Origin: Lutibacter sp.
GTDB lineage: Bacteria; Bacteroidota; Bacteroidia; Flavobacteriales; Flavobacteriaceae
Direction: 5' to 3'
Assembly: GCA_027449025.1 (NCBI GenBank)
Contig: DAIDMK010000004.1
Span: forward strand, 1 to 64,000
DNA: 64,000 nt
Shown: one piece after another, positions 1 through 64,000 of the stretch
How the letters are laid out: the number at the start of each line of letters is the position of its first letter
Position numbering within the stretch: the stretch's first letter is position 1
Made by a program: the position numbers and the translations under genes
The notes under the pieces: model-generated
The model's input: the letters and a program-made list of their open reading frames with translations, nothing else
What the model was told of the DNA's origin: nothing
Database searches by the model: none

Positions 1-77
1 TGCTCTCTCAGGTGTTAAAGAATCTGGATGTCCCCCTGAGTTCCACATATAGCTTTCAGTTCTTGTAGTCATCAACC
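1..77. repeat. exact direct copy of susC-internal sequence at window edge
   Basis: These 77 bases are identical, in the same orientation, to 1976-2052 inside the SusC-like gene; the sequences diverge from base 78. The copy supplies the last six residues (V-D-D-Y-K-N) and the TGA stop of the SusD-like gene. The match begins at the first base shown, so its real length is at least 77. It may be the end of an assembly contig (a de Bruijn overlap) or the junction of a head-to-tail duplication of about 1,975 bp. Confidence 0.95.
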
Positions 78-1531
78 GCTTTTAAATAATTTTCTGCATT
101 AGTGGTTAGTTCACTGGTTGGGTACTTCCATCGTTGAGGGTATAATGTTGGATCATCCGGATTCATACTAGTTGAAGGATCTAAAGGATAGATTGGATAA
201 CCTGTGCGAAGGAATTGAGGATAATTTCCACCATTTCCTTGAAAGAAATCTATAAGCCATCTTTGTGTCCAAATTTGGTGTAAACGATCTGTTTTAGTGG
301 TTGCATAAGCAGCAGCACCTGTAAAATAACCATCAATATAAGCTTGATTGATAGCCATCCCATGAGTACCTGAAGAAGGTAAAGCCATATAATATGCTAG
401 CATTGCTTTTACTCCGTTTTCGTAGTAGGCCTGTGAACTTCCGGCCACCCAACCTTCCTCTATTGCTTCAGCAATAATAAAACATTGTTCTGCATAGGTA
501 AATATAATCATTGGGTCACCTGCTCTAGATAATGTATAGCGTTTATTTATCAATGAATATTTCCCTGCCTGACCATTATTGTATAAAGCATCTGCTCCTA
601 ATTCTGTAGGTGCGCCTTCATAAGCAGCAAATTGAGATTCAGTAGCACCACCTGTTATTAAGGCAGCTGCTGGCTCTGCAAAATAAAATAATCTACGATC
701 ATTTGTGGTTTTTAATGCATCCACAACTAATTTTGAAACAGCATCTGTAATTCTAATACCTTCTCCGTTCCAAAAAGGGTGAGTTGCATTTGGATTATCT
801 GTATATACCAATTGAAAATTATCTGCATTACTAGTCATTAAATTATTTGCAGATACTATAGTCGCAAAACGAGTTTTTTGTTCAGCAGTAATTTTTTTAC
901 TCATAGTTTGTAAAACCTTTAACTGCATAGCATTACATAGTCTACGCCATTTTGTAGCATCTCCACCAAACATGATATCACCATTAAAATTTTTTCCAGC
1001 AGCAAAATAGGCCTCTGCATCTTTCAAATCGTTTAGGATAGCTACAAATATATCGGCCTGTTTATCATATTTTGGTTTTGTAATTCCTTCTTCAGCCATT
1101 CCTGCTTCAGAATATGGAACATCACCCATTTCTAATGTTGCTGAAAACCCATAAGAAGCTTTCATAAATAATTCCAATCCTTTATAAGAAGATTCAGAAG
1201 AACTTCCTGCAGAAAATTCAACCATACTTTTAAGGCTTGTTAAGTTCTTATAACCCCAACTTCCATATGGATAGTATGAATAATAATATTGGTAAGGGTT
1301 TGGATTTGTTTGAAGTATTGCGGTATGCTTATTAAACAAGTTTGCGTAAGAGAAATCTGTTGGATTTGGGTTCCAAAATCTATAAGAATCTTTCAGTACT
1401 TGTGTAGCAAGCATTTCAGGTGAAACCGTAGTAGGCTTATTCGGATCTGTATTTATATCCTCAAAATTGTCACATGAAGTTACAATTATAAGAGAAAATA
1501 CAGCTAGTAATATATATTTTAAATTTTTCAT
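56..1531 (-). CDS. SusD/RagB-family outer-membrane lipoprotein, 3' end probably not native
   Basis: This is the surface lipoprotein partner of a SusC channel; SusD-like proteins bind glycans or other nutrients and cap the TonB-dependent transporter. A lipoprotein signal is visible (hydrophobic residues 7-17, lipobox VTSC with Cys20), followed by the N-DPN-PT motif typical of the SusD-like_2 group. At 491 aa the length is about normal, but the protein stops just after the conserved N-A-E-N segment. Relatives usually continue with roughly 15-30 residues ending in a Trp/Asp-rich tail. The final six codons come from the 77-base sequence shared with susC, so the true C-terminus is probably missing here. 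It lies 12 bases downstream of the SusC gene on the same strand and is presumably co-transcribed with it. The substrate cannot be told: no glycoside hydrolase or peptidase is adjacent within the window. Confidence 0.9.
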   Translation of the reverse strand: MKNLKYILLAVFSLIIVTSCDNFEDINTDPNKPTTVSPEMLATQVLKDSYRFWNPNPTDFSYANLFNKHTAILQTNPNPYQYYYSYYPYGSWGYKNLTSLKSMVEFSAGSSSESSYKGLELFMKASYGFSATLEMGDVPYSEAGMAEEGITKPKYDKQADIFVAILNDLKDAEAYFAAGKNFNGDIMFGGDATKWRRLCNAMQLKVLQTMSKKITAEQKTRFATIVSANNLMTSNADNFQLVYTDNPNATHPFWNGEGIRITDAVSKLVVDALKTTNDRRLFYFAEPAAALITGGATESQFAAYEGAPTELGADALYNNGQAGKYSLINKRYTLSRAGDPMIIFTYAEQCFIIAEAIEEGWVAGSSQAYYENGVKAMLAYYMALPSSGTHGMAINQAYIDGYFTGAAAYATTKTDRLHQIWTQRWLIDFFQGNGGNYPQFLRTGYPIYPLDPSTSMNPDDPTLYPQRWKYPTSELTTNAENYLKAVDDYKN

Positions 1532-1543
1532 TGTTTTGGTAGA

Positions 1544-4500
1544 TTAAAATGTAAGTTTAATATTAGCTCCAAGATATCTTACTGATGGGTCAGAAAAATC
1601 TTCCCAACCACCATCAGGATCAGAATATTTGAAATCTTTTGCCCATAATAGCACATTTTGCCCAACAAAACTTACTGATGCAGCTTTAGCAGCCCACCCT
1701 TGTAAATATTTACTTGGTAGCGTATAAGTTATAGACATCTCACGTAGTTTATAGAAGGTCTTAGAATATGCATCATTGCGTGTTCCTGTACCTCCCCAAG
1801 CACTACCGGCGTGTAAATCTTGCATAGCTTGCTTGTAAGTAGTTGGCACATCATTAGGTGCAAAAACACGTGTGTCACTGGTAATATTACCAACAGCATC
1901 ATATGTAGCTGTACCTGATACAATTTTTACACCATTACCAATATAGTTTGCTGAGCCTGGTGTAGCAACGTCTAATGCTCTCTCAGGTGTTAAAGAATCT
2001 GGATGTCCCCCTGAGTTCCACATATAGCTTTCAGTTCTTGTAGTCATCAACCCGCCTACTACGCCATCTACAGATAAGAATAAACTAAAATCTTTATATT
2101 TTAAAGTAGAATTAACTCCCCAAAGCCAATCTGGGTCAGAATATCCAAAAGTTGAATCGTATGAACTTTTTACGATTCTTCCATTATTATATATAGATGC
2201 TCCAGTTGCTGGGTCTGTTAAAAATTCTCTACCTACATAGGCATCAACACGTTCTCCAACAGCAATCCATGGTTTTACAGATGAGTAAGTTGGATCTAAT
2301 TTTGTGTAAATACGTTTATAAGTAGACCAGTTCAAACCTAAATCCCATTGCCAATCTTTATTTTTAATTGGTGAAGCGTTCAGTGTTACCTCCCAACCAT
2401 TACGAGTAATTTCTTCTTCAGAATTAGTAAAAACACCTGAATATCCACTTGCTGATGATATTGGTCCTGTAATAATACCATCGTAAAATCTTTTACTATA
2501 GTACGAAACATCAAGCATCAATCTATTTTTGAAGACCATTCCTTGTAACCCTACCTCAAAGGTTTCGGCACTTGATGGAGTAATATCTGTTGGATATAAA
2601 TTTGAAGGTGAGCTTGCCCCATTAAATGTATTCCAAGTACCAGAATTGATTGTAAAAGAGCTGTTAATATCATAAATTCCAGCCATACCTTTTGATTGAG
2701 TCCAAGAACTTCTAACCTTCAATAAATCTAACCAGTCTTTTGTGGATTCTGGTAAAAGCTCTGAAATTATAAAACTGGTGGCTACTGATGGGTAAAAGTA
2801 TGATTGTGTTTCTTCTGGTAGCGTTGAACTCCAGTCATTACGACCAGTTATATCTACATACACTAATTTATCCCAAGAAAAGGCAATTCTACCAAATACA
2901 GAATTTACTTGTTTTGAATAGGTGCTTTCTGACACTTTTGCAGGATTTACTGATGCATCAAGCGAGAAAAAGTCGGGTATAGAAATACCACCTACTGTAT
3001 TCGCATTTATATTATCATCTTTTTTATAATATATGGTTCCCCCTGCTAGGTATTCAACATTAAATTTATCAAAGGATCTATCACCTGTAAATAATAAATC
3101 ACTATTTATACTAAATCCTTGAGTTTGCCCTGTGCTATATCCTCCATTAGGTCCACCATTCCAAGTATAAGGGTTACCCGGTATAGACGTATTACCTGAT
3201 TGGGTATATGAACCCTTTGAAAGTCTTAGCTCTCCACGGTCTGTATAAAAATCAAGACCAGAACGAACAGTTCCTTTCAACCAATCTGTTAATTGATAAC
3301 TTGCAGACAAATCAGCATTAAAAATGTCACGAGAAGTCTCATTTATTTTTTCATATCTATCAAAATAAGGGTTATTTATACCAGATTGATAGGTGAAATT
3401 TTGTTTTACGCCTGGATCGATCCAGTAATTATTTTTATAATCCAAAATATTATAATCCGCACTCGACCAAATTAGTAAAGAATACATTGGGTCATACGAT
3501 GTATAACCATTAGATCCTTCATTTGGAGATTCTTTTCTGGAATAGGCTAAATTTGAATTAAATTTAAATTTATCTAAATTAACTTCTCCACCTAAAGTGT
3601 AGGTAAATTTATCTAACACAGAATTAGGATAAACACCTTTGTTTTGTGTCCAGTTTAGTGAACTTCTTAGGGAAATATTTTCCCCTTTAAATGCAATATT
3701 TAAATTATTATTGGTGATATAACCTTGTTCCAAAAAATTAGCAAAGTTATCTTTTCCAACAGGCAAATATTCGTAATCTCTATATTCTTTTAAGAAAGGA
3801 TCCCATTGATTAAGGATTTGCCCTTCCATTACTGTACCCCATGAACTCGTAGAATTTTTATCATAGACATTATTGCTTCCGCGACCATAAACACTTTGCT
3901 TTTCAGGAATCGCTAAAAATCCAGATTCATACATGGTATTTGTTGCAAAATCTATAGTCATTCCTACACCACTAGAACTTCCGTTTTTAGTAGTTATTAA
4001 AATAGCACCACTTGCACCACGAAAACCATATAGAGCCGAAGCAGTTGCTCCTTTTAATACACTCATAGATTCAATGTCTTCAGAAGATATATCCCCAAGA
4101 GTTTTATTTTCATAGGCGATACCATCTATTACCAATAGAGGAGATTCACCACGAATAGTGAGGATTGGTGTGGCAGCAAAATCCGAAGGGTTTCTAACTA
4201 AAAGCCCCGCTACTTTACCAGTAAGTGATGAAGAAACATCAACACCTGATACTCTAGTTAAAACTTCCCCACTAACTTTTTGAACTGCATAACCAAGCGC
4301 TTTTTCCTCTCGCTTAATACCTAAAGCTGTAATAACAACTTCATCTAACCGTTGCGTGTCTTCAATAAGTATAATGTTTAAATAATCTGAATTGCCAATT
4401 GCAATTTCTTTGGTGATGTATCCAAGAAAAGAGAATACGAGTGCTCCTCTATTTTGGATGTCAGACAGCGTAAATTTACCGTCAAAATCGGTGGATGTGC

Positions 4501-4645
4501 CTTTAGTCGTGTTTTTTACAACAACAGAAACGCCAGGCAAAGGCGAGCCGCTTGCGTCGGAAACGGTTCCTTTAATTTCATAATTTTGCGCGTAAATTGA
4601 AAAACCCGCAAAACATAGAAAAAATGATACTAGTAATGATTTCAT
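1544..4645 (-). CDS. SusC/RagA-family TonB-dependent receptor
   Basis: This is an outer-membrane active transporter that imports the ligand captured by its SusD partner, driven by TonB/ExbBD. The 1,033-aa protein has a signal peptide (residues 1-20), a carboxypeptidase-regulatory-like beta-sandwich (about 22-105, with the P-L-P-G-V-S-V pattern), and a plug domain (about 110-220, including V-L-K-G-A-T-A-S-A-L-Y-G). The remainder is a 22-strand-type beta barrel ending in a terminal Phe (I-K-L-T-F). Length and domain order are normal. It is the first gene of a susCD pair and lies downstream of, and in the same direction as, a propeller/LuxR regulator. The 278-base upstream gap holds nested inverted repeats that could be the regulator's target. 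An internal 77-base stretch (1976-2052) is repeated at the window start. Confidence 0.95.
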   Translation of the reverse strand: MKSLLVSFFLCFAGFSIYAQNYEIKGTVSDASGSPLPGVSVVVKNTTKGTSTDFDGKFTLSDIQNRGALVFSFLGYITKEIAIGNSDYLNIILIEDTQRLDEVVITALGIKREEKALGYAVQKVSGEVLTRVSGVDVSSSLTGKVAGLLVRNPSDFAATPILTIRGESPLLVIDGIAYENKTLGDISSEDIESMSVLKGATASALYGFRGASGAILITTKNGSSSGVGMTIDFATNTMYESGFLAIPEKQSVYGRGSNNVYDKNSTSSWGTVMEGQILNQWDPFLKEYRDYEYLPVGKDNFANFLEQGYITNNNLNIAFKGENISLRSSLNWTQNKGVYPNSVLDKFTYTLGGEVNLDKFKFNSNLAYSRKESPNEGSNGYTSYDPMYSLLIWSSADYNILDYKNNYWIDPGVKQNFTYQSGINNPYFDRYEKINETSRDIFNADLSASYQLTDWLKGTVRSGLDFYTDRGELRLSKGSYTQSGNTSIPGNPYTWNGGPNGGYSTGQTQGFSINSDLLFTGDRSFDKFNVEYLAGGTIYYKKDDNINANTVGGISIPDFFSLDASVNPAKVSESTYSKQVNSVFGRIAFSWDKLVYVDITGRNDWSSTLPEETQSYFYPSVATSFIISELLPESTKDWLDLLKVRSSWTQSKGMAGIYDINSSFTINSGTWNTFNGASSPSNLYPTDITPSSAETFEVGLQGMVFKNRLMLDVSYYSKRFYDGIITGPISSASGYSGVFTNSEEEITRNGWEVTLNASPIKNKDWQWDLGLNWSTYKRIYTKLDPTYSSVKPWIAVGERVDAYVGREFLTDPATGASIYNNGRIVKSSYDSTFGYSDPDWLWGVNSTLKYKDFSLFLSVDGVVGGLMTTRTESYMWNSGGHPDSLTPERALDVATPGSANYIGNGVKIVSGTATYDAVGNITSDTRVFAPNDVPTTYKQAMQDLHAGSAWGGTGTRNDAYSKTFYKLREMSITYTLPSKYLQGWAAKAASVSFVGQNVLLWAKDFKYSDPDGGWEDFSDPSVRYLGANIKLTF
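1976..2052. repeat. second copy of the 77-base direct repeat, inside susC
   Basis: This stretch is identical to 1-77. Here it lies in frame in the barrel-encoding part of the SusC-like gene, where it encodes a normal-looking segment. It is therefore the parental copy, and the one at the window edge is the displaced one. Confidence 0.95.
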
Positions 4646-4836
4646 ATTTTTGATTGATTAAATTTTTATAAAAATAAGTTAAAAAGAAGATGAAAGAATA
4701 AAATGAACCTATACAAAAAACATACAGATCAGTAATTGGAAAAATTAATTTGAAAATAAAAGTAGGTTCTTAATCCCATTTATTGTGAGTTTATTAACAA
4801 AATAACACGTTAAATAAGAAATTATTTGAGGTACAA

Positions 4837-4912
4837 AAATGTTAAATTAACAAGAACTACAACCTTATAGTTTTTGAAATGTTAAGGTAATGTTGTAGTT
4901 ATTTTAACATTT
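4837..4912. promoter_or_regulatory. nested inverted repeats upstream of susC
   Basis: Two pairs of inverted arms are nested in this gap. AAATGTTAAA (4837-4846) pairs with TTTAACATTT (4903-4912), and AACTACAAC (4855-4863) pairs with GTTGTAGTT (4892-4900). They lie 190-270 bases upstream of the SusC start and immediately after the stop of the propeller/LuxR regulator. I infer a binding region for that regulator or a structured leader. No clear TAnnTTTG box was found for susC. Confidence 0.4.
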
Positions 4913-4923
4913 GTAGTAGTAAT

Positions 4924-7821
4924 CTAAATTTTTAAAATATACTCAACAAGACCATCTTCGTGTGGTAAGTCCATTTTCTTACGCAAACGATATCGTTTTA
5001 TCTCTACGCTTCTTACAGAAATGTTTAATAGCGGTGCAATTTCTTTAGAAGACAGGTTTAAACGCAAATAGGCACACAAACGCAAATCGTTCGGACTTAA
5101 GGAAGGATGCAATGATTTTACTTTCTTTAAAAAGTCACTGTCGGCATTGTTAAACGCCTCCTGAAACATTTCCCAGTCACTGGTATTGGCGAGATTTTTG
5201 TTAATAATTTTAATTACAGGTTTTATGTTGGTTTCATCTTTAACTGAGGTTAACTCATCTTTGATGGTTCTTAAGAGTTCGTTCTTATTAATAATGTTCA
5301 TTGTTGATACTGATAAGTCTCTGGTTTTGCTGAAAATTTCTCCTTGCAATTTTTCATTTTTCAATTGCATAATCACTTTTTCATTTTCTAGTTGCGACAA
5401 GGCGAAATCACGTTGCTTTCTTTCCATTAACTTTTGTTTCTGTTTGGCGTAATAATTCTTATAAAGGTTATGAATAAAAAATAGGAGTGCGCTAAACAAT
5501 ATAAAATAGATTAAAATCATTGGTGTTGATAGCAACCATGGTCTGTCAATCCTAAAAGAATGAGAAGCAACATTATTTGAAAGTGTATTTCCAATTTTTG
5601 CTTTTACATTAAAGGTGTAATTTCCAGCAGGCAAATTTTTAAAGAAAACGTCAGAATTTGTAGACCAATTACTCCATTCATCATACATTCCCACTAACTG
5701 ATATTGGTAATTTACTTCAGCATATTTATCAAATTCGGGAACACTGAACGTAAAAACTAAGTTATTGTTTTTAAATTTAAAAGTATTGTTATTTTTTAAG
5801 GAAACCGGCGTGCTTTGTGCATTAAGAATACTTTTATCAATTGAATTAATCCCAATTTTAAAAGGTTTTTCAATATTCGTTTTGTTCAAATTCAAAATAA
5901 TATAACCTCTTGAGGTTCCAAATAAATACTGGCGACCGGTTAAATTAGTCATGCTTTCAAATCCGGCAATGTCTCTTCTTAACGATGCGGGCAAATAAAT
6001 TTTAATGATTTTTGGAATATTATTTAATTGTCCTGGCGTAAAATAAACGATATTTTTAGTAGTAAATCCCCAAAGCGTGTTTGTTTTGGGATCAACAACC
6101 AAATTTCCAGAAAAATAAGTATCATCCTCCAAAAAATTGGCTGACATTAATGAGTCTTTAATAAATTTTTCATTTTTAGGATTATACCTAAAAATACCTT
6201 CTTTTACTGTATAAATAATTTCATTGTTGTATTTAATCAGACTGGATTTTAATCCTTTTAGAACACTCTTTTCAGTTGAATACTGTAAAACTTTTGTAAA
6301 ATCATCATTTATTTTTAATTTAAACACACCCTTGTATTCATGGCTTACAAATAATTGATTGTGATCAATTAATTCAAAATGTCGGCTCGAGATATCAAAC
6401 CCTTCTATTTTATTTCTAATTTTCCAGATGTTATTCGTTTTTTCTAAAACAAAGAGTCCATCATAATTTCCCTGCAACAACAAATTTTTATTTTTATTGA
6501 TATATTTGATGTCCCAGGTGCCCATTTTATCTGAAATGAGCTTAGCATTATTGTCACTGATAATAAATGTACCGTTATTATGACCACAAAAAAGTGTGTC
6601 ATCAATTACTTTTAAACACCAAACCTGACCGTTAGTGCCTTTAACAAACTTAAAATCTTCATTGGAATTGATACTTTTATAAAATAACCCTTGATTGGTA
6701 CCTAGATATAGGTTGTTGTTGAAGATTACTGAAGAGTAAACAGTTCCTAATTTTCCGTAAATATCATTATAAATACTAAAAGGCGAATTGAAATTGATAA
6801 CACTGATACCGTTGTCCAAACCAAGCCAAACATTGTGGTCTCGATCTTCAAACATGGATAAAATGGTGTTATTGTTTAAGCCATTTTTTTGATTGATATT
6901 GTTTAGTAGATTTCCGTTAATATTGAGGTGGTAAATACCATTAGAAATGGTTCCCAAAATAAAACTTCCATCGGCAAGTTGTAAACTACTGTAAACGCTC
7001 ATTGATGAAATTTCGTCATTCAAAGGAAAATTCCATTTTGAAAGGTTTTTATCTTCAAAAAAATAAAATCCTTTTTCCTGAGTCTGTAGTAGAATTTTCT
7101 TATTGACAGAAAAAATATTGACTAAAATATTATTTTGTAATATTGGATGGTTTGAAATTAAAACCGGGTTTCCGTTTTCAATCTTGTAAAGACCATCATT
7201 CGTTTTTTGAAAATAAATGCTTTCATCAACTTTAAAAACTTTTGGAAGGTTGGTTTTAGAATTTATGCTATTGAAGGATTTATCAACGGTGTTGTAAATA
7301 TAAATTCGATGCAAAGATTGAAACAACACCCAATTGTCAAATTTCACAATATTCCAAAATTCTTCTTCAAGCAAAGGTTCTTTCAGTTTTTTACTCAGGG
7401 AAAAGTAAATCAAATTTCCAAAGTCATTTTTTCTCCAATACCCAAACTCCATATAGCAACCCGTATAAATTCTGTCGCCAATTACATTTACAGATCGTAA
7501 ACTTGATTTGTTGGGTGAGGGATATAATTTCCATTTTGCACCGTTAAATTCTAGTAACCCGCTGCTGTTTGCAACATAAATATAATTGTCTGCAGCTTGT
7601 GAGATGGCCCAGTTTTGATTTTCAGCACCGTAAATTTCTGGCGCAAAATTTTCAATAGGGGGCAGTTCTTGAGCCTCCATAAAAAATGAAGTCAAAAAAA
7701 GTAAGAATAATATTGTTTTTTTAAAGAATTTCAAAAGGTATAAATTAAATAATAGGTTTACAATATTACAATTTTTTTGCAACTGTTTTTTAGGGCATAT
7801 AAATATTAAATAGATGGTCAT
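4924..7821 (-). CDS. propeller / triple-Tyr / LuxR-HTH membrane regulator of the SusCD locus
   Basis: This is a SusR-like one-component regulator: a periplasmic sensor joined across the inner membrane to a cytoplasmic DNA-binding domain. In order the protein shows an N-terminal hydrophobic segment, repeated reg_prop blades (for example E-D-R-D-H-N-V-W-L-G-L-D-N-G), a Y_Y_Y domain (N-Y-Q-Y-Q-L-V-G ... L-P-A-G-N-Y-T-F-N-V-K-A), and one membrane segment. A coiled coil rich in Lys, Glu and Gln follows, then a C-terminal LuxR-type helix-turn-helix (L-S-S-K-E-I-A-P-L-L-N-I-S-V-R-S-V-E). No kinase or receiver domain is present. The first ATG gives a 29-residue extension ahead of a classic signal peptide (M-K-F-F-K-K-T-I-L-F-L-L-F). 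A TTG at 7732-7734 would start exactly at that peptide and is my preferred start (4924-7734). It probably controls the SusC/SusD genes downstream. Confidence 0.88.
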   Translation of the reverse strand: MTIYLIFICPKKQLQKNCNIVNLLFNLYLLKFFKKTILFLLFLTSFFMEAQELPPIENFAPEIYGAENQNWAISQAADNYIYVANSSGLLEFNGAKWKLYPSPNKSSLRSVNVIGDRIYTGCYMEFGYWRKNDFGNLIYFSLSKKLKEPLLEEEFWNIVKFDNWVLFQSLHRIYIYNTVDKSFNSINSKTNLPKVFKVDESIYFQKTNDGLYKIENGNPVLISNHPILQNNILVNIFSVNKKILLQTQEKGFYFFEDKNLSKWNFPLNDEISSMSVYSSLQLADGSFILGTISNGIYHLNINGNLLNNINQKNGLNNNTILSMFEDRDHNVWLGLDNGISVINFNSPFSIYNDIYGKLGTVYSSVIFNNNLYLGTNQGLFYKSINSNEDFKFVKGTNGQVWCLKVIDDTLFCGHNNGTFIISDNNAKLISDKMGTWDIKYINKNKNLLLQGNYDGLFVLEKTNNIWKIRNKIEGFDISSRHFELIDHNQLFVSHEYKGVFKLKINDDFTKVLQYSTEKSVLKGLKSSLIKYNNEIIYTVKEGIFRYNPKNEKFIKDSLMSANFLEDDTYFSGNLVVDPKTNTLWGFTTKNIVYFTPGQLNNIPKIIKIYLPASLRRDIAGFESMTNLTGRQYLFGTSRGYIILNLNKTNIEKPFKIGINSIDKSILNAQSTPVSLKNNNTFKFKNNNLVFTFSVPEFDKYAEVNYQYQLVGMYDEWSNWSTNSDVFFKNLPAGNYTFNVKAKIGNTLSNNVASHSFRIDRPWLLSTPMILIYFILFSALLFFIHNLYKNYYAKQKQKLMERKQRDFALSQLENEKVIMQLKNEKLQGEIFSKTRDLSVSTMNIINKNELLRTIKDELTSVKDETNIKPVIKIINKNLANTSDWEMFQEAFNNADSDFLKKVKSLHPSLSPNDLRLCAYLRLNLSSKEIAPLLNISVRSVEIKRYRLRKKMDLPHEDGLVEYILKI

Positions 7822-8043
7822 AAATAAAGAAAAGAAAATGTAATAAACAATTGATTATTAAAACAATAGTATTTTATATTTTTTCTATATTCTTTCCTCT
7901 GGTTAATAATTTAAAAAGTTTATGCTTTCTGAATTGAATATTTCAATATCTTTATATACCATCGTACTAGTTTAACAAGGCATTCAATTGCTTCATTCTG
8001 CTAAATATTATTATGGATTTGTTAGCTTAAAATTCAAAAAAAA

Positions 8044-8406
8044 ATGATTAAACATAAATTTGAACATAAAAACAATCAAATATTACCCTTTAATAAATTT
8101 TTAGCAAGAGTTTTTCACTATTTTTTATTTTCCTTGCTTTTAATAGCTTTTTCACTGGGAATAGGAACTTTTGGATACCATTATTTTGGAGAAATTTCTT
8201 GGATAGATGCTTTTTATAATGCTTCTATGATTTTAACAGGAATGGGACCCGTAAATGAAATGATAACAACAGCTGCAAAATTATTTTCTTCTTTTTATGC
8301 ACTCTTTAGTGGGATTGCATTTTTGAGTACTGTTGCTGTAATTTTTGCGCCAATTGCGCATAGATTGTTACATATTTTACATGTTGAAGAAAATGAAAAT
8401 GAATAA
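8044..8406 (+). CDS. small two-TM ion-channel-like membrane protein
   Basis: This 120-aa protein has two strong membrane helices (about 28-48 and 80-105). They flank a re-entrant-looking segment W-I-D-A-F-Y-N-A-S-M-I-L-T-G-M-G-P that resembles the pore helix and T-x-G-x-G selectivity filter of potassium channels, with TGMGP in place of TVGYG. The family assignment is inferred from this pattern alone. It is the first gene of a four-gene run, and its stop codon overlaps the start of the NADH dehydrogenase by a few bases, so the two are translationally coupled. The tail is acidic (E-E-N-E-N-E). It may be a non-selective or weakly selective cation pore; a plain membrane protein of unknown function is the alternative. 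Confidence 0.7.
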   Translation: MIKHKFEHKNNQILPFNKFLARVFHYFLFSLLLIAFSLGIGTFGYHYFGEISWIDAFYNASMILTGMGPVNEMITTAAKLFSSFYALFSGIAFLSTVAVIFAPIAHRLLHILHVEENENE

Positions 8407-9658
8407 ACCACCAAAAATAATTATTATAGGTGCTGGTTTTGGAGGTATTTCAATTGCCAAGTCCTTTATAAATAAAAAAGTAGCGGTGTTGTTGATTGAT
8501 GAAAATAATTATCACAATTTTCAACCATTAATGTATCAAATAGCAAATGGAGGTCTAGAGCCAGACAGTATTGCATATCCTGTACGCAGAATTTTTAGAT
8601 CCAATAAAAATATTTATTTCAGGATGGCAAAGGTTTTTAATGTTGCTGTTTCTTTAAAAAAAATAAACACTTCAATTGGCGATTTTGAGTATGATTATCT
8701 TGTAATTGCTACCGGAAGCCAAACTAATTTTTTCAATTTTGAACCAGTTAAAGAAAAACTCTTAACCTTAAAATCAATCCCCGATGCATTAAATTTAAGA
8801 AGTTACATTCTTCAGAATCTTGAAAAGTCATTGGCTACTCAAAAGCTTGAAAATCAAAGTCAAATAATGAGTATTGCGATAGTTGGCGGTGGACCAGCGG
8901 GGATTGAATTGGCAGGTGCTTTGGCTGAAATGAGACGGTATGTTCTTCCAAAAGATTTTCCGGAATTGGATTTGTCTAACATGTATATTAATTTATACGA
9001 AGCCGCTCCAAAATTACTTAGCGTAATGTCTGGAGAAGCATCAGCCAAAAGTTTGGAATATCTAATCGCATTGGGTGTTAATGTGAATTTAAATGCCAAA
9101 GTGAATACCTACGATGGAACTGTTTTATCACTTGAAGACGGAACAATATATAAAACGGATACCGTTATTTGGACTGCAGGCGTGAAAGGTGCTCCAATTG
9201 AAGGTTTAGCAAAAGAGGTCATTATTGGCGGAAACAGAATATCGGTAAACTCCTATAATCAGGTTTTAAACACCAATAATATTTTCGCAATAGGCGATGT
9301 TGCGTCCCATATTTCCGAACAAAATCCGAAAGGATTGCCAATGTTAGCTCCTGTAGCACAACAACAAGGAAAACGGCTGGCGAAAAATATTTTAAATCTT
9401 ATTAATGATGTACCAATGCAGCCATTTGTTTATAAGAATAATGGTTCAATGGCAACTATTGGAAGAAAAAAAGCAGTAGTTGATCTTCCTAATTGGAAAT
9501 TTCAAGGCACTTTTGCCTGGTTGGTTTGGATGTTTGTACATATTATGTCATTGGTAGGTTTTAAAAATAAACTGATAGCTTTTCTGGACTGGATGTTTAA
9601 TTATTTTACCTATGACAAACCTCTGGGATTAATTATTAGACCTTATAAAAGGAAATAA
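8393..9658 (+). CDS. ndh: type II NADH dehydrogenase (NAD(P)/FAD-dependent oxidoreductase)
   Basis: NDH-2 oxidises NADH and passes electrons to the quinone pool at the inner face of the membrane without pumping protons. An N-terminal FAD Rossmann motif (I-I-G-A-G-F-G-G) is present, as are a second dinucleotide motif for NADH (G-G-G-P-A-G-I-E-L-A-G) and the A-I-G-D-V-A flavin-binding segment near residue 290. The C-terminus carries aromatic-rich amphipathic helices that anchor the protein to the membrane. I chose the ATG at 8393, which gives 421 aa and has a purine-rich GAAGAAA ahead of it. Longer upstream starts would add residues that read through the preceding gene, and 8399 is also possible. 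It overlaps the channel-like gene and lies 10 bases ahead of mprF. Confidence 0.92.
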   Translation: MKMNKPPKIIIIGAGFGGISIAKSFINKKVAVLLIDENNYHNFQPLMYQIANGGLEPDSIAYPVRRIFRSNKNIYFRMAKVFNVAVSLKKINTSIGDFEYDYLVIATGSQTNFFNFEPVKEKLLTLKSIPDALNLRSYILQNLEKSLATQKLENQSQIMSIAIVGGGPAGIELAGALAEMRRYVLPKDFPELDLSNMYINLYEAAPKLLSVMSGEASAKSLEYLIALGVNVNLNAKVNTYDGTVLSLEDGTIYKTDTVIWTAGVKGAPIEGLAKEVIIGGNRISVNSYNQVLNTNNIFAIGDVASHISEQNPKGLPMLAPVAQQQGKRLAKNILNLINDVPMQPFVYKNNGSMATIGRKKAVVDLPNWKFQGTFAWLVWMFVHIMSLVGFKNKLIAFLDWMFNYFTYDKPLGLIIRPYKRK

Positions 9659-9668
9659 ACGCGTTTAT

Positions 9669-12254
9669 ATGAGAAAATTATTTCCTATAAATAAAATAAA
9701 TCAAAAACTAATATTTCAAATTGCGGTAGGATTATTGTCTATTTTTTTAGGAATATATTTTATCAAACATGAAAGGGCAGAGCTGGTTGAAGTTAAAACG
9801 GTATTGATTCAGGCAAATAAATGGTTATTGCTTATTGGAATAATTTTAGTGTTTTTGTTTGTTGTGATTCAGGGGTTTATGTATCAATTTAGCTTTAAAG
9901 CAGTGAATAAAATTATTTCACTTAAAATGGGGGTTCTCCTGTATTTAAAAAGAAATTTTATCAGTGTTTTTATCCCTGCAGGAACGGTAACCAATATGTT
10001 TTTCTTTAATAAAGAAATTGAAGAAAAAGAAGGAATAGAGAAAACAGTTATTCTATATGCATCAACCATTTTTTCCATAAGTTCTGTTGCTTCAAGTATA
10101 TTAATAGCAATACCGGCAGTTATATTACTTTTTATCAAAGGAGGATTAAAAGAAAACATGTTGATTGGCATTGGTTTATCCTTGGTGTTCATAATCCTGC
10201 TAATTGGTATAATCGCAAGTTTTATTCTTAAAGGGATTGTTTTTCAAATTTTAGAAAAAACAGCACCTTCATTTTCTACAATTCTTAATAATTTACGTGA
10301 GTATCCAATCAATAAAATTCAGCTTTTTTTAGTATTCATTTTTTCTTGTTTTATTGAAATTATAGGTATCATACATCTTTATATTGCGATGATTGCTTTA
10401 AATTTTGAACCATCGCTTACTGTTGCCATAATAGGTTATTCCTTGGTTTTAATTATATTGTTAAGTTCCCCATTTTTAAGGGGAATAGGCGCTATTGAAT
10501 TGGCATTAACATATGCACTTACTTTATTTGGGTATAGTGCAGTTGCAGCTTTATCAGTTGTTTTTTTGTTTCGTTTTTTTGATTTTTGGGCTGTTCTTTT
10601 GCTAGGATTGGCTGCTTTGATTTTGAAAAAAGACAATCTGTTTTTGAGAATATTTCCTGCCTTGCTTTTATTTATTTTAGGTATTGTAAACATGATATCG
10701 GCAATTACACCTGCATTGCCCGAAAGATTGAAAATCTTGAGTAAAATAATTCCATTATCAGCCATTCATACATCCATTTGGTTGGTGCTGTTTTCGGGTG
10801 CATTTATGTTAGCCGTAGCAGTTTATTTAATCAAAGGGTTAAAAAACGCTTGGATTATTGCAGTTGTATTAACGGCTATTTCACTTTTTGGACATCTTAT
10901 TAAAGGGATTGATTGGGAAGAAGCAATTATAGCTTTCATAACATTGTGTACTTTATTATTTACACATAAGCAATATTTTATAAAGCATGATGCTTCTTTT
11001 GATAAACAACTATGGTTTCCTGCGATTGTTTCGTTTGTAACGGTGCTAATTTTTGGAACTATCGGATTTTATTTTATCGATAAAAACCATTTTGGATCGG
11101 ATTTTTCGCTTTGGGAATCGTTCCAAGAAACAATAACTGCATTTTTTTTGCAAAATATAGATTTAAATCCGCAGACTACTTTTTCTAAAATTTTCTTGTT
11201 TTCTCTACATATTTTAGGAGCATTCACTATTACTTTTTGGGTAGCTCTTTTTTTTAAGCCATTAATCAGCAAAAAAATGGTTCCAGTAGAAGAAAGCCGG
11301 TTGCTCGCAAAGCAATTGGTATCTAATTATGGCAAGGGAGGTCTAGATTATTTTAAAACCTATGATGATAAATTATTTTGGTTTAATGCAGAAAAAACTG
11401 GATTTGTTTCTTATAAAATTACAGGGAATTATGTGATAGTATTGGAAAATCCAATTGCGAAAAACAACGAAACTCTTGAAAAAATAATTATAGATTTTGA
11501 TGACTATTGCAAAACAAATGGATTGAGAACAGCTTATTACCGAATTCCAAAATCGAGCCTGGATTTGTACACAAAACTTCAAAAAAAATCAGTGCTTATA
11601 GGAAGGGAAGCGGTTGTAAACGTAACAACTTTTACCATAGAAGGCAGCGAGAAAAAAGCGATACGCAACGCTGTAAATAAGCTCTCAAAATCAGGTTTTA
11701 TATTTAAGATAAATGAACCACCACAAAAAGAAAGTTTCCTGCAACAATTAAAGTCCGTTAGCAGTGAATGGTTGCAAGATATGAAACGGGAAGAAATGGT
11801 ATTTTCACAAGGAGTGTTTTCTGCAAATGAATTAAAAGAACAAACCATTTATACAATTGAATCCAATGAAGGGAAAATAGTTGGCTTTGTAAATATGATT
11901 CCCAATTTTATTGCTGGTGAAGCCAATTTTGATCTTATGCGTAAAACTACTGATGCGCCTAATGGCACGATGGATTTTTTGTTTGTAAATATGTTTGAAC
12001 AGCTAAAATTAAAAGGATATTTGAGTTGTAATTTGGGAATGGTGCCATTAAGTGGAATTGACAATCCTAAAAATATTTTAGAGCAAGCAATGAAAACTGC
12101 CTATGAAAAAATGAAAATATTTTCCAAGTATAAAAATTTGTATAATTTTAAAGAAAAATATAATCCAACTTGGACGGAGACATATTTGGTATTTAATGAA
12201 TCTTTTGATTTAACTTTTATACCTTCTGCATTAAAAAAAATTATGGAAGATTAA
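9669..12254 (+). CDS. mprF: MprF-type aminoacyl-phospholipid synthase/flippase
   Basis: MprF proteins attach an amino acid from aminoacyl-tRNA to membrane lipid and flip it outward, which lowers surface negative charge. The 861-aa protein has the full two-part architecture. The N-terminal half (about 10-540) has many membrane helices forming the flippase domain. The C-terminal soluble half (about 550-850) is a DUF2156/GNAT-like synthase with motifs such as Y-R-I-P-K-S-S and N-L-G-M-V-P-L-S-G. The lipid and amino acid cannot be read from the sequence. In Bacteroidota these enzymes are less studied than in Gram-positives. It is third in the 8.0-13.0 kb run of co-directional genes with short gaps. 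Confidence 0.9.
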   Translation: MRKLFPINKINQKLIFQIAVGLLSIFLGIYFIKHERAELVEVKTVLIQANKWLLLIGIILVFLFVVIQGFMYQFSFKAVNKIISLKMGVLLYLKRNFISVFIPAGTVTNMFFFNKEIEEKEGIEKTVILYASTIFSISSVASSILIAIPAVILLFIKGGLKENMLIGIGLSLVFIILLIGIIASFILKGIVFQILEKTAPSFSTILNNLREYPINKIQLFLVFIFSCFIEIIGIIHLYIAMIALNFEPSLTVAIIGYSLVLIILLSSPFLRGIGAIELALTYALTLFGYSAVAALSVVFLFRFFDFWAVLLLGLAALILKKDNLFLRIFPALLLFILGIVNMISAITPALPERLKILSKIIPLSAIHTSIWLVLFSGAFMLAVAVYLIKGLKNAWIIAVVLTAISLFGHLIKGIDWEEAIIAFITLCTLLFTHKQYFIKHDASFDKQLWFPAIVSFVTVLIFGTIGFYFIDKNHFGSDFSLWESFQETITAFFLQNIDLNPQTTFSKIFLFSLHILGAFTITFWVALFFKPLISKKMVPVEESRLLAKQLVSNYGKGGLDYFKTYDDKLFWFNAEKTGFVSYKITGNYVIVLENPIAKNNETLEKIIIDFDDYCKTNGLRTAYYRIPKSSLDLYTKLQKKSVLIGREAVVNVTTFTIEGSEKKAIRNAVNKLSKSGFIFKINEPPQKESFLQQLKSVSSEWLQDMKREEMVFSQGVFSANELKEQTIYTIESNEGKIVGFVNMIPNFIAGEANFDLMRKTTDAPNGTMDFLFVNMFEQLKLKGYLSCNLGMVPLSGIDNPKNILEQAMKTAYEKMKIFSKYKNLYNFKEKYNPTWTETYLVFNESFDLTFIPSALKKIMED

Positions 12255-12269
12255 ATTACCTTTTTAAAT

Positions 12270-12983
12270 ATGAAAACATTTATAAGCAGTATTTCACAAA
12301 ATGAATTTCCAGAAAGTGAAAAAGTTCATGCCAAAATTATCAGAAAATCTATTTTTGATCTTATTCAAAAAGATCATAAAGCATTTACGCATAACAGTTT
12401 AATGTCTGTATCAGAATTAAATAGATACCGTGAAAAATACATTGCCGACTATTTAATGAAAGAAGTTGGTGAATTGACGGCAATGGAAGATGATGTACTA
12501 AAAACATTGCAGAATCACGAAATTATATCTTCAAAATTGGGTTTAGATTCTGAAGCAACCAATTTCACGTTTGGTCAACGTTTAGCCGATAAAATTGCAT
12601 CATTTGGTGGCAGTTGGAAGTTTATCATCATTTTTGCAGTATTTATTTTGATATGGATTTTTAGCAATATCTATTTTTTGTTGAACAAAGGTTTTGATCC
12701 GTATCCGTTTATTTTACTCAATTTAATATTATCATGTTTGGCGGCGCTTCAGGCACCTGTAATTATGATGAGCCAAAACAGGCAGGAAGAAAAGGACAGA
12801 GAACGTTCCAAACAGGATTATATGGTTAATTTAAAGAGTGAGCTGGAAATTAGAATGCTTCACGAAAAAATTGATCATTTAATCATTCACCAACAACAAG
12901 AATTATTGAACATTCAACAAGTACAAGTTGAAATGATGGAAGATATTATGAATCAATTAAACGCTAATAAAAAAGTGGAATAA
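12270..12983 (+). CDS. DUF1003 family membrane protein
   Basis: This 237-aa protein matches the DUF1003 pattern. A soluble N-terminus is followed by F-G-Q-R-L-A-D-K-I-A-S-F-G-G-S-W, then two membrane helices around 112-165 with the F-D-P-Y-P-F-I-L-L-N motif between them. After these come Q-A-P-V-I-M-M-S-Q-N-R and a charged, Gln-rich coiled C-terminus. The biochemical function of the family is unknown. It lies 15 bases after mprF and probably ends the envelope operon that starts at 8044. Confidence 0.9.
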   Translation: MKTFISSISQNEFPESEKVHAKIIRKSIFDLIQKDHKAFTHNSLMSVSELNRYREKYIADYLMKEVGELTAMEDDVLKTLQNHEIISSKLGLDSEATNFTFGQRLADKIASFGGSWKFIIIFAVFILIWIFSNIYFLLNKGFDPYPFILLNLILSCLAALQAPVIMMSQNRQEEKDRERSKQDYMVNLKSELEIRMLHEKIDHLIIHQQQELLNIQQVQVEMMEDIMNQLNANKKVE

Positions 12984-13125
12984 TAAGGAAAATTTCAATG
13001 AAGATATTCAAGTTTCAAGCAATTTTCAGGATAAAGTATCTTAGTTAACCTTTGGTATTACCAACTCTTTCTAAGGATAAACTTAACCTTTAACAACCTC
13101 TTTACAAATCAAAAAATAATAAAAA

Positions 13126-13422
13126 ATGGCGAATACTACATCTCAACATATTTTAAACACATCGGCAAATTTATTAGGATTTTGTCTTTTTGTAATTACT
13201 TCATTACATGTTGCCAACCTTTCAGAGACTAATCTAATAGATGAATTGACCTCTCTTGTTGCTGTAATGTTGGCTTTCTCTTGCATTTTTTCATTCATTT
13301 CCATCCGTACATTAAACTCAAAAAAAGAAAAACGATTTGAAAAAATTGCTGACTATTTATTTGTTCTTTCACTAATTGGGATTCTAATAATTATTTTATT
13401 TATCACTTTTAATTTTTTTTAA
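13126..13422 (+). CDS. small membrane protein, unknown function
   Basis: I do not recognise a family. The 98-aa product has three predicted membrane helices (about 12-28, 38-58 and 75-97) separated by short loops, with a basic stretch K-K-E-K-R-F-E-K between the second and third. It starts at a clear ATG, fills a co-directional slot between DUF1003 and the SDR-like gene, and has typical codon use, so it is probably real. Confidence 0.65.
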   Translation: MANTTSQHILNTSANLLGFCLFVITSLHVANLSETNLIDELTSLVAVMLAFSCIFSFISIRTLNSKKEKRFEKIADYLFVLSLIGILIIILFITFNFF

Positions 13423-13503
13423 ATAAAATATTAAATAAGTTCTTTATTTTATTAAGAATTCCAAACTTTCAATCAAACTAAAAAAAGAACTCTAATACCC
13501 CTA

Positions 13504-13532
13504 TTTGTATTTTATATTTATGGTTATATTTG
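13504..13532 (+). promoter_or_regulatory. Bacteroidota-type promoter of the first SDR-like gene
   Basis: TTTG at 13504-13507 is followed after 17 bases by TATATTTG at 13525-13532, matching the Bacteroidota -33 TTG / -7 TAnnTTTG pattern. Transcription would begin about 13537-13540, which rules out the in-frame TTG at 13537 as a start and supports the ATG at 13552. Confidence 0.65.
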
Positions 13533-13551
13533 CCGCTTGAAACAGCGTTTT

Positions 13552-15105
13552 ATGGAACCTATAAATGAGCAGTCAACCAATAAAGTAAGTCAGGAACAAA
13601 TTGATTCCTGTATCACCGTATTGGAGCAATTGGTTGGCAACACCAATCAGGTTTTTGAGCTTTCAGAAGAGAAAAGGATTGCTTTATTTAAAGCTGCAGG
13701 AATGCTAACGCGTCCAAGTCGTGAAGCGTTTTCCCAAGGAAAAAAAGATGCCAAAAAATCTATCAAACGAAAAATGATTGCGCGCGACAAACATGCCCGA
13801 AAAGAAACAGGAATTAGAAGTGCACGTGAAGCTGTTATTTTTGAAGCACCAAAGTTGATGGCTCCTATTGATACCTTAGGAAATAAAGAACTCGAATTGG
13901 AATCCCCTAGAAATTGCTACGTTTGTAAAGCAGTTTATACTAAATTACATCACTTTTACGATACCATGTGTACGGAATGTGGCGATTTTAATTACGCAAA
14001 ACGTTTTCAAACAGCCGACCTTTCCAATCAAGTTGCAGTAGTTACAGGCTCTCGCTTAAAAATAGGTTATCACATTACATTAATGTTATTGCGTGCTGGA
14101 GCTACAGTAGTTGCCACCACAAGGTTTCCGGTTGATTCGGCATTGCGTTTTTCCCAAGAAAAAGATTATTTTGATTGGGCAGATCGTTTAAAAATACACG
14201 GACTCGATTTAAGGCATATTCCAAGTGTGGAGATTTTTTGCAATTATATAGAGCAGCAATATGACCGATTGGATATTCTAATCAACAATGCTGCGCAAAC
14301 TGTGAGAAGACCAGCCGGATTTTACCATCATTTAATGGCAAAAGAAGAAATGGATTTTGGGGATTTGCCTCAATTTGCCAAAAATTTACTCAGTAACCAC
14401 CACAATTGTTTGCAGGAATTAAGGAGTTTATCTTCAGAAATCGCCAGGAATCAAACCAATATACCAGTTACATGGCACGGATCAGAACCAGGAATCGGAC
14501 TTAGTTCTTCAGCAAAATTATCGCAAATACCTTATAGTTTCGACAATTCATTGGCTGCCAGTGAAGTTTTTCCTGAAGGAAAATTAGATGCTGATTTACA
14601 ACAGGTGGATTTAAGAAAAACAAACAGCTGGCGTTTGAAATTAGGAGAAATTGAAACCACAGAAATGATTGAGGTGCAGTTGGTAAATGCCGTAGCGCCT
14701 TTTGTGCTCTGTAACCGCTTGTCCAATTTAATGAAAAAAGAAAATACTGGACAAAAACACATTATTAATGTGTCAGCTATGGAAGGAAAGTTTCATCGCT
14801 TTACAAAACAAGATCGCCATCCGCACACCAATATGGCCAAAGCAGCGTTGAATATGATGACACATACTGCAGCATCAGATTTTGCTAAAAATGGTATTTA
14901 TATCAATGCCGTTGATACGGGTTGGGTTACCGATGAAGATCCTGTTGAATTGTCAAAACATAAAATAGAAGTGCACGATTTTCAGCCACCATTAGATATT
15001 GTAGATGGTGCAGCGCGTGTAATGGATCCCTTATTTGACGGCATCAATACAGGAAAACATTGGAGTGGTAAATTTTTAAAAGATTACCGACCAATCGACT
15101 GGTAA
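13552..15105 (+). CDS. SDR-like oxidoreductase with N-terminal extension and Cys/His knuckle (copy A)
   Basis: This is a 517-aa protein whose second half is a short-chain dehydrogenase fold. It has a TGS-R-L-K-I-G-Y dinucleotide loop at 165-173 (in place of TGxxxGxG), an N-N-A-A motif at 245-248, and Ser408. An insertion of about 130 residues lies between the last two. Where other SDRs have the catalytic YxxxK, this protein has T-N-M-A-K (Thr426, Lys430), so the usual Tyr is missing. Ahead of the fold are about 120 Lys/Arg-rich residues and a probable zinc site (C122-Y-V-C125, H133-H134, C140-x-x-C143). The substrate is unknown and catalysis is uncertain. A close paralog sits at 37862-39412. 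The start at ATG 13552 is set by the promoter. A VF530-like gene follows 85 bases later. Confidence 0.85.
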
Positions 15106-15142
15106 CCTAAGTTGAAAACTGAAAGTTAAAAGTTAAAAGTTT

Positions 15143-15187
15143 TTTCTGCTTTTAAACAATTAAACGATTAAACAGTTACACAATTAA
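15143..15187. repeat. 3'-flank repeat shared by both SDR copies
   Basis: The sequence beginning TTTCTGCTTTTAAACAA (15143-15159) and continuing with TTAAAC/ACAATTAA-type units also occurs after copy B at 39462-39511. There the first 17 bases are identical and the rest is similar with a small insertion. It is AT-rich and non-coding. Confidence 0.6.
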
Positions 15188-15190
15188 ACT

Positions 15191-15406
15191 ATGGAAGAAC
15201 AACCTAATAATCCGCTTCACGGCGTTAAACTAGCAGAAATTCTTCAATTTTTGGTGGCCATGTATGGCTGGGAAGAATTGGGAGAAAGAATTAATATCAA
15301 TTGTTTTAAATCGAATCCTTCCATAAATTCGAGCCTAAAATTTTTGAGAAAAACACAATGGGCGAGGGATAAAGTAGAAAATCTCTATTTGCGTTCAATT
15401 AAATAA
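15191..15406 (+). CDS. VF530-family (DUF2132) small DNA-binding-like protein
   Basis: The 71-aa protein has the VF530 family signature almost throughout: P-L-H-G-V-K-L near the start, [10 protein letters not shown]-x-I-N-C-F in the middle, and [13 protein letters not shown]-x-W-A-R-x-K-V-E at the end. Structures in this family suggest a compact helical DNA-binding fold, but no specific role is established. The length is normal. It follows the SDR-like gene and may be co-transcribed with it. Confidence 0.9.
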
Positions 15407-15719
15407 AATTTTGTGATTTCAACAATGCTCTAAAGATTGATGATGACGTCTATTTATTAAAATTTCTTTTAAATTCTTTAAGCCAACAAATTCCTGTATA
15501 GTGCTGTTAAAAATATTAGAAATAGTTTTTTTAACCCGGTTTTGGCAATAAATAGTCAAGGATAAAATTTTTTAGAGATAAATATTAGTTGAATATTTTC
15601 TTCTTATATATTTGTTTATGTGGTTGGTAGTCAGTTATATATCAATTTTTTCAACCTCCGCGAATTTAGACTGAATAAAAATAATTTTAAAACATAGGGA
15701 AAAAACCCATAAAAGGCGG
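15407..15719. other. intergenic stretch, no gene seen
   Basis: This AT-rich gap holds no ORF or RNA gene that I can support. Its right edge runs into the helicase promoter at 15720. Confidence 0.5.
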
Positions 15720-15727
15720 TACTTTTG
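15720..15727 (+). promoter_or_regulatory. -7 box of the SF2 helicase gene
   Basis: TACTTTTG fits TAnnTTTG exactly. Transcription would begin about 15733-15735, downstream of the first in-frame TTG (15725), so that codon cannot be the translation start. Confidence 0.6.
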
Positions 15728-15748
15728 TTGGTCATAAAATCAAAAAAT

Positions 15749-17302
15749 TTGTCCATAACAGCCATAGAATTAGAGGAGAGAAAAGCAGGTAAAGATTTAT
15801 ACAGCTATCAAAAAGAAGCAATTAACAAAATTTTTAAATGCTTTGAAGATAAGCCAGAAGATTATCATTTATTATTTCAATTGCCTACAGGCGGAGGAAA
15901 AACGGTAATCTTTTCTGAGATTGTGCGACAATATTTGAAACATCATAACAAAAAAGTATTGGTATTAACGCATCGTATTGAATTGTGCAAGCAAACTTCA
16001 AACATGCTTACTGAATTTAATGTTAACAATAAAGTCATCCATAGCAAAGCAAATTTAGATGATCAGGAAAATTATAGTTGCTTTGTGGCGATGGTGGAAA
16101 CTCTGAATAACCGTTTAAATGATAATAAACTCGATATTTCTGATATTGGTTTGGTAATTATTGATGAGGCACATTACAATTCCTTCACAAAACTTTTTAA
16201 GTTTTTTGAAAAATCATTTTTTTTAGGCGTTACCGCTACACCCTTAAGTTCGAACATACAATTGCCCATGAACGACAATTATGATGAGTTAATTGTGGGT
16301 GAAACGATAGAATCGTTAATTCAAAATGAATTTTTATCGAGGGCAAAAACTTTTTTGTATAATGTAGGCTTAACTTCTTTGGTTGTTGGTGCCAATGGTG
16401 ATTATACCGTAAAATCATCAGAAGATTTATATTCCAACAATGATATGTTGGGTAAATTATTGTCGTCTTATGAAGAGCATTCCAAAGGAAAGAAAACATT
16501 AATTTTTAATAACGGAATCAGCACTTCTTTACATGTGTATGAAATGTTTAGGGCGGCAGGTTATACCATTGCGCACCTTGACAATACCGCCACAAAAAAA
16601 GAACGGGAATTTATTTTGAGGTGGTTTAAAAAAACGCCTGATGCTATTTTAACTTCGGTAAGTATTTTAACCACTGGTTTTGATGAGCCAACGGTAGATA
16701 CTATTATTTTAAACCGGGCCACAAAATCGTTGACCTTATATTACCAGATGATTGGTCGTGGTTCTCGTATCTTAAAGACAAAAAACACGTTTAACATCAT
16801 TGATTTAGGGAATAATTTCCACCGATTCGGTCCTTGGGGAGCCGATTTAAATTGGCAAAGCATATTTACTTCCCCAAATTATTATTTGGATAAATTACTG
16901 AATGATGAAGAATTGGAAAGCAATTTTGAATATGAAATGCCAAAAGAACTAAGAGCCGAGTTTTCTAAGTCGGAAGTGGTGCATTTTGACATCAAACAAA
17001 CCTATAGAGATGCCATTAAAATAGGGGAGTCTTCAAAAGTTGTTTTGGAACGTTCAATTGCGCAACATGCCAAAATATGTGTTGAAAACAGTGAAGATGT
17101 TTATGATGCCCTAATTTTAGCAAACAAGTTAGGTGATGATATTGAATACAGAATTCATCATTACACCAAATGCATCAGCAAAAGCACTACAAATTTTGCA
17201 GATTGGCTTAAAGATGATTACGGAATAAAACTCCGTTTATATTTACGCGATAATTTTGATACTATTTTTGAAGAAGTGTTTGGCCATCCGCCAGAAGATT
17301 AA
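15749..17302 (+). CDS. DEAD/DEAH-box superfamily II helicase
   Basis: This is an ATP-dependent nucleic-acid helicase of the RAD25/UvrB-like SF2 group. The visible motifs are Walker A (Q-L-P-T-G-G-G-K-T), motif II as D-E-A-H (V-I-I-D-E-A-H-Y-N), motif III region (G-V-T-A-T-P), and motif VI (Q-M-I-G-R-G-S-R). The C-terminal 150 residues are specific to this group and of unknown role. No ATG opens the frame. I infer a TTG start at 15749 because it lies downstream of the promoter box and yields M-S-I-T-A-I-E-L-E-E-R-K, the usual N-terminal pattern of relatives, for a product of about 517 aa. It could act in repair or RNA metabolism; context does not decide. Confidence 0.85.
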   Translation: MSITAIELEERKAGKDLYSYQKEAINKIFKCFEDKPEDYHLLFQLPTGGGKTVIFSEIVRQYLKHHNKKVLVLTHRIELCKQTSNMLTEFNVNNKVIHSKANLDDQENYSCFVAMVETLNNRLNDNKLDISDIGLVIIDEAHYNSFTKLFKFFEKSFFLGVTATPLSSNIQLPMNDNYDELIVGETIESLIQNEFLSRAKTFLYNVGLTSLVVGANGDYTVKSSEDLYSNNDMLGKLLSSYEEHSKGKKTLIFNNGISTSLHVYEMFRAAGYTIAHLDNTATKKEREFILRWFKKTPDAILTSVSILTTGFDEPTVDTIILNRATKSLTLYYQMIGRGSRILKTKNTFNIIDLGNNFHRFGPWGADLNWQSIFTSPNYYLDKLLNDEELESNFEYEMPKELRAEFSKSEVVHFDIKQTYRDAIKIGESSKVVLERSIAQHAKICVENSEDVYDALILANKLGDDIEYRIHHYTKCISKSTTNFADWLKDDYGIKLRLYLRDNFDTIFEEVFGHPPED

Positions 17303-17355
17303 CATTACTTCCATAAATATATATTTTATACAAATCATCTACTGAATATTACTTT

Positions 17356-17396
17356 AATCCCTATATAAATTCATTTATTTATTTAGGGGTTTGTTG
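17356..17396 (+). terminator. possible terminator after the helicase
   Basis: AATCCCTA (17356-17363) pairs with TAGGGGTT (17384-17391), allowing one G-U pair, and is followed by a T-rich run. The loop is 20 bases, so this is only a moderate candidate. Confidence 0.4.
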
Positions 17397-17580
17397 TTTT
17401 ATGCATTTTGCAAAAAAAAAACTAAATGAACTTTGGATTTTTGGATTAACTTAAAAATAATTTATAAAAGTTAAAAAAAATTCCTACTTTTAGTTTCCCT
17501 CTCTTTAAAATCTCAATAAAATTACAAACTATCTTAAAATAAGGTAGATCATAACAAATTTTAACTAACTACTACTTATT

Positions 17581-20364
17581 ATGAAAAAATTATCATTATT
17601 ATTTTTCATGCTGATTTTTGGACTTCAAAATCAGCATGCGCAAACTTTTGAATTTAAAGCCAGCGAAATAAACATTCCGTATGAGCGATTTGTATTGCCA
17701 AATGGATTAAAGCTACTAGTATTTGAAGATCATAAAGCGCCGATCGTCGCTGTTAATGTTTGGTATCATGTTGGTTCTAAAAATGAAAAACCAGGTAAAA
17801 GTGGTTTTGCTCATTTGTTTGAACATTTAATGTTTAATGGAAGTGAAAATTTTAAGGATGATTATTTTCAGGCCTTGGAAAGAATAGGAGGTACAGACGT
17901 TAATGGGACAACAAATTCAGACAGAACAAATTATTTCCAAAATGTACCGGTAGCAGCACTTGACCAGGTTTTATTTTTGGAATCTGATCGCATGGGACAT
18001 TTATTAGGCAATATTGACCAAGCATTATTAGACGAACAGCGTGGCGTTGTTCAAAATGAAAAAAGACAAGGTGAAAATAATCCTTATGGAAAGCAATGGG
18101 ATTTACTTACAAAGGCAATGTATCCAAAAGGACATCCCTATTCTTGGACGGTTATTGGTGAAATGGAAGATCTAAATGCAGCTTCATTAGAGGATGTTCA
18201 TGAATGGTTTAAAGCATATTATGGTACTGCAAATGCCGTAATTGCTATTGCTGGAGATGTAAATCCGCAGGAAATTTATGCTAAAGTTTTGAATTATTTT
18301 GGAGACATTCCTTCCGGACCAACAATTGAAAGACAAGAAGTAAATATACCTGTCCATAATGGAGATACTTATCAGGTTTATGAAGACAGGGTTCCGGAAA
18401 CAAGAATTTTATTTGCGTGGAATACTCCGGAATTTGGCAATAAAGAAGATGTGCAATTTGATTTAATTTCAGCTATTTTGACAAGTGGAAAAAACTCTAG
18501 ATTGTATAAAAAACTTGTTTACGAAGATCAAACTGCCAGTGATGCTGTTTCTTTTCAGGCTTCCAGTGAGATTTCCAGTAATTTTATCACTTATGTGAAT
18601 GTAAAACCTAGTGGCAATGCTGAAATTGTGAAAGCGACTTTATTGTCTGAATTAGATAAATTTATTAAAAATGGTCCTACTGAAGCCGAATTAAAAAGAG
18701 TGAAAGCATCTTATTTTGCTGATTTTATAAAAGGCCTAGAGAGAATTGGTGGTTTTGGAGGAACTTCAGATATTTTGGCTTCAAATGAAACATATTTTGG
18801 AGACGCTTCAAATTACAAAAAAACACTTAAATATGTGCAAGACGCCACGATAGAAGATCTAAAAGCCACAGCTCAAAAATGGTTAACAAAAGGAAAACAC
18901 ATTTTAATATGCAATCCATTTCCTGAATATAGTGTCGTAAAATCTTCTGTTGACAGAACAAAAATCCCACCGGTGGGAACACCAAAAAGTGCTAATTTTC
19001 CCGTATTGGAACGTGCAAAACTATCAAACGGTTTAAAAATTATTTTAGCAAAAAGAGAAGGAGTTCCAACAATAGTAATGAATTTAATGGTAAATGCCGG
19101 TTATAAATCGGATCATATTTCAAGTCCGGGTACCGCTTCAATGGCTATGAATTTGTTGGATGAAGGAACAAAGGAATTGAATTCATTGCAAATCAACGAA
19201 AAACTGCAACTGTTGGGCGCCAATTTAAGTTCATATTCAGATCAGGATATTTCCAATGTTTTTATGAATACATTGAAACCTAGTTTCGATGCCAGTCTAG
19301 CGCTTTTTGCCGATGTTATTTTAAATCCGGCCTTTCCTCAAAAGGAATTTGAGAGATTAAAAACAGAACAGATAAATGGCATTAGAAATGAGAAGTCACA
19401 GCCAATAACGATGGCGCTAAGGGTGATGAATAAATATCTTTATGGTGAAGGGCATCCTTATAGCAATCCATATACAGGAACAGGTTATGAAACCACCGTT
19501 GAAAAATTGACCAGAGATGACATTGTCAAGTTTTATGATACTTGGATGAAACCTAACAATGCAACTTTAATTGTTACCGGTGATGTTGATATGAAGGAAC
19601 TAAAATCGAAATTGGAAAAATCATTGGGTAAATGGAAAGAAGGAAATGTGCCTACCATTGTTTTCAACAAACCCGAAGTTAATACAAAAAACACTTTGTA
19701 TTTAATGGATAGGCCAGAATCTCAGCAATCAGTTATAATTGCAGGACATCTTACTGAAAAATATGGCGCTTTTTCAGAAATTGCTCTTGAGCAAATGGTG
19801 AGTATTTTAGGCGGCGATTTTACCTCAAGAATTAATATGAATTTAAGGGAAGATAAGCATTGGGCTTATGGCGCAGCAGGATTTGTAATGGATGCACAAC
19901 AAGAACGTCCGTTTTTATTATATGCACCAGTACAAACCGATAAAACTGCAGAATCTGTTAAAGAACTTCGAAAAGAAATCTCTGAATTTGTGACTACAAA
20001 ACCAGCTACCCAGAAAGAATTGGATAAAGTAAAAACCAATCAAGTGCTGAAATTACCTGGTCAATGGGAAACCAATAGCGCTGTAAATAGTTCGCTTTAT
20101 AATATGGTAAAATATAACTTGCCCGATGATTATTATCAGAAATACGATGCAAATGTTAGAAGTTTGTCTTTAAGCGAATTACAAAGCGTAAGTAAAAAAG
20201 CAGTGAAGCCAAATGCCGTAAATTGGTTTATGGTAGGAGACAAAGAAAAGATTTCTAGCAAGTTAAGTGAATTAGGGTTCGATAATATTATAGAAATTGA
20301 TGCAGATGGAAATCCTCTTAATCAATTAATTACCGTTAAAAAGGAAAAAGACATGAAACAGTAA
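17581..20364 (+). CDS. M16 family zinc metallopeptidase, two-domain
   Basis: This is a secreted insulinase/pitrilysin-type peptidase. A signal peptide (residues 1-21, ending H-A-Q) precedes the first M16 domain with the inverted zinc motif H78-L-F-E-H82 and the distal glutamate region E-Q-R-G-V-V-Q-N-E-K. The second half (from about residue 475) is a second M16 domain without HxxEH (I-V-M-N-L-M-V-N-A-G-Y-K), the usual inactive partner that closes the catalytic chamber. At 927 aa both halves are complete. It probably degrades peptides in the periplasm. It stands alone, ending at a strong terminator. Confidence 0.93.
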   Translation: MKKLSLLFFMLIFGLQNQHAQTFEFKASEINIPYERFVLPNGLKLLVFEDHKAPIVAVNVWYHVGSKNEKPGKSGFAHLFEHLMFNGSENFKDDYFQALERIGGTDVNGTTNSDRTNYFQNVPVAALDQVLFLESDRMGHLLGNIDQALLDEQRGVVQNEKRQGENNPYGKQWDLLTKAMYPKGHPYSWTVIGEMEDLNAASLEDVHEWFKAYYGTANAVIAIAGDVNPQEIYAKVLNYFGDIPSGPTIERQEVNIPVHNGDTYQVYEDRVPETRILFAWNTPEFGNKEDVQFDLISAILTSGKNSRLYKKLVYEDQTASDAVSFQASSEISSNFITYVNVKPSGNAEIVKATLLSELDKFIKNGPTEAELKRVKASYFADFIKGLERIGGFGGTSDILASNETYFGDASNYKKTLKYVQDATIEDLKATAQKWLTKGKHILICNPFPEYSVVKSSVDRTKIPPVGTPKSANFPVLERAKLSNGLKIILAKREGVPTIVMNLMVNAGYKSDHISSPGTASMAMNLLDEGTKELNSLQINEKLQLLGANLSSYSDQDISNVFMNTLKPSFDASLALFADVILNPAFPQKEFERLKTEQINGIRNEKSQPITMALRVMNKYLYGEGHPYSNPYTGTGYETTVEKLTRDDIVKFYDTWMKPNNATLIVTGDVDMKELKSKLEKSLGKWKEGNVPTIVFNKPEVNTKNTLYLMDRPESQQSVIIAGHLTEKYGAFSEIALEQMVSILGGDFTSRINMNLREDKHWAYGAAGFVMDAQQERPFLLYAPVQTDKTAESVKELRKEISEFVTTKPATQKELDKVKTNQVLKLPGQWETNSAVNSSLYNMVKYNLPDDYYQKYDANVRSLSLSELQSVSKKAVKPNAVNWFMVGDKEKISSKLSELGFDNIIEIDADGNPLNQLITVKKEKDMKQ

Positions 20365-20397
20365 ATTGATAAATATACAATCAACTAAATGAGTTGT

Positions 20398-20431
20398 AAA
20401 ATGCCCAACAGGAATTGTTGGGCATTTTTTT
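20398..20431 (+). terminator. strong rho-independent terminator of the M16 peptidase gene
   Basis: A stem of ATGCCCAACA (20401-20410) with TGTTGGGCAT (20416-20425) has a 5-base loop and is followed by a run of T. It lies 35 bases after the stop. Confidence 0.9.
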
Positions 20432-20490
20432 ATTTGTATAATTTAAAAATCACACAAAAAAATTAGCATAAATTACACTTTAATTAGCCG

Positions 20491-20498
20491 TACTTTTG
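20491..20498 (+). promoter_or_regulatory. -7 box four bases from the helicase ATG
   Basis: TACTTTTG matches TAnnTTTG. With the ATG at 20503, transcription would begin at or within a few bases of the start codon, implying a leaderless or nearly leaderless mRNA. Confidence 0.6.
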
Positions 20499-20502
20499 TA
20501 AC

Positions 20503-21822
20503 ATGGCAAATATCATTAAAGAACAACAGCATATTTTGGAGAAATTGAGGATTGAAAAACTCAATGCAATGCAGCAAGATGCAGAAATTGCAATTAATTC
20601 CAACAATAACATCGTTTTATTGTCGCCCACAGGAACCGGAAAAACATTGGCTTTTTTACTGCCAATAATTAAAGAACTGGATGTGGATTGTGTTGACGTA
20701 CAGGCATTAATTATAGTACCTTCTAGAGAATTAGCCATTCAAATTGAGCAAGTTACACGTGAAATGGGAACGGGTTTTAAAGCGAATGCGGTTTATGGCG
20801 GACGCCCATTTTCAAAAGATAAAATTGAGTTGAACCATTTGCCAGCTATTCTAATTGGTACCCCAGGAAGAATTGCTGATCATTTGAGGCGAGGTACTTT
20901 TTCGACAAAAAACATCACCACTCTGGTGCTTGATGAGTTTGATAAATCGCTTGAAGTTGGATTTGAAGAAGAAATGAAAGAAATCATTTTAGCTTTGCCA
21001 AAGGTGAATAAAAGAATATTGACTTCGGCAACACAAGCCCTAAGAATTCCGAAATTTGTTGGTTTAAGCAATCCTATCACTATCAATTACCTTAAAGAAG
21101 AAAGTGAAGAAACACCACTTCTAAAAATAAAAACTGTTGTCTCGCCCACCAAAGATAAACTGGAAACGTTGGTAAAAGTACTTTGCCATATTGGAAATGA
21201 GCCAGCAATTGTTTTCTGTAATTTTAGGGATACCATTGAAATGGTGAGCGATTTTCTGACTGAAAATAAGATTGGGCACGGTTGTTTTTATGGGGGAATG
21301 GAACAAAAGGACCGGGAAAGGACATTGATAAAATTTCGAAATGGAACACATCAGGTTATTGTAGCGACAGATTTGGCTGCCAGAGGACTAGATATTCCCG
21401 AAATAAAATACATAATTCATTATCAATTGCCTTTAAAATTGGATGAATTCACACACAGAAACGGAAGAACGGCTCGTATGAACGCCAAAGGAACTGCGTA
21501 TGTCATTCAGTGGGAAAAAGAAAAGAAATCAGAATTTACACCAGATGATGAAATTGAAATCCTTAAAAATAAACCCAAGCCAAAAACTTCTAATTGGGAA
21601 ACCTTATTTATTTCAGGAGGGAGAAAAGACAAGATTTCTAAAGGCGATATTGCCGGATTGTTCTTAAAACAAGGAAAACTCAGCAACGATGAATTGGGAA
21701 TTATTGAACTGAAACAAGATTGTGCTTTTGTTTCTGTACCTGTATCAAATGCAAATGAACTGATTAAAATGTTGAATAACACCAAATTGAAAAATAAAAA
21801 AGTAAGAATAACTACAATCTAG
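20503..21822 (+). CDS. DbpA-like DEAD-box RNA helicase with DEFD motif II
   Basis: This is an ATP-dependent RNA helicase of 439 aa, probably in ribosome assembly. Walker A is S-P-T-G-T-G-K-T (41-48). Motif II reads D144-E-F-D147 instead of DEAD, and the SAT and R-N-G-R-T-A-R motifs are present. The last 75 residues form a DbpA-type RNA-binding domain (L-F-I-S-G-G-R-K-D-K-I-S-K-G-D-I-A-G), which in DbpA recognises a hairpin of 23S rRNA. The Ala-to-Phe change in motif II seems to be a subgroup trait, but I cannot check that here. The start follows a promoter box almost directly. Confidence 0.9.
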   Translation: MANIIKEQQHILEKLRIEKLNAMQQDAEIAINSNNNIVLLSPTGTGKTLAFLLPIIKELDVDCVDVQALIIVPSRELAIQIEQVTREMGTGFKANAVYGGRPFSKDKIELNHLPAILIGTPGRIADHLRRGTFSTKNITTLVLDEFDKSLEVGFEEEMKEIILALPKVNKRILTSATQALRIPKFVGLSNPITINYLKEESEETPLLKIKTVVSPTKDKLETLVKVLCHIGNEPAIVFCNFRDTIEMVSDFLTENKIGHGCFYGGMEQKDRERTLIKFRNGTHQVIVATDLAARGLDIPEIKYIIHYQLPLKLDEFTHRNGRTARMNAKGTAYVIQWEKEKKSEFTPDDEIEILKNKPKPKTSNWETLFISGGRKDKISKGDIAGLFLKQGKLSNDELGIIELKQDCAFVSVPVSNANELIKMLNNTKLKNKKVRITTI

Positions 21823-21827
21823 TTTAG

Positions 21828-21835
21828 TATATTTG
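21828..21835 (+). promoter_or_regulatory. -7 box of the GNAT gene
   Basis: TATATTTG matches TAnnTTTG. It places the transcript start near 21842, after the first in-frame TTG, so the ATG at 21881 is the likely start. The leader contains TGCAAC-TT-GTTGCA at 21847-21860. Confidence 0.55.
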
Positions 21836-21880
21836 GCAAGTAACATTGCAACTTGTTGCACCTCACCAAAATATGAACAA

Positions 21881-22336
21881 ATGATAAAATTGCTTCGGAC
21901 CGACACTACAAATTTAGATTTTATAGAACTTTTAATAGCTCTTGATGCCGATTTGAAAATAAGAGATGGCGAGGAACATTCATTCTACAATCAATTTAAT
22001 AAGCTCGACAGCATAAAACATGTAATTGTAGCTTATGACGACAATGAAATTTCAATTGGGTGTGGTGCTATTAAGGAGTATAAGGATGATATCGCCGAAG
22101 TAAAAAGAATGTTTGTTTCGCCAAATGGCAGGAGAAAAGGAATTGCATCCAAAATTTTAATTGAATTGGAGCAGTGGGCAAAGGAGTTGTCTTATACAAA
22201 ATGTATTTTAGAAACTGGTGTAAATCAGTCAGAAGCAATTGCGCTTTATCATAAAAATGGCTATCATACTATAACAAATTATGGACAATATGAAAATGCC
22301 CTAAATAGTATATGTTTTGAGAAAACACTCAATTAA
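21881..22336 (+). CDS. GNAT family N-acetyltransferase
   Basis: This protein transfers an acetyl group from acetyl-CoA to an unknown amine. The 151-aa product has the GNAT core: a beta strand with I-S-I-G-C-G-A, then V-K-R-M-F-V and the pyrophosphate-binding loop R-R-K-G-I-A-S-K-I-L. The C-terminal signature E-T-G-V-N-Q-S-E-A-I-A-L-Y-H-K-N-G-Y is also present. I start at ATG 21881 because a promoter box lies at 21828-21835. It sits between two DEAD-box helicase genes on the same strand. Confidence 0.88.
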   Translation: MIKLLRTDTTNLDFIELLIALDADLKIRDGEEHSFYNQFNKLDSIKHVIVAYDDNEISIGCGAIKEYKDDIAEVKRMFVSPNGRRKGIASKILIELEQWAKELSYTKCILETGVNQSEAIALYHKNGYHTITNYGQYENALNSICFEKTLN

Positions 22337-22408
22337 ATTTTGAATTATTTAATTGGGAGTTGAACCAATTTTTGATGAAATAGCTATTTTTTTAGACTAA
22401 AGTCTGAT

Positions 22409-22416
22409 TACCTTTG
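22409..22416 (+). promoter_or_regulatory. -7 box of the second DEAD-box helicase
   Basis: TACCTTTG matches TAnnTTTG and lies 14 bases before the ATG at 22431, giving a very short leader. Confidence 0.55.
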
Positions 22417-22430
22417 CACAAATTAAGTTT

Positions 22431-23768
22431 ATGTCAAAACAATTCTCCGATTTAGGAATTTCCGCACCTTTAATAAAAAGCCTGTCTAATTTAAATATTT
22501 CTGAACCTACAGAGATTCAGAAAAAAACAATTCCAATTTTGCTCACAAAAACCGATGATTTTGTAGGGTTGGCTAAAACAGGAACTGGAAAAACTGCGGC
22601 CTTCGGATTGCCTTTATTGCAGCTGATAGATTTGGAAAAGCAATATATTCAAGCAATCATTTTGGTGCCAACCAGAGAATTGGGACATCAGATTTTTACA
22701 AATATGGAAGCGTTTTCTACCTATTTACCTGAAATTTCTATTGCAGAAGTTTGTGGCGGAATTCCTATAAAACCACAAATTGAGCGCTTGTCGAAAACAA
22801 CACATATTGTAATTGCTACGCCCGGGCGTTTAATTGATTTGATAAAACGCAAGGTGATAGACATCAAACAAGCCAATTATTTTGTGCTTGATGAAGCTGA
22901 TGAAATGGTGACTTCCCTTAAAGAGGGCTTGGATGAAATTGTAGCCGAATTGCCAAAAAAGAAAAGAACCTTTTTATTTTCGGCAACTTTGCCGGGAACT
23001 ATCAAACAGTTGGTGCAGAACTATATGTCTAAGCACGTTGTTATGGTGAGTGCCGACATGGAAACTATAGGAAATCAGGTTATTAACCACGAATATGTGG
23101 TGGTAGAACCTATTGAAAAGTTGGAGGTTCTAATGCATTTTTTATCTTCCAAAGAAGGGGAACGCGGCATTATTTTTTGTAAAACAAAAGCTGCTGTAAA
23201 TAAATTAGCCAAAAACTTGGCGATAAACAAATTTTCATCAGGTGCCTTGCACGGAAGTTTGTCGCAACCCATACGAGACCGAATTATGGGGCAATTTCGT
23301 GAAGGTTTTATCCATATTTTGGTGGCAACAGATTTGGCGGCTAGGGGAATCGACGTCAAAGAAATTTCTTATGTGGTCAATTATCATTTACCTGATGTTG
23401 CCGAATTGTACGTGCATAGAAGCGGAAGAACTGCCAGGGCAGGAGCCAAAGGTTATTCCTTAACAGTTATTCAGCAGGAAGAAATCGGAAAATTGAGAGA
23501 GTTTGAAGTTGAATTGGGGATCGATTTTAAGGAATTTAAAAAACCAGATGCGCAAAGTATTGAAGAAAATAATATGATTTTGTGGGCGAAACAATTATTT
23601 AAGACCAAACCCGACCACGAAATTTCGACTATTTTAAAAGATAAAATTAAAACGGTTTTCCATCATTTAACCAAAGATGAACTAATTGAAAAAATGATGG
23701 CCTATTATGTATTGAAGCATAAAAATGATGGCACTTCCGCTTCAGAAAATGCTTCTAAAAAAAATTAG
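22431..23768 (+). CDS. DEAD-box RNA helicase
   Basis: This is a cytoplasmic ATP-dependent RNA helicase of 445 aa. It has the Q-motif region (F-S-D-L-G-I-S...P-T-E-I-Q), Walker A A-K-T-G-T-G-K-T, motif Ib T-P-G-R, motif II D-E-A-D, SAT, and motif VI H-R-S-G-R-T-A-R. After the two RecA domains comes a short helical tail, with no recognisable RNA-binding module. It resembles general RhlE/CshA-type helicases used in RNA decay or ribosome assembly at low temperature; the exact subfamily is not decided. Confidence 0.92.
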   Translation: MSKQFSDLGISAPLIKSLSNLNISEPTEIQKKTIPILLTKTDDFVGLAKTGTGKTAAFGLPLLQLIDLEKQYIQAIILVPTRELGHQIFTNMEAFSTYLPEISIAEVCGGIPIKPQIERLSKTTHIVIATPGRLIDLIKRKVIDIKQANYFVLDEADEMVTSLKEGLDEIVAELPKKKRTFLFSATLPGTIKQLVQNYMSKHVVMVSADMETIGNQVINHEYVVVEPIEKLEVLMHFLSSKEGERGIIFCKTKAAVNKLAKNLAINKFSSGALHGSLSQPIRDRIMGQFREGFIHILVATDLAARGIDVKEISYVVNYHLPDVAELYVHRSGRTARAGAKGYSLTVIQQEEIGKLREFEVELGIDFKEFKKPDAQSIEENNMILWAKQLFKTKPDHEISTILKDKIKTVFHHLTKDELIEKMMAYYVLKHKNDGTSASENASKKN

Positions 23769-23915
23769 AATTAAGCAATAAGGATAAAAAAATCGAGTAT
23801 AATCTTAAATTAATGATCAGTAGTTTATGAACTAATGAGAGTTAGTGTTTATAAGATCTACTTTTTCTTAATTATTATTGCTGTTTTTATTGAATATTAT
23901 TTGAAAATTAGCCAT

Positions 23916-23950
23916 AAAAAAACTCATATTAATTAGTATGAGTTTTTTTT
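23916..23950. terminator. bidirectional terminator between convergent genes
   Basis: ACTCATA (23922-23928) pairs with TATGAGT (23937-23943). A run of A precedes it and a run of T follows it, so it can serve both the helicase (+) and the small-protein cluster (-). Confidence 0.8.
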
Positions 23951-23977
23951 ATTCTAATGCAGAAATCATTCTTTTCA

Positions 23978-24322
23978 TCATTCTTTTCTTGATATGTCAG
24001 TCATTTCATAAGCATAATCTCTTACTGCGGAAATTTGCCTTTTAGTATTCATGGTTTCAAGAATTGAGATTAAAGCATCTTCATTTTCAGATTGCACATC
24101 CAGAATTACCAATTCTCCTTCAGAATTATATGCAGATGTAATTTTTAAATTTATTTCTGTATTATATAATATCTCTGAGCCAACTATTGTTAAGTCGGAT
24201 ATCAGTTTTTTTTCCTGAGGTTTAATATCTTTTGTTATAGGCTCGTCTATGAAAATATTTGTTGCAAATAAATTCATTGTTCCTATAACTAAAGCTAAAA
24301 CCAATAATTTAAATTTTTTCAT
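23978..24322 (-). CDS. small secreted protein, diverged member of the tandem family
   Basis: This 114-aa product begins with nearly the same signal peptide as its three neighbours (M-K-K-F-K-L-L-V-L-A-L-V-I-G-T-M-N-L-F-A), so it belongs to the family by descent. The mature part keeps the central strand pattern (Y-N-S-E-G-E-L-V-I-L-D-V) and a following helix. It has lost the terminal N-R-x-F-T-L-P-L-K-I motif found in the others. No ACTACAT-N4-ATGTAGT site lies in its 76-base upstream gap, so expression probably depends on read-through from the gene before it. Its function is unknown; it is either specialised or decaying. Confidence 0.75.
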   Translation of the reverse strand: MKKFKLLVLALVIGTMNLFATNIFIDEPITKDIKPQEKKLISDLTIVGSEILYNTEINLKITSAYNSEGELVILDVQSENEDALISILETMNTKRQISAVRDYAYEMTDISRKE

Positions 24323-24398
24323 TTCACTAGGTTTTAATTGATATTATTAAAGAACTTTTTGTAATACAAGCATCTTAATAATAAGTGCTTTTCATGTA

Positions 24399-24728
24399 TT
24401 ACCTTACAATTTTAAGAGGTAAAGTAAACACTCTATTCATTTCACCTGGTATATCTATAGTTCTATGATTCATACACTCATTTACGTAGTTTAAAACATC
24501 TTTGTCTTTAGAGTCTACTTTCAAAATAACTATTTTTCCTTCTGAATCAAATGTAAAAAGAACATTTACGCTTATATCTTCTTCAACAGCGAAATTGGGA
24601 GTTGTAAATAAGCTCGTAATTTGGTTTGCAATTACTTTTGCAGGAATGTCTGGAACTTCATTTGTTGTTGCGAACAAACTCATTGTTCCAATTGCTAAGG
24701 CCAAGGCCAATAAATTAAATTTTTTCAT
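24399..24728 (-). CDS. small secreted TonB-C-like protein (tandem family member 2)
   Basis: This is a 109-aa exported protein of unknown function with a signal peptide (1-20, ending S-L-F-A). The mature part of about 88 residues reads strand, strand, helix, strand: V-N-V-L-F-T-F-D-S-E-G-K-I-V-I-L-K-V, then D-V-L-N-Y-V-N-E-C-M, then G-E-M-N-R-V-F-T-L-P-L-K-I. That order resembles the C-terminal domain of TonB-type proteins but without a membrane anchor or proline linker; this is a pattern resemblance only. It is closely related to the next gene (long identical stretches in both halves). An ACTACAT-N4-ATGTAGT site lies 64 bases upstream. Confidence 0.8.
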   Translation of the reverse strand: MKKFNLLALALAIGTMSLFATTNEVPDIPAKVIANQITSLFTTPNFAVEEDISVNVLFTFDSEGKIVILKVDSKDKDVLNYVNECMNHRTIDIPGEMNRVFTLPLKIVR

Positions 24729-24761
24729 GATATTGTATTTTTTAGTTAGATATTAGTTTTA

Positions 24762-24809
24762 TAAAGTTACGCTATGATTATAGCTTTCGCAACTACATAT
24801 TAATGTAGT
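24762..24809 (-). promoter_or_regulatory. promoter with response-regulator palindrome (gene at 24399)
   Basis: ACTACAT (24792-24798), spacer ATTA, ATGTAGT (24803-24809); the -7 box on the minus strand is TAACTTTA (24762-24769). The palindrome ends 22 bases before the box, so it is centred about 45 bases upstream of the expected transcript start, a classic activator position. Confidence 0.75.
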
Positions 24810-24829
24810 ATTTGTAATATTAAGTTGAT

Positions 24830-25162
24830 TTACTGTTTTATTTTTAAGGGTAAAGTAAATACTCTATTCATTTCACCAGGAGTTTCAATCGTTTTATGAT
24901 TTAAAGTTTTATAAACGTAGTTTAAAACATCTTTGTCTTTAGAGTCCACTTTCAAAATAACTATTTTTCCATCTGAATCAAATGTTAAAAGTATGTTTAC
25001 CTTTAAATCTTCAGTGACATCAAAATCGGGAGCATCAAATAAACTCGAAATTTGAGATCCAATTTGTTTTACAGGAATGTCAGGCAATCCATTTGTTGTT
25101 GTTGCAAACAAACTCATTGTTCCAATTGCTAAGGCCAAAGCCAATAATTTAAATTTTTTCAT
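24830..25162 (-). CDS. small secreted TonB-C-like protein (tandem family member 3)
   Basis: This 110-aa exported protein is the closest relative of the gene at 24399. The signal peptides are nearly identical (M-K-K-F-K-L-L-A-L-A-L-A-I-G-T-M-S-L-F-A), and so are the central K-I-V-I-L-K-V-D-S-K-D-K-D-V-L-N-Y-V and the end N-R-V-F-T-L-P-L-K-I. Differences cluster in the mature N-terminal third (residues 22-55). That would fit a conserved fold with a variable surface, but this is inference. It has no cysteines in the mature part. Its own copy of the palindromic operator and the same TAA-type -7 box lie upstream, so it is an independent transcription unit of the regulon. Confidence 0.8.
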   Translation of the reverse strand: MKKFKLLALALAIGTMSLFATTTNGLPDIPVKQIGSQISSLFDAPDFDVTEDLKVNILLTFDSDGKIVILKVDSKDKDVLNYVYKTLNHKTIETPGEMNRVFTLPLKIKQ

Positions 25163-25194
25163 GATATTATATTTTTAGTTAGATATTAGTTTTA

Positions 25195-25240
25195 TAAAAT
25201 TACACTATGATTATGCTTTCGCAACTACATATTAATGTAG
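25195..25240 (-). promoter_or_regulatory. promoter with response-regulator palindrome (gene at 24830)
   Basis: ACTACAT (25224-25230), spacer ATTA, ATGTAG (25235-25240); the -7 box on the minus strand is TAATTTTA (25195-25202). Spacing between box and palindrome is the same, within one base, as at the neighbouring promoters. Confidence 0.75.
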
Positions 25241-25251
25241 GATTATGATTA

Positions 25252-25602
25252 CTATAAGCTTTCCCGTTTTATTTTTAGAGGCAAAGTGAATGCTCTATTC
25301 AATTCTCCGGGAGTTTGTATCATTTTGTGATCCATAGTTTTATGAATGTAGTTTAAAACATTTTTATCAATTTTACCTTTATCTTTGTCATACACACTTT
25401 GCACTACAATTTCACCTTCTGAATTAAATGTGAAAACAATATTTAAATTATAATCTTTCTCAATATTAAAATTGGGAGTTTTAAATAAGTCCACAACCTG
25501 AGTTCTAATTTCTTTTGCAGGAATATCTGCAGGCTTATTTGCTGCAAATAAACTTAGTGTTCCAATTGCTAAGGCCAAAGCCAATAATTTATATTTTTTC
25601 AT
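25252..25602 (-). CDS. small secreted TonB-C-like protein (tandem family member 4)
   Basis: At 116 aa this is the longest of the four paralogs. The signal peptide matches the family (M-K-K-Y-K-L-L-A-L-A-L-A-I-G-T-L-S-L-F-A). The mature domain has the same order, with F-T-F-N-S-E-G-E-I-V-V, a six-residue basic/acidic insertion (K-D-K-G-K-I-D-K) ahead of the helix, and the end N-R-A-F-T-L-P-L-K-I followed by a short extra tail. It is divergent from the histidine kinase gene; the 201-base gap between them holds the palindrome plus an extra half-site at 25699-25705. Its function is unknown. Confidence 0.8.
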   Translation of the reverse strand: MKKYKLLALALAIGTLSLFAANKPADIPAKEIRTQVVDLFKTPNFNIEKDYNLNIVFTFNSEGEIVVQSVYDKDKGKIDKNVLNYIHKTMDHKMIQTPGELNRAFTLPLKIKRESL

Positions 25603-25637
25603 GATATCTTGTTTTTAGTTGGTTAAAATTTGTTTGA

Positions 25638-25705
25638 TAAAATTAGGTCATGAATTTGGGCAGTGCACCTACATAATAATGTAGTTTTTTGAATATCAAC
25701 TACAT
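25638..25705 (-). promoter_or_regulatory. promoter with response-regulator palindrome in the divergent gap
   Basis: CTACAT (25669-25674), spacer AATA, ATGTAG (25679-25684); the minus-strand -7 box is TAATTTTA (25638-25645), again about 23 bases away. A half-site ACTACAT follows at 25699-25705. The site could serve the small-protein gene on the left and possibly the kinase gene on the right. Confidence 0.7.
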
Positions 25706-25803
25706 ATAGAGAGTATTTTTAATATATTTAATATATTTTGTTTATATTAATAAACTAAATTGCATAAAGGATTGGACACAACAGCGTGAAATAAATAAAA
25801 AAA

Positions 25804-28800
25804 ATGTTTTTCAACAGGCACAAAATCATCGCTTTTCTTATACTTTTTTATGTTTCTATAACGATAGAAGCACAAGAATTTACCACTGTTGAAAATGTAA
25901 CTAGTGGCTCCAAATTGCAAAATCATAATATTTTAGATATAGCCCAAGACTCGCAAGGCTTTTTATGGATAGGTACAAATTGGGGACTTTATAAATACGA
26001 CGGATATCAATTTAAACCTTATACAATTACCACAACACCCTCTCTGGTAAATAATAATATTAAATCGCTTTTGGTGCAAAACGACAGGTTATGGATAGGA
26101 ACTAAAGGAGGAATAAATATTATTAATACAAAAACAAATTTGAGTAAAAGTATAACAAGCTCAAGTAGCAATGGATTAGCGTCCAATTATGTCACAAAAT
26201 TATATAAGGATAAGGACAATAATATTTGGGTGGGCTATAATATTGATAAACTAAGTAGATATATTGGAAATTTTAAATTTCAACATTTTGATTTAAAAAT
26301 TAATAAAAATGGAATGCAATTTATTGTTGATGATATTGTAGAAACTACCCCTAATACTTTTTATGTAAAATTATTAAGTGAAACTATGAATGGCAGTTAC
26401 ATAACAATAATTGAGGCAAAGTACGATGGTAATAAATTAAACACGAAGGTTGTAAAAGAGGGCATAATGGATTATGTGTTAATATTAAATATTGACAACA
26501 AATTACATTTGATAGAAAGTAATAACCTGTATAAATTTAATAAAGTTCCAGGAAGTTTTAAATTCATAAATAATTTATTTAGTAAGGATAGTGTACAAAA
26601 TTTAAAATCATACATAAATAAAACCAATAGCATCTATATTGGAACTCAAAACAAATCATTTTATAATCTAGACAGAGAGACGTATTTACCGCAAAATTAT
26701 ACCATAATTAACGATGATGAAACTTGGGTAAATGCATTTTTTACAGATAATACGGGGCTTCTATGGGCTGGAACAACCAAAGGATTATTTAAGATTAAAA
26801 AAAACGCCAAATTATTTAGAAATCACTTACAAGAAGCCTCTGTAGGTTCTCGAAATAAAATGCGTTCAATTATACAAGATAAAAAGGGAGATATTTATGC
26901 GGTTAATCAAACAAATCTATTTAAGTATGATACAGTAAACAAGGAATTTATTGATTTAAAGTGGAAAAACAATAGCTCAGCACCCTATGCACTTTTAGAA
27001 TATGATGAAAATTCACTTCTTATCGGAACACTGGGATCAGGAATAAATATTTATAATAAAAACACAAATGCTTGCAAACCTTTCTTTAAAAAACATCAAA
27101 AATTATCCAATAACCACATCATAAAACTATTTAGGGATGCCCATGATATTTTATGGATAGGGACTTTGGATGGTTTATATTATTTTGATAAAAAAAATGA
27201 TGAAATTGTAAAAATTCAGAATTCTAGTTTACAAAAAGGCATAGAAGAAAGTGAATCAATATATGAGATTAAACCTTTTAACGAGAACGAACTATGGATA
27301 GGCACAAATACAGGATTATATCAATTAAAAGTAGATTATTCTGTTTTTCCTCTACAATTTCATACCACAAAATATAAAACGATCCAAGATGCCGTCAGGT
27401 CAATTTTAATAGATAACGATATATTATGGATTGCTACGCAAACCCAAGGTCTTTTAAAATACCAGAGTAAAACACACAAATTAACTCAAATTAATGAAGC
27501 GAATGGCTTAAGCAGCAATACTGTTTATTCCATTTTACAAGGTGAAAATCATAAGATTTGGTTAGGAACAAGAAAAGGCTTATCATGCTATAATACATTA
27601 ACCAATCAGTTTTTAAATTATTATGATTATGATGGTTTGGCAGGTAATGAGTTTAATGCATCCTCGCAATTAAAGGCTAATAACGGGGAATTATTTTTTG
27701 GTGGGCAAGATGGAATTTCACAATTTATGCCTTCGGATTTTGAGACAGGCGCAACAAATTTTAATCTGAATGTTAGCAGTATCAGTTGGTTTAATTCAAA
27801 AACCGATTCTACCTTTATAATAGATTCGGAGTATAGTTCAAATAAACCATTGGAGTTGCCATTTAACAATGCTTTTGTGAATTTTGAATTTTCACTGACG
27901 GATTATTTTAAACCTGCCAGCAATACTTTTAAATATAAAATTAGTGGTTTAAATAGAGATTGGAGAATGTTAAACAAAACCAATGTTCTTTCATTTACAA
28001 ACCTTCCACCTGGTAATTATAATTTAGAAGTAAAGGCATCAACCAACTATGGCAAATGGAACAATCAGAGTATTACTATACCAATCATTGTAGAGCAAAT
28101 TTACTATAAACGCCGGTGGTTTATAGCTATTTCGGGGTTCTTAATACTATTAATTTTCTACCTTATTAGAAAGTATGAACTAAGTCATATTAAAAAGGTA
28201 GAAAACCTAAGATTGCAAATTTCAAGAGATTTACATGATGAGTTGGGAAGTGCGCTTACCGGTATTGCAATTAGATCAGAACTTTTAAAAGATAATATAG
28301 GCATTAAGTCAAAAAATAAAGTTTTAGATGAAATCGCCGAACAGAGTAGAAGTGCTGTTGATTCCTTGAGCGATATTGTTTGGGCAATTGACTCAAGAAA
28401 TAACAGTATTCAGAATTTATCTGAAAGAATGGAAACTATTTTGTATTTGTTGCTTAAACCCCTAAATATAACATACACTTTTGAAACATTGCATGAGCGT
28501 AAACCCTTGTATTTAAAGCAAGACTATAGGCAACATATTTATTTAATCTTTAAAGAAGCGGTTACAAATATTGTAAAACACTCAAATGCCACGCATGTTA
28601 ACATTGCATTTACTAGAGAAGAAAATAAAATTAAGCTTAAAATTAATGATAACGGAACCGTAGTTTCTAAATCTACTGCCAATCTTAGTGGGCATGGCAT
28701 TAAAAATATACAAATGAGGGCAAAAAAAATTAATGGAGCTGTACAAATTAGCACAACAAATGGTTTTAGCATCGTTTTATCCTTTGATTGTTTAGGATAA
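25804..28800 (+). CDS. propeller-sensor histidine kinase (HisKA_3/NarX type)
   Basis: This 998-aa membrane sensor is built as a signal peptide (about 1-23), two seven-bladed reg_prop propellers (blades such as F-L-W-I-G-T-N-W-G-L-Y-K-Y-D-G) and a Y_Y_Y domain (around 690-765, L-P-P-G-N-Y-N-L-E-V-K-A). One membrane helix follows (about 780-797), then a HisKA_3 dimerisation domain with the phospho-acceptor His811 in S-R-D-L-H-D-E-L-G-S. The C-terminus is a HATPase domain (N-I-V-K-H-S-N-A-T, N-D-N-G, G-H-G-I-K-N-I). There is no fused receiver. It therefore phosphorylates a separate partner, almost certainly the LuxR regulator 75 bases downstream. The periplasmic ligand is unknown. Confidence 0.93.
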   Translation: MFFNRHKIIAFLILFYVSITIEAQEFTTVENVTSGSKLQNHNILDIAQDSQGFLWIGTNWGLYKYDGYQFKPYTITTTPSLVNNNIKSLLVQNDRLWIGTKGGINIINTKTNLSKSITSSSSNGLASNYVTKLYKDKDNNIWVGYNIDKLSRYIGNFKFQHFDLKINKNGMQFIVDDIVETTPNTFYVKLLSETMNGSYITIIEAKYDGNKLNTKVVKEGIMDYVLILNIDNKLHLIESNNLYKFNKVPGSFKFINNLFSKDSVQNLKSYINKTNSIYIGTQNKSFYNLDRETYLPQNYTIINDDETWVNAFFTDNTGLLWAGTTKGLFKIKKNAKLFRNHLQEASVGSRNKMRSIIQDKKGDIYAVNQTNLFKYDTVNKEFIDLKWKNNSSAPYALLEYDENSLLIGTLGSGINIYNKNTNACKPFFKKHQKLSNNHIIKLFRDAHDILWIGTLDGLYYFDKKNDEIVKIQNSSLQKGIEESESIYEIKPFNENELWIGTNTGLYQLKVDYSVFPLQFHTTKYKTIQDAVRSILIDNDILWIATQTQGLLKYQSKTHKLTQINEANGLSSNTVYSILQGENHKIWLGTRKGLSCYNTLTNQFLNYYDYDGLAGNEFNASSQLKANNGELFFGGQDGISQFMPSDFETGATNFNLNVSSISWFNSKTDSTFIIDSEYSSNKPLELPFNNAFVNFEFSLTDYFKPASNTFKYKISGLNRDWRMLNKTNVLSFTNLPPGNYNLEVKASTNYGKWNNQSITIPIIVEQIYYKRRWFIAISGFLILLIFYLIRKYELSHIKKVENLRLQISRDLHDELGSALTGIAIRSELLKDNIGIKSKNKVLDEIAEQSRSAVDSLSDIVWAIDSRNNSIQNLSERMETILYLLLKPLNITYTFETLHERKPLYLKQDYRQHIYLIFKEAVTNIVKHSNATHVNIAFTREENKIKLKINDNGTVVSKSTANLSGHGIKNIQMRAKKINGAVQISTTNGFSIVLSFDCLG

Positions 28801-28804
28801 TGAA

Positions 28805-28852
28805 ACTACATGTTCATGTAGTTTTATATATGTTTTTTATTGATTAAATTTA
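28805..28852 (+). promoter_or_regulatory. palindrome and -7 box ahead of the response regulator gene
   Basis: ACTACAT (28805-28811), spacer GTTC, ATGTAGT (28816-28822); then TAAATTTA at 28845-28852, 23 bases on. The layout equals that of the three small-protein promoters but on the opposite strand. It sits directly after the kinase stop codon and implies that the regulator controls its own gene. Confidence 0.75.
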
Positions 28853-28875
28853 AAAATGACTAAAAATCTATTATT

Positions 28876-29508
28876 TTGAATATTGCTATTGTAGAAGACA
28901 ATAAAATTATAAGAGAAGGATTGGAATTGTATTTTAAAAATGATTCTCAATTTTCTTGCGATATTGCTGTGGACTCTGTTGAAGCTTTTCTTCAAAGTAT
29001 TGGTCGTTGTTCAGAAATAGATGTGGTTTTATTGGATATAAATTTGCCTGGAATGAGTGGCATTGAAGGGATTCGCCATATAAAACACCAATATCCAGAT
29101 GTATATATAATAATGCTTACTATATTTAAAGATGAAAAACATGTGTTTGATGCTTTAAAAGCTGGGGCAAATGGTTATTTATTAAAAAATACGCCGCTAA
29201 AGTCAATAAAAAAAGGGGTACTGCAAATTTTAGAAGAAGGCGCACCTATTTCTCCTTTGGTCGCTAAAAAAGTAATTAACTACTTCAATCCGCAAAAAAG
29301 CAATAAAGAAGACGGATTTGAAAAATTAACTTCCCGTGAAATAGAAGTGTTACAGGCTTTATCGGAAGGGGCGCCGTTCAAAAATATTGCCGATAAATTG
29401 TTTGTCACAATTGATACTGTTCGTTATCATTCCAAGAATATTTATAGAAAATTAAATGTTAACAGTAAGTTAGGCGCTGTTAAAAAGTATCTAAAAAAGC
29501 AAGATTAA
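28876..29508 (+). CDS. LuxR/NarL-family response regulator
   Basis: A receiver domain (1-120) with acidic pocket E7-D8, phospho-acceptor D54 in L-L-D-I-N-L-P-G and the K105 region (G-Y-L-L-K-N) is followed by a LuxR-type helix-turn-helix (about 148-205, L-T-S-R-E-I-E-V-L and I-D-T-V-R-Y-H-S-K-N-I-Y-R-K-L). The length of 210 aa is normal. The frame opens with TTG: the nearby ATG in another frame is closed after seven codons, and the TTG start gives the canonical M-N-I-A-I-V-E-D-N. It is the likely partner of the kinase upstream and the likely reader of the ACTACAT-N4-ATGTAGT sites. Confidence 0.92.
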   Translation: MNIAIVEDNKIIREGLELYFKNDSQFSCDIAVDSVEAFLQSIGRCSEIDVVLLDINLPGMSGIEGIRHIKHQYPDVYIIMLTIFKDEKHVFDALKAGANGYLLKNTPLKSIKKGVLQILEEGAPISPLVAKKVINYFNPQKSNKEDGFEKLTSREIEVLQALSEGAPFKNIADKLFVTIDTVRYHSKNIYRKLNVNSKLGAVKKYLKKQD

Positions 29509-29851
29509 ACTTCTTACCCAATTTTTCTACCCAAAAACTTAAATGCCATTTACTTCATTATCAGCTTAGTGCCAGAGGGCGTATGGTGACCGGATTTACT
29601 TTTGCATTAAAAATAATTTTACTTCAAAAAAATAATGAAATTGCGTGTAAATTCAGGAGTTGTAGATCCCCTGTGTGGAGGACTAATTTTGGACTCATAA
29701 AATTTTTCAAACGGTATTAAAACTGGTAAAATGATACCAAAATAAATCAATCTTATACTTAAGTAGCTGAATTTTAAGCCAATTTTAAGAAACTCCTTAG
29801 GATTCTAAAATATTAAAGGGCTGATCTTTGTTGTCATAAAAAATTAATAGT
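29509..29851. other. intergenic stretch, no gene seen
   Basis: There is no supported ORF, RNA gene or hairpin between the response regulator and the DUF2231 gene. Base composition is slightly less AT-rich around 29570-29690, with no recognisable content. Confidence 0.5.
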
Positions 29852-30307
29852 ATGATTTCATCCACACATCTTCACGCAATAATTATTCATTTTCCAATCG
29901 CCTTGTTAATGGTTGGATTTCTATCAGAATTAATTGGTGTCATTAGTCAAAAAGTATTTTTTAAAAATGCAGCATTTTATTTATTGCTTTTAGGTGCTTT
30001 AGGTGCTATTTCAGCTTATGTTACTGGTAGCTATGCTGGCGAGGGCGTAGAAGAAGGACCATTAAAAATTCCTATGGATTTACACGAGCAAGCTGCTCTA
30101 ATTACACTTTGGCTGTCTATAATTACCGCCCTATTTAGCGTGCTGATAAACTATTTTAAGATTCAAAACACAAAAGCAAAATGGGTAGGTGTTTTATTAT
30201 ATGCTTTATTGGCTGTGTCAGTTGGCAGAACAGGTTATTTGGGAGGGCAATTGGTTTTTAGTCACGGCGCTGGCGTTGAGTTGGCATTGCCAGATTTTAA
30301 CAACTAG
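29852..30307 (+). CDS. DUF2231 family membrane protein
   Basis: The 151-aa protein has four membrane helices and the DUF2231 signature H-x-x-x-I-H-F-P-I-A-L at residues 7-17, a second conserved H-E-Q-A-A at about 77-81, and G-R-T-G-Y-L-G-G-Q-L-V-F near the end. The family is thought to be a haem- or redox-associated membrane protein because of its conserved histidines, but no function is proven. It sits upstream of the rubrerythrin and cytochrome genes, which fits a redox role. Confidence 0.85.
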   Translation: MISSTHLHAIIIHFPIALLMVGFLSELIGVISQKVFFKNAAFYLLLLGALGAISAYVTGSYAGEGVEEGPLKIPMDLHEQAALITLWLSIITALFSVLINYFKIQNTKAKWVGVLLYALLAVSVGRTGYLGGQLVFSHGAGVELALPDFNN

Positions 30308-30559
30308 CCAAACTTGAATTCAATTTTCAAAACAATATGTTGTTATTAAGTATTTAAAGTTAATAGGGGAATTTTCACATAGTAAGACGGTCATAAATAT
30401 TAAAAATATATTGATACAAGTCTGTTCTTAAGCAGAAAACCAATCAACTTTAGGAACTGAGATAATATTAAGTAAACTTTAAGAGAGTGCTAAGAAAATC
30501 TAAATAAACCTATACGTAATTTGAATTATTAAATCTAAAATTAAATAAATTTTATTAAA

Positions 30560-31255
30560 ATGAAAAAATCAGTAATTATTTTTATGTTTGTAGCTTCAGT
30601 TTCTGGAGCTTTATTTCAATCTTGTACAGGCAAAACAGCCGAAAAAATTGAAATACCAACAACAACTACAGAACCAGTTGCAATGTCTATGGAAGATGCA
30701 TCTGCAGCAACAATTGTAAACCTACAAGCAGCTTTTAAAGGTGAAACAACTGCAAGCGCCAAATATGCAGCATATAGCAAAAAGGCTGAAGAAGAAGGAT
30801 TTCATGAAATCGCCCTGTTGTATCACGCAGCATCCGTAGCAGAAAACATTCACGCAGAGAATCATAAAGTAGTTTTAGAAGAAGCAGGTCAAACAGTACC
30901 TGAAATTACGCCAGAGTTTACCGTAAATTCAACCAAAGAAAATTTAAAAGACGCTATTGAAGGGGAAAGTTATGAATCCAATAAAATGTATCCAGAATTT
31001 ATGGTTACTGCAAAAAAAGCCAATAATGAACTTGCCGGAATTAGTTTAAATTATGCTTACAGAACCGAGTTGAAACACCTTGAAATGTATAAAGGTGCAT
31101 TGGCTGCTTTGGAAAGCGACAACGTGAAATCGTTGCCAACTGTTTACTTTATTTGCCCAACTTGTGGAAACACTTATCAAACTACAACCCCAAAAAGATG
31201 TGGAATTTCTATGACCAGCAAGGAGAAATTCCTAAAATTAACTTCACTTAGTTAA
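30560..31255 (+). CDS. exported rubrerythrin lipoprotein with incomplete rubredoxin site
   Basis: Rubrerythrins are di-iron proteins that reduce hydrogen peroxide. This one is 231 aa and starts with a lipoprotein signal (L-F-Q-S-C, Cys22), so it is outside the cytoplasm, unlike most relatives. The ferritin-like domain (about 48-185) carries the expected ligand pattern (G-E-T-T-A-S-x-K-Y, E-x-x-H-A-E-N-H, E-x-x-E-S-N-K-M-Y, E-L-K-H-L-E-M-Y). The C-terminal rubredoxin-like knot has C199, C202 and C214, but the fourth ligand position is Ser217 (R-C-G-I-S where relatives have R-C-x-x-C). A single base change would explain the loss. It has its own terminator and precedes the cytochrome operon. Confidence 0.9.
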   Translation: MKKSVIIFMFVASVSGALFQSCTGKTAEKIEIPTTTTEPVAMSMEDASAATIVNLQAAFKGETTASAKYAAYSKKAEEEGFHEIALLYHAASVAENIHAENHKVVLEEAGQTVPEITPEFTVNSTKENLKDAIEGESYESNKMYPEFMVTAKKANNELAGISLNYAYRTELKHLEMYKGALAALESDNVKSLPTVYFICPTCGNTYQTTTPKRCGISMTSKEKFLKLTSLS

Positions 31256-31277
31256 GCGAAGTTTATTTGTTTGTATG

Positions 31278-31310
31278 AATAAGTCCCGGTTTGTTCTGGG
31301 GCTTATTTTT
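31278..31310 (+). terminator. terminator after rubrerythrin
   Basis: AATAAGTCCC (31278-31287) pairs with GGGGCTTATT (31298-31307), including one G-U pair, and ends in a T run. Confidence 0.75.
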
Positions 31311-31344
31311 AATGATTGAAATTATACCCACTAAAATATATAAA

Positions 31345-32049
31345 ATGAAAACACTTGTTTGGACATTACCCACCAGAATTTTTCACTGGCTACTTGCTTT
31401 AAGTTTTACAACTGCTTACATTCTAGGCGATTTTGATGATCTTAAAAACTATCATTTTGCTTTCGGCGCTTTTGTAGGTGTGCTTATTATTTTTAGAATA
31501 TTGTTTGGACTAATAGGCCCAAAATATTCAAATTTTAGGGATTTCCCCATTGGCTTAAACCATCAAAAAGCGTTTGTAAAAAACTATTTTTCAAAAGATA
31601 ATTATGTCGGTCATAATCCTGCTGCTGCTTTGGTAATGCTATCTATTTTATTGGTTGGTTTGTTTTGTGGTATTTCAGGATATTTATTAACAGTTGATGG
31701 AAATAATGCCTTTAATATAATAGGCAATAATGAGTGGCTTGAAGAAGCCCATGAGGTATTGGCAAATGTGTTTCTTGGTTTGGTAATTATGCATTTAGTT
31801 GGCGTATTTTCAGATGCCGTTTTTCACTGGAAAACAGGAACATTAACCTCTATTTTTAACGGTTATAAAAATGTAGAAGCAGAAAATGCCAAATTAAATA
31901 TTTTTCAAAAGGCGTTTTCTATTTTGTGGTTTATTATTCCGTTTATTTTTCTCTATTTGGCTTTTGGTTTGCAAGAGAACAAATCACAAGAAAATAGCAA
32001 GTATAAAAATGAAAGATCAAGGCATGATGATGACGATGATGATGATTAA
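31345..32049 (+). CDS. cytochrome b561-family membrane protein with poly-Asp tail
   Basis: This haem b protein belongs to the bacterial b561/Ni-Fe-hydrogenase cytochrome b group and moves electrons between the quinone pool and periplasmic or membrane partners. The opening W-T-L-P-T-R-I-F-H-W motif, four membrane helices with conserved His (F-H-W, Y-H-F-A-F-G, A-H-E, M-H-L), and a normal core are visible. I start at ATG 31345 (234 aa) because the longer frame adds residues across the upstream terminator. After a last hydrophobic segment the protein ends in R-S-R-H followed by seven Asp, similar in style to the tail of the deca-haem gene two genes on. It is the first gene of a three-gene operon. 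Confidence 0.87.
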   Translation: MKTLVWTLPTRIFHWLLALSFTTAYILGDFDDLKNYHFAFGAFVGVLIIFRILFGLIGPKYSNFRDFPIGLNHQKAFVKNYFSKDNYVGHNPAAALVMLSILLVGLFCGISGYLLTVDGNNAFNIIGNNEWLEEAHEVLANVFLGLVIMHLVGVFSDAVFHWKTGTLTSIFNGYKNVEAENAKLNIFQKAFSILWFIIPFIFLYLAFGLQENKSQENSKYKNERSRHDDDDDDD

Positions 32050-32081
32050 GAAGTGTAAAAGTTTTTAAGACCAAGAAACCA

Positions 32082-32654
32082 ATGAAAAAATCTATTATAA
32101 ATAAGTATGCTATTCCATTCATACAATGGTACACCATAATGATTTTATTAACCATTGCAATAGATTATTTTCTTCATAGATTTCATATCGTTTTAAATGG
32201 AAGTTATCTTGGTTTTGCAGGAACTTTTGTAATTTTTTTATCGTTTTTTTATTCTTTAAAGAAACGTAAAATGATAAAATCGGGATCGCCAAAAAAACTG
32301 TTAAATCTCCACGAATACTTATCTTGGTTAGGCTCATTAATGCTTTTGGTACATGCAGGAATCCATTTTAACGCTATTTTGCCATGGCTGGCAATTTTAA
32401 TGCTGTTATTAACAGTTGCAAGTGGATTGGTGGGTAAATTTTTATTAAAAAAATCAAATCAAGATCTAAAGCAAAAGAAACAACTTTTGATTGCAGATGG
32501 AATGGACAAGGAAGCAGCTGATAAAAAACTTTTTATGGATTCAATAGTGGTTGATTTAATGAAAAAGTGGCGTATAATCCATATGCCTATCACATTACTT
32601 TTAGCCATTTTCTCAATAATTCATATTGTAACCATTATTATGTTTAGTATATGA
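32082..32654 (+). CDS. predicted di-haem b membrane cytochrome
   Basis: I do not recognise a named family. The 190-aa protein has four to five membrane helices. Two of them carry paired histidines spaced about one haem-binding helix apart (L-N-L-H ... L-V-H-A-G-I-H-F, and I-I-H ... I-I-H), as in four-helix di-haem cytochromes b. A soluble Lys-rich helix lies between them. Its position between a b561 protein and a multihaem cytochrome c, and its four-base overlap with the latter, support a role as a membrane electron carrier. Confidence 0.65.
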   Translation: MKKSIINKYAIPFIQWYTIMILLTIAIDYFLHRFHIVLNGSYLGFAGTFVIFLSFFYSLKKRKMIKSGSPKKLLNLHEYLSWLGSLMLLVHAGIHFNAILPWLAILMLLLTVASGLVGKFLLKKSNQDLKQKKQLLIADGMDKEAADKKLFMDSIVVDLMKKWRIIHMPITLLLAIFSIIHIVTIIMFSI

Positions 32655-33562
32655 AAAAATTTTCTATTTTATTTATAATAATCATCACTTTAATAGTAAC
32701 TTATTTGTATCCTCATAAGATGATTAATCCTGGTGAATTGTCACAAGGCCATCAAAATTTAAATAACAAATGCCTTTCTTGCCATCAACCTTTTTGGGGA
32801 ATTTCAAACGATAAATGTATTTCTTGTCATCAATTAAATGAAATAGGAAAAGACACATTACCTTCTGTGAACACTGCTCTTAATAAAAATAAGGTTTTAT
32901 TTCATGAAAGTTTCACAAATCAGAATTGTATGGCGTGCCATACGGATCATAAAGGAATAGATCCAAAATTATCTTTGGGTAAATTTGAACATTCACTAAT
33001 CTCTAAACCAGTTTTAAACAACTGTGTAAGTTGTCATAAAACTCCCGAAAACGAACTACACAAACAACTTACAACCGATTGTAAAAGTTGCCATAACACA
33101 AATGATTGGAAAGCTTCCAAAACATTTAACCACGAGTTGATTACTGAACTTAATAAAAACAATTGCACTTCCTGTCATCAATCGCCAAAAGATTCATTTC
33201 ACCAATCGGTAAAAACCAATTGTAACGAATGTCATACTACCAAAAAATGGGTGCCATCCACATTTGAACATTCTTCGTTTTTTGTGCTCGACAAAGACCA
33301 TAGTCCTAATAAATGCAGTACTTGCCATGTTGATAATAATTTAAAAAAATATACCTGTTATGGCTGTCACGAACATACACTATCAAATATTAGATCAGAG
33401 CATTTGGAAGAGGGGATTAGGGATTTTCAGGATTGTGTTTTGTGTCACAAAAGTGCTGATGAACATGATATTAGAATGAATAATATACCAAATTTCAAAA
33501 AAAATAACTCAGAAAAAACCAATTATAAAAAATCAAAACATGATAATGACCATGATGATTAA
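32651..33562 (+). CDS. deca-haem c-type cytochrome, membrane-anchored
   Basis: Ten CxxCH motifs are present (CLSCH, CISCH, CMACH, CVSCH, CKSCH, CTSCH, CNECH, CSTCH, CYGCH, CVLCH), plus many extra His able to serve as second ligands. A single N-terminal helix (about 5-20) anchors or exports the protein. The spacing resembles cytochrome c3/c7-like multihaem wires. It would accept electrons from the b-type partners and hand them to a periplasmic or outer-membrane acceptor that is not identifiable here. The tail K-S-K-H-D-N-D-H-D-D is His/Asp-rich. It overlaps the upstream gene by four bases (ATGA), implying coupled translation. The protein is 303 aa. Confidence 0.9.
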   Translation: MKKFSILFIIIITLIVTYLYPHKMINPGELSQGHQNLNNKCLSCHQPFWGISNDKCISCHQLNEIGKDTLPSVNTALNKNKVLFHESFTNQNCMACHTDHKGIDPKLSLGKFEHSLISKPVLNNCVSCHKTPENELHKQLTTDCKSCHNTNDWKASKTFNHELITELNKNNCTSCHQSPKDSFHQSVKTNCNECHTTKKWVPSTFEHSSFFVLDKDHSPNKCSTCHVDNNLKKYTCYGCHEHTLSNIRSEHLEEGIRDFQDCVLCHKSADEHDIRMNNIPNFKKNNSEKTNYKKSKHDNDHDD

Positions 33563-33628
33563 CTCAATTTAAATGGTTAATGCCAATTAGTTATCAATTG
33601 TCTAAATTCCTTAAAGTTTAAGTGCTTT

Positions 33629-35506
33629 TTATTTGTAAATGACAGGTCTTGGTTTCCCAAAATCAAAATCCTGCAACCCAAAATCTGTTGTTCCGTAGGA
33701 ATTTGTTTTAAAAATATTATTTCCTTGGCCAGGTATGTTTGGATAATAAGAAATAGAAAGCTGAAATGAGTCGAAAACCAAATAATCATTGTTGATGAGC
33801 CATCCAATTCCGACAGAGGAAAATAACCTGCTTTTTGTGAGTCCGATTTTTTCATTTCCAAGCATGGCGGCAGTATAATTAAAATAGGGATTTATCCTAA
33901 AGCCAAGAATGCTCCAAGGCGAATAAAGTTGTGTTTGCATTGAAAGAATAAATTTCTTTGTACCATAAATAGCGCTGTCAAATCCATTAATTCCTGTATT
34001 GGTATTGCCTTGAAAACCAGCACCATAAGCCCCTTGAAATGGAACATTTTCATTAAGTGTCAAATTGTCACCAACCGATTTTAACCTATTAGTTCCTATA
34101 ATAATTTGAGGTTTTATAAACTGTCTTATTTTCCATTTCTTTCCTAATTCCATCAAATTCGTGAAATAATTCGCCTGAAATGAAAAGGCGGTCTGTTCCA
34201 TTTTTGCAGCGTTGAAAAAGCTTCCATATTCAAAATTGGCGCTCAAATAACCCCAACTGTGATAATTTCCGAACGAAGCTCTAGTGCCAAGATACCATCT
34301 TCCCTTTTTGTTTTTTACTTGATAACCTCCTGTGATTCCATAAATTTTGCCAACTGGAACATTTTCAATAATGCCATAATTATATAAATATTGGTCTTCA
34401 ACAAATTGCCTGAAACTGATTCCAATACCACTTAAATAGAAGGTTTCTCCAGAATAAAAATTGATGCTGTCATATTCAAAAGTTGGACTTTCTTGAAATT
34501 GTACATTTAATATTCTAGCTGAATACACCAAATTATTTAGACTGTAACTTTTGCCCTTATCCTTAGAAATAGGAAAGGAAATACCGCCCCAAATATCCTG
34601 TGAATTGTATTTTAAATTTTGATTGTTGTATTGCAACTGTGCATTTTGGAGGGAATCAATTCGGAATTGTTCATCAAGATAAACACCTCCTGCCCAGCGG
34701 GTAAGTGGTGAAAAAAAAGTACGTTCAATATTTAAACTTTTTCCAAAATGATCGTTTATCTCTGTATGATAGGTAACAGTTGTTTTAATATACGTATTTT
34801 TAATATTTGGAATTTCATATTTCATTCTGTACGCATTTTTTCCATCTTCAAAACGCGTTGAATATCGGTTATAAAATTCATGGCCTGTTCCCAAAAAATT
34901 TCTTTCTTGGAGACCTACAGAGGATCTTGAAGAAGACATGGAACCTCTGGGTATTATACTCCATGTATCTAAAACCCTAATGTAAACATCTACAGAATCA
35001 GCATTTTGCGCTATTGGTTCTACAGTAATTTTAACTTCTCGAACATATTTCTGTTCCCTTATTAATCGTTCCGATTCACTTACTGAAAGCGTATCCAATG
35101 GTTTGTTTCTACTAAAAAGCAATAGGTTTTTTATGGCCAATTTACGGGTGGTCATGTGGATTCCATTCCCCGATTTTTCAATCCAATTTCTTGCTTTTTT
35201 TGTGGTATCTGTAACAGAAAATCCAAATGGATCTAAAGTTTGGATATTAATGTTTCGTATAATTTTTCCTTCTATATTTTCGTGAAATTTTTGTTTAAAC
35301 TTTTTTAGAATGATGGTGTTTTTTATTTGTACTGGTTCAAAAATCCACTTGTGAAACATTTTTGTAAACTTTCTCTTCTTTGAATACTTTTCAATTTTTT
35401 CATACATTTTTGTTGAATCTTGCTTTATAGGTTTTTCTTGGGAAAATCCTATATTGAAGCACAAAACCGCCACTAGAAAAATATAAAATTTGAATCTGAA
35501 GTTCAT
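33629..35506 (-). CDS. outer-membrane Omp85/BamA-like beta-barrel protein
   Basis: The 625-aa protein has a signal peptide (1-22, F-S-Q). Two POTRA-like stretches follow: I-I-R-N-I-N-I-Q-T-L-D-P-F-G, and L-I-R-E-Q-K-Y-V-R-E-V-K-I-T-V. After these the domain D-V-Y-I-R-V-L-D-T-W-S-I leads into a C-terminal barrel with alternating aromatic strands. This is a short-POTRA member of the Omp85 superfamily common in Bacteroidota. It could insert outer-membrane proteins or secrete a partner, but it is not BamA itself, which has five POTRA domains. It lies on the opposite strand to the cytochrome operon and upstream of nothing obviously related. Confidence 0.75.
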   Translation of the reverse strand: MNFRFKFYIFLVAVLCFNIGFSQEKPIKQDSTKMYEKIEKYSKKRKFTKMFHKWIFEPVQIKNTIILKKFKQKFHENIEGKIIRNINIQTLDPFGFSVTDTTKKARNWIEKSGNGIHMTTRKLAIKNLLLFSRNKPLDTLSVSESERLIREQKYVREVKITVEPIAQNADSVDVYIRVLDTWSIIPRGSMSSSRSSVGLQERNFLGTGHEFYNRYSTRFEDGKNAYRMKYEIPNIKNTYIKTTVTYHTEINDHFGKSLNIERTFFSPLTRWAGGVYLDEQFRIDSLQNAQLQYNNQNLKYNSQDIWGGISFPISKDKGKSYSLNNLVYSARILNVQFQESPTFEYDSINFYSGETFYLSGIGISFRQFVEDQYLYNYGIIENVPVGKIYGITGGYQVKNKKGRWYLGTRASFGNYHSWGYLSANFEYGSFFNAAKMEQTAFSFQANYFTNLMELGKKWKIRQFIKPQIIIGTNRLKSVGDNLTLNENVPFQGAYGAGFQGNTNTGINGFDSAIYGTKKFILSMQTQLYSPWSILGFRINPYFNYTAAMLGNEKIGLTKSRLFSSVGIGWLINNDYLVFDSFQLSISYYPNIPGQGNNIFKTNSYGTTDFGLQDFDFGKPRPVIYK

Positions 35507-35575
35507 TTTATGTTAACTTTGTTAAAAATGTATACAAAAAAGCTTAAAATGACAACGTAGTTGCTTATTATAGAT

Positions 35576-36481
35576 TTATTTAAAATGAATTCTATATAAA
35601 AGCTCCACTTTAAAAATAGCACCTTCTTTAAAATTTGTGTTTAATTGTGTTCGGTCATCACCAAAATATAAAGAACTCAGCGACAAGTCCACTTTGTCTT
35701 CATTATCGAATACTTTATACGTGCGGCTAATTGAATACCCCACCTTGGTTTTGGCTAATATGGATTTTCCTATTTGAAATTGCAGGTAAGTATATAATTC
35801 ATTGGAGCTTCTTACAACATATCGTCCTTTGGGAATACTCATTGATTTATTTAAATTATAACTAGCAGTCACTCCGTCAAAATTCATTCCCAAAGCGGTT
35901 TTTTTTGCCAATTTATAATTGACGTCTGCTTGACCTGGCAATAGCAAAGTCGCTTCAAATTTTTGGTTCGGACTTAAATAATACAGTCCCAATAATGGTA
36001 CAAAAAGAGGGCCATAGTTTTCTGTATTGGTATAAAAACCTACTTTATAATTTAAGTTTTCCCGTTTTTTATAAGTGAATAAGGTTAGCAATCCCAGTTG
36101 AAAATCATCTATGGAAATTGTTTCAAAGTAGGAGGCAATACTTGGCAGGAGCACATAAGTTCCTGTCCATTTTTCTGAATGAACTTGATTTATACCTAGT
36201 TGTAACCTAACTTTATTTAGAGAAGAATGGTCTAAAAAATTAGGATCTAGTCTTAACCGACTTCTATCTGCCGAGATTCCAGTTAAAATAACAGTTTTTT
36301 CATTGAGTACGATGGGAAAAGTCAATTGCAGTCCAAACTCTTCAACATTTGTTTGTTCCGTAGTGTTTTCAAAATTATTAAGAGGAGTATTTCCATAGTT
36401 AAAATGCGCAATATCAATATAATTTTGCGCACTTGCTGTGAGGGTAAAAAATCCTAATAGCGCAATTATGGAAAACTTCAT
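35576..36481 (-). CDS. DUF6268-type outer-membrane beta-barrel protein
   Basis: This 301-aa protein has a signal peptide (1-18, ending A-S-A-Q) and then alternating polar/hydrophobic strands with a C-terminal barrel strand (V-E-L-L-Y-R-I-H-F-K). Features such as L-T-G-I-S-A-D-R and L-S-L-S-S-L-Y-F-G-D-D suggest the DUF6268 family of uncharacterised barrels. The function is unknown. It is co-directional with the Omp85-like gene, 69 bases apart, so they may be co-transcribed. Confidence 0.75.
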   Translation of the reverse strand: MKFSIIALLGFFTLTASAQNYIDIAHFNYGNTPLNNFENTTEQTNVEEFGLQLTFPIVLNEKTVILTGISADRSRLRLDPNFLDHSSLNKVRLQLGINQVHSEKWTGTYVLLPSIASYFETISIDDFQLGLLTLFTYKKRENLNYKVGFYTNTENYGPLFVPLLGLYYLSPNQKFEATLLLPGQADVNYKLAKKTALGMNFDGVTASYNLNKSMSIPKGRYVVRSSNELYTYLQFQIGKSILAKTKVGYSISRTYKVFDNEDKVDLSLSSLYFGDDRTQLNTNFKEGAIFKVELLYRIHFK

Positions 36482-36747
36482 GATTATATTAATAGTTACA
36501 TTAAGTTATAAATAAAACAAAAATAACCTCACATTTAAATTTCTAATATTTATAAAATAAGGTAATTAACAAATAAATTTACTTAAAAACCAGTCCAATT
36601 TTAATTGGCACTATCTGCATTTAAAATTTGCTTTATAGGCGTTGTACTGGCATTTAAAATTAAAGCGAATATATGTATAATTAATTGATTTGTTTTTCAT
36701 AATATTGAAGTCTTAAAAACCACCTCTAAATTTAACAAAATTTTGTT

Positions 36748-37713
36748 ATGGGCAAATTAAAAAGTCCGGCGTTCCTCATCGTTTTGGCATTTTTTGCCAT
36801 TTATGTAATTTGGGGATCTACCTACCTTCTAAATAAAATTGCGGTTACTGAATTGCCACCTTTTATGCTAGCCTCAATACGATTTATTACTGCAGGCATT
36901 TTGATATTCATCATTGCAAAGTTGATGAAAATTAAATTAAGTGTCACGCGTAAACAATTTAAAAACAGCGTTATAGCAGGTTTTTTATTTTTGTCATTTG
37001 GAAATGGAGTCATTGTTTGGGCGCTTAGATATGTTGATAGTGGTTTTGCAGCACTTGAATCGGCCGCGCAGCCACTAGTAGTGCTCTTGTTAATGCGTAT
37101 ATTAGAAGACAAAAAGATAAAAGCTATGTCGGTTATCGGCATTGTTCTTGGAATGATTGGGATGTTTCTTTTGGTGAGCCAAAAACAGATTATTAGTCAA
37201 GAAGGAACCTTATTGGGAATGTCTATGATTTTTGTATGTATCATAAGTTGGGGCTACGGAAGTTTATTTGTGGCCAAAGCTGATCTTCCTCCAAACTTTT
37301 TTGTAAATACTGGTTATCAAATGGTTACGGGTGGAATCATGCTTTTGATTGCGAGTTTGTTGTTTGGAGAAAAATGGACATACCCAACACAATGGAGCCA
37401 GCAAGTGCAATTGTCAATGGTGCTTTTGATACTATTTGGCAGCATTGTTGCCTTTACATCATTCAATTATTTGCTAAGGATGGTTTCTCCCGAAAAAGTA
37501 GCTACTTCTTCCTATGTAAACCCAATAATTGCCATGGTTGTTGGCTGGTATTTTTTGGAAGAACAAATTACTTTCCAGTCTATAATGGCTGCTTTGGTGC
37601 TGTTAACAGGTGTTTATTTTATCAATACAAAGAAAAGTTTGGTTATTTATTCCCGATTTACCAAGCGAATAAAGTTTAGGCAAGGTGAAGTTGTTATTAA
37701 GAAGATTGAGTGA
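36748..37713 (+). CDS. EamA/DMT-family inner-membrane exporter
   Basis: This is a drug/metabolite transporter superfamily permease of 321 aa with ten membrane helices made of two EamA repeats. The first repeat shows W-G-S-T-Y-L-L-N-K-I-A and P-P-F-M-L-A-S-I-R-F. The second shows S-W-G-Y-G-S-L-F-V-A-K-A and the late P-E-K-V-A-T-S-S-Y-V-N-P motif near the C-terminus. The layout is closest to YedA-type carriers, which export amino acids or unknown metabolites. It ends with a short basic tail. It stands as a single gene with no hint of substrate. Confidence 0.9.
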   Translation: MGKLKSPAFLIVLAFFAIYVIWGSTYLLNKIAVTELPPFMLASIRFITAGILIFIIAKLMKIKLSVTRKQFKNSVIAGFLFLSFGNGVIVWALRYVDSGFAALESAAQPLVVLLLMRILEDKKIKAMSVIGIVLGMIGMFLLVSQKQIISQEGTLLGMSMIFVCIISWGYGSLFVAKADLPPNFFVNTGYQMVTGGIMLLIASLLFGEKWTYPTQWSQQVQLSMVLLILFGSIVAFTSFNYLLRMVSPEKVATSSYVNPIIAMVVGWYFLEEQITFQSIMAALVLLTGVYFINTKKSLVIYSRFTKRIKFRQGEVVIKKIE

Positions 37714-37820
37714 TTTAATGTTTATGATTAACTACTCATCAGTATTTTAATAAGTTAGAAGAACTTTTCACATTGTTTTTATGTTCCCAAAAAAACAGAT
37801 CACAGACAATATTTTAAAAC

Positions 37821-37828
37821 TATCTTTG
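37821..37828 (+). promoter_or_regulatory. -7 box of SDR-like copy B
   Basis: TATCTTTG matches TAnnTTTG, 33 bases before the ATG at 37862. Confidence 0.55.
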
Positions 37829-37861
37829 CGGGCTTAATTGGTTTTAGGATAAGTTTAAATT

Positions 37862-39412
37862 ATGGAGATAGGTAAAACAGTGAATAACAAAGCAATAACT
37901 TCTGAAGAAATTGAGAAATGTATTGCTATTTTGTCGCAATTGGTTACTAATACTGATGAAATTTTTGACATTGATAAAGAACAAAGAACCGAACTGATAA
38001 AAGTAGCCGGGATGTTTTCTAGACCCGATCGCGATGAATTTTCTCGTAGAAAAAAAGATGGTAAAAAAGTGGCGAAACGCAAACTAGTCGCCAAGGAAAA
38101 AAATTCTCGAAAAGAAACCGGGATAAGAAATGCCCGAGAAGCAGCTGTATTTATCGCGCCAAAATCGCTTCCTTTGGTCGATTTGGAGCGCAAAGAACAA
38201 TTAGAATTTGAGACGCCTAAAAACTGTTATGTGTGCAAAACGTCCTATGTGAAAATACATCATTTTTACGACAGTATGTGTTCGGATTGTGGAGATTTTA
38301 ACTACGCAAAACGTTTTCAAACTGCGAATGTAAGCGGGCAAATAGCCGTTATTACTGGTTCTCGATTAAAAATAGGGTATTATATTACTTTGATGCTATT
38401 GCGTGGTGGTGCCACTGTGATCGCAACTACCCGTTTTCCAGTTGATTCAGCTTTGCGATTTTCACAAGAAGCCGATTTTATGGAGTGGAGGCATCGGTTA
38501 AAAATTCACGGACTCGATTTAAGACATATTCCAAGTGTAGAAATCTTTTGCAGTTTTATAGCGCAAAAATATGGTAGATTGGATATTTTAATCAACAATG
38601 CTGCACAAACTGTGAGACGCCCTTCCGGATTTTATCAGCATTTGATGAAGAACGAAGAAAGTCCGATTGCTTCCTTACCAAAAAGCGCCAGAGATTTATT
38701 ATTTGACCATCGGAACTGTTTACAAGAATTAGCTGCATTAACTAGCGGAGCTTCACCCAATCAAAATATGCCGGTAACTTGGCACGGGCCAGAACCAGGA
38801 ATCGGATTACGGGCTTCAGCAAGATTGTCCCAAATTCCGTATAGCTTTGACAAAGAATTGGTTAGCAATGAAGTTTTCCCTGAAGGAAAATTTGACGCCG
38901 ATTTGCAACAGGTTGATTTAAGAAAAACAAATAGCTGGCGTTTAAAGCTTGGTGAGATTGAAACTACCGAAATGATTGAGGTACAGCTAGTGAATTCCGT
39001 TGCGCCCTTTGTGTTATGCAACCGCCTTTCTGAAGTCATGAAAAAAGACAACACCGGACAAAAGCACATTATCAATGTTTCTGCGATGGAAGGAAAATTT
39101 TATCCATCTTTTAAAGAAGACCGCCACCCCCATACCAATATGGCCAAGGCTGCATTAAATATGCTAACACACACATCTTCAGGAACTTTGGCGAAAGACG
39201 GAATTTTTATGAATGCGGTTGATACCGGCTGGGTTACCGATGAAGATCCACTGGAATTGGCAAAAATGAAAGAAGAGCTAAACGATTTTCAGCCACCACT
39301 GGATATTGTTGACGGCGCCGCACGCGTTATGGATCCGTTGTTTGATGGTATCAACACAGGTAAACATTGGTGCGGAAAATTCTTAAAAGATTACCGACCA
39401 ATTAGTTGGTAA
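37862..39412 (+). CDS. SDR-like oxidoreductase with N-terminal extension and Cys/His knuckle (copy B)
   Basis: This 516-aa protein is collinear with copy A at 13552-15105, with long identical blocks. Every unusual feature is shared: the basic N-terminus, the knuckle N-C-Y-V-C-K ... H-H-F-Y-D-x-M-C-x-x-C-G, the T-G-S-R-L-K-I-G-Y loop, the N-N-A-A motif, the long insertion, and T-N-M-A-K in place of YxxxK. The two differ mostly in the N-terminal 110 residues and the middle of the insertion. Both kept an intact frame, so both are probably in use. The substrate is unknown. Unlike copy A it is not followed by a VF530-like gene, though the 3' non-coding flank is similar. Confidence 0.85.
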
Positions 39413-39461
39413 TTGCAATTAACAATTTAAAATTAAAAATTAAAAAGGAAATTAATCAAAC

Positions 39462-39511
39462 TTTCTGCTTTTAAACAAATAAACGGCTACACGATTAAAC
39501 AGCTACACAAT
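39462..39511. repeat. 3'-flank repeat shared with SDR copy A
   Basis: TTTCTGCTTTTAAACAA (39462-39478) and the following ACGATTAAACAG/TACACAAT units match 15143-15184, with an insertion of about 8 bases. It lies between convergent genes. Confidence 0.6.
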
Positions 39512-39514
39512 CCC

Positions 39515-40630
39515 TCATTTTTTTCCAAAAAACCGATAAGGCTTCCTTTTGGGCGGGGGCGGGCTATCACCACCCAATAATAAAGACAGTATTTTTAAAC
39601 TTTCTGTTCGATCTGCAATTAATTTTATAATGCTGATAAACGGAATGAATAAAATCATACCAGCTGCTCCCCATAAAATTCCGCCAGCAATAATCACAAC
39701 AATAATGATAAGAGGATTTATTTTTAACCGGTTTCCCACCGCCAAAGGAAATATTACATTAGCTTCCAGCAATTGAACGAAGGCAAAAATCAATATTACC
39801 CCAATAGGATACCAAACGGAATCATAGGCTACCCAAGAAACCGCTATAGGTAAAAGTGAGGAAATGATAATTCCGGCATAAGGAATAAATGTTAAAATTG
39901 AAGCAATAAAACCAAACATAAAAGGGTGCGGGATGCCAAGAATGGCCAATCCTATACTATTCAAAATACCCACTATTAAATACACCAACAACATACCCTT
40001 CACAAAATTATAATAAGAATGAATGGTTTCAATAAGGACTTCGTGTATGGATTCTTTTTTTTCCTCAGGAAAAATTTTGTAAAGCACATTCGTAAGCATT
40101 TCCCTATAATAAAGGATCAGTGTAGAAAAAACAGGAATAATAATTATGAAAAAGCCCGCCATAGAAATGGAATAGGCGGTATTCATTAGAAATCCAAAAA
40201 TTTGCGAACCTGAGCCTTTGAGCAAATTTTCTGGAAGTTCTGAAACATCATCAGCATTGATGTCGTAGCGCTCTTCTAGAAAAGTGTATAATTGCATGAA
40301 GGATTCTGAGAGTTTAGCCTTGAACATATGCCATTCATGCAAAAATCCTTCAATTTGGGAGAAAAGCAAGTAAATTATAGCCCCTAACAGAATAAATATG
40401 GTAGATATAGCCAATAAAATGCTACCCATTTTATTGACACCTTTTTTTTCCAGCCACTTACAAATCGGGTAAAGAATAAAGCTAATGAGCAATGAAAAAC
40501 TTAGTGGAATAAATAAGGTTTTGCCAAAATAGAGCACAATGGAACCTAGCACTACATATAAAAGAATTTCAAGAACAGAAAATTTCTTGTTTGGAGGGAT
40601 GGGAACCAATGTTTTAATAATTTGTACCAT
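39515..40630 (-). CDS. AI-2E family permease
   Basis: The 371-aa membrane protein has the family layout: three helices near the N-terminus, a cytoplasmic amphipathic region (about 90-150), and then five helices. The family motifs I-V-G-I-L-N-S-I-G-L, G-I-P-H-P-F-M-F-G and I-P-Y-A-G-I-I-I-S-S-L-L-P are present. Members range from autoinducer-2 exporters to Na+/H+ antiporters, so the substrate is open. The C-terminal tail is proline- and lysine-rich (P-P-P-P-K-R-K-P). It is a single gene, convergent with SDR copy B. Confidence 0.9.
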   Translation of the reverse strand: MVQIIKTLVPIPPNKKFSVLEILLYVVLGSIVLYFGKTLFIPLSFSLLISFILYPICKWLEKKGVNKMGSILLAISTIFILLGAIIYLLFSQIEGFLHEWHMFKAKLSESFMQLYTFLEERYDINADDVSELPENLLKGSGSQIFGFLMNTAYSISMAGFFIIIIPVFSTLILYYREMLTNVLYKIFPEEKKESIHEVLIETIHSYYNFVKGMLLVYLIVGILNSIGLAILGIPHPFMFGFIASILTFIPYAGIIISSLLPIAVSWVAYDSVWYPIGVILIFAFVQLLEANVIFPLAVGNRLKINPLIIIVVIIAGGILWGAAGMILFIPFISIIKLIADRTESLKILSLLLGGDSPPPPKRKPYRFFGKK

Positions 40631-40958
40631 TATTGATTGAATTTTCGATGGTTCTTTAAATTATTCTGTGTAAATTCTAAAATAGATATCAAATGCTTAG
40701 AGTGTTCGTTATTAACATCCCAATGCATAATGACTAATACTTTATTGATTCTAAGATAGTCATTTTATTTCAGATACTAAATGACAACGGAATTTATTAT
40801 TTTGATTATTAGTGATTCAGTTAAAGGAAAATTAGTGGAATTCATAAACATTTAAAAGAAACGGTTATTGTTGTTTTTGGAAAATGAAAATATTAAGTTT
40901 ACTTTCCATAATTTTCATTTATTTAAAAGACTATTATCAATTTAATTAAAATAGAAGC
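40631..40958. other. intergenic divergent gap, no gene seen
   Basis: This AT-rich gap lies between the divergent AI-2E and alkene reductase genes and must hold both promoters. I see no exact TAnnTTTG box, RNA gene or repeat. Confidence 0.5.
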
Positions 40959-42062
40959 ATGAAAAATAAACAAGCATTGTTGCAATCTTACTCAAAAAAC
41001 GGACTTGAATTAAAAAACAGGATTGTGATGGCTCCAATGACCAGAAGCAGGGCTAACAATCCAGAATTCAAACCAACAGAAGGTTTGCAAGCCGTTTATT
41101 ACGAACAAAGGTCATCCGCAGGATTAATTATCACAGAAGGCGCACAGGTTTCTGAAATGGCTGTGGGTTATGTAAATACACCCGGAATTTATACAAAAGA
41201 ACAAGTTGAAGGCTGGAAAAAGGTTACGGAACGCGTTCATGCAAAAGGAGGAAAGATTTTTATTCAGTTGTGGCATGTGGGTAGGGTTTCTCACCCCGAT
41301 TTTCACCATGGCGAATTGCCTTTGGCACCATCCGCCATTAACCCAAACAGCAAATCTTTCACGCCACAGGGATTTAAAGATACAGTAACGCCGAGAGCAA
41401 TGACTTTAGAAGATATTAAAACAACCATCAGCGATTTTAGGCAAGCTGCAAAAAATGCGGTTGAAGCAGGTTTTGATGGTGTTGAAATCCATTCTTCAAA
41501 TGGATATTTGTTTCACCAGTTTTTCAATAAATGTTCAAACCTAAGAGCTGATAATTATGGCGGAAGTATCGAAAACAGATCGAGATTCTTTTTTGAGGTG
41601 TTGGATGCTATTAAAAATGAAATTTCGAACCAAAAAATTGGGGTGAGATTCAATCCTTCTATGCACAATTTACACGGAATAATGGTTGATGATGAAACCA
41701 TTCCAACTTTTGAATATATCATTAAAAAGTTAAACAATTATCAGTTGGGCTATGTTCATTTGTCGGAACCATTTACCGATGTTTCTGATGTTCCTTTTGC
41801 CATAAAAGAAATCGCAAAACATTTCAGACCGTTATATCTGGGAACATTGATAATTAATGGCGGATTTTCGCAAGAAACCGGAAATGCGGTGATTGAACGT
41901 GCTGAGACCGATTTGGTGGCGTTTGGAAAACCCTTTATTTCAAATCCTGATTTGGTAGCGCGCTTTGAAAATAATTTGGCGTTAACAGAATGGGATCAAA
42001 ACACTTTTTATACCCCGGGTAAAAAAGGCTATTTAGACTACGAATCGGTTAAATTAAACTAA
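40959..42062 (+). CDS. alkene reductase, Old Yellow Enzyme family
   Basis: This FMN-dependent enzyme reduces activated C=C bonds (enals, enones, maleimides) or nitro groups using NAD(P)H. The 367-aa protein carries the OYE marks: N-R-I-V-M-A-P-M-T-R-S-R near the start, the G-A-Q-V-S region, and W-H-V-G-R. Also present are D-G-V-E-I-H-S-S-N-G-Y-L-x-x-Q-F (usually H-x-A-N-G-Y, here S-S-N-G-Y), N-Y-G-G-S-I-E-N-R and the FMN phosphate site V-A-F-G-K-P-F-I-S-N-P. The length is normal. It is a single gene with a hairpin 25 bases after the stop. The physiological substrate is unknown; detoxification is likely. Confidence 0.92.
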   Translation: MKNKQALLQSYSKNGLELKNRIVMAPMTRSRANNPEFKPTEGLQAVYYEQRSSAGLIITEGAQVSEMAVGYVNTPGIYTKEQVEGWKKVTERVHAKGGKIFIQLWHVGRVSHPDFHHGELPLAPSAINPNSKSFTPQGFKDTVTPRAMTLEDIKTTISDFRQAAKNAVEAGFDGVEIHSSNGYLFHQFFNKCSNLRADNYGGSIENRSRFFFEVLDAIKNEISNQKIGVRFNPSMHNLHGIMVDDETIPTFEYIIKKLNNYQLGYVHLSEPFTDVSDVPFAIKEIAKHFRPLYLGTLIINGGFSQETGNAVIERAETDLVAFGKPFISNPDLVARFENNLALTEWDQNTFYTPGKKGYLDYESVKLN

Positions 42063-42084
42063 GTTTAATTAAAAAAATCATGTA

Positions 42085-42109
42085 AAATAGCGCCCAAAAG
42101 GCGCTATTT
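42085..42109. terminator. hairpin terminator after the alkene reductase
   Basis: AAATAGCGCC (42085-42094) and GGCGCTATTT (42100-42109) form a perfect 10-bp stem with a five-base loop. The trailing T run is weak. Confidence 0.75.
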
Positions 42110-42174
42110 CGTATAGTTTATAATTGTTTTAAATTTAAAAAAGTATTATATTTTAAATTTAAACCTATTGCAAA

Positions 42175-42414
42175 TTACAATTTTAATTTATTAATTTCTT
42201 CTTCATGTTTGTTGAAAATTTCAGAAATCAAAAGATGTTTTTCTGAAAAGGTTTTGTTTAGTGTATCAAGAAATTTTTCAAGTTCTTTATTAGGGTAATT
42301 GAATAAGTCCACTTGAAGATGACCAACTTTTACAACCAAACTTTCTGTGGTATTTTTAATGTCCTCTAATTTTCTTAAAATTTCCTCTTTAATTTCTATA
42401 TTTCCTTTTTCCAT
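42175..42414 (-). CDS. small coiled-coil protein, unknown function
   Basis: I do not recognise a family. The 79-aa product has no signal or membrane segment and is mostly charged helix (I-K-E-E-I-L-R-K-L-E-D-I-K-N near the start, H-E-E-E-I-N-K-L-K-L at the end), so a coiled coil or small bundle is likely. It has an ATG with a plausible purine-rich upstream region and a long private upstream gap. It may be a real stand-alone gene. Confidence 0.6.
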   Translation of the reverse strand: MEKGNIEIKEEILRKLEDIKNTTESLVVKVGHLQVDLFNYPNKELEKFLDTLNKTFSEKHLLISEIFNKHEEEINKLKL

Positions 42415-42738
42415 GATATTGGTTTTTATGTTTTTACATAGTTAACATAGTAAATATACTATTTTTCAACTACTTATAGAAATATTCACTATGATTAATG
42501 CAAATAATTAGTTACAGTAAAGATCTATAAGATAGGTTTAAATTGTGTTACATAATTTTAAACCAAACTTGCATAATTCACACTTCGATGGTAAAAATTA
42601 TTTGAAAAGTTAGGGTAAAAGGGTATTTGGCTAATTAAACTGATAAATGCTTATAGTTTCAGTCATAAAAAGAAACCGTCTTAAGTTTAGCCTAAAAGCA
42701 GCAGAGGGCTCTTTCCTATCCATAATTATAAGAAAGAT
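42415..42738. other. intergenic stretch, no gene seen
   Basis: No ORF or RNA gene can be supported. Near 42438-42490 there are several ATAGT/ACTAT words (ACATAGT twice on the left, ATACTAT and CACTATG on the right) that could be regulatory for the small gene on the minus strand. The pattern is too loose to call. Confidence 0.4.
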
Positions 42739-43185
42739 TTAATCTCGTATTTTATCTAGTAAATGGTTGAGTTGTGTCACCTCTTCAAGAGATAAATGCA
42801 TCATTTTTTGATCGATTTCTTTTTCGTGCTCATCAATTTTGGCCAAATAATCCAATCCAAGTTGTGTAATTTGAATGTCTTTTTGTCGTCTGTCCAGTTT
42901 GCATTCTTTTCTTACCACTAGTTTTTTGATTAGCATCCTGTCAACAACCCTGCTGATATCCGAGTTTTTATCGAGCATCCTTTCTTTCAACAAACCAATG
43001 CTTGAGGTGGTTGGATGTTGTCCTCTTAGAATGCGAAGCACATTAAATTGCGTAGGCGACAAGCGGAAAGGCTTGATGATTTCAATCAATTGCTCCGAAA
43101 GATAATTGTGGGTAAAATGTATGTTAACCCTTGCTTTCTGATACTCATTGTTGAAGTTACTTTTTATTTCGTCTTGAATTTTCAT
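42739..43185 (-). CDS. MarR-family transcriptional regulator
   Basis: This 148-aa winged-helix dimer has the MarR layout: N-terminal helix, S-P-T-Q-F-N-V-L-R-I-L-R-G, and recognition helix region around N-S-D-I-S-R-V-V-D-R-M. The wing carries the D-R-R-Q-K-D-I-Q-I-T-Q-L-G motif, and a C-terminal dimer helix follows. Such proteins usually repress a neighbouring stress or detoxification gene and release DNA on ligand binding or oxidation. It lies directly downstream of a YceI gene, whose promoter carries a perfect 22-bp palindrome that is a probable operator. Confidence 0.92.
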   Translation of the reverse strand: MKIQDEIKSNFNNEYQKARVNIHFTHNYLSEQLIEIIKPFRLSPTQFNVLRILRGQHPTTSSIGLLKERMLDKNSDISRVVDRMLIKKLVVRKECKLDRRQKDIQITQLGLDYLAKIDEHEKEIDQKMMHLSLEEVTQLNHLLDKIRD

Positions 43186-43220
43186 GCGCTGTTTAATTTA
43201 AGTAAAAGTACAAAAAAGAA

Positions 43221-43259
43221 CGTGTGATAATGATTGGTTTAACAATCAAAATTCACACG
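43221..43259 (-). terminator. two-stem hairpin between yceI and the MarR gene
   Basis: CGTGTGA (43221-43227) pairs with TCACACG (43253-43259), and TGATTG (43231-43236) pairs with CAATCA (43243-43248). On the minus strand it is followed by a T-rich run, so it probably ends or attenuates the yceI transcript before marR. Confidence 0.7.
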
Positions 43260-43276
43260 CTCCATTTAAAATATCA

Positions 43277-43855
43277 TTAAATTTTTACCAATTCCACTTT
43301 TGCGGTTATGGTCACTTCTTCACCAATCATAAGGCTTCCGGCTTCCAAAACCGAATTGTATTTTAGCCCAAAATCGGTTCTATTGATAATACCTGTAACT
43401 TTCAATCCTGCTTTTGTGTTTCCCCAAGGATCTTTGGTAGTACCACCATAAGTCATCACCAAACTAATTTCTTTGGTTATACCATGTAAGGATAAGTTTC
43501 CAGTTAAATCGTATTTATTAGCTCCTGTTTTTTTAACAGCAGTGCTCACAAAAGTCATTTTTGGATATTTCTCTGTCTCAAAAAAGTCGGCACTCCTTAA
43601 ATGCTCATCTCTTTTTGCATTGTCGGTATTTACACTGTTTATATCAACCACAAAGTTGATTTTTGCATCAGAAAAATCTTCTTTTGTGCTGACTAAAGAT
43701 CCTTCGTACTTAGAAAAGTTGCCTTCAACTTCAGATATAACCATATGATCCACAGCAAATCGAATAGATGTATGCGATGCGTCAATATTCCAGGTAGCCT
43801 GTGCTTGCACCAAAGCAACACTTAGTACGGCAATTACAAAACTTAATTTTTTCAT
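43277..43855 (-). CDS. YceI-family periplasmic lipid-binding-like protein
   Basis: YceI proteins are lipocalin-like barrels that bind isoprenoid chains in the periplasm. The 192-aa protein has a signal peptide (1-20, ending A-Q-A), the opening W-N-I-D-A-S-H-T-S-I-R-F, and the S-V-N-T-D-N-A-K-R-D-E-H-L-R-S-A-D-F-F motif. The later L-S-L-H-G-I-T-K-E and G-L-K-V-T-G-I-I-N-R-T-D-F-G segments are also present. It is transcribed ahead of the MarR gene from a promoter with TATATTTG (43893-43900, minus strand). It faces idi, an isoprenoid gene, across the gap, which may be coincidental. Confidence 0.93.
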   Translation of the reverse strand: MKKLSFVIAVLSVALVQAQATWNIDASHTSIRFAVDHMVISEVEGNFSKYEGSLVSTKEDFSDAKINFVVDINSVNTDNAKRDEHLRSADFFETEKYPKMTFVSTAVKKTGANKYDLTGNLSLHGITKEISLVMTYGGTTKDPWGNTKAGLKVTGIINRTDFGLKYNSVLEAGSLMIGEEVTITAKVELVKI

Positions 43856-43892
43856 GATTTATATTTATTTATATTATTTATTAATTAGGATG

Positions 43893-43931
43893 CAAATATA
43901 TGTCAAAACAATATATGTTGCAACATATATT
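43893..43931 (-). promoter_or_regulatory. yceI promoter with 22-bp palindromic operator
   Basis: The minus-strand -7 box TATATTTG (43893-43900) is preceded by 20 bases and then TTG. That TTG lies inside a perfect 22-bp palindrome at 43910-43931 whose half reads AATATATGTTG. A protein bound there would block the -33 element. The MarR regulator encoded downstream is the likely ligand. Confidence 0.65.
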
Positions 43932-43964
43932 TATAAGAAAATTAATTAATTTTCTTATAAATAT
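43927..43964. repeat. 38-bp perfect palindrome
   Basis: Each half is 19 bases (ATATTTATAAGAAAATTAA) and no mismatch or spacer is present. It overlaps the end of the 22-bp yceI palindrome and lies in the divergent gap between yceI and idi. It may be a second operator or a cruciform-prone element. Confidence 0.85.
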
Positions 43965-44030
43965 TTTACAACACTGGTTATCATCTAGTTATGCTTAAGC
44001 GATTATATTTTATTTACCACTTAAAAAGCG

Positions 44031-44038
44031 TAGATTTG
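44031..44038 (+). promoter_or_regulatory. -7 box of idi
   Basis: TAGATTTG matches TAnnTTTG, 17 bases ahead of the ATG at 44056. Confidence 0.55.
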
Positions 44039-44055
44039 CCGTACATAATTAAGAC

Positions 44056-44574
44056 ATGAAAGAAGAACAAGTTATATTGGTAAACGAAAAGGACGAAAAA
44101 ATTGGCTTGATGCCAAAAATGGAAGCCCATGAAAAGGCAGTGCTCCACAGGGCGTTTTCGGTTTTTGTGTTTAATGATAAAAATGAATTGCTTTTGCAAC
44201 AACGCGCAGCGCATAAATACCATTCTCCTTTATTATGGGCAAACACCTGTTGCAGTCATCAACGCAACGGTGAGAAAAATGTAGAAGCCGGTAAACGCCG
44301 TTTGAAAGAAGAGATGGGCTTTGTTTGCGATTTAAAAGAAGTGACTTGGTTTATTTATAAAGCGGCATTTGACAATGGATTGACAGAACACGAATTGGAT
44401 CATATTCTAATTGGCTATTATAATGACAACCCTATATTGAATAGGGAAGAAGTCGAAAATTTTAAATGGATGACCATTGATGAAGTTAAAAATGATATAG
44501 AAAAAAATCCTCAAATTTATACAGAATGGTTTAAAATCATATTCGATAAGTATTACAGTTTTATAAGTCACTAA
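44056..44574 (+). CDS. idi: isopentenyl-diphosphate delta-isomerase, type 1
   Basis: This enzyme interconverts isopentenyl and dimethylallyl diphosphate for quinone, carotenoid and undecaprenyl synthesis. The 172-aa protein has the type 1 (Nudix-fold) signature: catalytic Cys in W-A-N-T-C-C-S-H, metal-binding H-R-A-F-S-V-F near the start, and the Nudix-like R-R-L-K-E-E-M-G-F. Length is normal. It is followed 12 bases later by a PTPS/QueD gene, so the two are probably one transcript from the box at 44031. Confidence 0.95.
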   Translation: MKEEQVILVNEKDEKIGLMPKMEAHEKAVLHRAFSVFVFNDKNELLLQQRAAHKYHSPLLWANTCCSHQRNGEKNVEAGKRRLKEEMGFVCDLKEVTWFIYKAAFDNGLTEHELDHILIGYYNDNPILNREEVENFKWMTIDEVKNDIEKNPQIYTEWFKIIFDKYYSFISH

Positions 44575-44586
44575 ATAAATTAAACT

Positions 44587-44997
44587 ATGAAAGTAACCGT
44601 AAACAGAAAAGCACATTTTAACGCTGCGCACCGATTGTATAATGCTGATTGGACAGATGCACGAAATGCAATAGTGTTTGGGAAATGTGCGAACCCACAT
44701 TATCACGGACATAATTATGAGCTTACAGTCTCTGTTAAAGGAGAAATTCATCCTGAAACTGGTTTTGTGATGGATATGAAAATTTTGAAAAACTTAATTG
44801 AAACAGAAATTGAGGAACAATTTGACCATAAAAATTTAAACGAGGAAGTTCCGGAATTCAAAACTTTAAATCCAACTGCCGAAAATATCGCTGTGGTTAT
44901 TTGGAACAAACTGCGTCCAAAAATTGGGAAAAATCTGGATCTTTCCATCACACTTTTTGAAACCCAAAGAAATTTTGTCACTTATGATGGAGAGTAG
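44587..44997 (+). CDS. queD: 6-pyruvoyl-tetrahydropterin synthase / 6-carboxytetrahydropterin synthase family
   Basis: This zinc enzyme acts on dihydroneopterin triphosphate. In bacteria it most often makes 6-carboxytetrahydropterin for queuosine, though some members act in pterin synthesis. Zinc ligands are visible as the H-F-N-A-A-H-R region and H-G-H-N-Y. The catalytic Cys is in G-K-C-A-N-P-H-Y-H-G-H, and E-T-Q-R-N near the end binds the pterin. At 136 aa the length is normal. The QueD assignment over PTPS is by prevalence, since no other queuosine gene is near. Confidence 0.85.
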   Translation: MKVTVNRKAHFNAAHRLYNADWTDARNAIVFGKCANPHYHGHNYELTVSVKGEIHPETGFVMDMKILKNLIETEIEEQFDHKNLNEEVPEFKTLNPTAENIAVVIWNKLRPKIGKNLDLSITLFETQRNFVTYDGE

Positions 44998-45242
44998 GTT
45001 CCCTAAGCTGTGAAGCGAAATTTTAAAAAAGTAGGGTCAAATCCCGACCTAACCGTTCTAAAAGTTGATTGTAATATTCATCTTTTAAACCTATGTCGAG
45101 AGGTGTCGAAGTAGGGCAAGGGGTGTGTTTTCAGAAAAACCAATTATTTAAAATTAGAAGTTAAAAAAATATGGCAATTTTACTATTAAAAGCAAATTGC
45201 CACAGATTTTTAAATAAGCATCAAAGCAATAAGGCTTAAATT

Positions 45243-45452
45243 TTATTTAACCTTTTTTTTGCAGGAATTGATTCCGAAAATAGTGTAAATCGGACAGAAA
45301 CTTACCAAGCTTGTCAGCAAGAAAATTAACGAGAAGGCTAATAGTACAATGGCTAGCGTACCATTAATCATTTCTAAATAATATAAAACGGCAATTACAA
45401 CTGCGATTAAAACGCGAATCAATTTGTCTGCTGAACCCATGTTTTTTTTCAT
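45243..45452 (-). CDS. DUF2892 small membrane protein
   Basis: The 69-aa protein has the DUF2892 pattern: N-M-G-S-A-D-K-L-I-R, two membrane helices, then C-P-I-Y-T-I-F-G-I-N-S-C and a basic tail. In other bacteria this domain is found alone or fused to rhodanese domains, and its role is unknown. The two cysteines near the C-terminus are family features. Confidence 0.88.
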   Translation of the reverse strand: MKKNMGSADKLIRVLIAVVIAVLYYLEMINGTLAIVLLAFSLIFLLTSLVSFCPIYTIFGINSCKKKVK

Positions 45453-45496
45453 GATATTCCCTTTTTTAAATTAACAATAAATATAATATAAAATGT

Positions 45497-46087
45497 TTAT
45501 TCTTTCTTGTTTTTATTCAACTCATCCTGCAGCATTCTCATGGCCTTTTGTTCTCTTGCCATAGCTTTTTCCTTGTAAATTGCAAATTCTTCCTCAATCT
45601 GTTTTAATGACAAGATGGATTGTTGTGTGATGCTGTTGCTTTGTTTAAATTTGATGATAAAAAAGATTAATACAATGATTAAGAAAATGACAATTAGAAA
45701 AAATAATGTTTTAAAATAAGATTTTTCAAGCTGAATACCAATTAATGAAATAGTCTCTTTTTCCGACATCAAGTTTGAAATGACCGTTTCAGATTCTCCA
45801 TATTTGGTTTGTAAACTATCAATGAGTAGCTTTTGTGAATTTAAGATATAGAAATTGTCGGAAACCTTCTTTTTTGATGCCGAAAGGGAATCAATGACAC
45901 TAGATTTTAATTTAAGCAGCCAGCTTGCTTTCACAACTTTAAAGTCCTGATAATTATTCGATTCATCAACAAGATAGTCAAACTGATTTTTTACTGAGCC
46001 GGTATCAATAAATTGTTTTGTGCTTTGGCTAAAAATGTTGGTTATTATAAATAATACGATTAAAACCGTGATTGTTATTTTTCTCAT
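45497..46087 (-). CDS. signal-peptide coiled-coil membrane protein, unknown function
   Basis: The 196-aa protein has a signal peptide (1-20, ending I-F-S-Q), a charged periplasmic helical part (about 25-115), one membrane helix (about 126-145, rich in Ile, Leu and Val), and a cytoplasmic coiled coil ending in Lys/Glu repeats. I recall similar Flavobacteria proteins carrying the name tRNA (guanine-N1)-methyltransferase, which this architecture does not support. No function can be given. It sits between DUF2892 and adenine deaminase on the same strand. Confidence 0.75.
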   Translation of the reverse strand: MRKITITVLIVLFIITNIFSQSTKQFIDTGSVKNQFDYLVDESNNYQDFKVVKASWLLKLKSSVIDSLSASKKKVSDNFYILNSQKLLIDSLQTKYGESETVISNLMSEKETISLIGIQLEKSYFKTLFFLIVIFLIIVLIFFIIKFKQSNSITQQSILSLKQIEEEFAIYKEKAMAREQKAMRMLQDELNKNKKE

Positions 46088-46124
46088 TGGTTAAATTTCT
46101 TTGATTTCATAACGAAGTAAAAAA

Positions 46125-47132
46125 CTACTTATTGTTATTATAATAGACTTCCAATTCATTTAAATAATGCTGTTTTGCGTTTATGTCTAACAAAGAATAC
46201 TGAAACGAATTTTTAGCCAGTTGGTAAAGATCAAATTTGGAAAGATTTAAAGCCTCTTGTATGGCTTCATAATTTCTATTTACCTGTCCGCCAAAATACG
46301 CTGGATCATCAGAATTTACAGTTACTTTTAATCCCAATTCCATCATTTTTTTTAATGGATGATTTTTTAAATCGTTCACCACCTGAAGCGAAGTATTTGA
46401 AAGGGGACAAACCGTTAAGGCAATATCTCGTTTGATAATTTCCTGTATCAAGTTTTCATCTTGTAAGGCATTGTTTCCATGGTCAATGCGTATAATGCCC
46501 AAAATATCTAAGGCTTCCCAAACATAGGCCGCCGACCCTTCTTCACCTGCATGAGCCAAGGGTATATAACCTTCTTTTACAGAAGCTTCAAAAACGTTTT
46601 TAAATTTTGAGGGCGGATTCCCTTTTTCCGAAGAATCCAATCCAACCGCAGTGATTTTATCTTTAAAAGGAAGCGATTGTTTTAAGGTTTTAAACGCCTC
46701 CTCTTCGCTTAAATGACGCAAATAACTCATAATCAGCAATGAAGAAACATTTAAGTTTGTTTTTGCATCGTCACAGGCTTTTGAAATACCATTAATAATC
46801 GTTTCAAAGGCAATTCCTCTATCGGTATGTGTTTGTGGATCAAACATAATTTCTGTATGCCTCACATGTTGGTCGGCACATTTTTGCAGATAACTGTAGG
46901 TTAAATCGTAAAAATCCTGTTCGGTAACCAAAACCCCAGCGCCCTGATAATAAATATTTAGAAAATCCTGCAAGCAATTAAATTTATAGGCTTCTTCAAT
47001 CTCTTTTACAGAATTATAGGGAATCTTAATTTGGTTTCTTTGGGCTATTTTAAACATCAATTCAGGCTCAAAAGAACCTTCAATGTGCAAATGTAATTCA
47101 GCCTTGGGTAAATTTGTTATAAATGTTTTCAT
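46125..47132 (-). CDS. adenine deaminase (adenosine-deaminase-like amidohydrolase)
   Basis: This enzyme hydrolyses adenine to hypoxanthine in purine salvage. The 335-aa TIM-barrel protein shows the zinc motif L-H-L-H-I-E-G-S, H-A-G-E-E with the catalytic Glu, R-I-D-H-G-N-N, and N-S-D-D-P-A-Y-F-G-G. The Y-F-G-G after the Asp pair and the A-G-E-E-G-S-A-A-Y-V-W segment fit the adenine-deaminase subgroup rather than true adenosine deaminase, in which I would expect a different C-terminal motif. The call rests on motif reading, so adenosine deaminase is the alternative. Confidence 0.85.
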   Translation of the reverse strand: MKTFITNLPKAELHLHIEGSFEPELMFKIAQRNQIKIPYNSVKEIEEAYKFNCLQDFLNIYYQGAGVLVTEQDFYDLTYSYLQKCADQHVRHTEIMFDPQTHTDRGIAFETIINGISKACDDAKTNLNVSSLLIMSYLRHLSEEEAFKTLKQSLPFKDKITAVGLDSSEKGNPPSKFKNVFEASVKEGYIPLAHAGEEGSAAYVWEALDILGIIRIDHGNNALQDENLIQEIIKRDIALTVCPLSNTSLQVVNDLKNHPLKKMMELGLKVTVNSDDPAYFGGQVNRNYEAIQEALNLSKFDLYQLAKNSFQYSLLDINAKQHYLNELEVYYNNNK

Positions 47133-47452
47133 CTGTTTATATTTTATTTTTTATTGGTACAGATGCAGTTCGCTATTAATCATTCTACTGTGTATCATAA
47201 TTTGTTATGCTCGTTTCATAATACAAATTTACATAAATGAATATTTTTAATGGATTTTTGTTTGAAAATTTATAGAGAATTAATTGGGTGACATTTTTTA
47301 CAGCCAGTTTTATTTTTAAATGTTCACAAAAACAGACAGAATGAGATAGAATTGCGTTAATGATTTTAAAAGCATTCTATTAAAAATTAAAAATTTATGT
47401 TAAAAAATAAAGATTATTTAGATTAATGGTATGACAATAGCCTATTTTCTTG
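47133..47452. other. intergenic divergent gap, no gene seen
   Basis: This AT-rich sequence lies between adenine deaminase (-) and a small gene (+). No ORF or RNA gene is supported; the right end leads into a -7 box at 47453. Confidence 0.5.
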
Positions 47453-47460
47453 TAAATTTG
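47453..47460 (+). promoter_or_regulatory. -7 box of the small gene at 47488
   Basis: TAAATTTG matches TAnnTTTG, 27 bases before the ATG. Confidence 0.55.
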
Positions 47461-47487
47461 CAGTTAAAATAAATCAATAAAAATTTT

Positions 47488-47754
47488 ATGGCAAGTATTA
47501 AAAATTTAAAAAAGGACATTAATTACGTTCTGGGAGATATTATTGAAGCCTGTTATACTTGGGAATTGTACAATCCTAAAGCAGGTTCAGCAGGAACAGA
47601 AGCGATTATAGATGAAGCGATTGAATCATTTGATGTTTTAATTGAGAAAGTGAATGTTAAAAAAATTGAGGACAAAAAAGCTTATTTTAAGGCTATTAAT
47701 TTAGAACTAGAAAAAACAGCCCACGATTTAATTGAAAAAGTAAATAAACTTTAG
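47488..47754 (+). CDS. small conserved-looking cytoplasmic protein, unknown function
   Basis: I do not recognise a named family. The 88-aa acidic/basic helical protein begins M-A-S-I-K-N-L-K-K-D-I-N-Y-V-L-G-D-I-I-E-A and contains K-A-G-S-A-G-T-E-A-I-I-D-E-A. It has no signal or membrane segment. A promoter box 27 bases upstream and typical codon use make it a credible gene. Confidence 0.72.
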   Translation: MASIKNLKKDINYVLGDIIEACYTWELYNPKAGSAGTEAIIDEAIESFDVLIEKVNVKKIEDKKAYFKAINLELEKTAHDLIEKVNKL

Positions 47755-47873
47755 TTTTTTATTAACATTTATAAGGTTTGATTTTTTTTTAAAATGAAAT
47801 TTATTGCGTAAATTTATACAATAATAAACGTAATATAACGTTCTTTAATTACCAACTAAAAACCTATTAATTT

Positions 47874-48086
47874 ATGGCAAGAGCAATGTTTGAGTACACC
47901 AAAACCATACTCGAAAAAGTCAGTTTTAATAAAGAATTATTTAAAAAGGAATTGGAAAAAGCAGTAAACAGATTATTACCCTATGAAATAAAAGAATTGT
48001 ATTGTTGGCTAAAAGAGTTTACGCTTAATAAACCGGAACTTCAATTGTGTCTGGTCTTAGTGGAAAATAATAAAAGGAGCTTTTAA
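47874..48086 (+). CDS. small basic protein, unknown function
   Basis: The 70-aa product (M-A-R-A-M-F-E-Y-T-K-T-I-L-E-K-V-S-F ... Y-C-W-L-K-E-F) is mostly helical and lysine-rich, with no signal or membrane segment. The opening matches a family of short Bacteroidota proteins that I cannot name with confidence. Its stop codon lies inside the hairpin that ends the transcript, overlapping the stop of the convergent oxyR gene. Confidence 0.7.
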   Translation: MARAMFEYTKTILEKVSFNKELFKKELEKAVNRLLPYEIKELYCWLKEFTLNKPELQLCLVLVENNKRSF

Positions 48087-48098
48087 GCTCCTTTTTTT
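48074..48098. terminator. bidirectional terminator overlapping two stop codons
   Basis: AAGGAGCTT (48074-48082) pairs with AAGCTCCTT (48085-48093), followed by a T run and preceded by A-rich sequence. The stop codons of both convergent genes are within the hairpin. Confidence 0.85.
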
Positions 48099-49030
48099 TG
48101 TTGAAGCGGACTAATTATTTGAACATCATTAAAGGCAATAACGCCTCTTATTACACTATCTATCACGTTTTTTAACGTTTCAATTAATTGTATTTTTAAT
48201 TGGGTTTTGTGATATATAATGCTTATTTCCCTTGCTGGAACCGGGGTGTTAAAAGGACGCAAATATTTTGTGTCATTGTCGTCCAAATCCAATGTTTGTA
48301 AATAGGGCAACAGGGTCATGCCCAAATCTTCTTTTGCTAATTTAATTAAAGTATCAAAACTGCCGCTCTGAATCTGAAAATGCTGATTTTTGTAGCCAAT
48401 TGCACTGCATAAATTGATAATATTTTCTTTAAAGCAATGGCCATCTTCCAGCAACAAAATATCGTCTATTTGTAATTCTTCCACAGCTATAATCTTGTTA
48501 TTGAACAGGCGATGTTCTTCAGGTACAAACCCAACAAAAGGCTCATAATATAAAACACGCTCCATAATTTGATCATTTTCTAATGGGGTGGCGGCAATTG
48601 CCACATCTATATGCCCATCCGCCAATTTTTTCAGAAGCTCTCCGGTAGTAAGTTCTTCAATAATTAGATTTACTTTTGGGTATTTTTTAATAAAAGTTTT
48701 TAAAAACATGGGTAATAGTGTTGGCATCACGGTTGGAATAATCCCCATCTTAAAATCCCCACCTATATATCCCTTTTGCTGGTCGATAATATCGTTTATA
48801 CGGCTGCTTTCATCAACAATAATTTTAGCTTGCTCAATAATCTTTTTCCCAACTTCGGTAAGTTGAATGGGTTTTTTATTTCGGTTGAAAATTTGTGTAT
48901 CAAATTCCTCTTCAAGTTTTTGTATTTGCATACTTAAAGTGGGTTGGGTAACAAAACAATGTTTGGATGCTATCGTAAAGTTTTTGTACTCGGCTACTGC
49001 CAAAACATATTTTAATTGTGTTATTGTCAT
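48083..49030 (-). CDS. oxyR: OxyR peroxide-sensing LysR-family regulator
   Basis: OxyR forms a disulfide on contact with hydrogen peroxide and then activates defence genes. The N-terminal LysR helix-turn-helix is present (T-I-A-S-K-H-C-F-V-T-Q-P-T-L-S-M-Q-I). In the C-terminal sensor the two redox cysteines fall exactly at positions 199 and 208 (E-D-G-H-C ... N-L-C), as in E. coli OxyR. That numbering holds with the ATG at 49030 (315 aa), so I prefer it over the 13-residue longer start. It is divergent from dps, a standard OxyR target, with repeats in the gap between them. Confidence 0.93.
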   Translation of the reverse strand: MTITQLKYVLAVAEYKNFTIASKHCFVTQPTLSMQIQKLEEEFDTQIFNRNKKPIQLTEVGKKIIEQAKIIVDESSRINDIIDQQKGYIGGDFKMGIIPTVMPTLLPMFLKTFIKKYPKVNLIIEELTTGELLKKLADGHIDVAIAATPLENDQIMERVLYYEPFVGFVPEEHRLFNNKIIAVEELQIDDILLLEDGHCFKENIINLCSAIGYKNQHFQIQSGSFDTLIKLAKEDLGMTLLPYLQTLDLDDNDTKYLRPFNTPVPAREISIIYHKTQLKIQLIETLKNVIDSVIRGVIAFNDVQIISPLQQKKGA

Positions 49031-49031
49031 T

Positions 49032-49105
49032 ACTATCAATATTTGTGATAAAGATATTAAAACTATCAATTAAGATAATTTTTATGGGCCTTTATTTTTG
49101 CCGAT
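49032..49105. promoter_or_regulatory. oxyR-dps divergent regulatory region
   Basis: ACTATCAAT occurs at 49032-49040 and again at 49062-49070, a 30-base period (about three helical turns), with GATAAAGATATT between. ATAG/CTAT elements at such spacing suit OxyR binding. A near -7 box for dps, GATATTTG, lies at 49098-49105 (one mismatch). Confidence 0.5.
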
Positions 49106-49137
49106 ATTTGTAATAGTAAAATTAGGTTAATTTAAAA

Positions 49138-49614
49138 ATGATGAATATGAAGACAAGTATTGGATTAGACAAAGAAAAAGCTAAAAACTTAACCATCGGT
49201 TTAAATAGTTTGTTGGCAAATTTTCAAGTGTATTATCAAAATTTAAGAGGGTTGCATTGGAACATTAAAGGAAAATCTTTCTTTGAATTGCACATTAAGT
49301 ATGAAGAGTTTTATAATGACTCCCAAATTAAAATAGATTTAATTGCAGAGCGAATCTTGACGTTAGGTGGAACTCCTATGCATACCTTTGAGGAATATAC
49401 TAAATTATCAAAAGTAGCAGTGGGAAAAAATATCACTAAAGACGTGGAAGGTGTTCAGTTGGTAGTGAATTCTTTAACAGAAATTTTATTGTTGGAAAGG
49501 GCGATTCTTAATGAATCTGCCGATGCAAATGATGAAGGAACCAATGCGATGATGAGCGATTTTATAGCTGAACAGGAAAAAACGATTTGGATGCTAAATG
49601 CTTGGTTGAAGTAA
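49138..49614 (+). CDS. dps: Dps-family iron-storage and DNA-protection protein
   Basis: Dps forms a 12-subunit shell that oxidises Fe2+ with hydrogen peroxide and stores it, protecting DNA. The 158-aa protein has the ferroxidase-site residues spaced as in the family (L-H-W-N, F-E-L-H, Y-E-E-F-Y-N-D, and the I-D-L-I-A-E-R-I helix), and W-M-L-N-A-W near the end. Several ATGs open the frame in close succession (49138, 49141, 49147), and the first may not be used. It is divergently transcribed from oxyR and ends at a strong bidirectional terminator. Confidence 0.95.
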   Translation: MMNMKTSIGLDKEKAKNLTIGLNSLLANFQVYYQNLRGLHWNIKGKSFFELHIKYEEFYNDSQIKIDLIAERILTLGGTPMHTFEEYTKLSKVAVGKNITKDVEGVQLVVNSLTEILLLERAILNESADANDEGTNAMMSDFIAEQEKTIWMLNAWLK

Positions 49615-49702
49615 AAGAAAATCGGAGGACCGAAATAAGAAAATACATAGTCTAAAATTGGTTTTAAAAATCAGAAGCAGACTTGAATCACTTAAAAATT
49701 AT

Positions 49703-49737
49703 AAATGCAGTTTTCAAAATTTGAAAACTGCATTTTT
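49703..49737. terminator. bidirectional terminator between dps and the acyltransferase gene
   Basis: AAATGCAGTTTTCAAA (49703-49718) and TTTGAAAACTGCATTT (49720-49735) form 16-bp arms with one base at the centre; T runs are present on both sides. Confidence 0.9.
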
Positions 49738-50588
49738 TAATAAATATCCCAGAATGTACGTTGTTTGTCCAATTCATCTTCCTGTTTTCTATATTCCTCA
49801 ACAGAAATAACCTTTAAAAAAGAAGGATGTTGTTCAATGCCAAATTCTATTTTTTTTACAATTTCATCAACAGTGTCGTTTTCGTAATCAATTTCAATAG
49901 GCTTTTTAATCACTATTGACTGCAATACATTCCGTTTTTTGATGAGTAGCCCTTTTTTATCGTATGCCCTTCTAAAACCATCAATAACAATTGGAATTAC
50001 AATGGGTTTACAGGTTTTTATAATATGGGCAGTACCGCGCCTGATTGGTTTAAACGGTTTGGTGGTACCCTGCGGAAAGGTAATCACCCAGCCATCATCC
50101 AATGCTTTTTTAATATTGCTGATGTCAGACATTTTTACCTGTCTATTCACGTTTTCTCCAGCACTTCTCCAGGTTCTGTCAATAGAAACAGAGCCCACAT
50201 AGGCGAATATTTTTGGTAAAATACCCGATTTCATCGTTTCGGATGCGGCAACATAATAAATATTTAGCTTCGGATTCCAGATATAACCTATGTTTTTTAG
50301 AGAATCTACCCTTCCTTTTAACGAAGCATTAAAAACGTGATACATCGCTGCAACATCGGCAAAATAGGTTTGGTGGTTGGAAACGAATAACACATTATTG
50401 GGGGGAAGATCCCTTATTATTTCAGATCCCTCAATTATTAACTGGTTGAAACGTCGATAACGTCCATGAGAAACAACTCCAATAATTCTTACGAGCCATC
50501 TTTTTACAAATAAGATATGGCCAAAAGGGTTTCTTTTAAAAATTGGCATGTAATAGATTGGGTTTTTAATGAATGACAAATTTAACAA
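49737..50588 (-). CDS. 1-acyl-glycerol-3-phosphate acyltransferase-like (PlsC family)
   Basis: This enzyme transfers an acyl chain to a lyso-lipid in phospholipid synthesis. The 283-aa protein has the PlsC-type block I S-N-H-Q-T-Y-F-A-D and block III F-P-Q-G-T-T-K-P-F. In block I the spacing from His to Asp is five residues, not the four of HX4D, and block III reads PQGT instead of PEGT, so it belongs to a divergent branch. The N-terminus has a hydrophobic, basic stretch that could bind the membrane. It is the last gene of a run on the minus strand shared with a Nudix gene and a TRIC-type channel gene. Confidence 0.82.
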   Translation of the reverse strand: MLNLSFIKNPIYYMPIFKRNPFGHILFVKRWLVRIIGVVSHGRYRRFNQLIIEGSEIIRDLPPNNVLFVSNHQTYFADVAAMYHVFNASLKGRVDSLKNIGYIWNPKLNIYYVAASETMKSGILPKIFAYVGSVSIDRTWRSAGENVNRQVKMSDISNIKKALDDGWVITFPQGTTKPFKPIRRGTAHIIKTCKPIVIPIVIDGFRRAYDKKGLLIKKRNVLQSIVIKKPIEIDYENDTVDEIVKKIEFGIEQHPSFLKVISVEEYRKQEDELDKQRTFWDIY

Positions 50589-50596
50589 AAAATAAA

Positions 50597-51229
50597 TTAA
50601 ATATCTTTTAATAACATTTTGATTTCATTTAACATCATCGCGGTTGCCCCCCAAACAACACAATTACTTAAGTTGAAACAGGGAACAAGTATGCTCTTGG
50701 CGTAGGATGTTGTTACAGTCGCAGTTGAAAACGCATTCTCATTTAACAGATCTTCTAACAAAATAGCTATATTTTCTTCCACTTCTTCATTTTTTGTTAG
50801 GATGGGTGTATAGTTTACCACTCCCAAAAAAGGGGTAACCATAAAATTGCTGGGAGGGATAAATACATCGGTCATTTGTTTAAAAATATACACATCATCA
50901 GATTCAATACCAACTTCTTCATGAGCTTCTCGCAAGGCAGTGTTTTGTAGAGAATCATCAGCACTTTCGAATTTTCCCCCTGGAAAACTTATTTGTGATG
51001 CATGTGTACCGTTATAATCTGCGCGCAAAGTGAGTAAAAAACAAGTTTCTCCTTGAGAATTCGGATAAAATAATGCCAATACTGCCGCTTTTTTTGCATT
51101 TTTGGAATCTATTAATTGCTGGGCATATTTTTGTAGGTATTTTGGTGCCAATTCAAATTGGGCATCCAATCCACCAAGTGCTATTTCTGATAGCCTTGAA
51201 ATACTATTTTTAAAGTCCTTGAAATCCAT
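50597..51229 (-). CDS. Nudix hydrolase, coenzyme A pyrophosphatase-like
   Basis: This family cleaves CoA or its thioesters to 4'-phosphopantetheine and 3',5'-ADP. The 210-aa protein carries the CoA-specific segment S-Q-I-S-F-P-G-G-K upstream of the Nudix box, which reads R-E-A-H-E-E-V-G-I with normal catalytic Glu residues. A C-terminal helical segment follows. Its ATG abuts the stop of the TRIC gene upstream (adjacent codons), suggesting co-translation. The pairing with an acyltransferase is at least compatible with lipid/CoA turnover. Confidence 0.9.
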   Translation of the reverse strand: MDFKDFKNSISRLSEIALGGLDAQFELAPKYLQKYAQQLIDSKNAKKAAVLALFYPNSQGETCFLLTLRADYNGTHASQISFPGGKFESADDSLQNTALREAHEEVGIESDDVYIFKQMTDVFIPPSNFMVTPFLGVVNYTPILTKNEEVEENIAILLEDLLNENAFSTATVTTSYAKSILVPCFNLSNCVVWGATAMMLNEIKMLLKDI

Positions 51230-51841
51230 TTAATTATCAGAATAAATAGTGGGTAAAGTAAGTTTATATTTTACGGCAACCAATCTAATGGCAATTACAA
51301 TAAATGTTGTTGAGATATACACAATGGTTTTGTCTATATTTAAATGATGTAAAATAATAAAAGCAATTGATCCAAAAATACAAGCAGTAGCATAAATCTC
51401 TTTTCTGAAAAGAACGGGAATTTCATTACATAAAATATCTCGAATAACACCCCCAAAAGAGGCAGTCATGGTAGCTAATGCTATTGAAATTATGGGATGA
51501 AAATTGGCGTTAATCCCAATTTCTGTTCCTGTAATGGTAAAAATACCCAATCCAATTGAGTCGAATAAAAATAGTGATTTGTTGAAGCGTTTCAATCTTT
51601 GGCGAAATAAAATAGCGACGATAACCGAGAGGCCTATCAAAAAAATATAACTAATATCTGTCATCCAAATTACAGGTTGCCGACCAATTAGAGTATCGCG
51701 CAAAGTGCCACCTCCAACTGCAGTGACAAAGGCAATAATGAAAACACCGAAGGGATCCATTTTTTTATTCATAGCAACCGATGCGCCTGAAATGGCAAAT
51801 GCAACAGTGCCCATTATATCTAATATGTAAAAAACTGTCAT
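51230..51841 (-). CDS. trimeric intracellular cation channel (TRIC/YadS) family protein
   Basis: The 203-aa protein has seven membrane helices and the family's two-repeat layout: an opening F-A-I-S-G-A-S-V-A-M, then V-G-G-G-T-L-R-D-T-L-I-G and, in the second repeat, A-S-F-G-G-V-I-R-D-I-L-C-N-E-I-P-V. Bacterial members conduct cations, and their physiological task is unclear. It is at the start of the three-gene run, with an 87-base gap from the glucokinase gene upstream. Confidence 0.92.
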   Translation of the reverse strand: MTVFYILDIMGTVAFAISGASVAMNKKMDPFGVFIIAFVTAVGGGTLRDTLIGRQPVIWMTDISYIFLIGLSVIVAILFRQRLKRFNKSLFLFDSIGLGIFTITGTEIGINANFHPIISIALATMTASFGGVIRDILCNEIPVLFRKEIYATACIFGSIAFIILHHLNIDKTIVYISTTFIVIAIRLVAVKYKLTLPTIYSDN

Positions 51842-51928
51842 GAATAATGGTTTGTGAAAAGGTCAATAATTTTTAATACTATCAAAAAAAATAAAGAATT
51901 GATTAAAGCATACTAAATATAAAAAACC

Positions 51929-52672
51929 TTATTTAATTTCTGAGTTTGCAGCCATCGCTGCACCAATAATACCAGCTTCATTTTCTGCTTCCGCAGGTGC
52001 TATCGGCGTATCAACTTCAATTTTGTTGATAAACTTGTGTACTCTTTTGCTTGCGCCACCACCAATGATGATTAAGTTTGGAGACATAATAAAATCTAAA
52101 TGGTCAAAATATTTATCAAGTCTTTTTCCCCATTTTTTCTGACTTAATTTTTCCCGTTTTCTGGCAGAATCGGCTGTGTAACTTTCAAAACTATCTCCGT
52201 GCCGATTAAGCAGATGGCCAAACTCTGTATTTGGCAATAATTTTCCGTCTAAAAAAATAGCTGATCCAATTCCGGTACCAAGGGTAATCATTATAACAAC
52301 CCCTTTTTTATCTTTACCAGCACCAAAGTTTATTTCGGCGATTCCAGCGGCATCCGCGTCGTTTACCACAGTAAATTCATTTCCAGTTGCGTTTTTAAAA
52401 AGTGCTGCAACATCAACATCTTTCCACGATTCATGCAAATTTCCGCCAGACATGCATTTGCCGTGTTTTAAGGGGGTGGGAAATCCGCAACCTACCGAGC
52501 CTTTCCAGTTAAAGTGTTTTACAATCTTTTGAATTACTTTAGCGATAGCCTGAGGTGTGGCGGGTCTTGGTGTTGGGATTCTTTTTTTTTCAACAGAAAT
52601 TGTGCCTGTTTCAACTGTAACTATCGCAGCTTTTATTCCTGTGCCTCCAACATCGATACCCAATATGTCCAT
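51929..52672 (-). CDS. polyphosphate-dependent glucokinase-like ROK family kinase
   Basis: ROK-family kinases phosphorylate glucose or other sugars; this subgroup uses polyphosphate as well as ATP. The 247-aa protein opens with D-I-L-G-I-D-V-G-G-T-G-I-K. It has the catalytic Asp in N-D-A-D-A-A-G and the phosphate-binding L-G-T-G-I-G-S-A-I. The E-F-G-H-L motif follows and aligns with the polyphosphate glucokinases. The zinc cysteines of transcriptional ROK proteins are absent. Polyphosphate use is an inference from length and motif spacing. Confidence 0.85.
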   Translation of the reverse strand: MDILGIDVGGTGIKAAIVTVETGTISVEKKRIPTPRPATPQAIAKVIQKIVKHFNWKGSVGCGFPTPLKHGKCMSGGNLHESWKDVDVAALFKNATGNEFTVVNDADAAGIAEINFGAGKDKKGVVIMITLGTGIGSAIFLDGKLLPNTEFGHLLNRHGDSFESYTADSARKREKLSQKKWGKRLDKYFDHLDFIMSPNLIIIGGGASKRVHKFINKIEVDTPIAPAEAENEAGIIGAAMAANSEIK

Positions 52673-52740
52673 AGTGTTTAATTTTATTTATGCCAATTTA
52701 AGAATTAAAAAGTTAAATATTAAATATTGAACTTCAATGA

Positions 52741-52962
52741 TTAGTGTTGACTGGTTTTAATTAATTTTTCATTATCAAAAATAGTAAAAATTGGCTTAGG
52801 ATTAAGCTGATTATTAAACCATTTATTTTCAAAATCTACAGGACTTAATTTACCAATATTATTATGCGGTCTCTTGTTATAGAGTTGGATAAAATTTAGT
52901 ACTACTGAAAGCTTGTTGAGCGAGTACAGAAAGCCACAGAAGAGTTTAATTTTGGAAACCAC
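52741..52962 (-). pseudogene. IS3-family transposase remnant (integrase core end)
   Basis: The reading frame ends with L-Y-N-K-R-P-H-N-N-I-G-K-L-S-P-V-D-F-E, the conserved C-terminal part of IS3/IS150-type integrase cores. Only about 73 aa remain of a protein that is normally near 280 aa. The first 25 residues (V-S-K-I-K-L-F-C-G-F) do not look like transposase, so the frame was joined to unrelated sequence or drifted. No terminal inverted repeat was found near it. It marks an old insertion site. Confidence 0.7.
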
Positions 52963-53408
52963 CTAATCAATTAATTCTTTGCAAAATCATGGATATGTTT
53001 TATTTTATAATGCTGTTCTTCATTTACTGAAAACAAATAAATGGTCATAATTTATTGGTTTGTAAATTAAGGTCTATTATTATTGGTAAATCTCTAACAG
53101 TGATATTGTAATTCCACTAGGTACTTGTCACTTATATATTGATATGTTTTTAGTAATTTCATGGCTTTAGCCTGATTACTCATTGTTGTCTATAATGTTT
53201 AAAAGCTATTTTAAATGTGTTGATTATTAGTATTTTATATAGGTATCTTGATGCTTTTCATCATTGACTTCTCATTATTTTTTATGCTTTCAATTCCTTT
53301 CATTACTTTAAATTTATTGTAAAGTTCGTTTTATTTTCAGGTTTTTCTCTAATCTTGAGCAACATGCTAACAATTCGATCTGCCTAAATACTAATAATCC
53401 AAAATTAC
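52963..53408. other. intergenic AT-rich stretch beside the IS remnant
   Basis: This 446-base run has no supported ORF or RNA gene and no long repeat. It may contain further decayed insertion-sequence material beyond recognition. It ends at the cystathionine beta-synthase promoter. Confidence 0.45.
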
Positions 53409-53416
53409 TATCTTTG
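53409..53416 (+). promoter_or_regulatory. -7 box of cystathionine beta-synthase
   Basis: TATCTTTG matches TAnnTTTG, 19 bases before the ATG at 53436. Confidence 0.55.
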
Positions 53417-53435
53417 CCCTCATCAAACTAAAAAA

Positions 53436-54797
53436 ATGAAATACGCTAAAAATATATTGGAGACCATTGGTAACACCCCTTTGGTTAAACTCAACAAAAT
53501 AGTAAAAGAAATTGATGCTTTGGTATTGGCCAAAGTGGAAACCTTCAATCCCGGCAATTCCGTGAAAGATAGGATGGCTGTGAAAATGATTGAAGATGCT
53601 GAAAAGCAAGGGGTATTAAAACCCGGGGGCACCATTATTGAAGGCACCTCCGGAAATACTGGAATGGGACTGGCTTTGGTGGCCATTATTAAAGGCTATA
53701 AATTAATATGTGTTATCAGCGACAAGCAGTCCAAAGAAAAAATGGATATTCTAAGAGCAGTAGGTGCCGTTGTGGTGGTATGTCCAACTAATGTTGAGCC
53801 CGATGATCCGCGTTCTTATTATTCAGTTTCAAAACGACTTGCTGAAGAAACACCAAATTCTTGGTACGTGAACCAATACGACAATCCGTCCAATACCTTA
53901 GCGCATTATGAACAAACTGGGCCGGAAATATGGGAACAAACCGATGGGAAAATCACGCATTTTGTTACAGGTGTTGGTACAGGAGGTACCATTTCGGGTG
54001 TGGGAAAATATTTAAAAGAGAAAAATCCATACATAAAAATATGGGGAATAGACACTTATGGATCGGTTTTTAAAAAGTATCATGAAACGGGCGTTTTCGA
54101 CGAAAATGAGATTTATCCTTATATCACCGAAGGTATAGGGGAAGATATTTTACCTAAAAATGTGGATTTTAGCGTTATCGACGGATTTACCAAAGTAACC
54201 GATAAAGATGCAGCAGTATATACCCGTAAAATAGCCAAAGAAGAAGGTATCTTTGTTGGAAATTCTGCAGGTTCTGCGGTGAAAGGCTTGCTGCAACTCA
54301 AAGAACATTTTACCAAAGATGATGTGGTGGTGGTGTTGTTCCATGACCACGGCAGCCGATATGTGGCTAAAATCTTTAATGACGACTGGATGCGGGAGCG
54401 TGGATTTTTGGATGATGAAAAAAAAGTAGCCATTGATTTAATTAGAGACCGAATTGAAACCCCATTAATTACCGTAAAAACAGAAGAACTGGTATCCCAC
54501 GCCATAGTGCGCATGCGAAATAACAATATCTCACAAATACCGGTAATTGATATGGATGGATTTGTGGGCTCTGTAGATGAAAGTGATTTGTTCCGTTTGT
54601 ATTTTGATGATAAAGATATTGCCAACAAAGCTATTAAAGAGGTAATGCGAGCGCCATTTCCAATTGTGAAAAGCAATATGTCTATCGATCAAATCTCAAA
54701 ATTGATCAACCGTGACAACGGCGCTGTTTTAGTTGATTTGGGTAACAAAAAATTTCACATCATCACCAAACACGACGTAATCAGAGCGATTCAATAG
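53436..54797 (+). CDS. cystathionine beta-synthase (PLP domain plus CBS pair)
   Basis: This enzyme condenses serine (or an activated serine) with homocysteine to cystathionine, or acts as a cysteine synthase. The 453-aa protein has the PLP lysine in N-S-V-K-D-R-M, the G-T-S-G-N-T-G phosphate-binding loop, and G-T-G-G-T-I-S. It also has a C-terminal regulatory CBS-domain pair (from about residue 335, with S-Q-I-P-V-I-D and D-N-G-A-V-L-V-D). There is no haem-binding N-terminal extension like that of animal enzymes. Its neighbours do not specify which sulfur donor is used. Confidence 0.93.
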   Translation: MKYAKNILETIGNTPLVKLNKIVKEIDALVLAKVETFNPGNSVKDRMAVKMIEDAEKQGVLKPGGTIIEGTSGNTGMGLALVAIIKGYKLICVISDKQSKEKMDILRAVGAVVVVCPTNVEPDDPRSYYSVSKRLAEETPNSWYVNQYDNPSNTLAHYEQTGPEIWEQTDGKITHFVTGVGTGGTISGVGKYLKEKNPYIKIWGIDTYGSVFKKYHETGVFDENEIYPYITEGIGEDILPKNVDFSVIDGFTKVTDKDAAVYTRKIAKEEGIFVGNSAGSAVKGLLQLKEHFTKDDVVVVLFHDHGSRYVAKIFNDDWMRERGFLDDEKKVAIDLIRDRIETPLITVKTEELVSHAIVRMRNNNISQIPVIDMDGFVGSVDESDLFRLYFDDKDIANKAIKEVMRAPFPIVKSNMSIDQISKLINRDNGAVLVDLGNKKFHIITKHDVIRAIQ

Positions 54798-54983
54798 GCT
54801 TCTTTAAATATTAGACATATAAAGATTTACAACAAGGTATACGTCCTAGCTATAGGCAACTTAAAATGAAATTGATACATTTTCATTATCAATTAATTTC
54901 ACAAATAAAGCACTCTTTTTTTCTTAACAGTTATTTATTTTAAAATAATTTACAAGTTTTTACCTTATTTTAAATTTATTTTA

Positions 54984-55008
54984 TACTTTTGTAAGTGAGT
55001 GTTCACTT
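54984..55008 (+). promoter_or_regulatory. tetR promoter with operator palindrome
   Basis: The -7 box TACTTTTG (54984-54991) is followed after one base by AAGTGA (54993-54998), spacer GTGT, TCACTT (55003-55008), a perfect six-base inverted repeat. The repeat sits on the expected transcript start, as expected for a self-repressing regulator. Confidence 0.7.
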
Positions 55009-55028
55009 TAATATTAAGGTTAAAGATT

Positions 55029-55619
55029 ATGATTAGATTAAGCACAAAAACGCGTCAAGCTCAAATTAAAGAAGCTGTCCTGGAAATAATTTCCAGTGAA
55101 GGTTTGTCGAAACTTTCTACCAAAAACTTGGCAGCAAAAGTTGGCGTAAGTGAAGGGGCTATTTACAGGCATTTTAAAAGCAAAAAAAACATATTACTAT
55201 CTGTAATTGAAGATGTTTATCGCAATTTGGTTGTCAATCAAAAAGCCATTTCCGAATCTGATATGATACCTCCAATTAAATTATTTACTTTTTTATGTAA
55301 ACAAATTAAGTATTTAATCAATAATAAAGGGGTGACAATTTTACTGCTCTCTCAAGCTAACAACGCTAATGATTCTGATTTAAAAAATAAATTGCTTGAA
55401 ATTTTAATAGCACAAAAAGAAATGATTATACAAATTGTTGAAGAAGGCATCAATAAGGGGGTGTGGGATAAAAATTTGGATTGTGATGCATTTGTAACAC
55501 TATATATGGGTATTCCAGCTATTTTAAATATAGAACTTGTACTCAATAAAGGAACTTTTAATCATGAAAACTTCTGCAATAAAATGTTTGTCTTGTTAGA
55601 ACGCATATTAAAAATGTAA
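55029..55619 (+). CDS. TetR-family transcriptional regulator
   Basis: This 196-aa repressor has an N-terminal TetR helix-turn-helix (residues about 10-55, S-K-L-S-T-K-N-L-A-A-K-V-G-V-S-E-G-A-I-Y-R-H-F-K-S-K-K). The C-terminal helical ligand domain resembles those of efflux regulators. The ATG at 55029 is preferred: the in-frame GTG at 54999 lies inside the operator and at or before the transcript start. It precedes, in the same direction, a TolC/adaptor/RND set. The same palindrome is found at both promoters, so it very probably represses itself and the pump. Confidence 0.93.
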   Translation: MIRLSTKTRQAQIKEAVLEIISSEGLSKLSTKNLAAKVGVSEGAIYRHFKSKKNILLSVIEDVYRNLVVNQKAISESDMIPPIKLFTFLCKQIKYLINNKGVTILLLSQANNANDSDLKNKLLEILIAQKEMIIQIVEEGINKGVWDKNLDCDAFVTLYMGIPAILNIELVLNKGTFNHENFCNKMFVLLERILKM

Positions 55620-55639
55620 AAAATTTTAGCTGATTATGT

Positions 55640-55655
55640 AAGTGAGCAATCACTA
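55640..55655 (+). promoter_or_regulatory. second TetR operator, ahead of tolC
   Basis: AAGTGA (55640-55645), spacer GCAA, TCACTA (55650-55655): the same arms and spacing as at 54993-55008 with one base changed. A weak box-like TGATTATG lies one base ahead of it (55631-55638), in the same relation as at the tetR promoter. Confidence 0.7.
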
Positions 55656-55671
55656 TTAAATTAATGTAAAA

Positions 55672-56970
55672 ATGAAAAATAAAATCTTATCAACCATCTT
55701 AATCCTTTTCTTCTTAGCTCCTGTAACTATTCAAGCCCAGGAAGTTAAAAATATACAGGATTTATTTACTGCCCTAAAATCAAACCCGCAAACAAAGAGT
55801 GATAGTTTGGCGTTTGAAAAAGCTAAAACAGGCAAGCAATTGGCTTTGAGTAATTTATTGCCTACAATAACAACTTTTGGAACCTATAATAATTACTCAA
55901 CAGCAACAGGAATGCTGCCAATTACGCCAAATAAATCTTCTTATTTGGTCCAACATCAAGAAGATCCCCAGCCTTTTAGTGATGAAATATTTAGGACTGG
56001 TCTTAGTATTTCAATGCCTGTATTTATCAAGTCAATCTATACAACAGCAAACGAAGCAAAATACTTACAAAAATCGGCACAAGCCAGGCAACACATTAAT
56101 TTATTGCAGAATGAAGCTATTATTGTAAGTTCAAATGCCAATTTATTATATATAGATGCACTTACCAAAGCACTCGAAAACAAAAAACAATCCTTGTTAA
56201 AAACAAAAGAACTAATTGACATTCAAGTTAACAATGGTAGAGCACCTGGATCCAGTTTATTGATCATCCAAAATGGTATCAATCAAGTTGATGCAACTAT
56301 TAATGACATTGCCATTAATAGGGAAACCGCATTGGCTTCTATTAAAACGTTAACAGGAATTAGATTAGATATGCCAGTTGAAATGATAGAAACAACTTCA
56401 TTAGACACCAGTGAAATAAAATCCTTAGAACCAATTGAGCAAAAAGTATTGGCCGATAAATTAGGATTAAGAGCTGAAAAAGAAAAATTGCTACCTTCCA
56501 TAATGCTTACAGGAAATTATAACCACAGTTTTGCAGATGCCTACAATAATAACATGGCAATAGATAAAAATTACACAGATATTGGCTTAACAGTTAGCGT
56601 ACCCATTTTTAATCAAAATCAGTATTCACAAATTAAAAAAAGAAAAATTGAATACAATGAAACACAAAATGAGTATGATAAAATGAAGTTAACATTAGAA
56701 TCTCAGGCCGATCAATTACAAAAAAGTCTTCAATTACTGTATAAATCAGAAAAATTATATCAACAGAATGTAGAAGATAAAGAAGCGATTTTAGCCATTG
56801 CAAAAGTGAGTTTTAAGTCGGGAAGAATAACTATCGAAGATTATTTAAAATATGAAGACGATTTGGTGCTGGAAAAATCAAAACACTTTAAAGCACAAGC
56901 CGAAAAATGGCAAACATTGGTAAAATTAGCGGTAATATATGGTAATAACATTGAAAACTTAGTAAAATGA
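55672..56970 (+). CDS. TolC-family outer-membrane efflux channel
   Basis: This is the outer-membrane exit duct for a tripartite RND pump. The 432-aa protein has a signal peptide (1-23, ending I-Q-A-Q) and two TolC repeats rich in coiled-coil sequence (for example T-K-E-L-I-D-I-Q-V-N-N-G-R). Length and pattern are typical. Its last four bases overlap the start of the adaptor gene (ATGA), so translation is coupled. A TetR operator lies upstream. Confidence 0.92.
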   Translation: MKNKILSTILILFFLAPVTIQAQEVKNIQDLFTALKSNPQTKSDSLAFEKAKTGKQLALSNLLPTITTFGTYNNYSTATGMLPITPNKSSYLVQHQEDPQPFSDEIFRTGLSISMPVFIKSIYTTANEAKYLQKSAQARQHINLLQNEAIIVSSNANLLYIDALTKALENKKQSLLKTKELIDIQVNNGRAPGSSLLIIQNGINQVDATINDIAINRETALASIKTLTGIRLDMPVEMIETTSLDTSEIKSLEPIEQKVLADKLGLRAEKEKLLPSIMLTGNYNHSFADAYNNNMAIDKNYTDIGLTVSVPIFNQNQYSQIKKRKIEYNETQNEYDKMKLTLESQADQLQKSLQLLYKSEKLYQQNVEDKEAILAIAKVSFKSGRITIEDYLKYEDDLVLEKSKHFKAQAEKWQTLVKLAVIYGNNIENLVK

Positions 56971-58022
56971 AAACGATAAAAAACAAAAAAGTAATAGGAA
57001 TAATTGCCGTAGTTGCAATTGTAATTTTAGCAATTTTTGCTGTAGTAAACGCAAAACGAAAAGAAGCTGCGATGCCTGTGCCAAAAGAATACGGCATTGT
57101 GGCATCAACCTTTATACCCAAAGCAGAAGAAGTTACCCTAACACTTCCATATTTGGCCCAAACTGAAAATGATAAAGACGTTAATCTGTCATCAAAAGTT
57201 ACGGCACGTGTAAATTATATAAAACCCAGTGGTTCAAAAGTAAAAAAAGGTGAAGTCATTGCCCGATTGGACAATACTTCTATTCAAACAAGCCATATAA
57301 GTTTAAACTCACAAATTAAGGCAGCTAAAACAGCCCTTTATAATTTGGAAGAAACGCACAATAGAACCAAAGAATTATTAGCGATAAAAGGTGCTTCCGA
57401 AGAACAATTTCAAATGGAAGAAAGCAATATTGAAGCTGCGAAATCAAAATTGGAATCTTTATATCAAAATCAAATTGATGTAGCCAATACATTAACCTAT
57501 GCAACGATAACGTCGCCTGTAGATGGCGTTATTTCTAAAACTTCAGTAAACATTGGCGACATGTGTTTGCCTGGTCATCCTGTTGCCACTATCAGTGCTA
57601 CCAATGGTTTTTACTTATTGTTAAGACTTCCAACAGATTTACCTATTTATGGTGTGAATTTTAACAACGAAAACTTTTCAGCGATCGCCTTAAACAGCAC
57701 TTCTAACAATTTGGCAGAATACAAAGTATATGTTGATTCAAAAGGATTTACTACCGGTGACAGAATAGAAGTTAACGTAATTGTATTTAAAGGAAATAGC
57801 ATAAAATTACCTTTTGATGCTGTTTTAAACCGAGATGGCAAAAGCTTTGTTTTGGCAAAAGAAAATGATAAAGCAACCTTAATTCCTGTTAATATCATTC
57901 AAACAGGAGAAGAAGGAATTGTGATAAGCAATAAAGAGTTGGCAGGCAAAGAACTTGTTGTTGCCAAACAAGATATTTTATTAAAACTGTTAGGGGGATC
58001 TTCTATAATAACTAAAAAATAA
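56967..58022 (+). CDS. RND efflux periplasmic adaptor (membrane-fusion protein)
   Basis: This protein bridges the inner-membrane pump and the TolC duct. Its 351 aa show an N-terminal membrane segment (about 8-26), a biotinyl-lipoyl half-motif (V-K-K-G-E-V-I-A-R-L-D-N), and a coiled-coil hairpin (about 110-165). The second lipoyl half (A-T-I-T-S-P-V-D-G-V-I-S-K) and a beta-barrel domain follow. The order is normal. It starts within the end of tolC and stops five bases ahead of the pump gene. Confidence 0.93.
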   Translation: MKTIKNKKVIGIIAVVAIVILAIFAVVNAKRKEAAMPVPKEYGIVASTFIPKAEEVTLTLPYLAQTENDKDVNLSSKVTARVNYIKPSGSKVKKGEVIARLDNTSIQTSHISLNSQIKAAKTALYNLEETHNRTKELLAIKGASEEQFQMEESNIEAAKSKLESLYQNQIDVANTLTYATITSPVDGVISKTSVNIGDMCLPGHPVATISATNGFYLLLRLPTDLPIYGVNFNNENFSAIALNSTSNNLAEYKVYVDSKGFTTGDRIEVNVIVFKGNSIKLPFDAVLNRDGKSFVLAKENDKATLIPVNIIQTGEEGIVISNKELAGKELVVAKQDILLKLLGGSSIITKK

Positions 58023-58026
58023 AATC

Positions 58027-61000
58027 ATGTTCGAATATTTCTATAAACGTCCATACACCTTATACTCACTTATTGCAATTTTCTTTATCATGGGTATTGT
58101 GGCTTTGGTTACTTTGCCAAAAAATTTGTTTCCAGATGCCAACCCTCCACAGGTAATCGTTATTACCAATGTGCCTGGTGCAACTGCGCAAGTTGCGGCT
58201 AACACCGTATCAAAACCAATAGAACAAGAAATTTCTAGATTGGGCTTTGTAACCGATGTCAGCTCTGTGAATGTTGCTAATTTTTCAATAGTAAAAGCTG
58301 ATTTTGGTTATGAAAAAGACCTAAATGCAGCCGCTGTTGATGTAGCCAATGCCTTATCTATTGCAAAAGGTAAATTGCCAACCAATGTAAACCCAGCTAT
58401 TTATACAGCAGGAGATTTTACATTGCCTGTTGATGTCATATCGTTAAGCGCTAAAAACGATAACATAAATGTGGCAGATATTAGTAAAATAGCGGAGAGT
58501 TTTATTAAGCCCTATTTGTTAAGTAATCCTTCAATTGGGAATGTTGAAGTTTTTGGTGGATTTCAAAGTTCCATAAATATTGAAGTTGACCCTTTTAAAG
58601 CAAAACGCTATAACGTAAATTTTGAATCTATTTCTAAAGTTTTACAAGTTTTAAATAAAGATATGCCTATTGGTTTTGTAAAGGGCGACAATAGTTTTTA
58701 TACCATTACCTATTACGGTGAAAAAAATGAAGTTGAAAAAATAAAAAACTTAAACATTTTACCCAATGTACGTTTAAGTGATGTTGCCGATGTAAAATGG
58801 AGTTATCAAAAAAGGACAAGTGGCTATATTGGTAATGCAAAACCTGCCATTGCTTTGGCTATTCAACGTTCTCCAGGCGGAAGTGTACTTGATGTGAGTA
58901 AAGCAGCAAGGGCAGAAATGAAAAAGCTTGAAGCTGAATACCCAAATATCAATTTTGAAATTTCAGATACACAACGCAACCTTATTGAAGAGGCCAATTC
59001 AAATATGTTAGATGCATTGCGTGATGCGATGATCTTTACCTTAATTGTGGTTTTATTTTTCTTAGGAAATTTCAGAGCCATTATTGCAGCTGGTCTATCC
59101 ATTCCTATGGTGTTTTTTTCTACAATGGCTGTTATATGGCTTACCGGAGGCGAGCTAAACATTGTAATTTATACAGGTATTATTTTAGCCTTGGGAATGT
59201 TAACCGATGACGCCGTTGTGGTGCTCGAAAATGTTGAACGGCATCTTAATGAATTAAAAGAGGATTTAGAAACGGCTATTATTAAAGGTACCAAAGAGGT
59301 AATTGCCCCTATTTTTGCCGGAACCATTTCAACGATTGCCATTATTTTTCCTTTGATGTATATAGGTGGTTTTCCTGAAAAAATATTTAAACCATTAATT
59401 TTTACCTTAATTATCGCATTGATAGTTTCCTTTTTTATCTCCATTACATTTATACCACAATTGTTAAAAGTGATGTACAAAAATGGATTTAGAAAAACCA
59501 AAGTGGAATTATGGTTTGACCGTGCTTATAACAATTCTATTGGAAGGTTGGTGGAGCCTTATGTAAATATTATCAAATTTTCTAACGGAAAACGTAAAGT
59601 TTTAAGAAGACTTGCATTAACAGTTGGCGTGGTTATTTTACTAGCAGTTAGTATGGGAAGTATCATGCCAACCATTGGTAAAGATGCCATGCCACCAATG
59701 GACACTGGTATCATAAAAGCACAAATTGCATTTAGCGCCAATGAAACCGTAGAAAATTCTGAAAAAAAATTAATCCCTTTTTTAACTTGGTTACACAAAC
59801 AAGAATGGGCGGATAAAAGCTCTGTGGCTTTTGGTACAGAACCGGGCGTTTTAAGTATGGGAAGCGGAAATTTACCTTCAGAAGCCACCATCACCATTAA
59901 TTGCGTTGACCGTTTTAAAAGAAACCTAAGCATGTGGGAAATCGAAGATATTATACGGGATAAAATTTCTGAATTGGAAGGTTTAAAACGCAATGATGTT
60001 TATGATTTTGGAGCCACCGCTTTATCATCTGTAAAAGCACCCTTAGTTGTTCGATTAAAATCGCCTGTTGTTGATGGTTTAACAGAAAAAACGCAGCAAG
60101 TAAGTGACGCTATTGCAACAGTTAAAGGTTTAACCTCAGTATCTACCAGTTGGGATAAGGATGTAAGCGAAATTGTGCTGGACATAGATGAAAATAAAGC
60201 CTTGAGTTATGGTTTAACACCCTATGATATTGCAATGCAAATCCCCGTTAAAGGTCAGATTGTAGGTTTAAATGCCAACTTACAATCAATGAATACACAA
60301 AATGTAAGACTGTATCTCAAAGGAAAATTCAGCCAAAATGAACAAACATTAAGGTTATTGCCTATCCAATCAAAATTTGGGGAGATCCCGCTGGAATCTT
60401 TAGCGAAAATTTCTAAACAATTGACCTATGCCAAAATAGAACGCGATAAAATGTTATATAGTGTTGATATTAGCGGATACCGCGCCAAGCGCCCTATCAC
60501 ACATTTAACAGATGATGCCGAGGCTGCTTTAACAAACGTGAAAAATTTAGATGGCGTTGTGGTTACACAAGAAGGGGACATTGCTACCATAGGTGACAGT
60601 TTTACACGTATGATGAAAGCCATTGCTTTAGGTATCATTATTTTATTAATGGTATTAATAGCCATTTATAAATCGATAAAAATGGCTCTTATTATGATTC
60701 TGGTTTTGCCATTGTCGTTAATTGGCGCCACTTGGGGAATGTTACTATTCCACAAGCCAAGTTGTATGCCAAGCTTATTGGGTATTTTATTGCTTTTTGG
60801 TATTATTATAAAGAATGCCGTATTGCTAATAGACTTTTACCAACAGCATCGTGACAGTGGCGAATCTCCTTATGAAAGCGCCATAGAAAGTGTTCGGGTT
60901 CGTTTTCGACCTGTTTTAATGACCGCTTTTGGTACTATTGCAGGTATGATTCCAATAGCATTAGAAAATGCAGTTGGGTTAGAAAGATTAAGTCCATTGG

Positions 61001-61107
61001 CTGATGTTGCTATTGGCGGACTATTAATTGGAACACTTTTAACCTTAGTTTATGTGCCAATTTATGCATATTCTGTAGATAAAGTTAAAACCAAAAGATT
61101 AGAATAA
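58027..61107 (+). CDS. RND-family efflux pump, inner-membrane permease
   Basis: This is the proton-driven pump subunit of the tripartite system. The 1,026-aa protein has the RND plan: twelve membrane helices, two large periplasmic loops, and the helix-4 motif G-M-L-T-D-D-A-V-V-V-L-E-N with paired Asp of the proton relay. The G-x-x-x-x-D-region motifs in the second half are also present (I-I-K-N-A-V-L-L-I-D). It looks like the hydrophobe/amphiphile (HAE-1-like) group rather than the heavy-metal group, but substrates cannot be read from sequence. It is the last gene of the tetR-controlled set. Confidence 0.93.
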   Translation: MFEYFYKRPYTLYSLIAIFFIMGIVALVTLPKNLFPDANPPQVIVITNVPGATAQVAANTVSKPIEQEISRLGFVTDVSSVNVANFSIVKADFGYEKDLNAAAVDVANALSIAKGKLPTNVNPAIYTAGDFTLPVDVISLSAKNDNINVADISKIAESFIKPYLLSNPSIGNVEVFGGFQSSINIEVDPFKAKRYNVNFESISKVLQVLNKDMPIGFVKGDNSFYTITYYGEKNEVEKIKNLNILPNVRLSDVADVKWSYQKRTSGYIGNAKPAIALAIQRSPGGSVLDVSKAARAEMKKLEAEYPNINFEISDTQRNLIEEANSNMLDALRDAMIFTLIVVLFFLGNFRAIIAAGLSIPMVFFSTMAVIWLTGGELNIVIYTGIILALGMLTDDAVVVLENVERHLNELKEDLETAIIKGTKEVIAPIFAGTISTIAIIFPLMYIGGFPEKIFKPLIFTLIIALIVSFFISITFIPQLLKVMYKNGFRKTKVELWFDRAYNNSIGRLVEPYVNIIKFSNGKRKVLRRLALTVGVVILLAVSMGSIMPTIGKDAMPPMDTGIIKAQIAFSANETVENSEKKLIPFLTWLHKQEWADKSSVAFGTEPGVLSMGSGNLPSEATITINCVDRFKRNLSMWEIEDIIRDKISELEGLKRNDVYDFGATALSSVKAPLVVRLKSPVVDGLTEKTQQVSDAIATVKGLTSVSTSWDKDVSEIVLDIDENKALSYGLTPYDIAMQIPVKGQIVGLNANLQSMNTQNVRLYLKGKFSQNEQTLRLLPIQSKFGEIPLESLAKISKQLTYAKIERDKMLYSVDISGYRAKRPITHLTDDAEAALTNVKNLDGVVVTQEGDIATIGDSFTRMMKAIALGIIILLMVLIAIYKSIKMALIMILVLPLSLIGATWGMLLFHKPSCMPSLLGILLLFGIIIKNAVLLIDFYQQHRDSGESPYESAIESVRVRFRPVLMTAFGTIAGMIPIALENAVGLERLSPLADVAIGGLLIGTLLTLVYVPIYAYSVDKVKTKRLE

Positions 61108-61501
61108 AATAAAAACGCAAAAACTAAGAGTAGATTAAATTCTTTCAAAAATGAAAGAATCTATAAAAAGAGAGTAATAGTAGGGAGGTGGAGCAATATC
61201 ATTAAGTTGAGGCTTCACCTTCCTTCTTTTGTCATTCCAAGGTACGGGCGATAGTCCAAGCAGGGATAAGTGGTGTGTAGAAATGGAATTTATTGTGTTT
61301 TTAGATAGGATTATTGCCAACAATTTTAAGCTCCTAACTGTCTTTTTACTAAATGTCTTCAAGTAAGTTGGAATCTGCGCATGTATGTACCCATAGATAT
61401 TGCTATGTAGCACCAGATTGGATAATGAAAAATTAATAAAAACTGGTCAATATCAATCAGGGAAGCTAAAAAATAAAATATAGATAATTAATGACTAAAA
61501 G
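61108..61501. other. intergenic stretch with a compositionally different island
   Basis: Bases about 61175-61275 are less AT-rich than the surroundings. A 92-residue open frame on the minus strand (61135-61413) contains L-S-P-V-P-W-N-D-K-R-R-K-V-K-P, which I cannot assign and do not call a gene. It may be a remnant of a mobile element or a non-coding element. Confidence 0.4.
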
Positions 61502-62155
61502 CTACATTCTCTCTTCAATCCATTTACTGAATTCGAAAAAATTCTTAGGCGATACGCCGTGACCGACAGGAAATTCCTTGTAACAGTGTTTGATATTCAG
61601 CAGTTTTAAAAAATCGGGTGCTTTATTGGCCCATTCAACCGGAATTACCTGATCCATACTTCCGTGGGAGATATAAAAATCCAGTTTGGAATAGTCTTTT
61701 GAGTTTAAATCGTCAGGCAATAAATCGGGGTTGACATAACCGCTTAAGGAAATAATCTTTTGAACTTTTTCAGGGTAATTTAAGGCCACAGAATAACTTA
61801 AGATGGTGCCTTGGCTAAATCCGAGAAGAAATGTTTTTTCTGGTAAAATGCCATATTTTTGCTGTACTTCATCAATAAAACCAGCAATAATTTCTCTTGC
61901 TTTTATGGCTTCAGGCATATCGGAAAACTTTCCTTGGGGGCTGTTAAAATGGATGGTGTACCATGAATAACTTCCAAATCCCAGTGTTAGCGGAGCCCTT
62001 GCACTTACGATAATTATATCTTCGGGCAATTCGCTCGCAAACGAAAACAAGTCTTCTTCATTGCTTCCATATCCATGCAGCAAAATGAGCAATGACGTGT
62101 TTTTTGTGATTATTTTTGGTTCTCTGACAATATAATGCAATGATAATTTATCCAT
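61502..62155 (-). CDS. alpha/beta-hydrolase, phospholipase/carboxylesterase-like
   Basis: This is a small serine esterase (217 aa). It has the nucleophile elbow G-F-S-Q-G, the oxyanion-region motif H-G-Y-G-S-N-E-E-D-L near the start, the acidic residue in H-G-S-M-D-Q-V-I-P, and the catalytic His in P-V-G-H-G-V. No signal peptide is seen, so it acts in the cytoplasm. The likely class is the YpfH/LYPLA-type carboxylesterases, whose substrate is unknown. Confidence 0.9.
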   Translation of the reverse strand: MDKLSLHYIVREPKIITKNTSLLILLHGYGSNEEDLFSFASELPEDIIIVSARAPLTLGFGSYSWYTIHFNSPQGKFSDMPEAIKAREIIAGFIDEVQQKYGILPEKTFLLGFSQGTILSYSVALNYPEKVQKIISLSGYVNPDLLPDDLNSKDYSKLDFYISHGSMDQVIPVEWANKAPDFLKLLNIKHCYKEFPVGHGVSPKNFFEFSKWIEERM

Positions 62156-62214
62156 AATAAAAATATAAAAGTCGCGATTTTGGACGCGACTTCAAAAGTA
62201 AATTAAAAATTTGG

Positions 62215-62538
62215 TTAACCAATTGCCTTAAACCAATCTTGAAATAAATCGCCCACTAACGGAACTTTTTTCTCTTCTCCATTAATGGCTCCTATGAATC
62301 CAATAATCCAAAGCACAAACAAACCAATAGCTAAAATTCCTGCAAGGGGTCCGGCATATCTTGAAACAATAGAAATTCCCAATGAAAGCAGCGACAAGCC
62401 AACCATTTGGCGAATATGAAAAGCCGCAAATGAATTGTGCTTTTCATTGTTCATTACAAAGGCAATTAAAGTTCCAATCCAGGTAATATAGCTGAGAATA
62501 GCCATTGTTTTTCCATTTTGAACAGTTTGATTTTCCAT
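62215..62538 (-). CDS. DUF4870-type small membrane protein
   Basis: The 107-aa protein has three membrane helices and the family pattern: W-I-G-T-L-I-A-F-V-M-N, then N-S-F-A-A-F-H-I-R-Q-M at the end of the second part, and a C-terminal I-G-A-I-N-G. Function is unknown. It sits between the esterase and the dihydroorotase-like gene, all on the minus strand. Confidence 0.85.
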   Translation of the reverse strand: MENQTVQNGKTMAILSYITWIGTLIAFVMNNEKHNSFAAFHIRQMVGLSLLSLGISIVSRYAGPLAGILAIGLFVLWIIGFIGAINGEEKKVPLVGDLFQDWFKAIG

Positions 62539-62656
62539 AAGTTTGATTTATTTATAAATTTTTAATTCTCCTATCCCCAGCCCTTTCCAAAGGAAAGAGA
62601 GCGAAATTCAAAATTTAACCTTTATCTGTCCCTATTAATAATTCTCCTGTCTGGCC

Positions 62657-63913
62657 TTAGGGGGCTACTATTTTATTATTCGAAATAATTCCATACACTT
62701 TTCCATTTAAATTTTTATTCAGGAAAATGGCATTTTTGGAGGTTGATAAGATGTCTTTTTCTTCAAAAACAGCATTGAAATCGGGATTAAAAAGGGTTAA
62801 ATTTGCTTGTAGTCCTTCGGCAATAGGATAAGTAGGCACCTTAAACCGTTCCCGCGGTTTGGTTGTCAAACAATCGATTAAAGTTTCCAGTCCGACAGTT
62901 TTATTTAAGGCACCAAACAAACTTTCAAGTCCGATTGTGCCAAATTTAGCCTTGTTGTATTCTACTTTTTTATGTTCAACATCAATGGGATTGTGGTCAC
63001 TGGTCACCATATCAATAACACCTTCTTTAATGCCTTTTATTAAAGCTTTTACATCTTTTAAAGTTCGCAAAGGAGGTAAAACTTTTGTGTTTGTATTAAA
63101 ACCTTTCAATTCATCATCGGTCAATACCAAGTGATGTGCTGCAACGCTACAAGAGATATTTAATTTTTTCTTTTTGGCTTCTTTGATGAGTACAACGGAT
63201 TTTGCTGTGGAAATTGTTGGGATATGCAATTTTCCGCCAGTGTATTCCAACAAAAATAAATCACGGGCAATTTGCAATTCTTCTGATAAAGCGGGGATTC
63301 CTTTTAACCCAAGTTTTGTGCTGTTGACTTCTTCATTGACTAAGCCATTGCTAGCAATGGAATTGTTTTGTGGAAAACTCATAATAAGCGCATCAAAATT
63401 CTGGGCGTACTGCAAACCAATTTTAAACAAATTGGCATTTGAAATGGCCTTATTATAATCCCCAAAAGCAACGGCACCAGCATTTTGCATATCAAACAAT
63501 TCTGCAATATCAGTACTTTCACTGGCTTTTGTCAGGTTTCCGATAGGGAATAGGGCAGTGGCCGAATTGCTTGCCTTATTTTTTAAAAATTGTACGGCCG
63601 ATTTGTTATCGGTTACCGGATAGGTATTTGGATTCACGGCAACTGCCGTAAAGCCGCTTCTGGAAGCTGTTTTTAATCCGTTTTCTATTGTTTCCCAATC
63701 TTCAAATCCTGGTTCGCCAAAGCACACGCTCGAATCAAACCAGCCTTGCGAAATATGCAGGTTTTCAAATTTAATTTCTTTATAATTTTTGGTATTTTTT
63801 AGTTTGTCTCCAATTTTTGTGATAATGCCGTTTTCAATAAGGATGTCTTTAATTTGAAGGTGAAACGGACTAGCATTGTCGATAATGGTAGCGGACTTTA
63901 GAAGTAAATTCAT
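62657..63913 (-). CDS. dihydroorotase-like protein lacking the HxH metal motif
   Basis: The 418-aa protein follows the dihydroorotase/amidohydrolase fold throughout (A-V-N-P-N-T-Y-P-V-T-D-N, V-A-A-H-H-L-V-L-T, M-V-T-S-D-H-N-P-I). In active enzymes the motif near residue 60 reads D-x-H-V-H-x-R-E-P-G-F; here it is D60-S-S-V-C-F-G-E-P-G-F, so both metal-binding His (positions 62 and 64) are Ser and Cys. This is the state of the non-catalytic PyrC-like subunits that stabilise aspartate transcarbamoylase in some bacteria. Bacteroidota relatives commonly look like this, and I infer a structural or regulatory role in pyrimidine synthesis. No pyrB is in the window. The frame and length are otherwise intact. 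Confidence 0.8.
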   Translation of the reverse strand: MNLLLKSATIIDNASPFHLQIKDILIENGIITKIGDKLKNTKNYKEIKFENLHISQGWFDSSVCFGEPGFEDWETIENGLKTASRSGFTAVAVNPNTYPVTDNKSAVQFLKNKASNSATALFPIGNLTKASESTDIAELFDMQNAGAVAFGDYNKAISNANLFKIGLQYAQNFDALIMSFPQNNSIASNGLVNEEVNSTKLGLKGIPALSEELQIARDLFLLEYTGGKLHIPTISTAKSVVLIKEAKKKKLNISCSVAAHHLVLTDDELKGFNTNTKVLPPLRTLKDVKALIKGIKEGVIDMVTSDHNPIDVEHKKVEYNKAKFGTIGLESLFGALNKTVGLETLIDCLTTKPRERFKVPTYPIAEGLQANLTLFNPDFNAVFEEKDILSTSKNAIFLNKNLNGKVYGIISNNKIVAP

Positions 63914-64000
63914 ATTTTGAAATATTTTAATAACAGCATTTCAAAGAGCAAAAATAGCACAGAAAAAGCTAAAAACCATTTAAAAAGCCAATTGATTTTA

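Follow-up and report, generated by a model that had tools for sequence, protein, structure and literature searches.

A sensor histidine kinase, a NarL/FixJ-type response regulator and a row of small genes for exported proteins lie side by side in a Lutibacter genome, and these genes are likely to constitute a regulatory circuit, namely a self-contained and autoregulated two-component system whose regulon is very small. Read in this way, an otherwise unexplained gene cluster would become a compact circuit in which the operator can be read, the regulon is private and the outputs can be exchanged. Judged from titles and abstract openings, none of the publications listed by a literature search, with most subscription journals outside its coverage, is about this system.

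Architecture of the module

The module lies within a window of 64,000 nucleotides, which is the whole stretch of DNA that was analysed. Its six genes are the following.

23978..24322, minus strand: S4, exported protein of 114 aa with a partial S-type core and the C-terminal tail AVRDYAYEMTDISRKE; without its own operator, start 76 nt behind S3
24399..24728, minus strand: S3, exported small protein of 109 aa, predicted to be TonB-CTD-like (structure model); operator 64 nt upstream
24830..25162, minus strand: S2, exported small protein of 110 aa, predicted to be TonB-CTD-like; operator 62 nt upstream
25252..25602, minus strand: S1, exported small protein of 116 aa, predicted to be TonB-CTD-like; operator 66 nt upstream
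25804..28800, plus strand: sensor histidine kinase of 998 aa with a signal-peptide-like start, Reg_prop propeller, Y_Y_Y, HisKA_3 and HATPase_c
28876..29508, plus strand: response regulator of NarL/FixJ type, 210 aa, REC (D54) and GerE, TTG start

This six-gene layout and all its coordinates had been given correctly in the initial annotation, and Pfam domains confirmed the propeller kinase with HisKA_3 and the LuxR-type regulator that it had placed beside the small genes. The kinase matches Reg_prop (E 2.7e-28), Y_Y_Y, HisKA_3 and HATPase_c, the last of these barely over its cut-off (26.8 vs. 26.4 bits), and a hydrophobic segment lies near residues 772–790. Its chain ends after HATPase_c, and the regulator, which matches Response_reg and GerE, is encoded by a separate gene. 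String matching provided candidate phospho-acceptors, H811 in DLHDELG of the kinase and D54 in DINLPG of the receiver. The row of small genes is oriented away from the kinase, with S1–S4 on the minus strand and the kinase on the plus strand.

Two further features flank the regulator gene. An ATG at position 28856 of the window opens a seven-codon frame whose TGA (28877–28879) overlaps the TTG of the regulator (28876), and this frame (28856–28879) is possibly a tiny leader. Downstream of the regulator, at 29852–33562, the window encodes a DUF2231 membrane protein, a rubrerythrin-domain protein, a cytochrome b561-type protein and a multihaem protein of the cytochrome c3/c7 type, which perhaps form a redox cluster.

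The four small proteins (109–116 aa) have a signal-peptide-like N-terminus followed by about 90 residues, with no anchor and no room for a periplasm-spanning linker. The signal-peptide stretch, i.e. the first 20 residues, is very similar in all of them, while in the mature part S2 is 71% and S1 55% identical to S3. As the initial annotation had stated, three of the proteins end in NR(V/A)FTLPLKI; the fourth has a different C-terminus.

Predicted operator

The genome (3.34 Mb) contains exactly four copies of the pattern CTACAT-N4-ATGTAG, all inside the module and before S1, S2, S3 and the regulator gene, and none of the backward-read control. All four predicted operators match the pattern exactly and carry no strand assignment.

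25669..25684: CTACATAATAATGTAG, S1 promoter
25225..25240: CTACATATTAATGTAG, S2 promoter
24793..24808: CTACATATTAATGTAG, S3 promoter
28806..28821: CTACATGTTCATGTAG, between kinase and regulator, predicted to serve autoregulation

These sites span 4,029 bp, and equal closeness was obtained 0 times in 2,000,000 draws of four random positions. Relaxed forms of the palindrome were at chance level in the window (two mismatches, 4 vs. 2.1 expected; three mismatches, 6 vs. 3.6); the operator argument rests on the exact pattern, its genome-wide count and its clustering.

The same pattern follows the module across the genus. Nine module-bearing Lutibacter genomes contain 23 exact palindromes (4, 4, 4, 4, 3, 2, 1, 1 and 0; backward control 5), and the 29 module-free genomes contain 7 (backward control 6), all of them within open frames 150 codons or longer. 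Nineteen of the 23 stand before module genes or, in one case in genome G300, before a nearby gene; the remainder comprise one site before an unlinked S gene in G313, one in another intergenic stretch of G313, and two in open frames. Four of the seven sites in module-free genomes, together with the G314 site, lie in frames that resemble ftsZ. When exact non-coding sites are considered, they are present in 7/9 module-bearing genomes vs. 0/29 other Lutibacter genomes, with a chance probability of about 3e-6 if genomes are treated as independent. Moreover, the regulator gene is preceded by a site with 10–12 of the 12 core bases in all eight modules where this gene is seen. UBA4458 (G309) has degenerate sites only, and a site is missing before S4 in the window, in G311, in G300 and in one of the two G325 cases. 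A further palindrome of G313 (L217:1549–1564), located between a SnoaL-type gene and the gene for a protein of 243 aa that looks exported and matches nothing in Pfam, may represent an extra target.

Promoter geometry

Each operator of the window is followed at 22 or 23 nt by a match to the Bacteroidetes −7 element (TAnnTTTG, with five or more of the six bases).

25638..25645, minus strand: −7 element TAATTTTA, S1 promoter, 23 nt from the operator
25195..25202, minus strand: −7 element TAATTTTA, S2 promoter, 22 nt from the operator
24762..24769, minus strand: −7 element TAACTTTA, S3 promoter, 23 nt from the operator
28845..28852, plus strand: −7 element TAAATTTA, regulator promoter, 23 nt from the operator

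This spacing past the palindrome recurs in 25 of 28 site-bearing promoters, against a mean of 0.84 and a maximum of 4 in 500 single-base shuffles of the downstream bases. The three misses are the regulators of L. litoralis (21 nt) and UBA4458 and the unlinked G313 gene (L117), which has an exact site but no −7 match. The 28 promoters come from the window, loci L106–L113 and L117; 12/12 core bases are present in 20 of them and 9 to 11 in eight. They remained from 41 promoter rows after removal of eight kinase rows and five genes without a recognisable site (S4 of the window, L106 and L109, the first S4 of L113, and the second gene of L108). One retained row, L110, has 9/12 core bases, which is no better than the removed S4 of L109, whose best match lies 305 nt away.

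In the opposite direction, 0/28 promoters have a −7 element at 22–23 nt, so that driving of the kinase gene from the same site is not supported, and no site was found in a position to drive the kinase. The constant distance to a downstream −7 element puts the palindrome upstream of the start site, and on this ground its interpretation as a terminator or RNA hairpin was set aside.

The first T of the F. johnsoniae −7 element is described at −12 (PMC6847099), and in this numbering the palindrome centre falls at −42.5 to −43.5. As described for the E. coli ogt promoter, NarL activates from −44.5 (PMC7419079). A position near −43 is where an activator would sit.

Distribution and variation of the module in Lutibacter

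Regulator orthologs are present in 8/38 Lutibacter genomes, including the window's own, and the other seven are 75–92% identical. Among 299 Flavobacteriaceae genomes, in which up to 10 candidates per genome were scored, the regulator reached E ≤ 1e-60 in two, both Lutibacter. A ninth module genome, G325 (MAG LH_M87), encodes the first 67 residues of the kinase at the end of a contig, next to five small genes; a regulator gene was not seen there.

The sensor is variable. Orthologous kinases lacking the propeller are encoded in L. litoralis (G269; L108:7538–8746; 402 residues) and G300 (L109:9027–10175; 382 residues), and both keep the signal-peptide-like start, Y_Y_Y and the kinase domains. Since a branch with support 98/96 separates these two kinases in the kinase tree, the propeller was presumably lost twice independently. 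As natural deletions, they could show the purpose of the propeller. The full-length kinases of G299, G309 and G313 are 44–47% identical to that of the window in the propeller and 56–60% in the kinase domain; in the close relative G311, the propeller is 84% identical vs. 78% for the kinase domain.

The outputs vary as well. The place of the S genes is taken in L. litoralis by genes for two exported proteins (174 and 167 aa; L108:8984–10209), which are related to each other but not to the S proteins and have no convincing Pfam match; a palindrome precedes the first of them, and the S genes of this species are located elsewhere in the genome. As the same system is present in L. litoralis with no S genes in its vicinity, S proteins are not essential to it. 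In G300, a site precedes the gene for a SnoaL_2-type exported protein. Judged from the genes found at these loci, the outputs of the module are exchangeable within Lutibacter.

Fold and family of the small proteins

The mature S3 model, built with 16 sequences, has a mean pLDDT of 82 and a pTM of 0.70, and its elements follow the order H-E-E-H-E. In the Foldseek comparison, the first eight chains were TolA/TonB-type domains (best E 0.14, none ≤0.001), and in VIA-align, ranks 1–22 were all TonB/TolA domains (Z 6.9–4.7; next chain 4.2; none reaching 8). Searches with sequence profiles were less productive: Pfam had no match at E ≤ 1 for any of S1–S4, and its TonB_2 family reached 3/36 S relatives (best E 0.0029). 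A PDB profile search returned no TonB domain and one chance match, to a phage portal protein (E 0.66), and NCBIfam searches of the small proteins produced weak scattered matches only. According to the model, S1–S3 probably share the fold of TonB/TolA C-terminal domains, S1 and S2 as close relatives of the modelled S3; with all Z values below 8 and weak Pfam support, this kinship is likely rather than proven. The description of the small proteins as TonB-C-like without an anchor is likely for these three; S4 has a different C-terminus.

The last strand of the S3 model, residues 81–87, is FTLPLKI, the stretch that the initial annotation had highlighted. Strand beta3 of TonB is described as pairing with the TonB box (PMC11658791), and strand addition is described as the way in which TolA and TonB domains bind (PMC12204202). 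Taken together, the fold, the absence of an anchor and the conservation of the last strand lead to the tentative suggestion that S1–S3 are competitors or adaptors, i.e. unanchored TonB-like binders tuning envelope receptors, which would add their last strand to an envelope partner (a TonB box or similar) with no energy coupling. If S proteins bind receptors, they would constitute a layer of control over outer-membrane uptake; to our knowledge, no such layer has been described. An extended version, a regulated "TonB decoy" circuit in which anchor-free soluble TonB-domain proteins block or retune TonB-dependent receptors inside the periplasm and the S4 tail protein feeds back on the sensor, is improbable.

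The family extends far beyond the module. It is present in 128/299 Flavobacteriaceae and 23/38 Lutibacter genomes, and the mature-domain profile matched 40/395 sampled Bacteroidia genomes, the weakest by short partial matches. This widespread exported family thus resembles TonB/TolA C-terminal domains minus the motor-coupled half, and none of the 36 members scanned has a convincing match in Pfam. In Lutibacter, S is linked to the two-component system in 7 of the 23 S-bearing genomes. Outside the window genome, 89 loci were compared, i.e. those of the better-scoring 89 of 127 other family genomes with a match (38 were left out), with flanks, where the contig allowed, of about 1.5 kb on each side (29 loci) or about 4 kb (60 loci). 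A kinase-domain frame was found in one of them (weak, E 3e-4, at the far end) and a response regulator in none. The expectation that the small proteins in general have a kinase neighbour is thereby refuted, and a general tie of the family to a kinase was rejected. Given the genome counts and the near-absence of kinase neighbours, the S family is broad and mostly solitary; among the genomes surveyed, its kinase-linked form is seen only in Lutibacter.

Such a distribution suits the quite plausible reading, somewhat short of probable, that S1–S3 serve ordinary housekeeping or stress functions in the periplasm, as members of a widespread Flavobacteriaceae family that came under the control of this system in Lutibacter, and have no TonB-related role. 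This reading is compatible with the proposed circuit and competes only with the competitor or adaptor function. It gains from the presence of the family in so many genomes, from the single S copy per locus in 73/89 loci, and from the recurrent neighbours in the 60 loci with wider flanks (L121–L180), which are sucC (48), lysA (44), uvrB (39), a TerB-like gene (37) and Hsp20 (32), each named from one example. It has to face, however, the likely fold of a domain that is described as binding by strand addition (PMC12204202), and the separation of module copies from solitary ones, as a branch with support 99/97 sets 13 module S copies apart in a tree of 35 selected rows.

Kinase-less S copies of Lutibacter (L010, L114, L115, L119 and L120) often carry another repeat, GTTAAA-N4-TGTTAA (GTTAA-N6-GTTAA), about 80–100 nt upstream, perhaps an OmpR-type site. 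In eight genomes, this pattern occurs genome-wide at 61 sites vs. 35 for the backward control, a weak enrichment. Because of this other upstream repeat, S genes can be under other control. The palindrome itself might belong to another, e.g. more general, regulator, the kinase and its regulator being only neighbours of the small genes, and the degenerate sites of UBA4458 would fit this view together with the different repeat of several kinase-less copies. Nevertheless, it is an unlikely one, in conflict with the confinement of exact non-coding sites to module-bearing genomes, with the site before the regulator's own gene in each of the eight modules, and with the presence of just four exact sites in the window genome.

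The fourth protein

The signal peptide and the central part of the domain are common to S4 and S1–S3, but the ending of S4 differs. As the window S4 matches S-profile positions 24–69 (E 2.6e-5), it appears to be an S protein in which a tail has replaced the last strand. Its structure model is poor (pLDDT 64, pTM 0.40) and was left out of the fold argument. The "multigene set" of the initial annotation needs amending, as S4 is a different product.

As far as the sequences compared indicate, between modules S4 keeps the signal peptide and mostly the 16-residue C-terminal tail. In G300 and G313, the segment between these parts is unrelated to other S4 proteins (p 0.17–0.98), whereas the last 16 residues are related to each S4 except that of UBA4458 (p 8e-4 or lower), whose tail fits poorly (p 0.004–0.36). 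Two tail residues are identical in all eight proteins. Among the 38 Lutibacter genomes searched, the S4 profile reached its last position only in module genomes; three further matches stop at positions 112–113, of which the two in G301 and G304 have the ends of S proteins and the other one is in G332. The ending PxIxxKE was found, among all loci compared, only in module loci, in six different proteins from five genomes; it is not fitted by the S4 of the window (T for P) or of UBA4458.

These observations raise the possibility, in our judgement a slight one, that S4 is the centre of the system and its tail a signal or binding peptide (a kinase feedback ligand or a secreted peptide), with S1–S3 as companions. 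An S4-like gene does occupy the far end of the row of small genes in 7/7 S-bearing modules (two in G325), the tail alone is related to other S4 proteins in G300 and G313, and full-length profile matches and the PxIxxKE ending are confined to modules; yet peptide processing shows no sign in these proteins, the window tail lacks the P, the UBA4458 tail fits poorly, the tail is kept in G300 though the kinase there has no propeller, the L. litoralis module has no S4, and the S4 model is of low quality.

Proposed circuit

In the preferred reading, that of a self-contained two-component system, the propeller kinase would phosphorylate the LuxR-type regulator, whose dimer would bind CTACAT-N4-ATGTAG centred near −43 and thereby activate its own gene and a few exported-protein genes, S1–S3. 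S4 is probably transcribed by read-through from S3. The initial annotation had proposed that the small genes next to the regulator are activated by it, and the private palindrome, its fixed spacing to the −7 element and its co-occurrence with the module support this proposal at the level of sequence. The kinase may sense an external or envelope signal, as was also proposed there, and in two modules it lacks the propeller. It is through this co-occurrence that the palindrome is putatively assigned to the regulator.

Comparison with known systems

Hybrid two-component systems of Bacteroides polysaccharide loci have a periplasmic sensor composed of a Reg_prop propeller and Y_Y_Y, and the Lutibacter kinase has the same domains. 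In contrast to these hybrids, which combine sensor, kinase, receiver and DNA-binding parts in one chain, the Lutibacter system has its LuxR-type regulator as a protein of its own. Among the open reading frames listed around the module, no receptor or glycan-enzyme operon was recognised, and, unlike in polysaccharide loci, the predicted targets are small exported proteins.

The HisKA_3 kinase, the REC-GerE regulator and the inverted repeat with TAC...GTA ends resemble NarX/NarL and related HisKA_3-LuxR systems. NarL sites have a 7-2-7 arrangement, whereas TAC and GTA are two bases closer in Lutibacter. Unlike in NarX/NarL, the sensor is of the propeller/Y_Y_Y type, and the genome has only four exact sites. 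The predicted position near −43 is close to that described for NarL at ogt, −44.5 (PMC7419079).

Unlike TonB/TolA transducers, the S proteins have a signal-peptide-like start instead of a membrane anchor and no spanning linker, and those of the window have no Pfam match. Like the C-terminal domains of these transducers, S3 has a predicted helix-strand-strand-helix-strand order, and the conserved last S strand takes the place of the strand described as pairing with the TonB box (PMC11658791).
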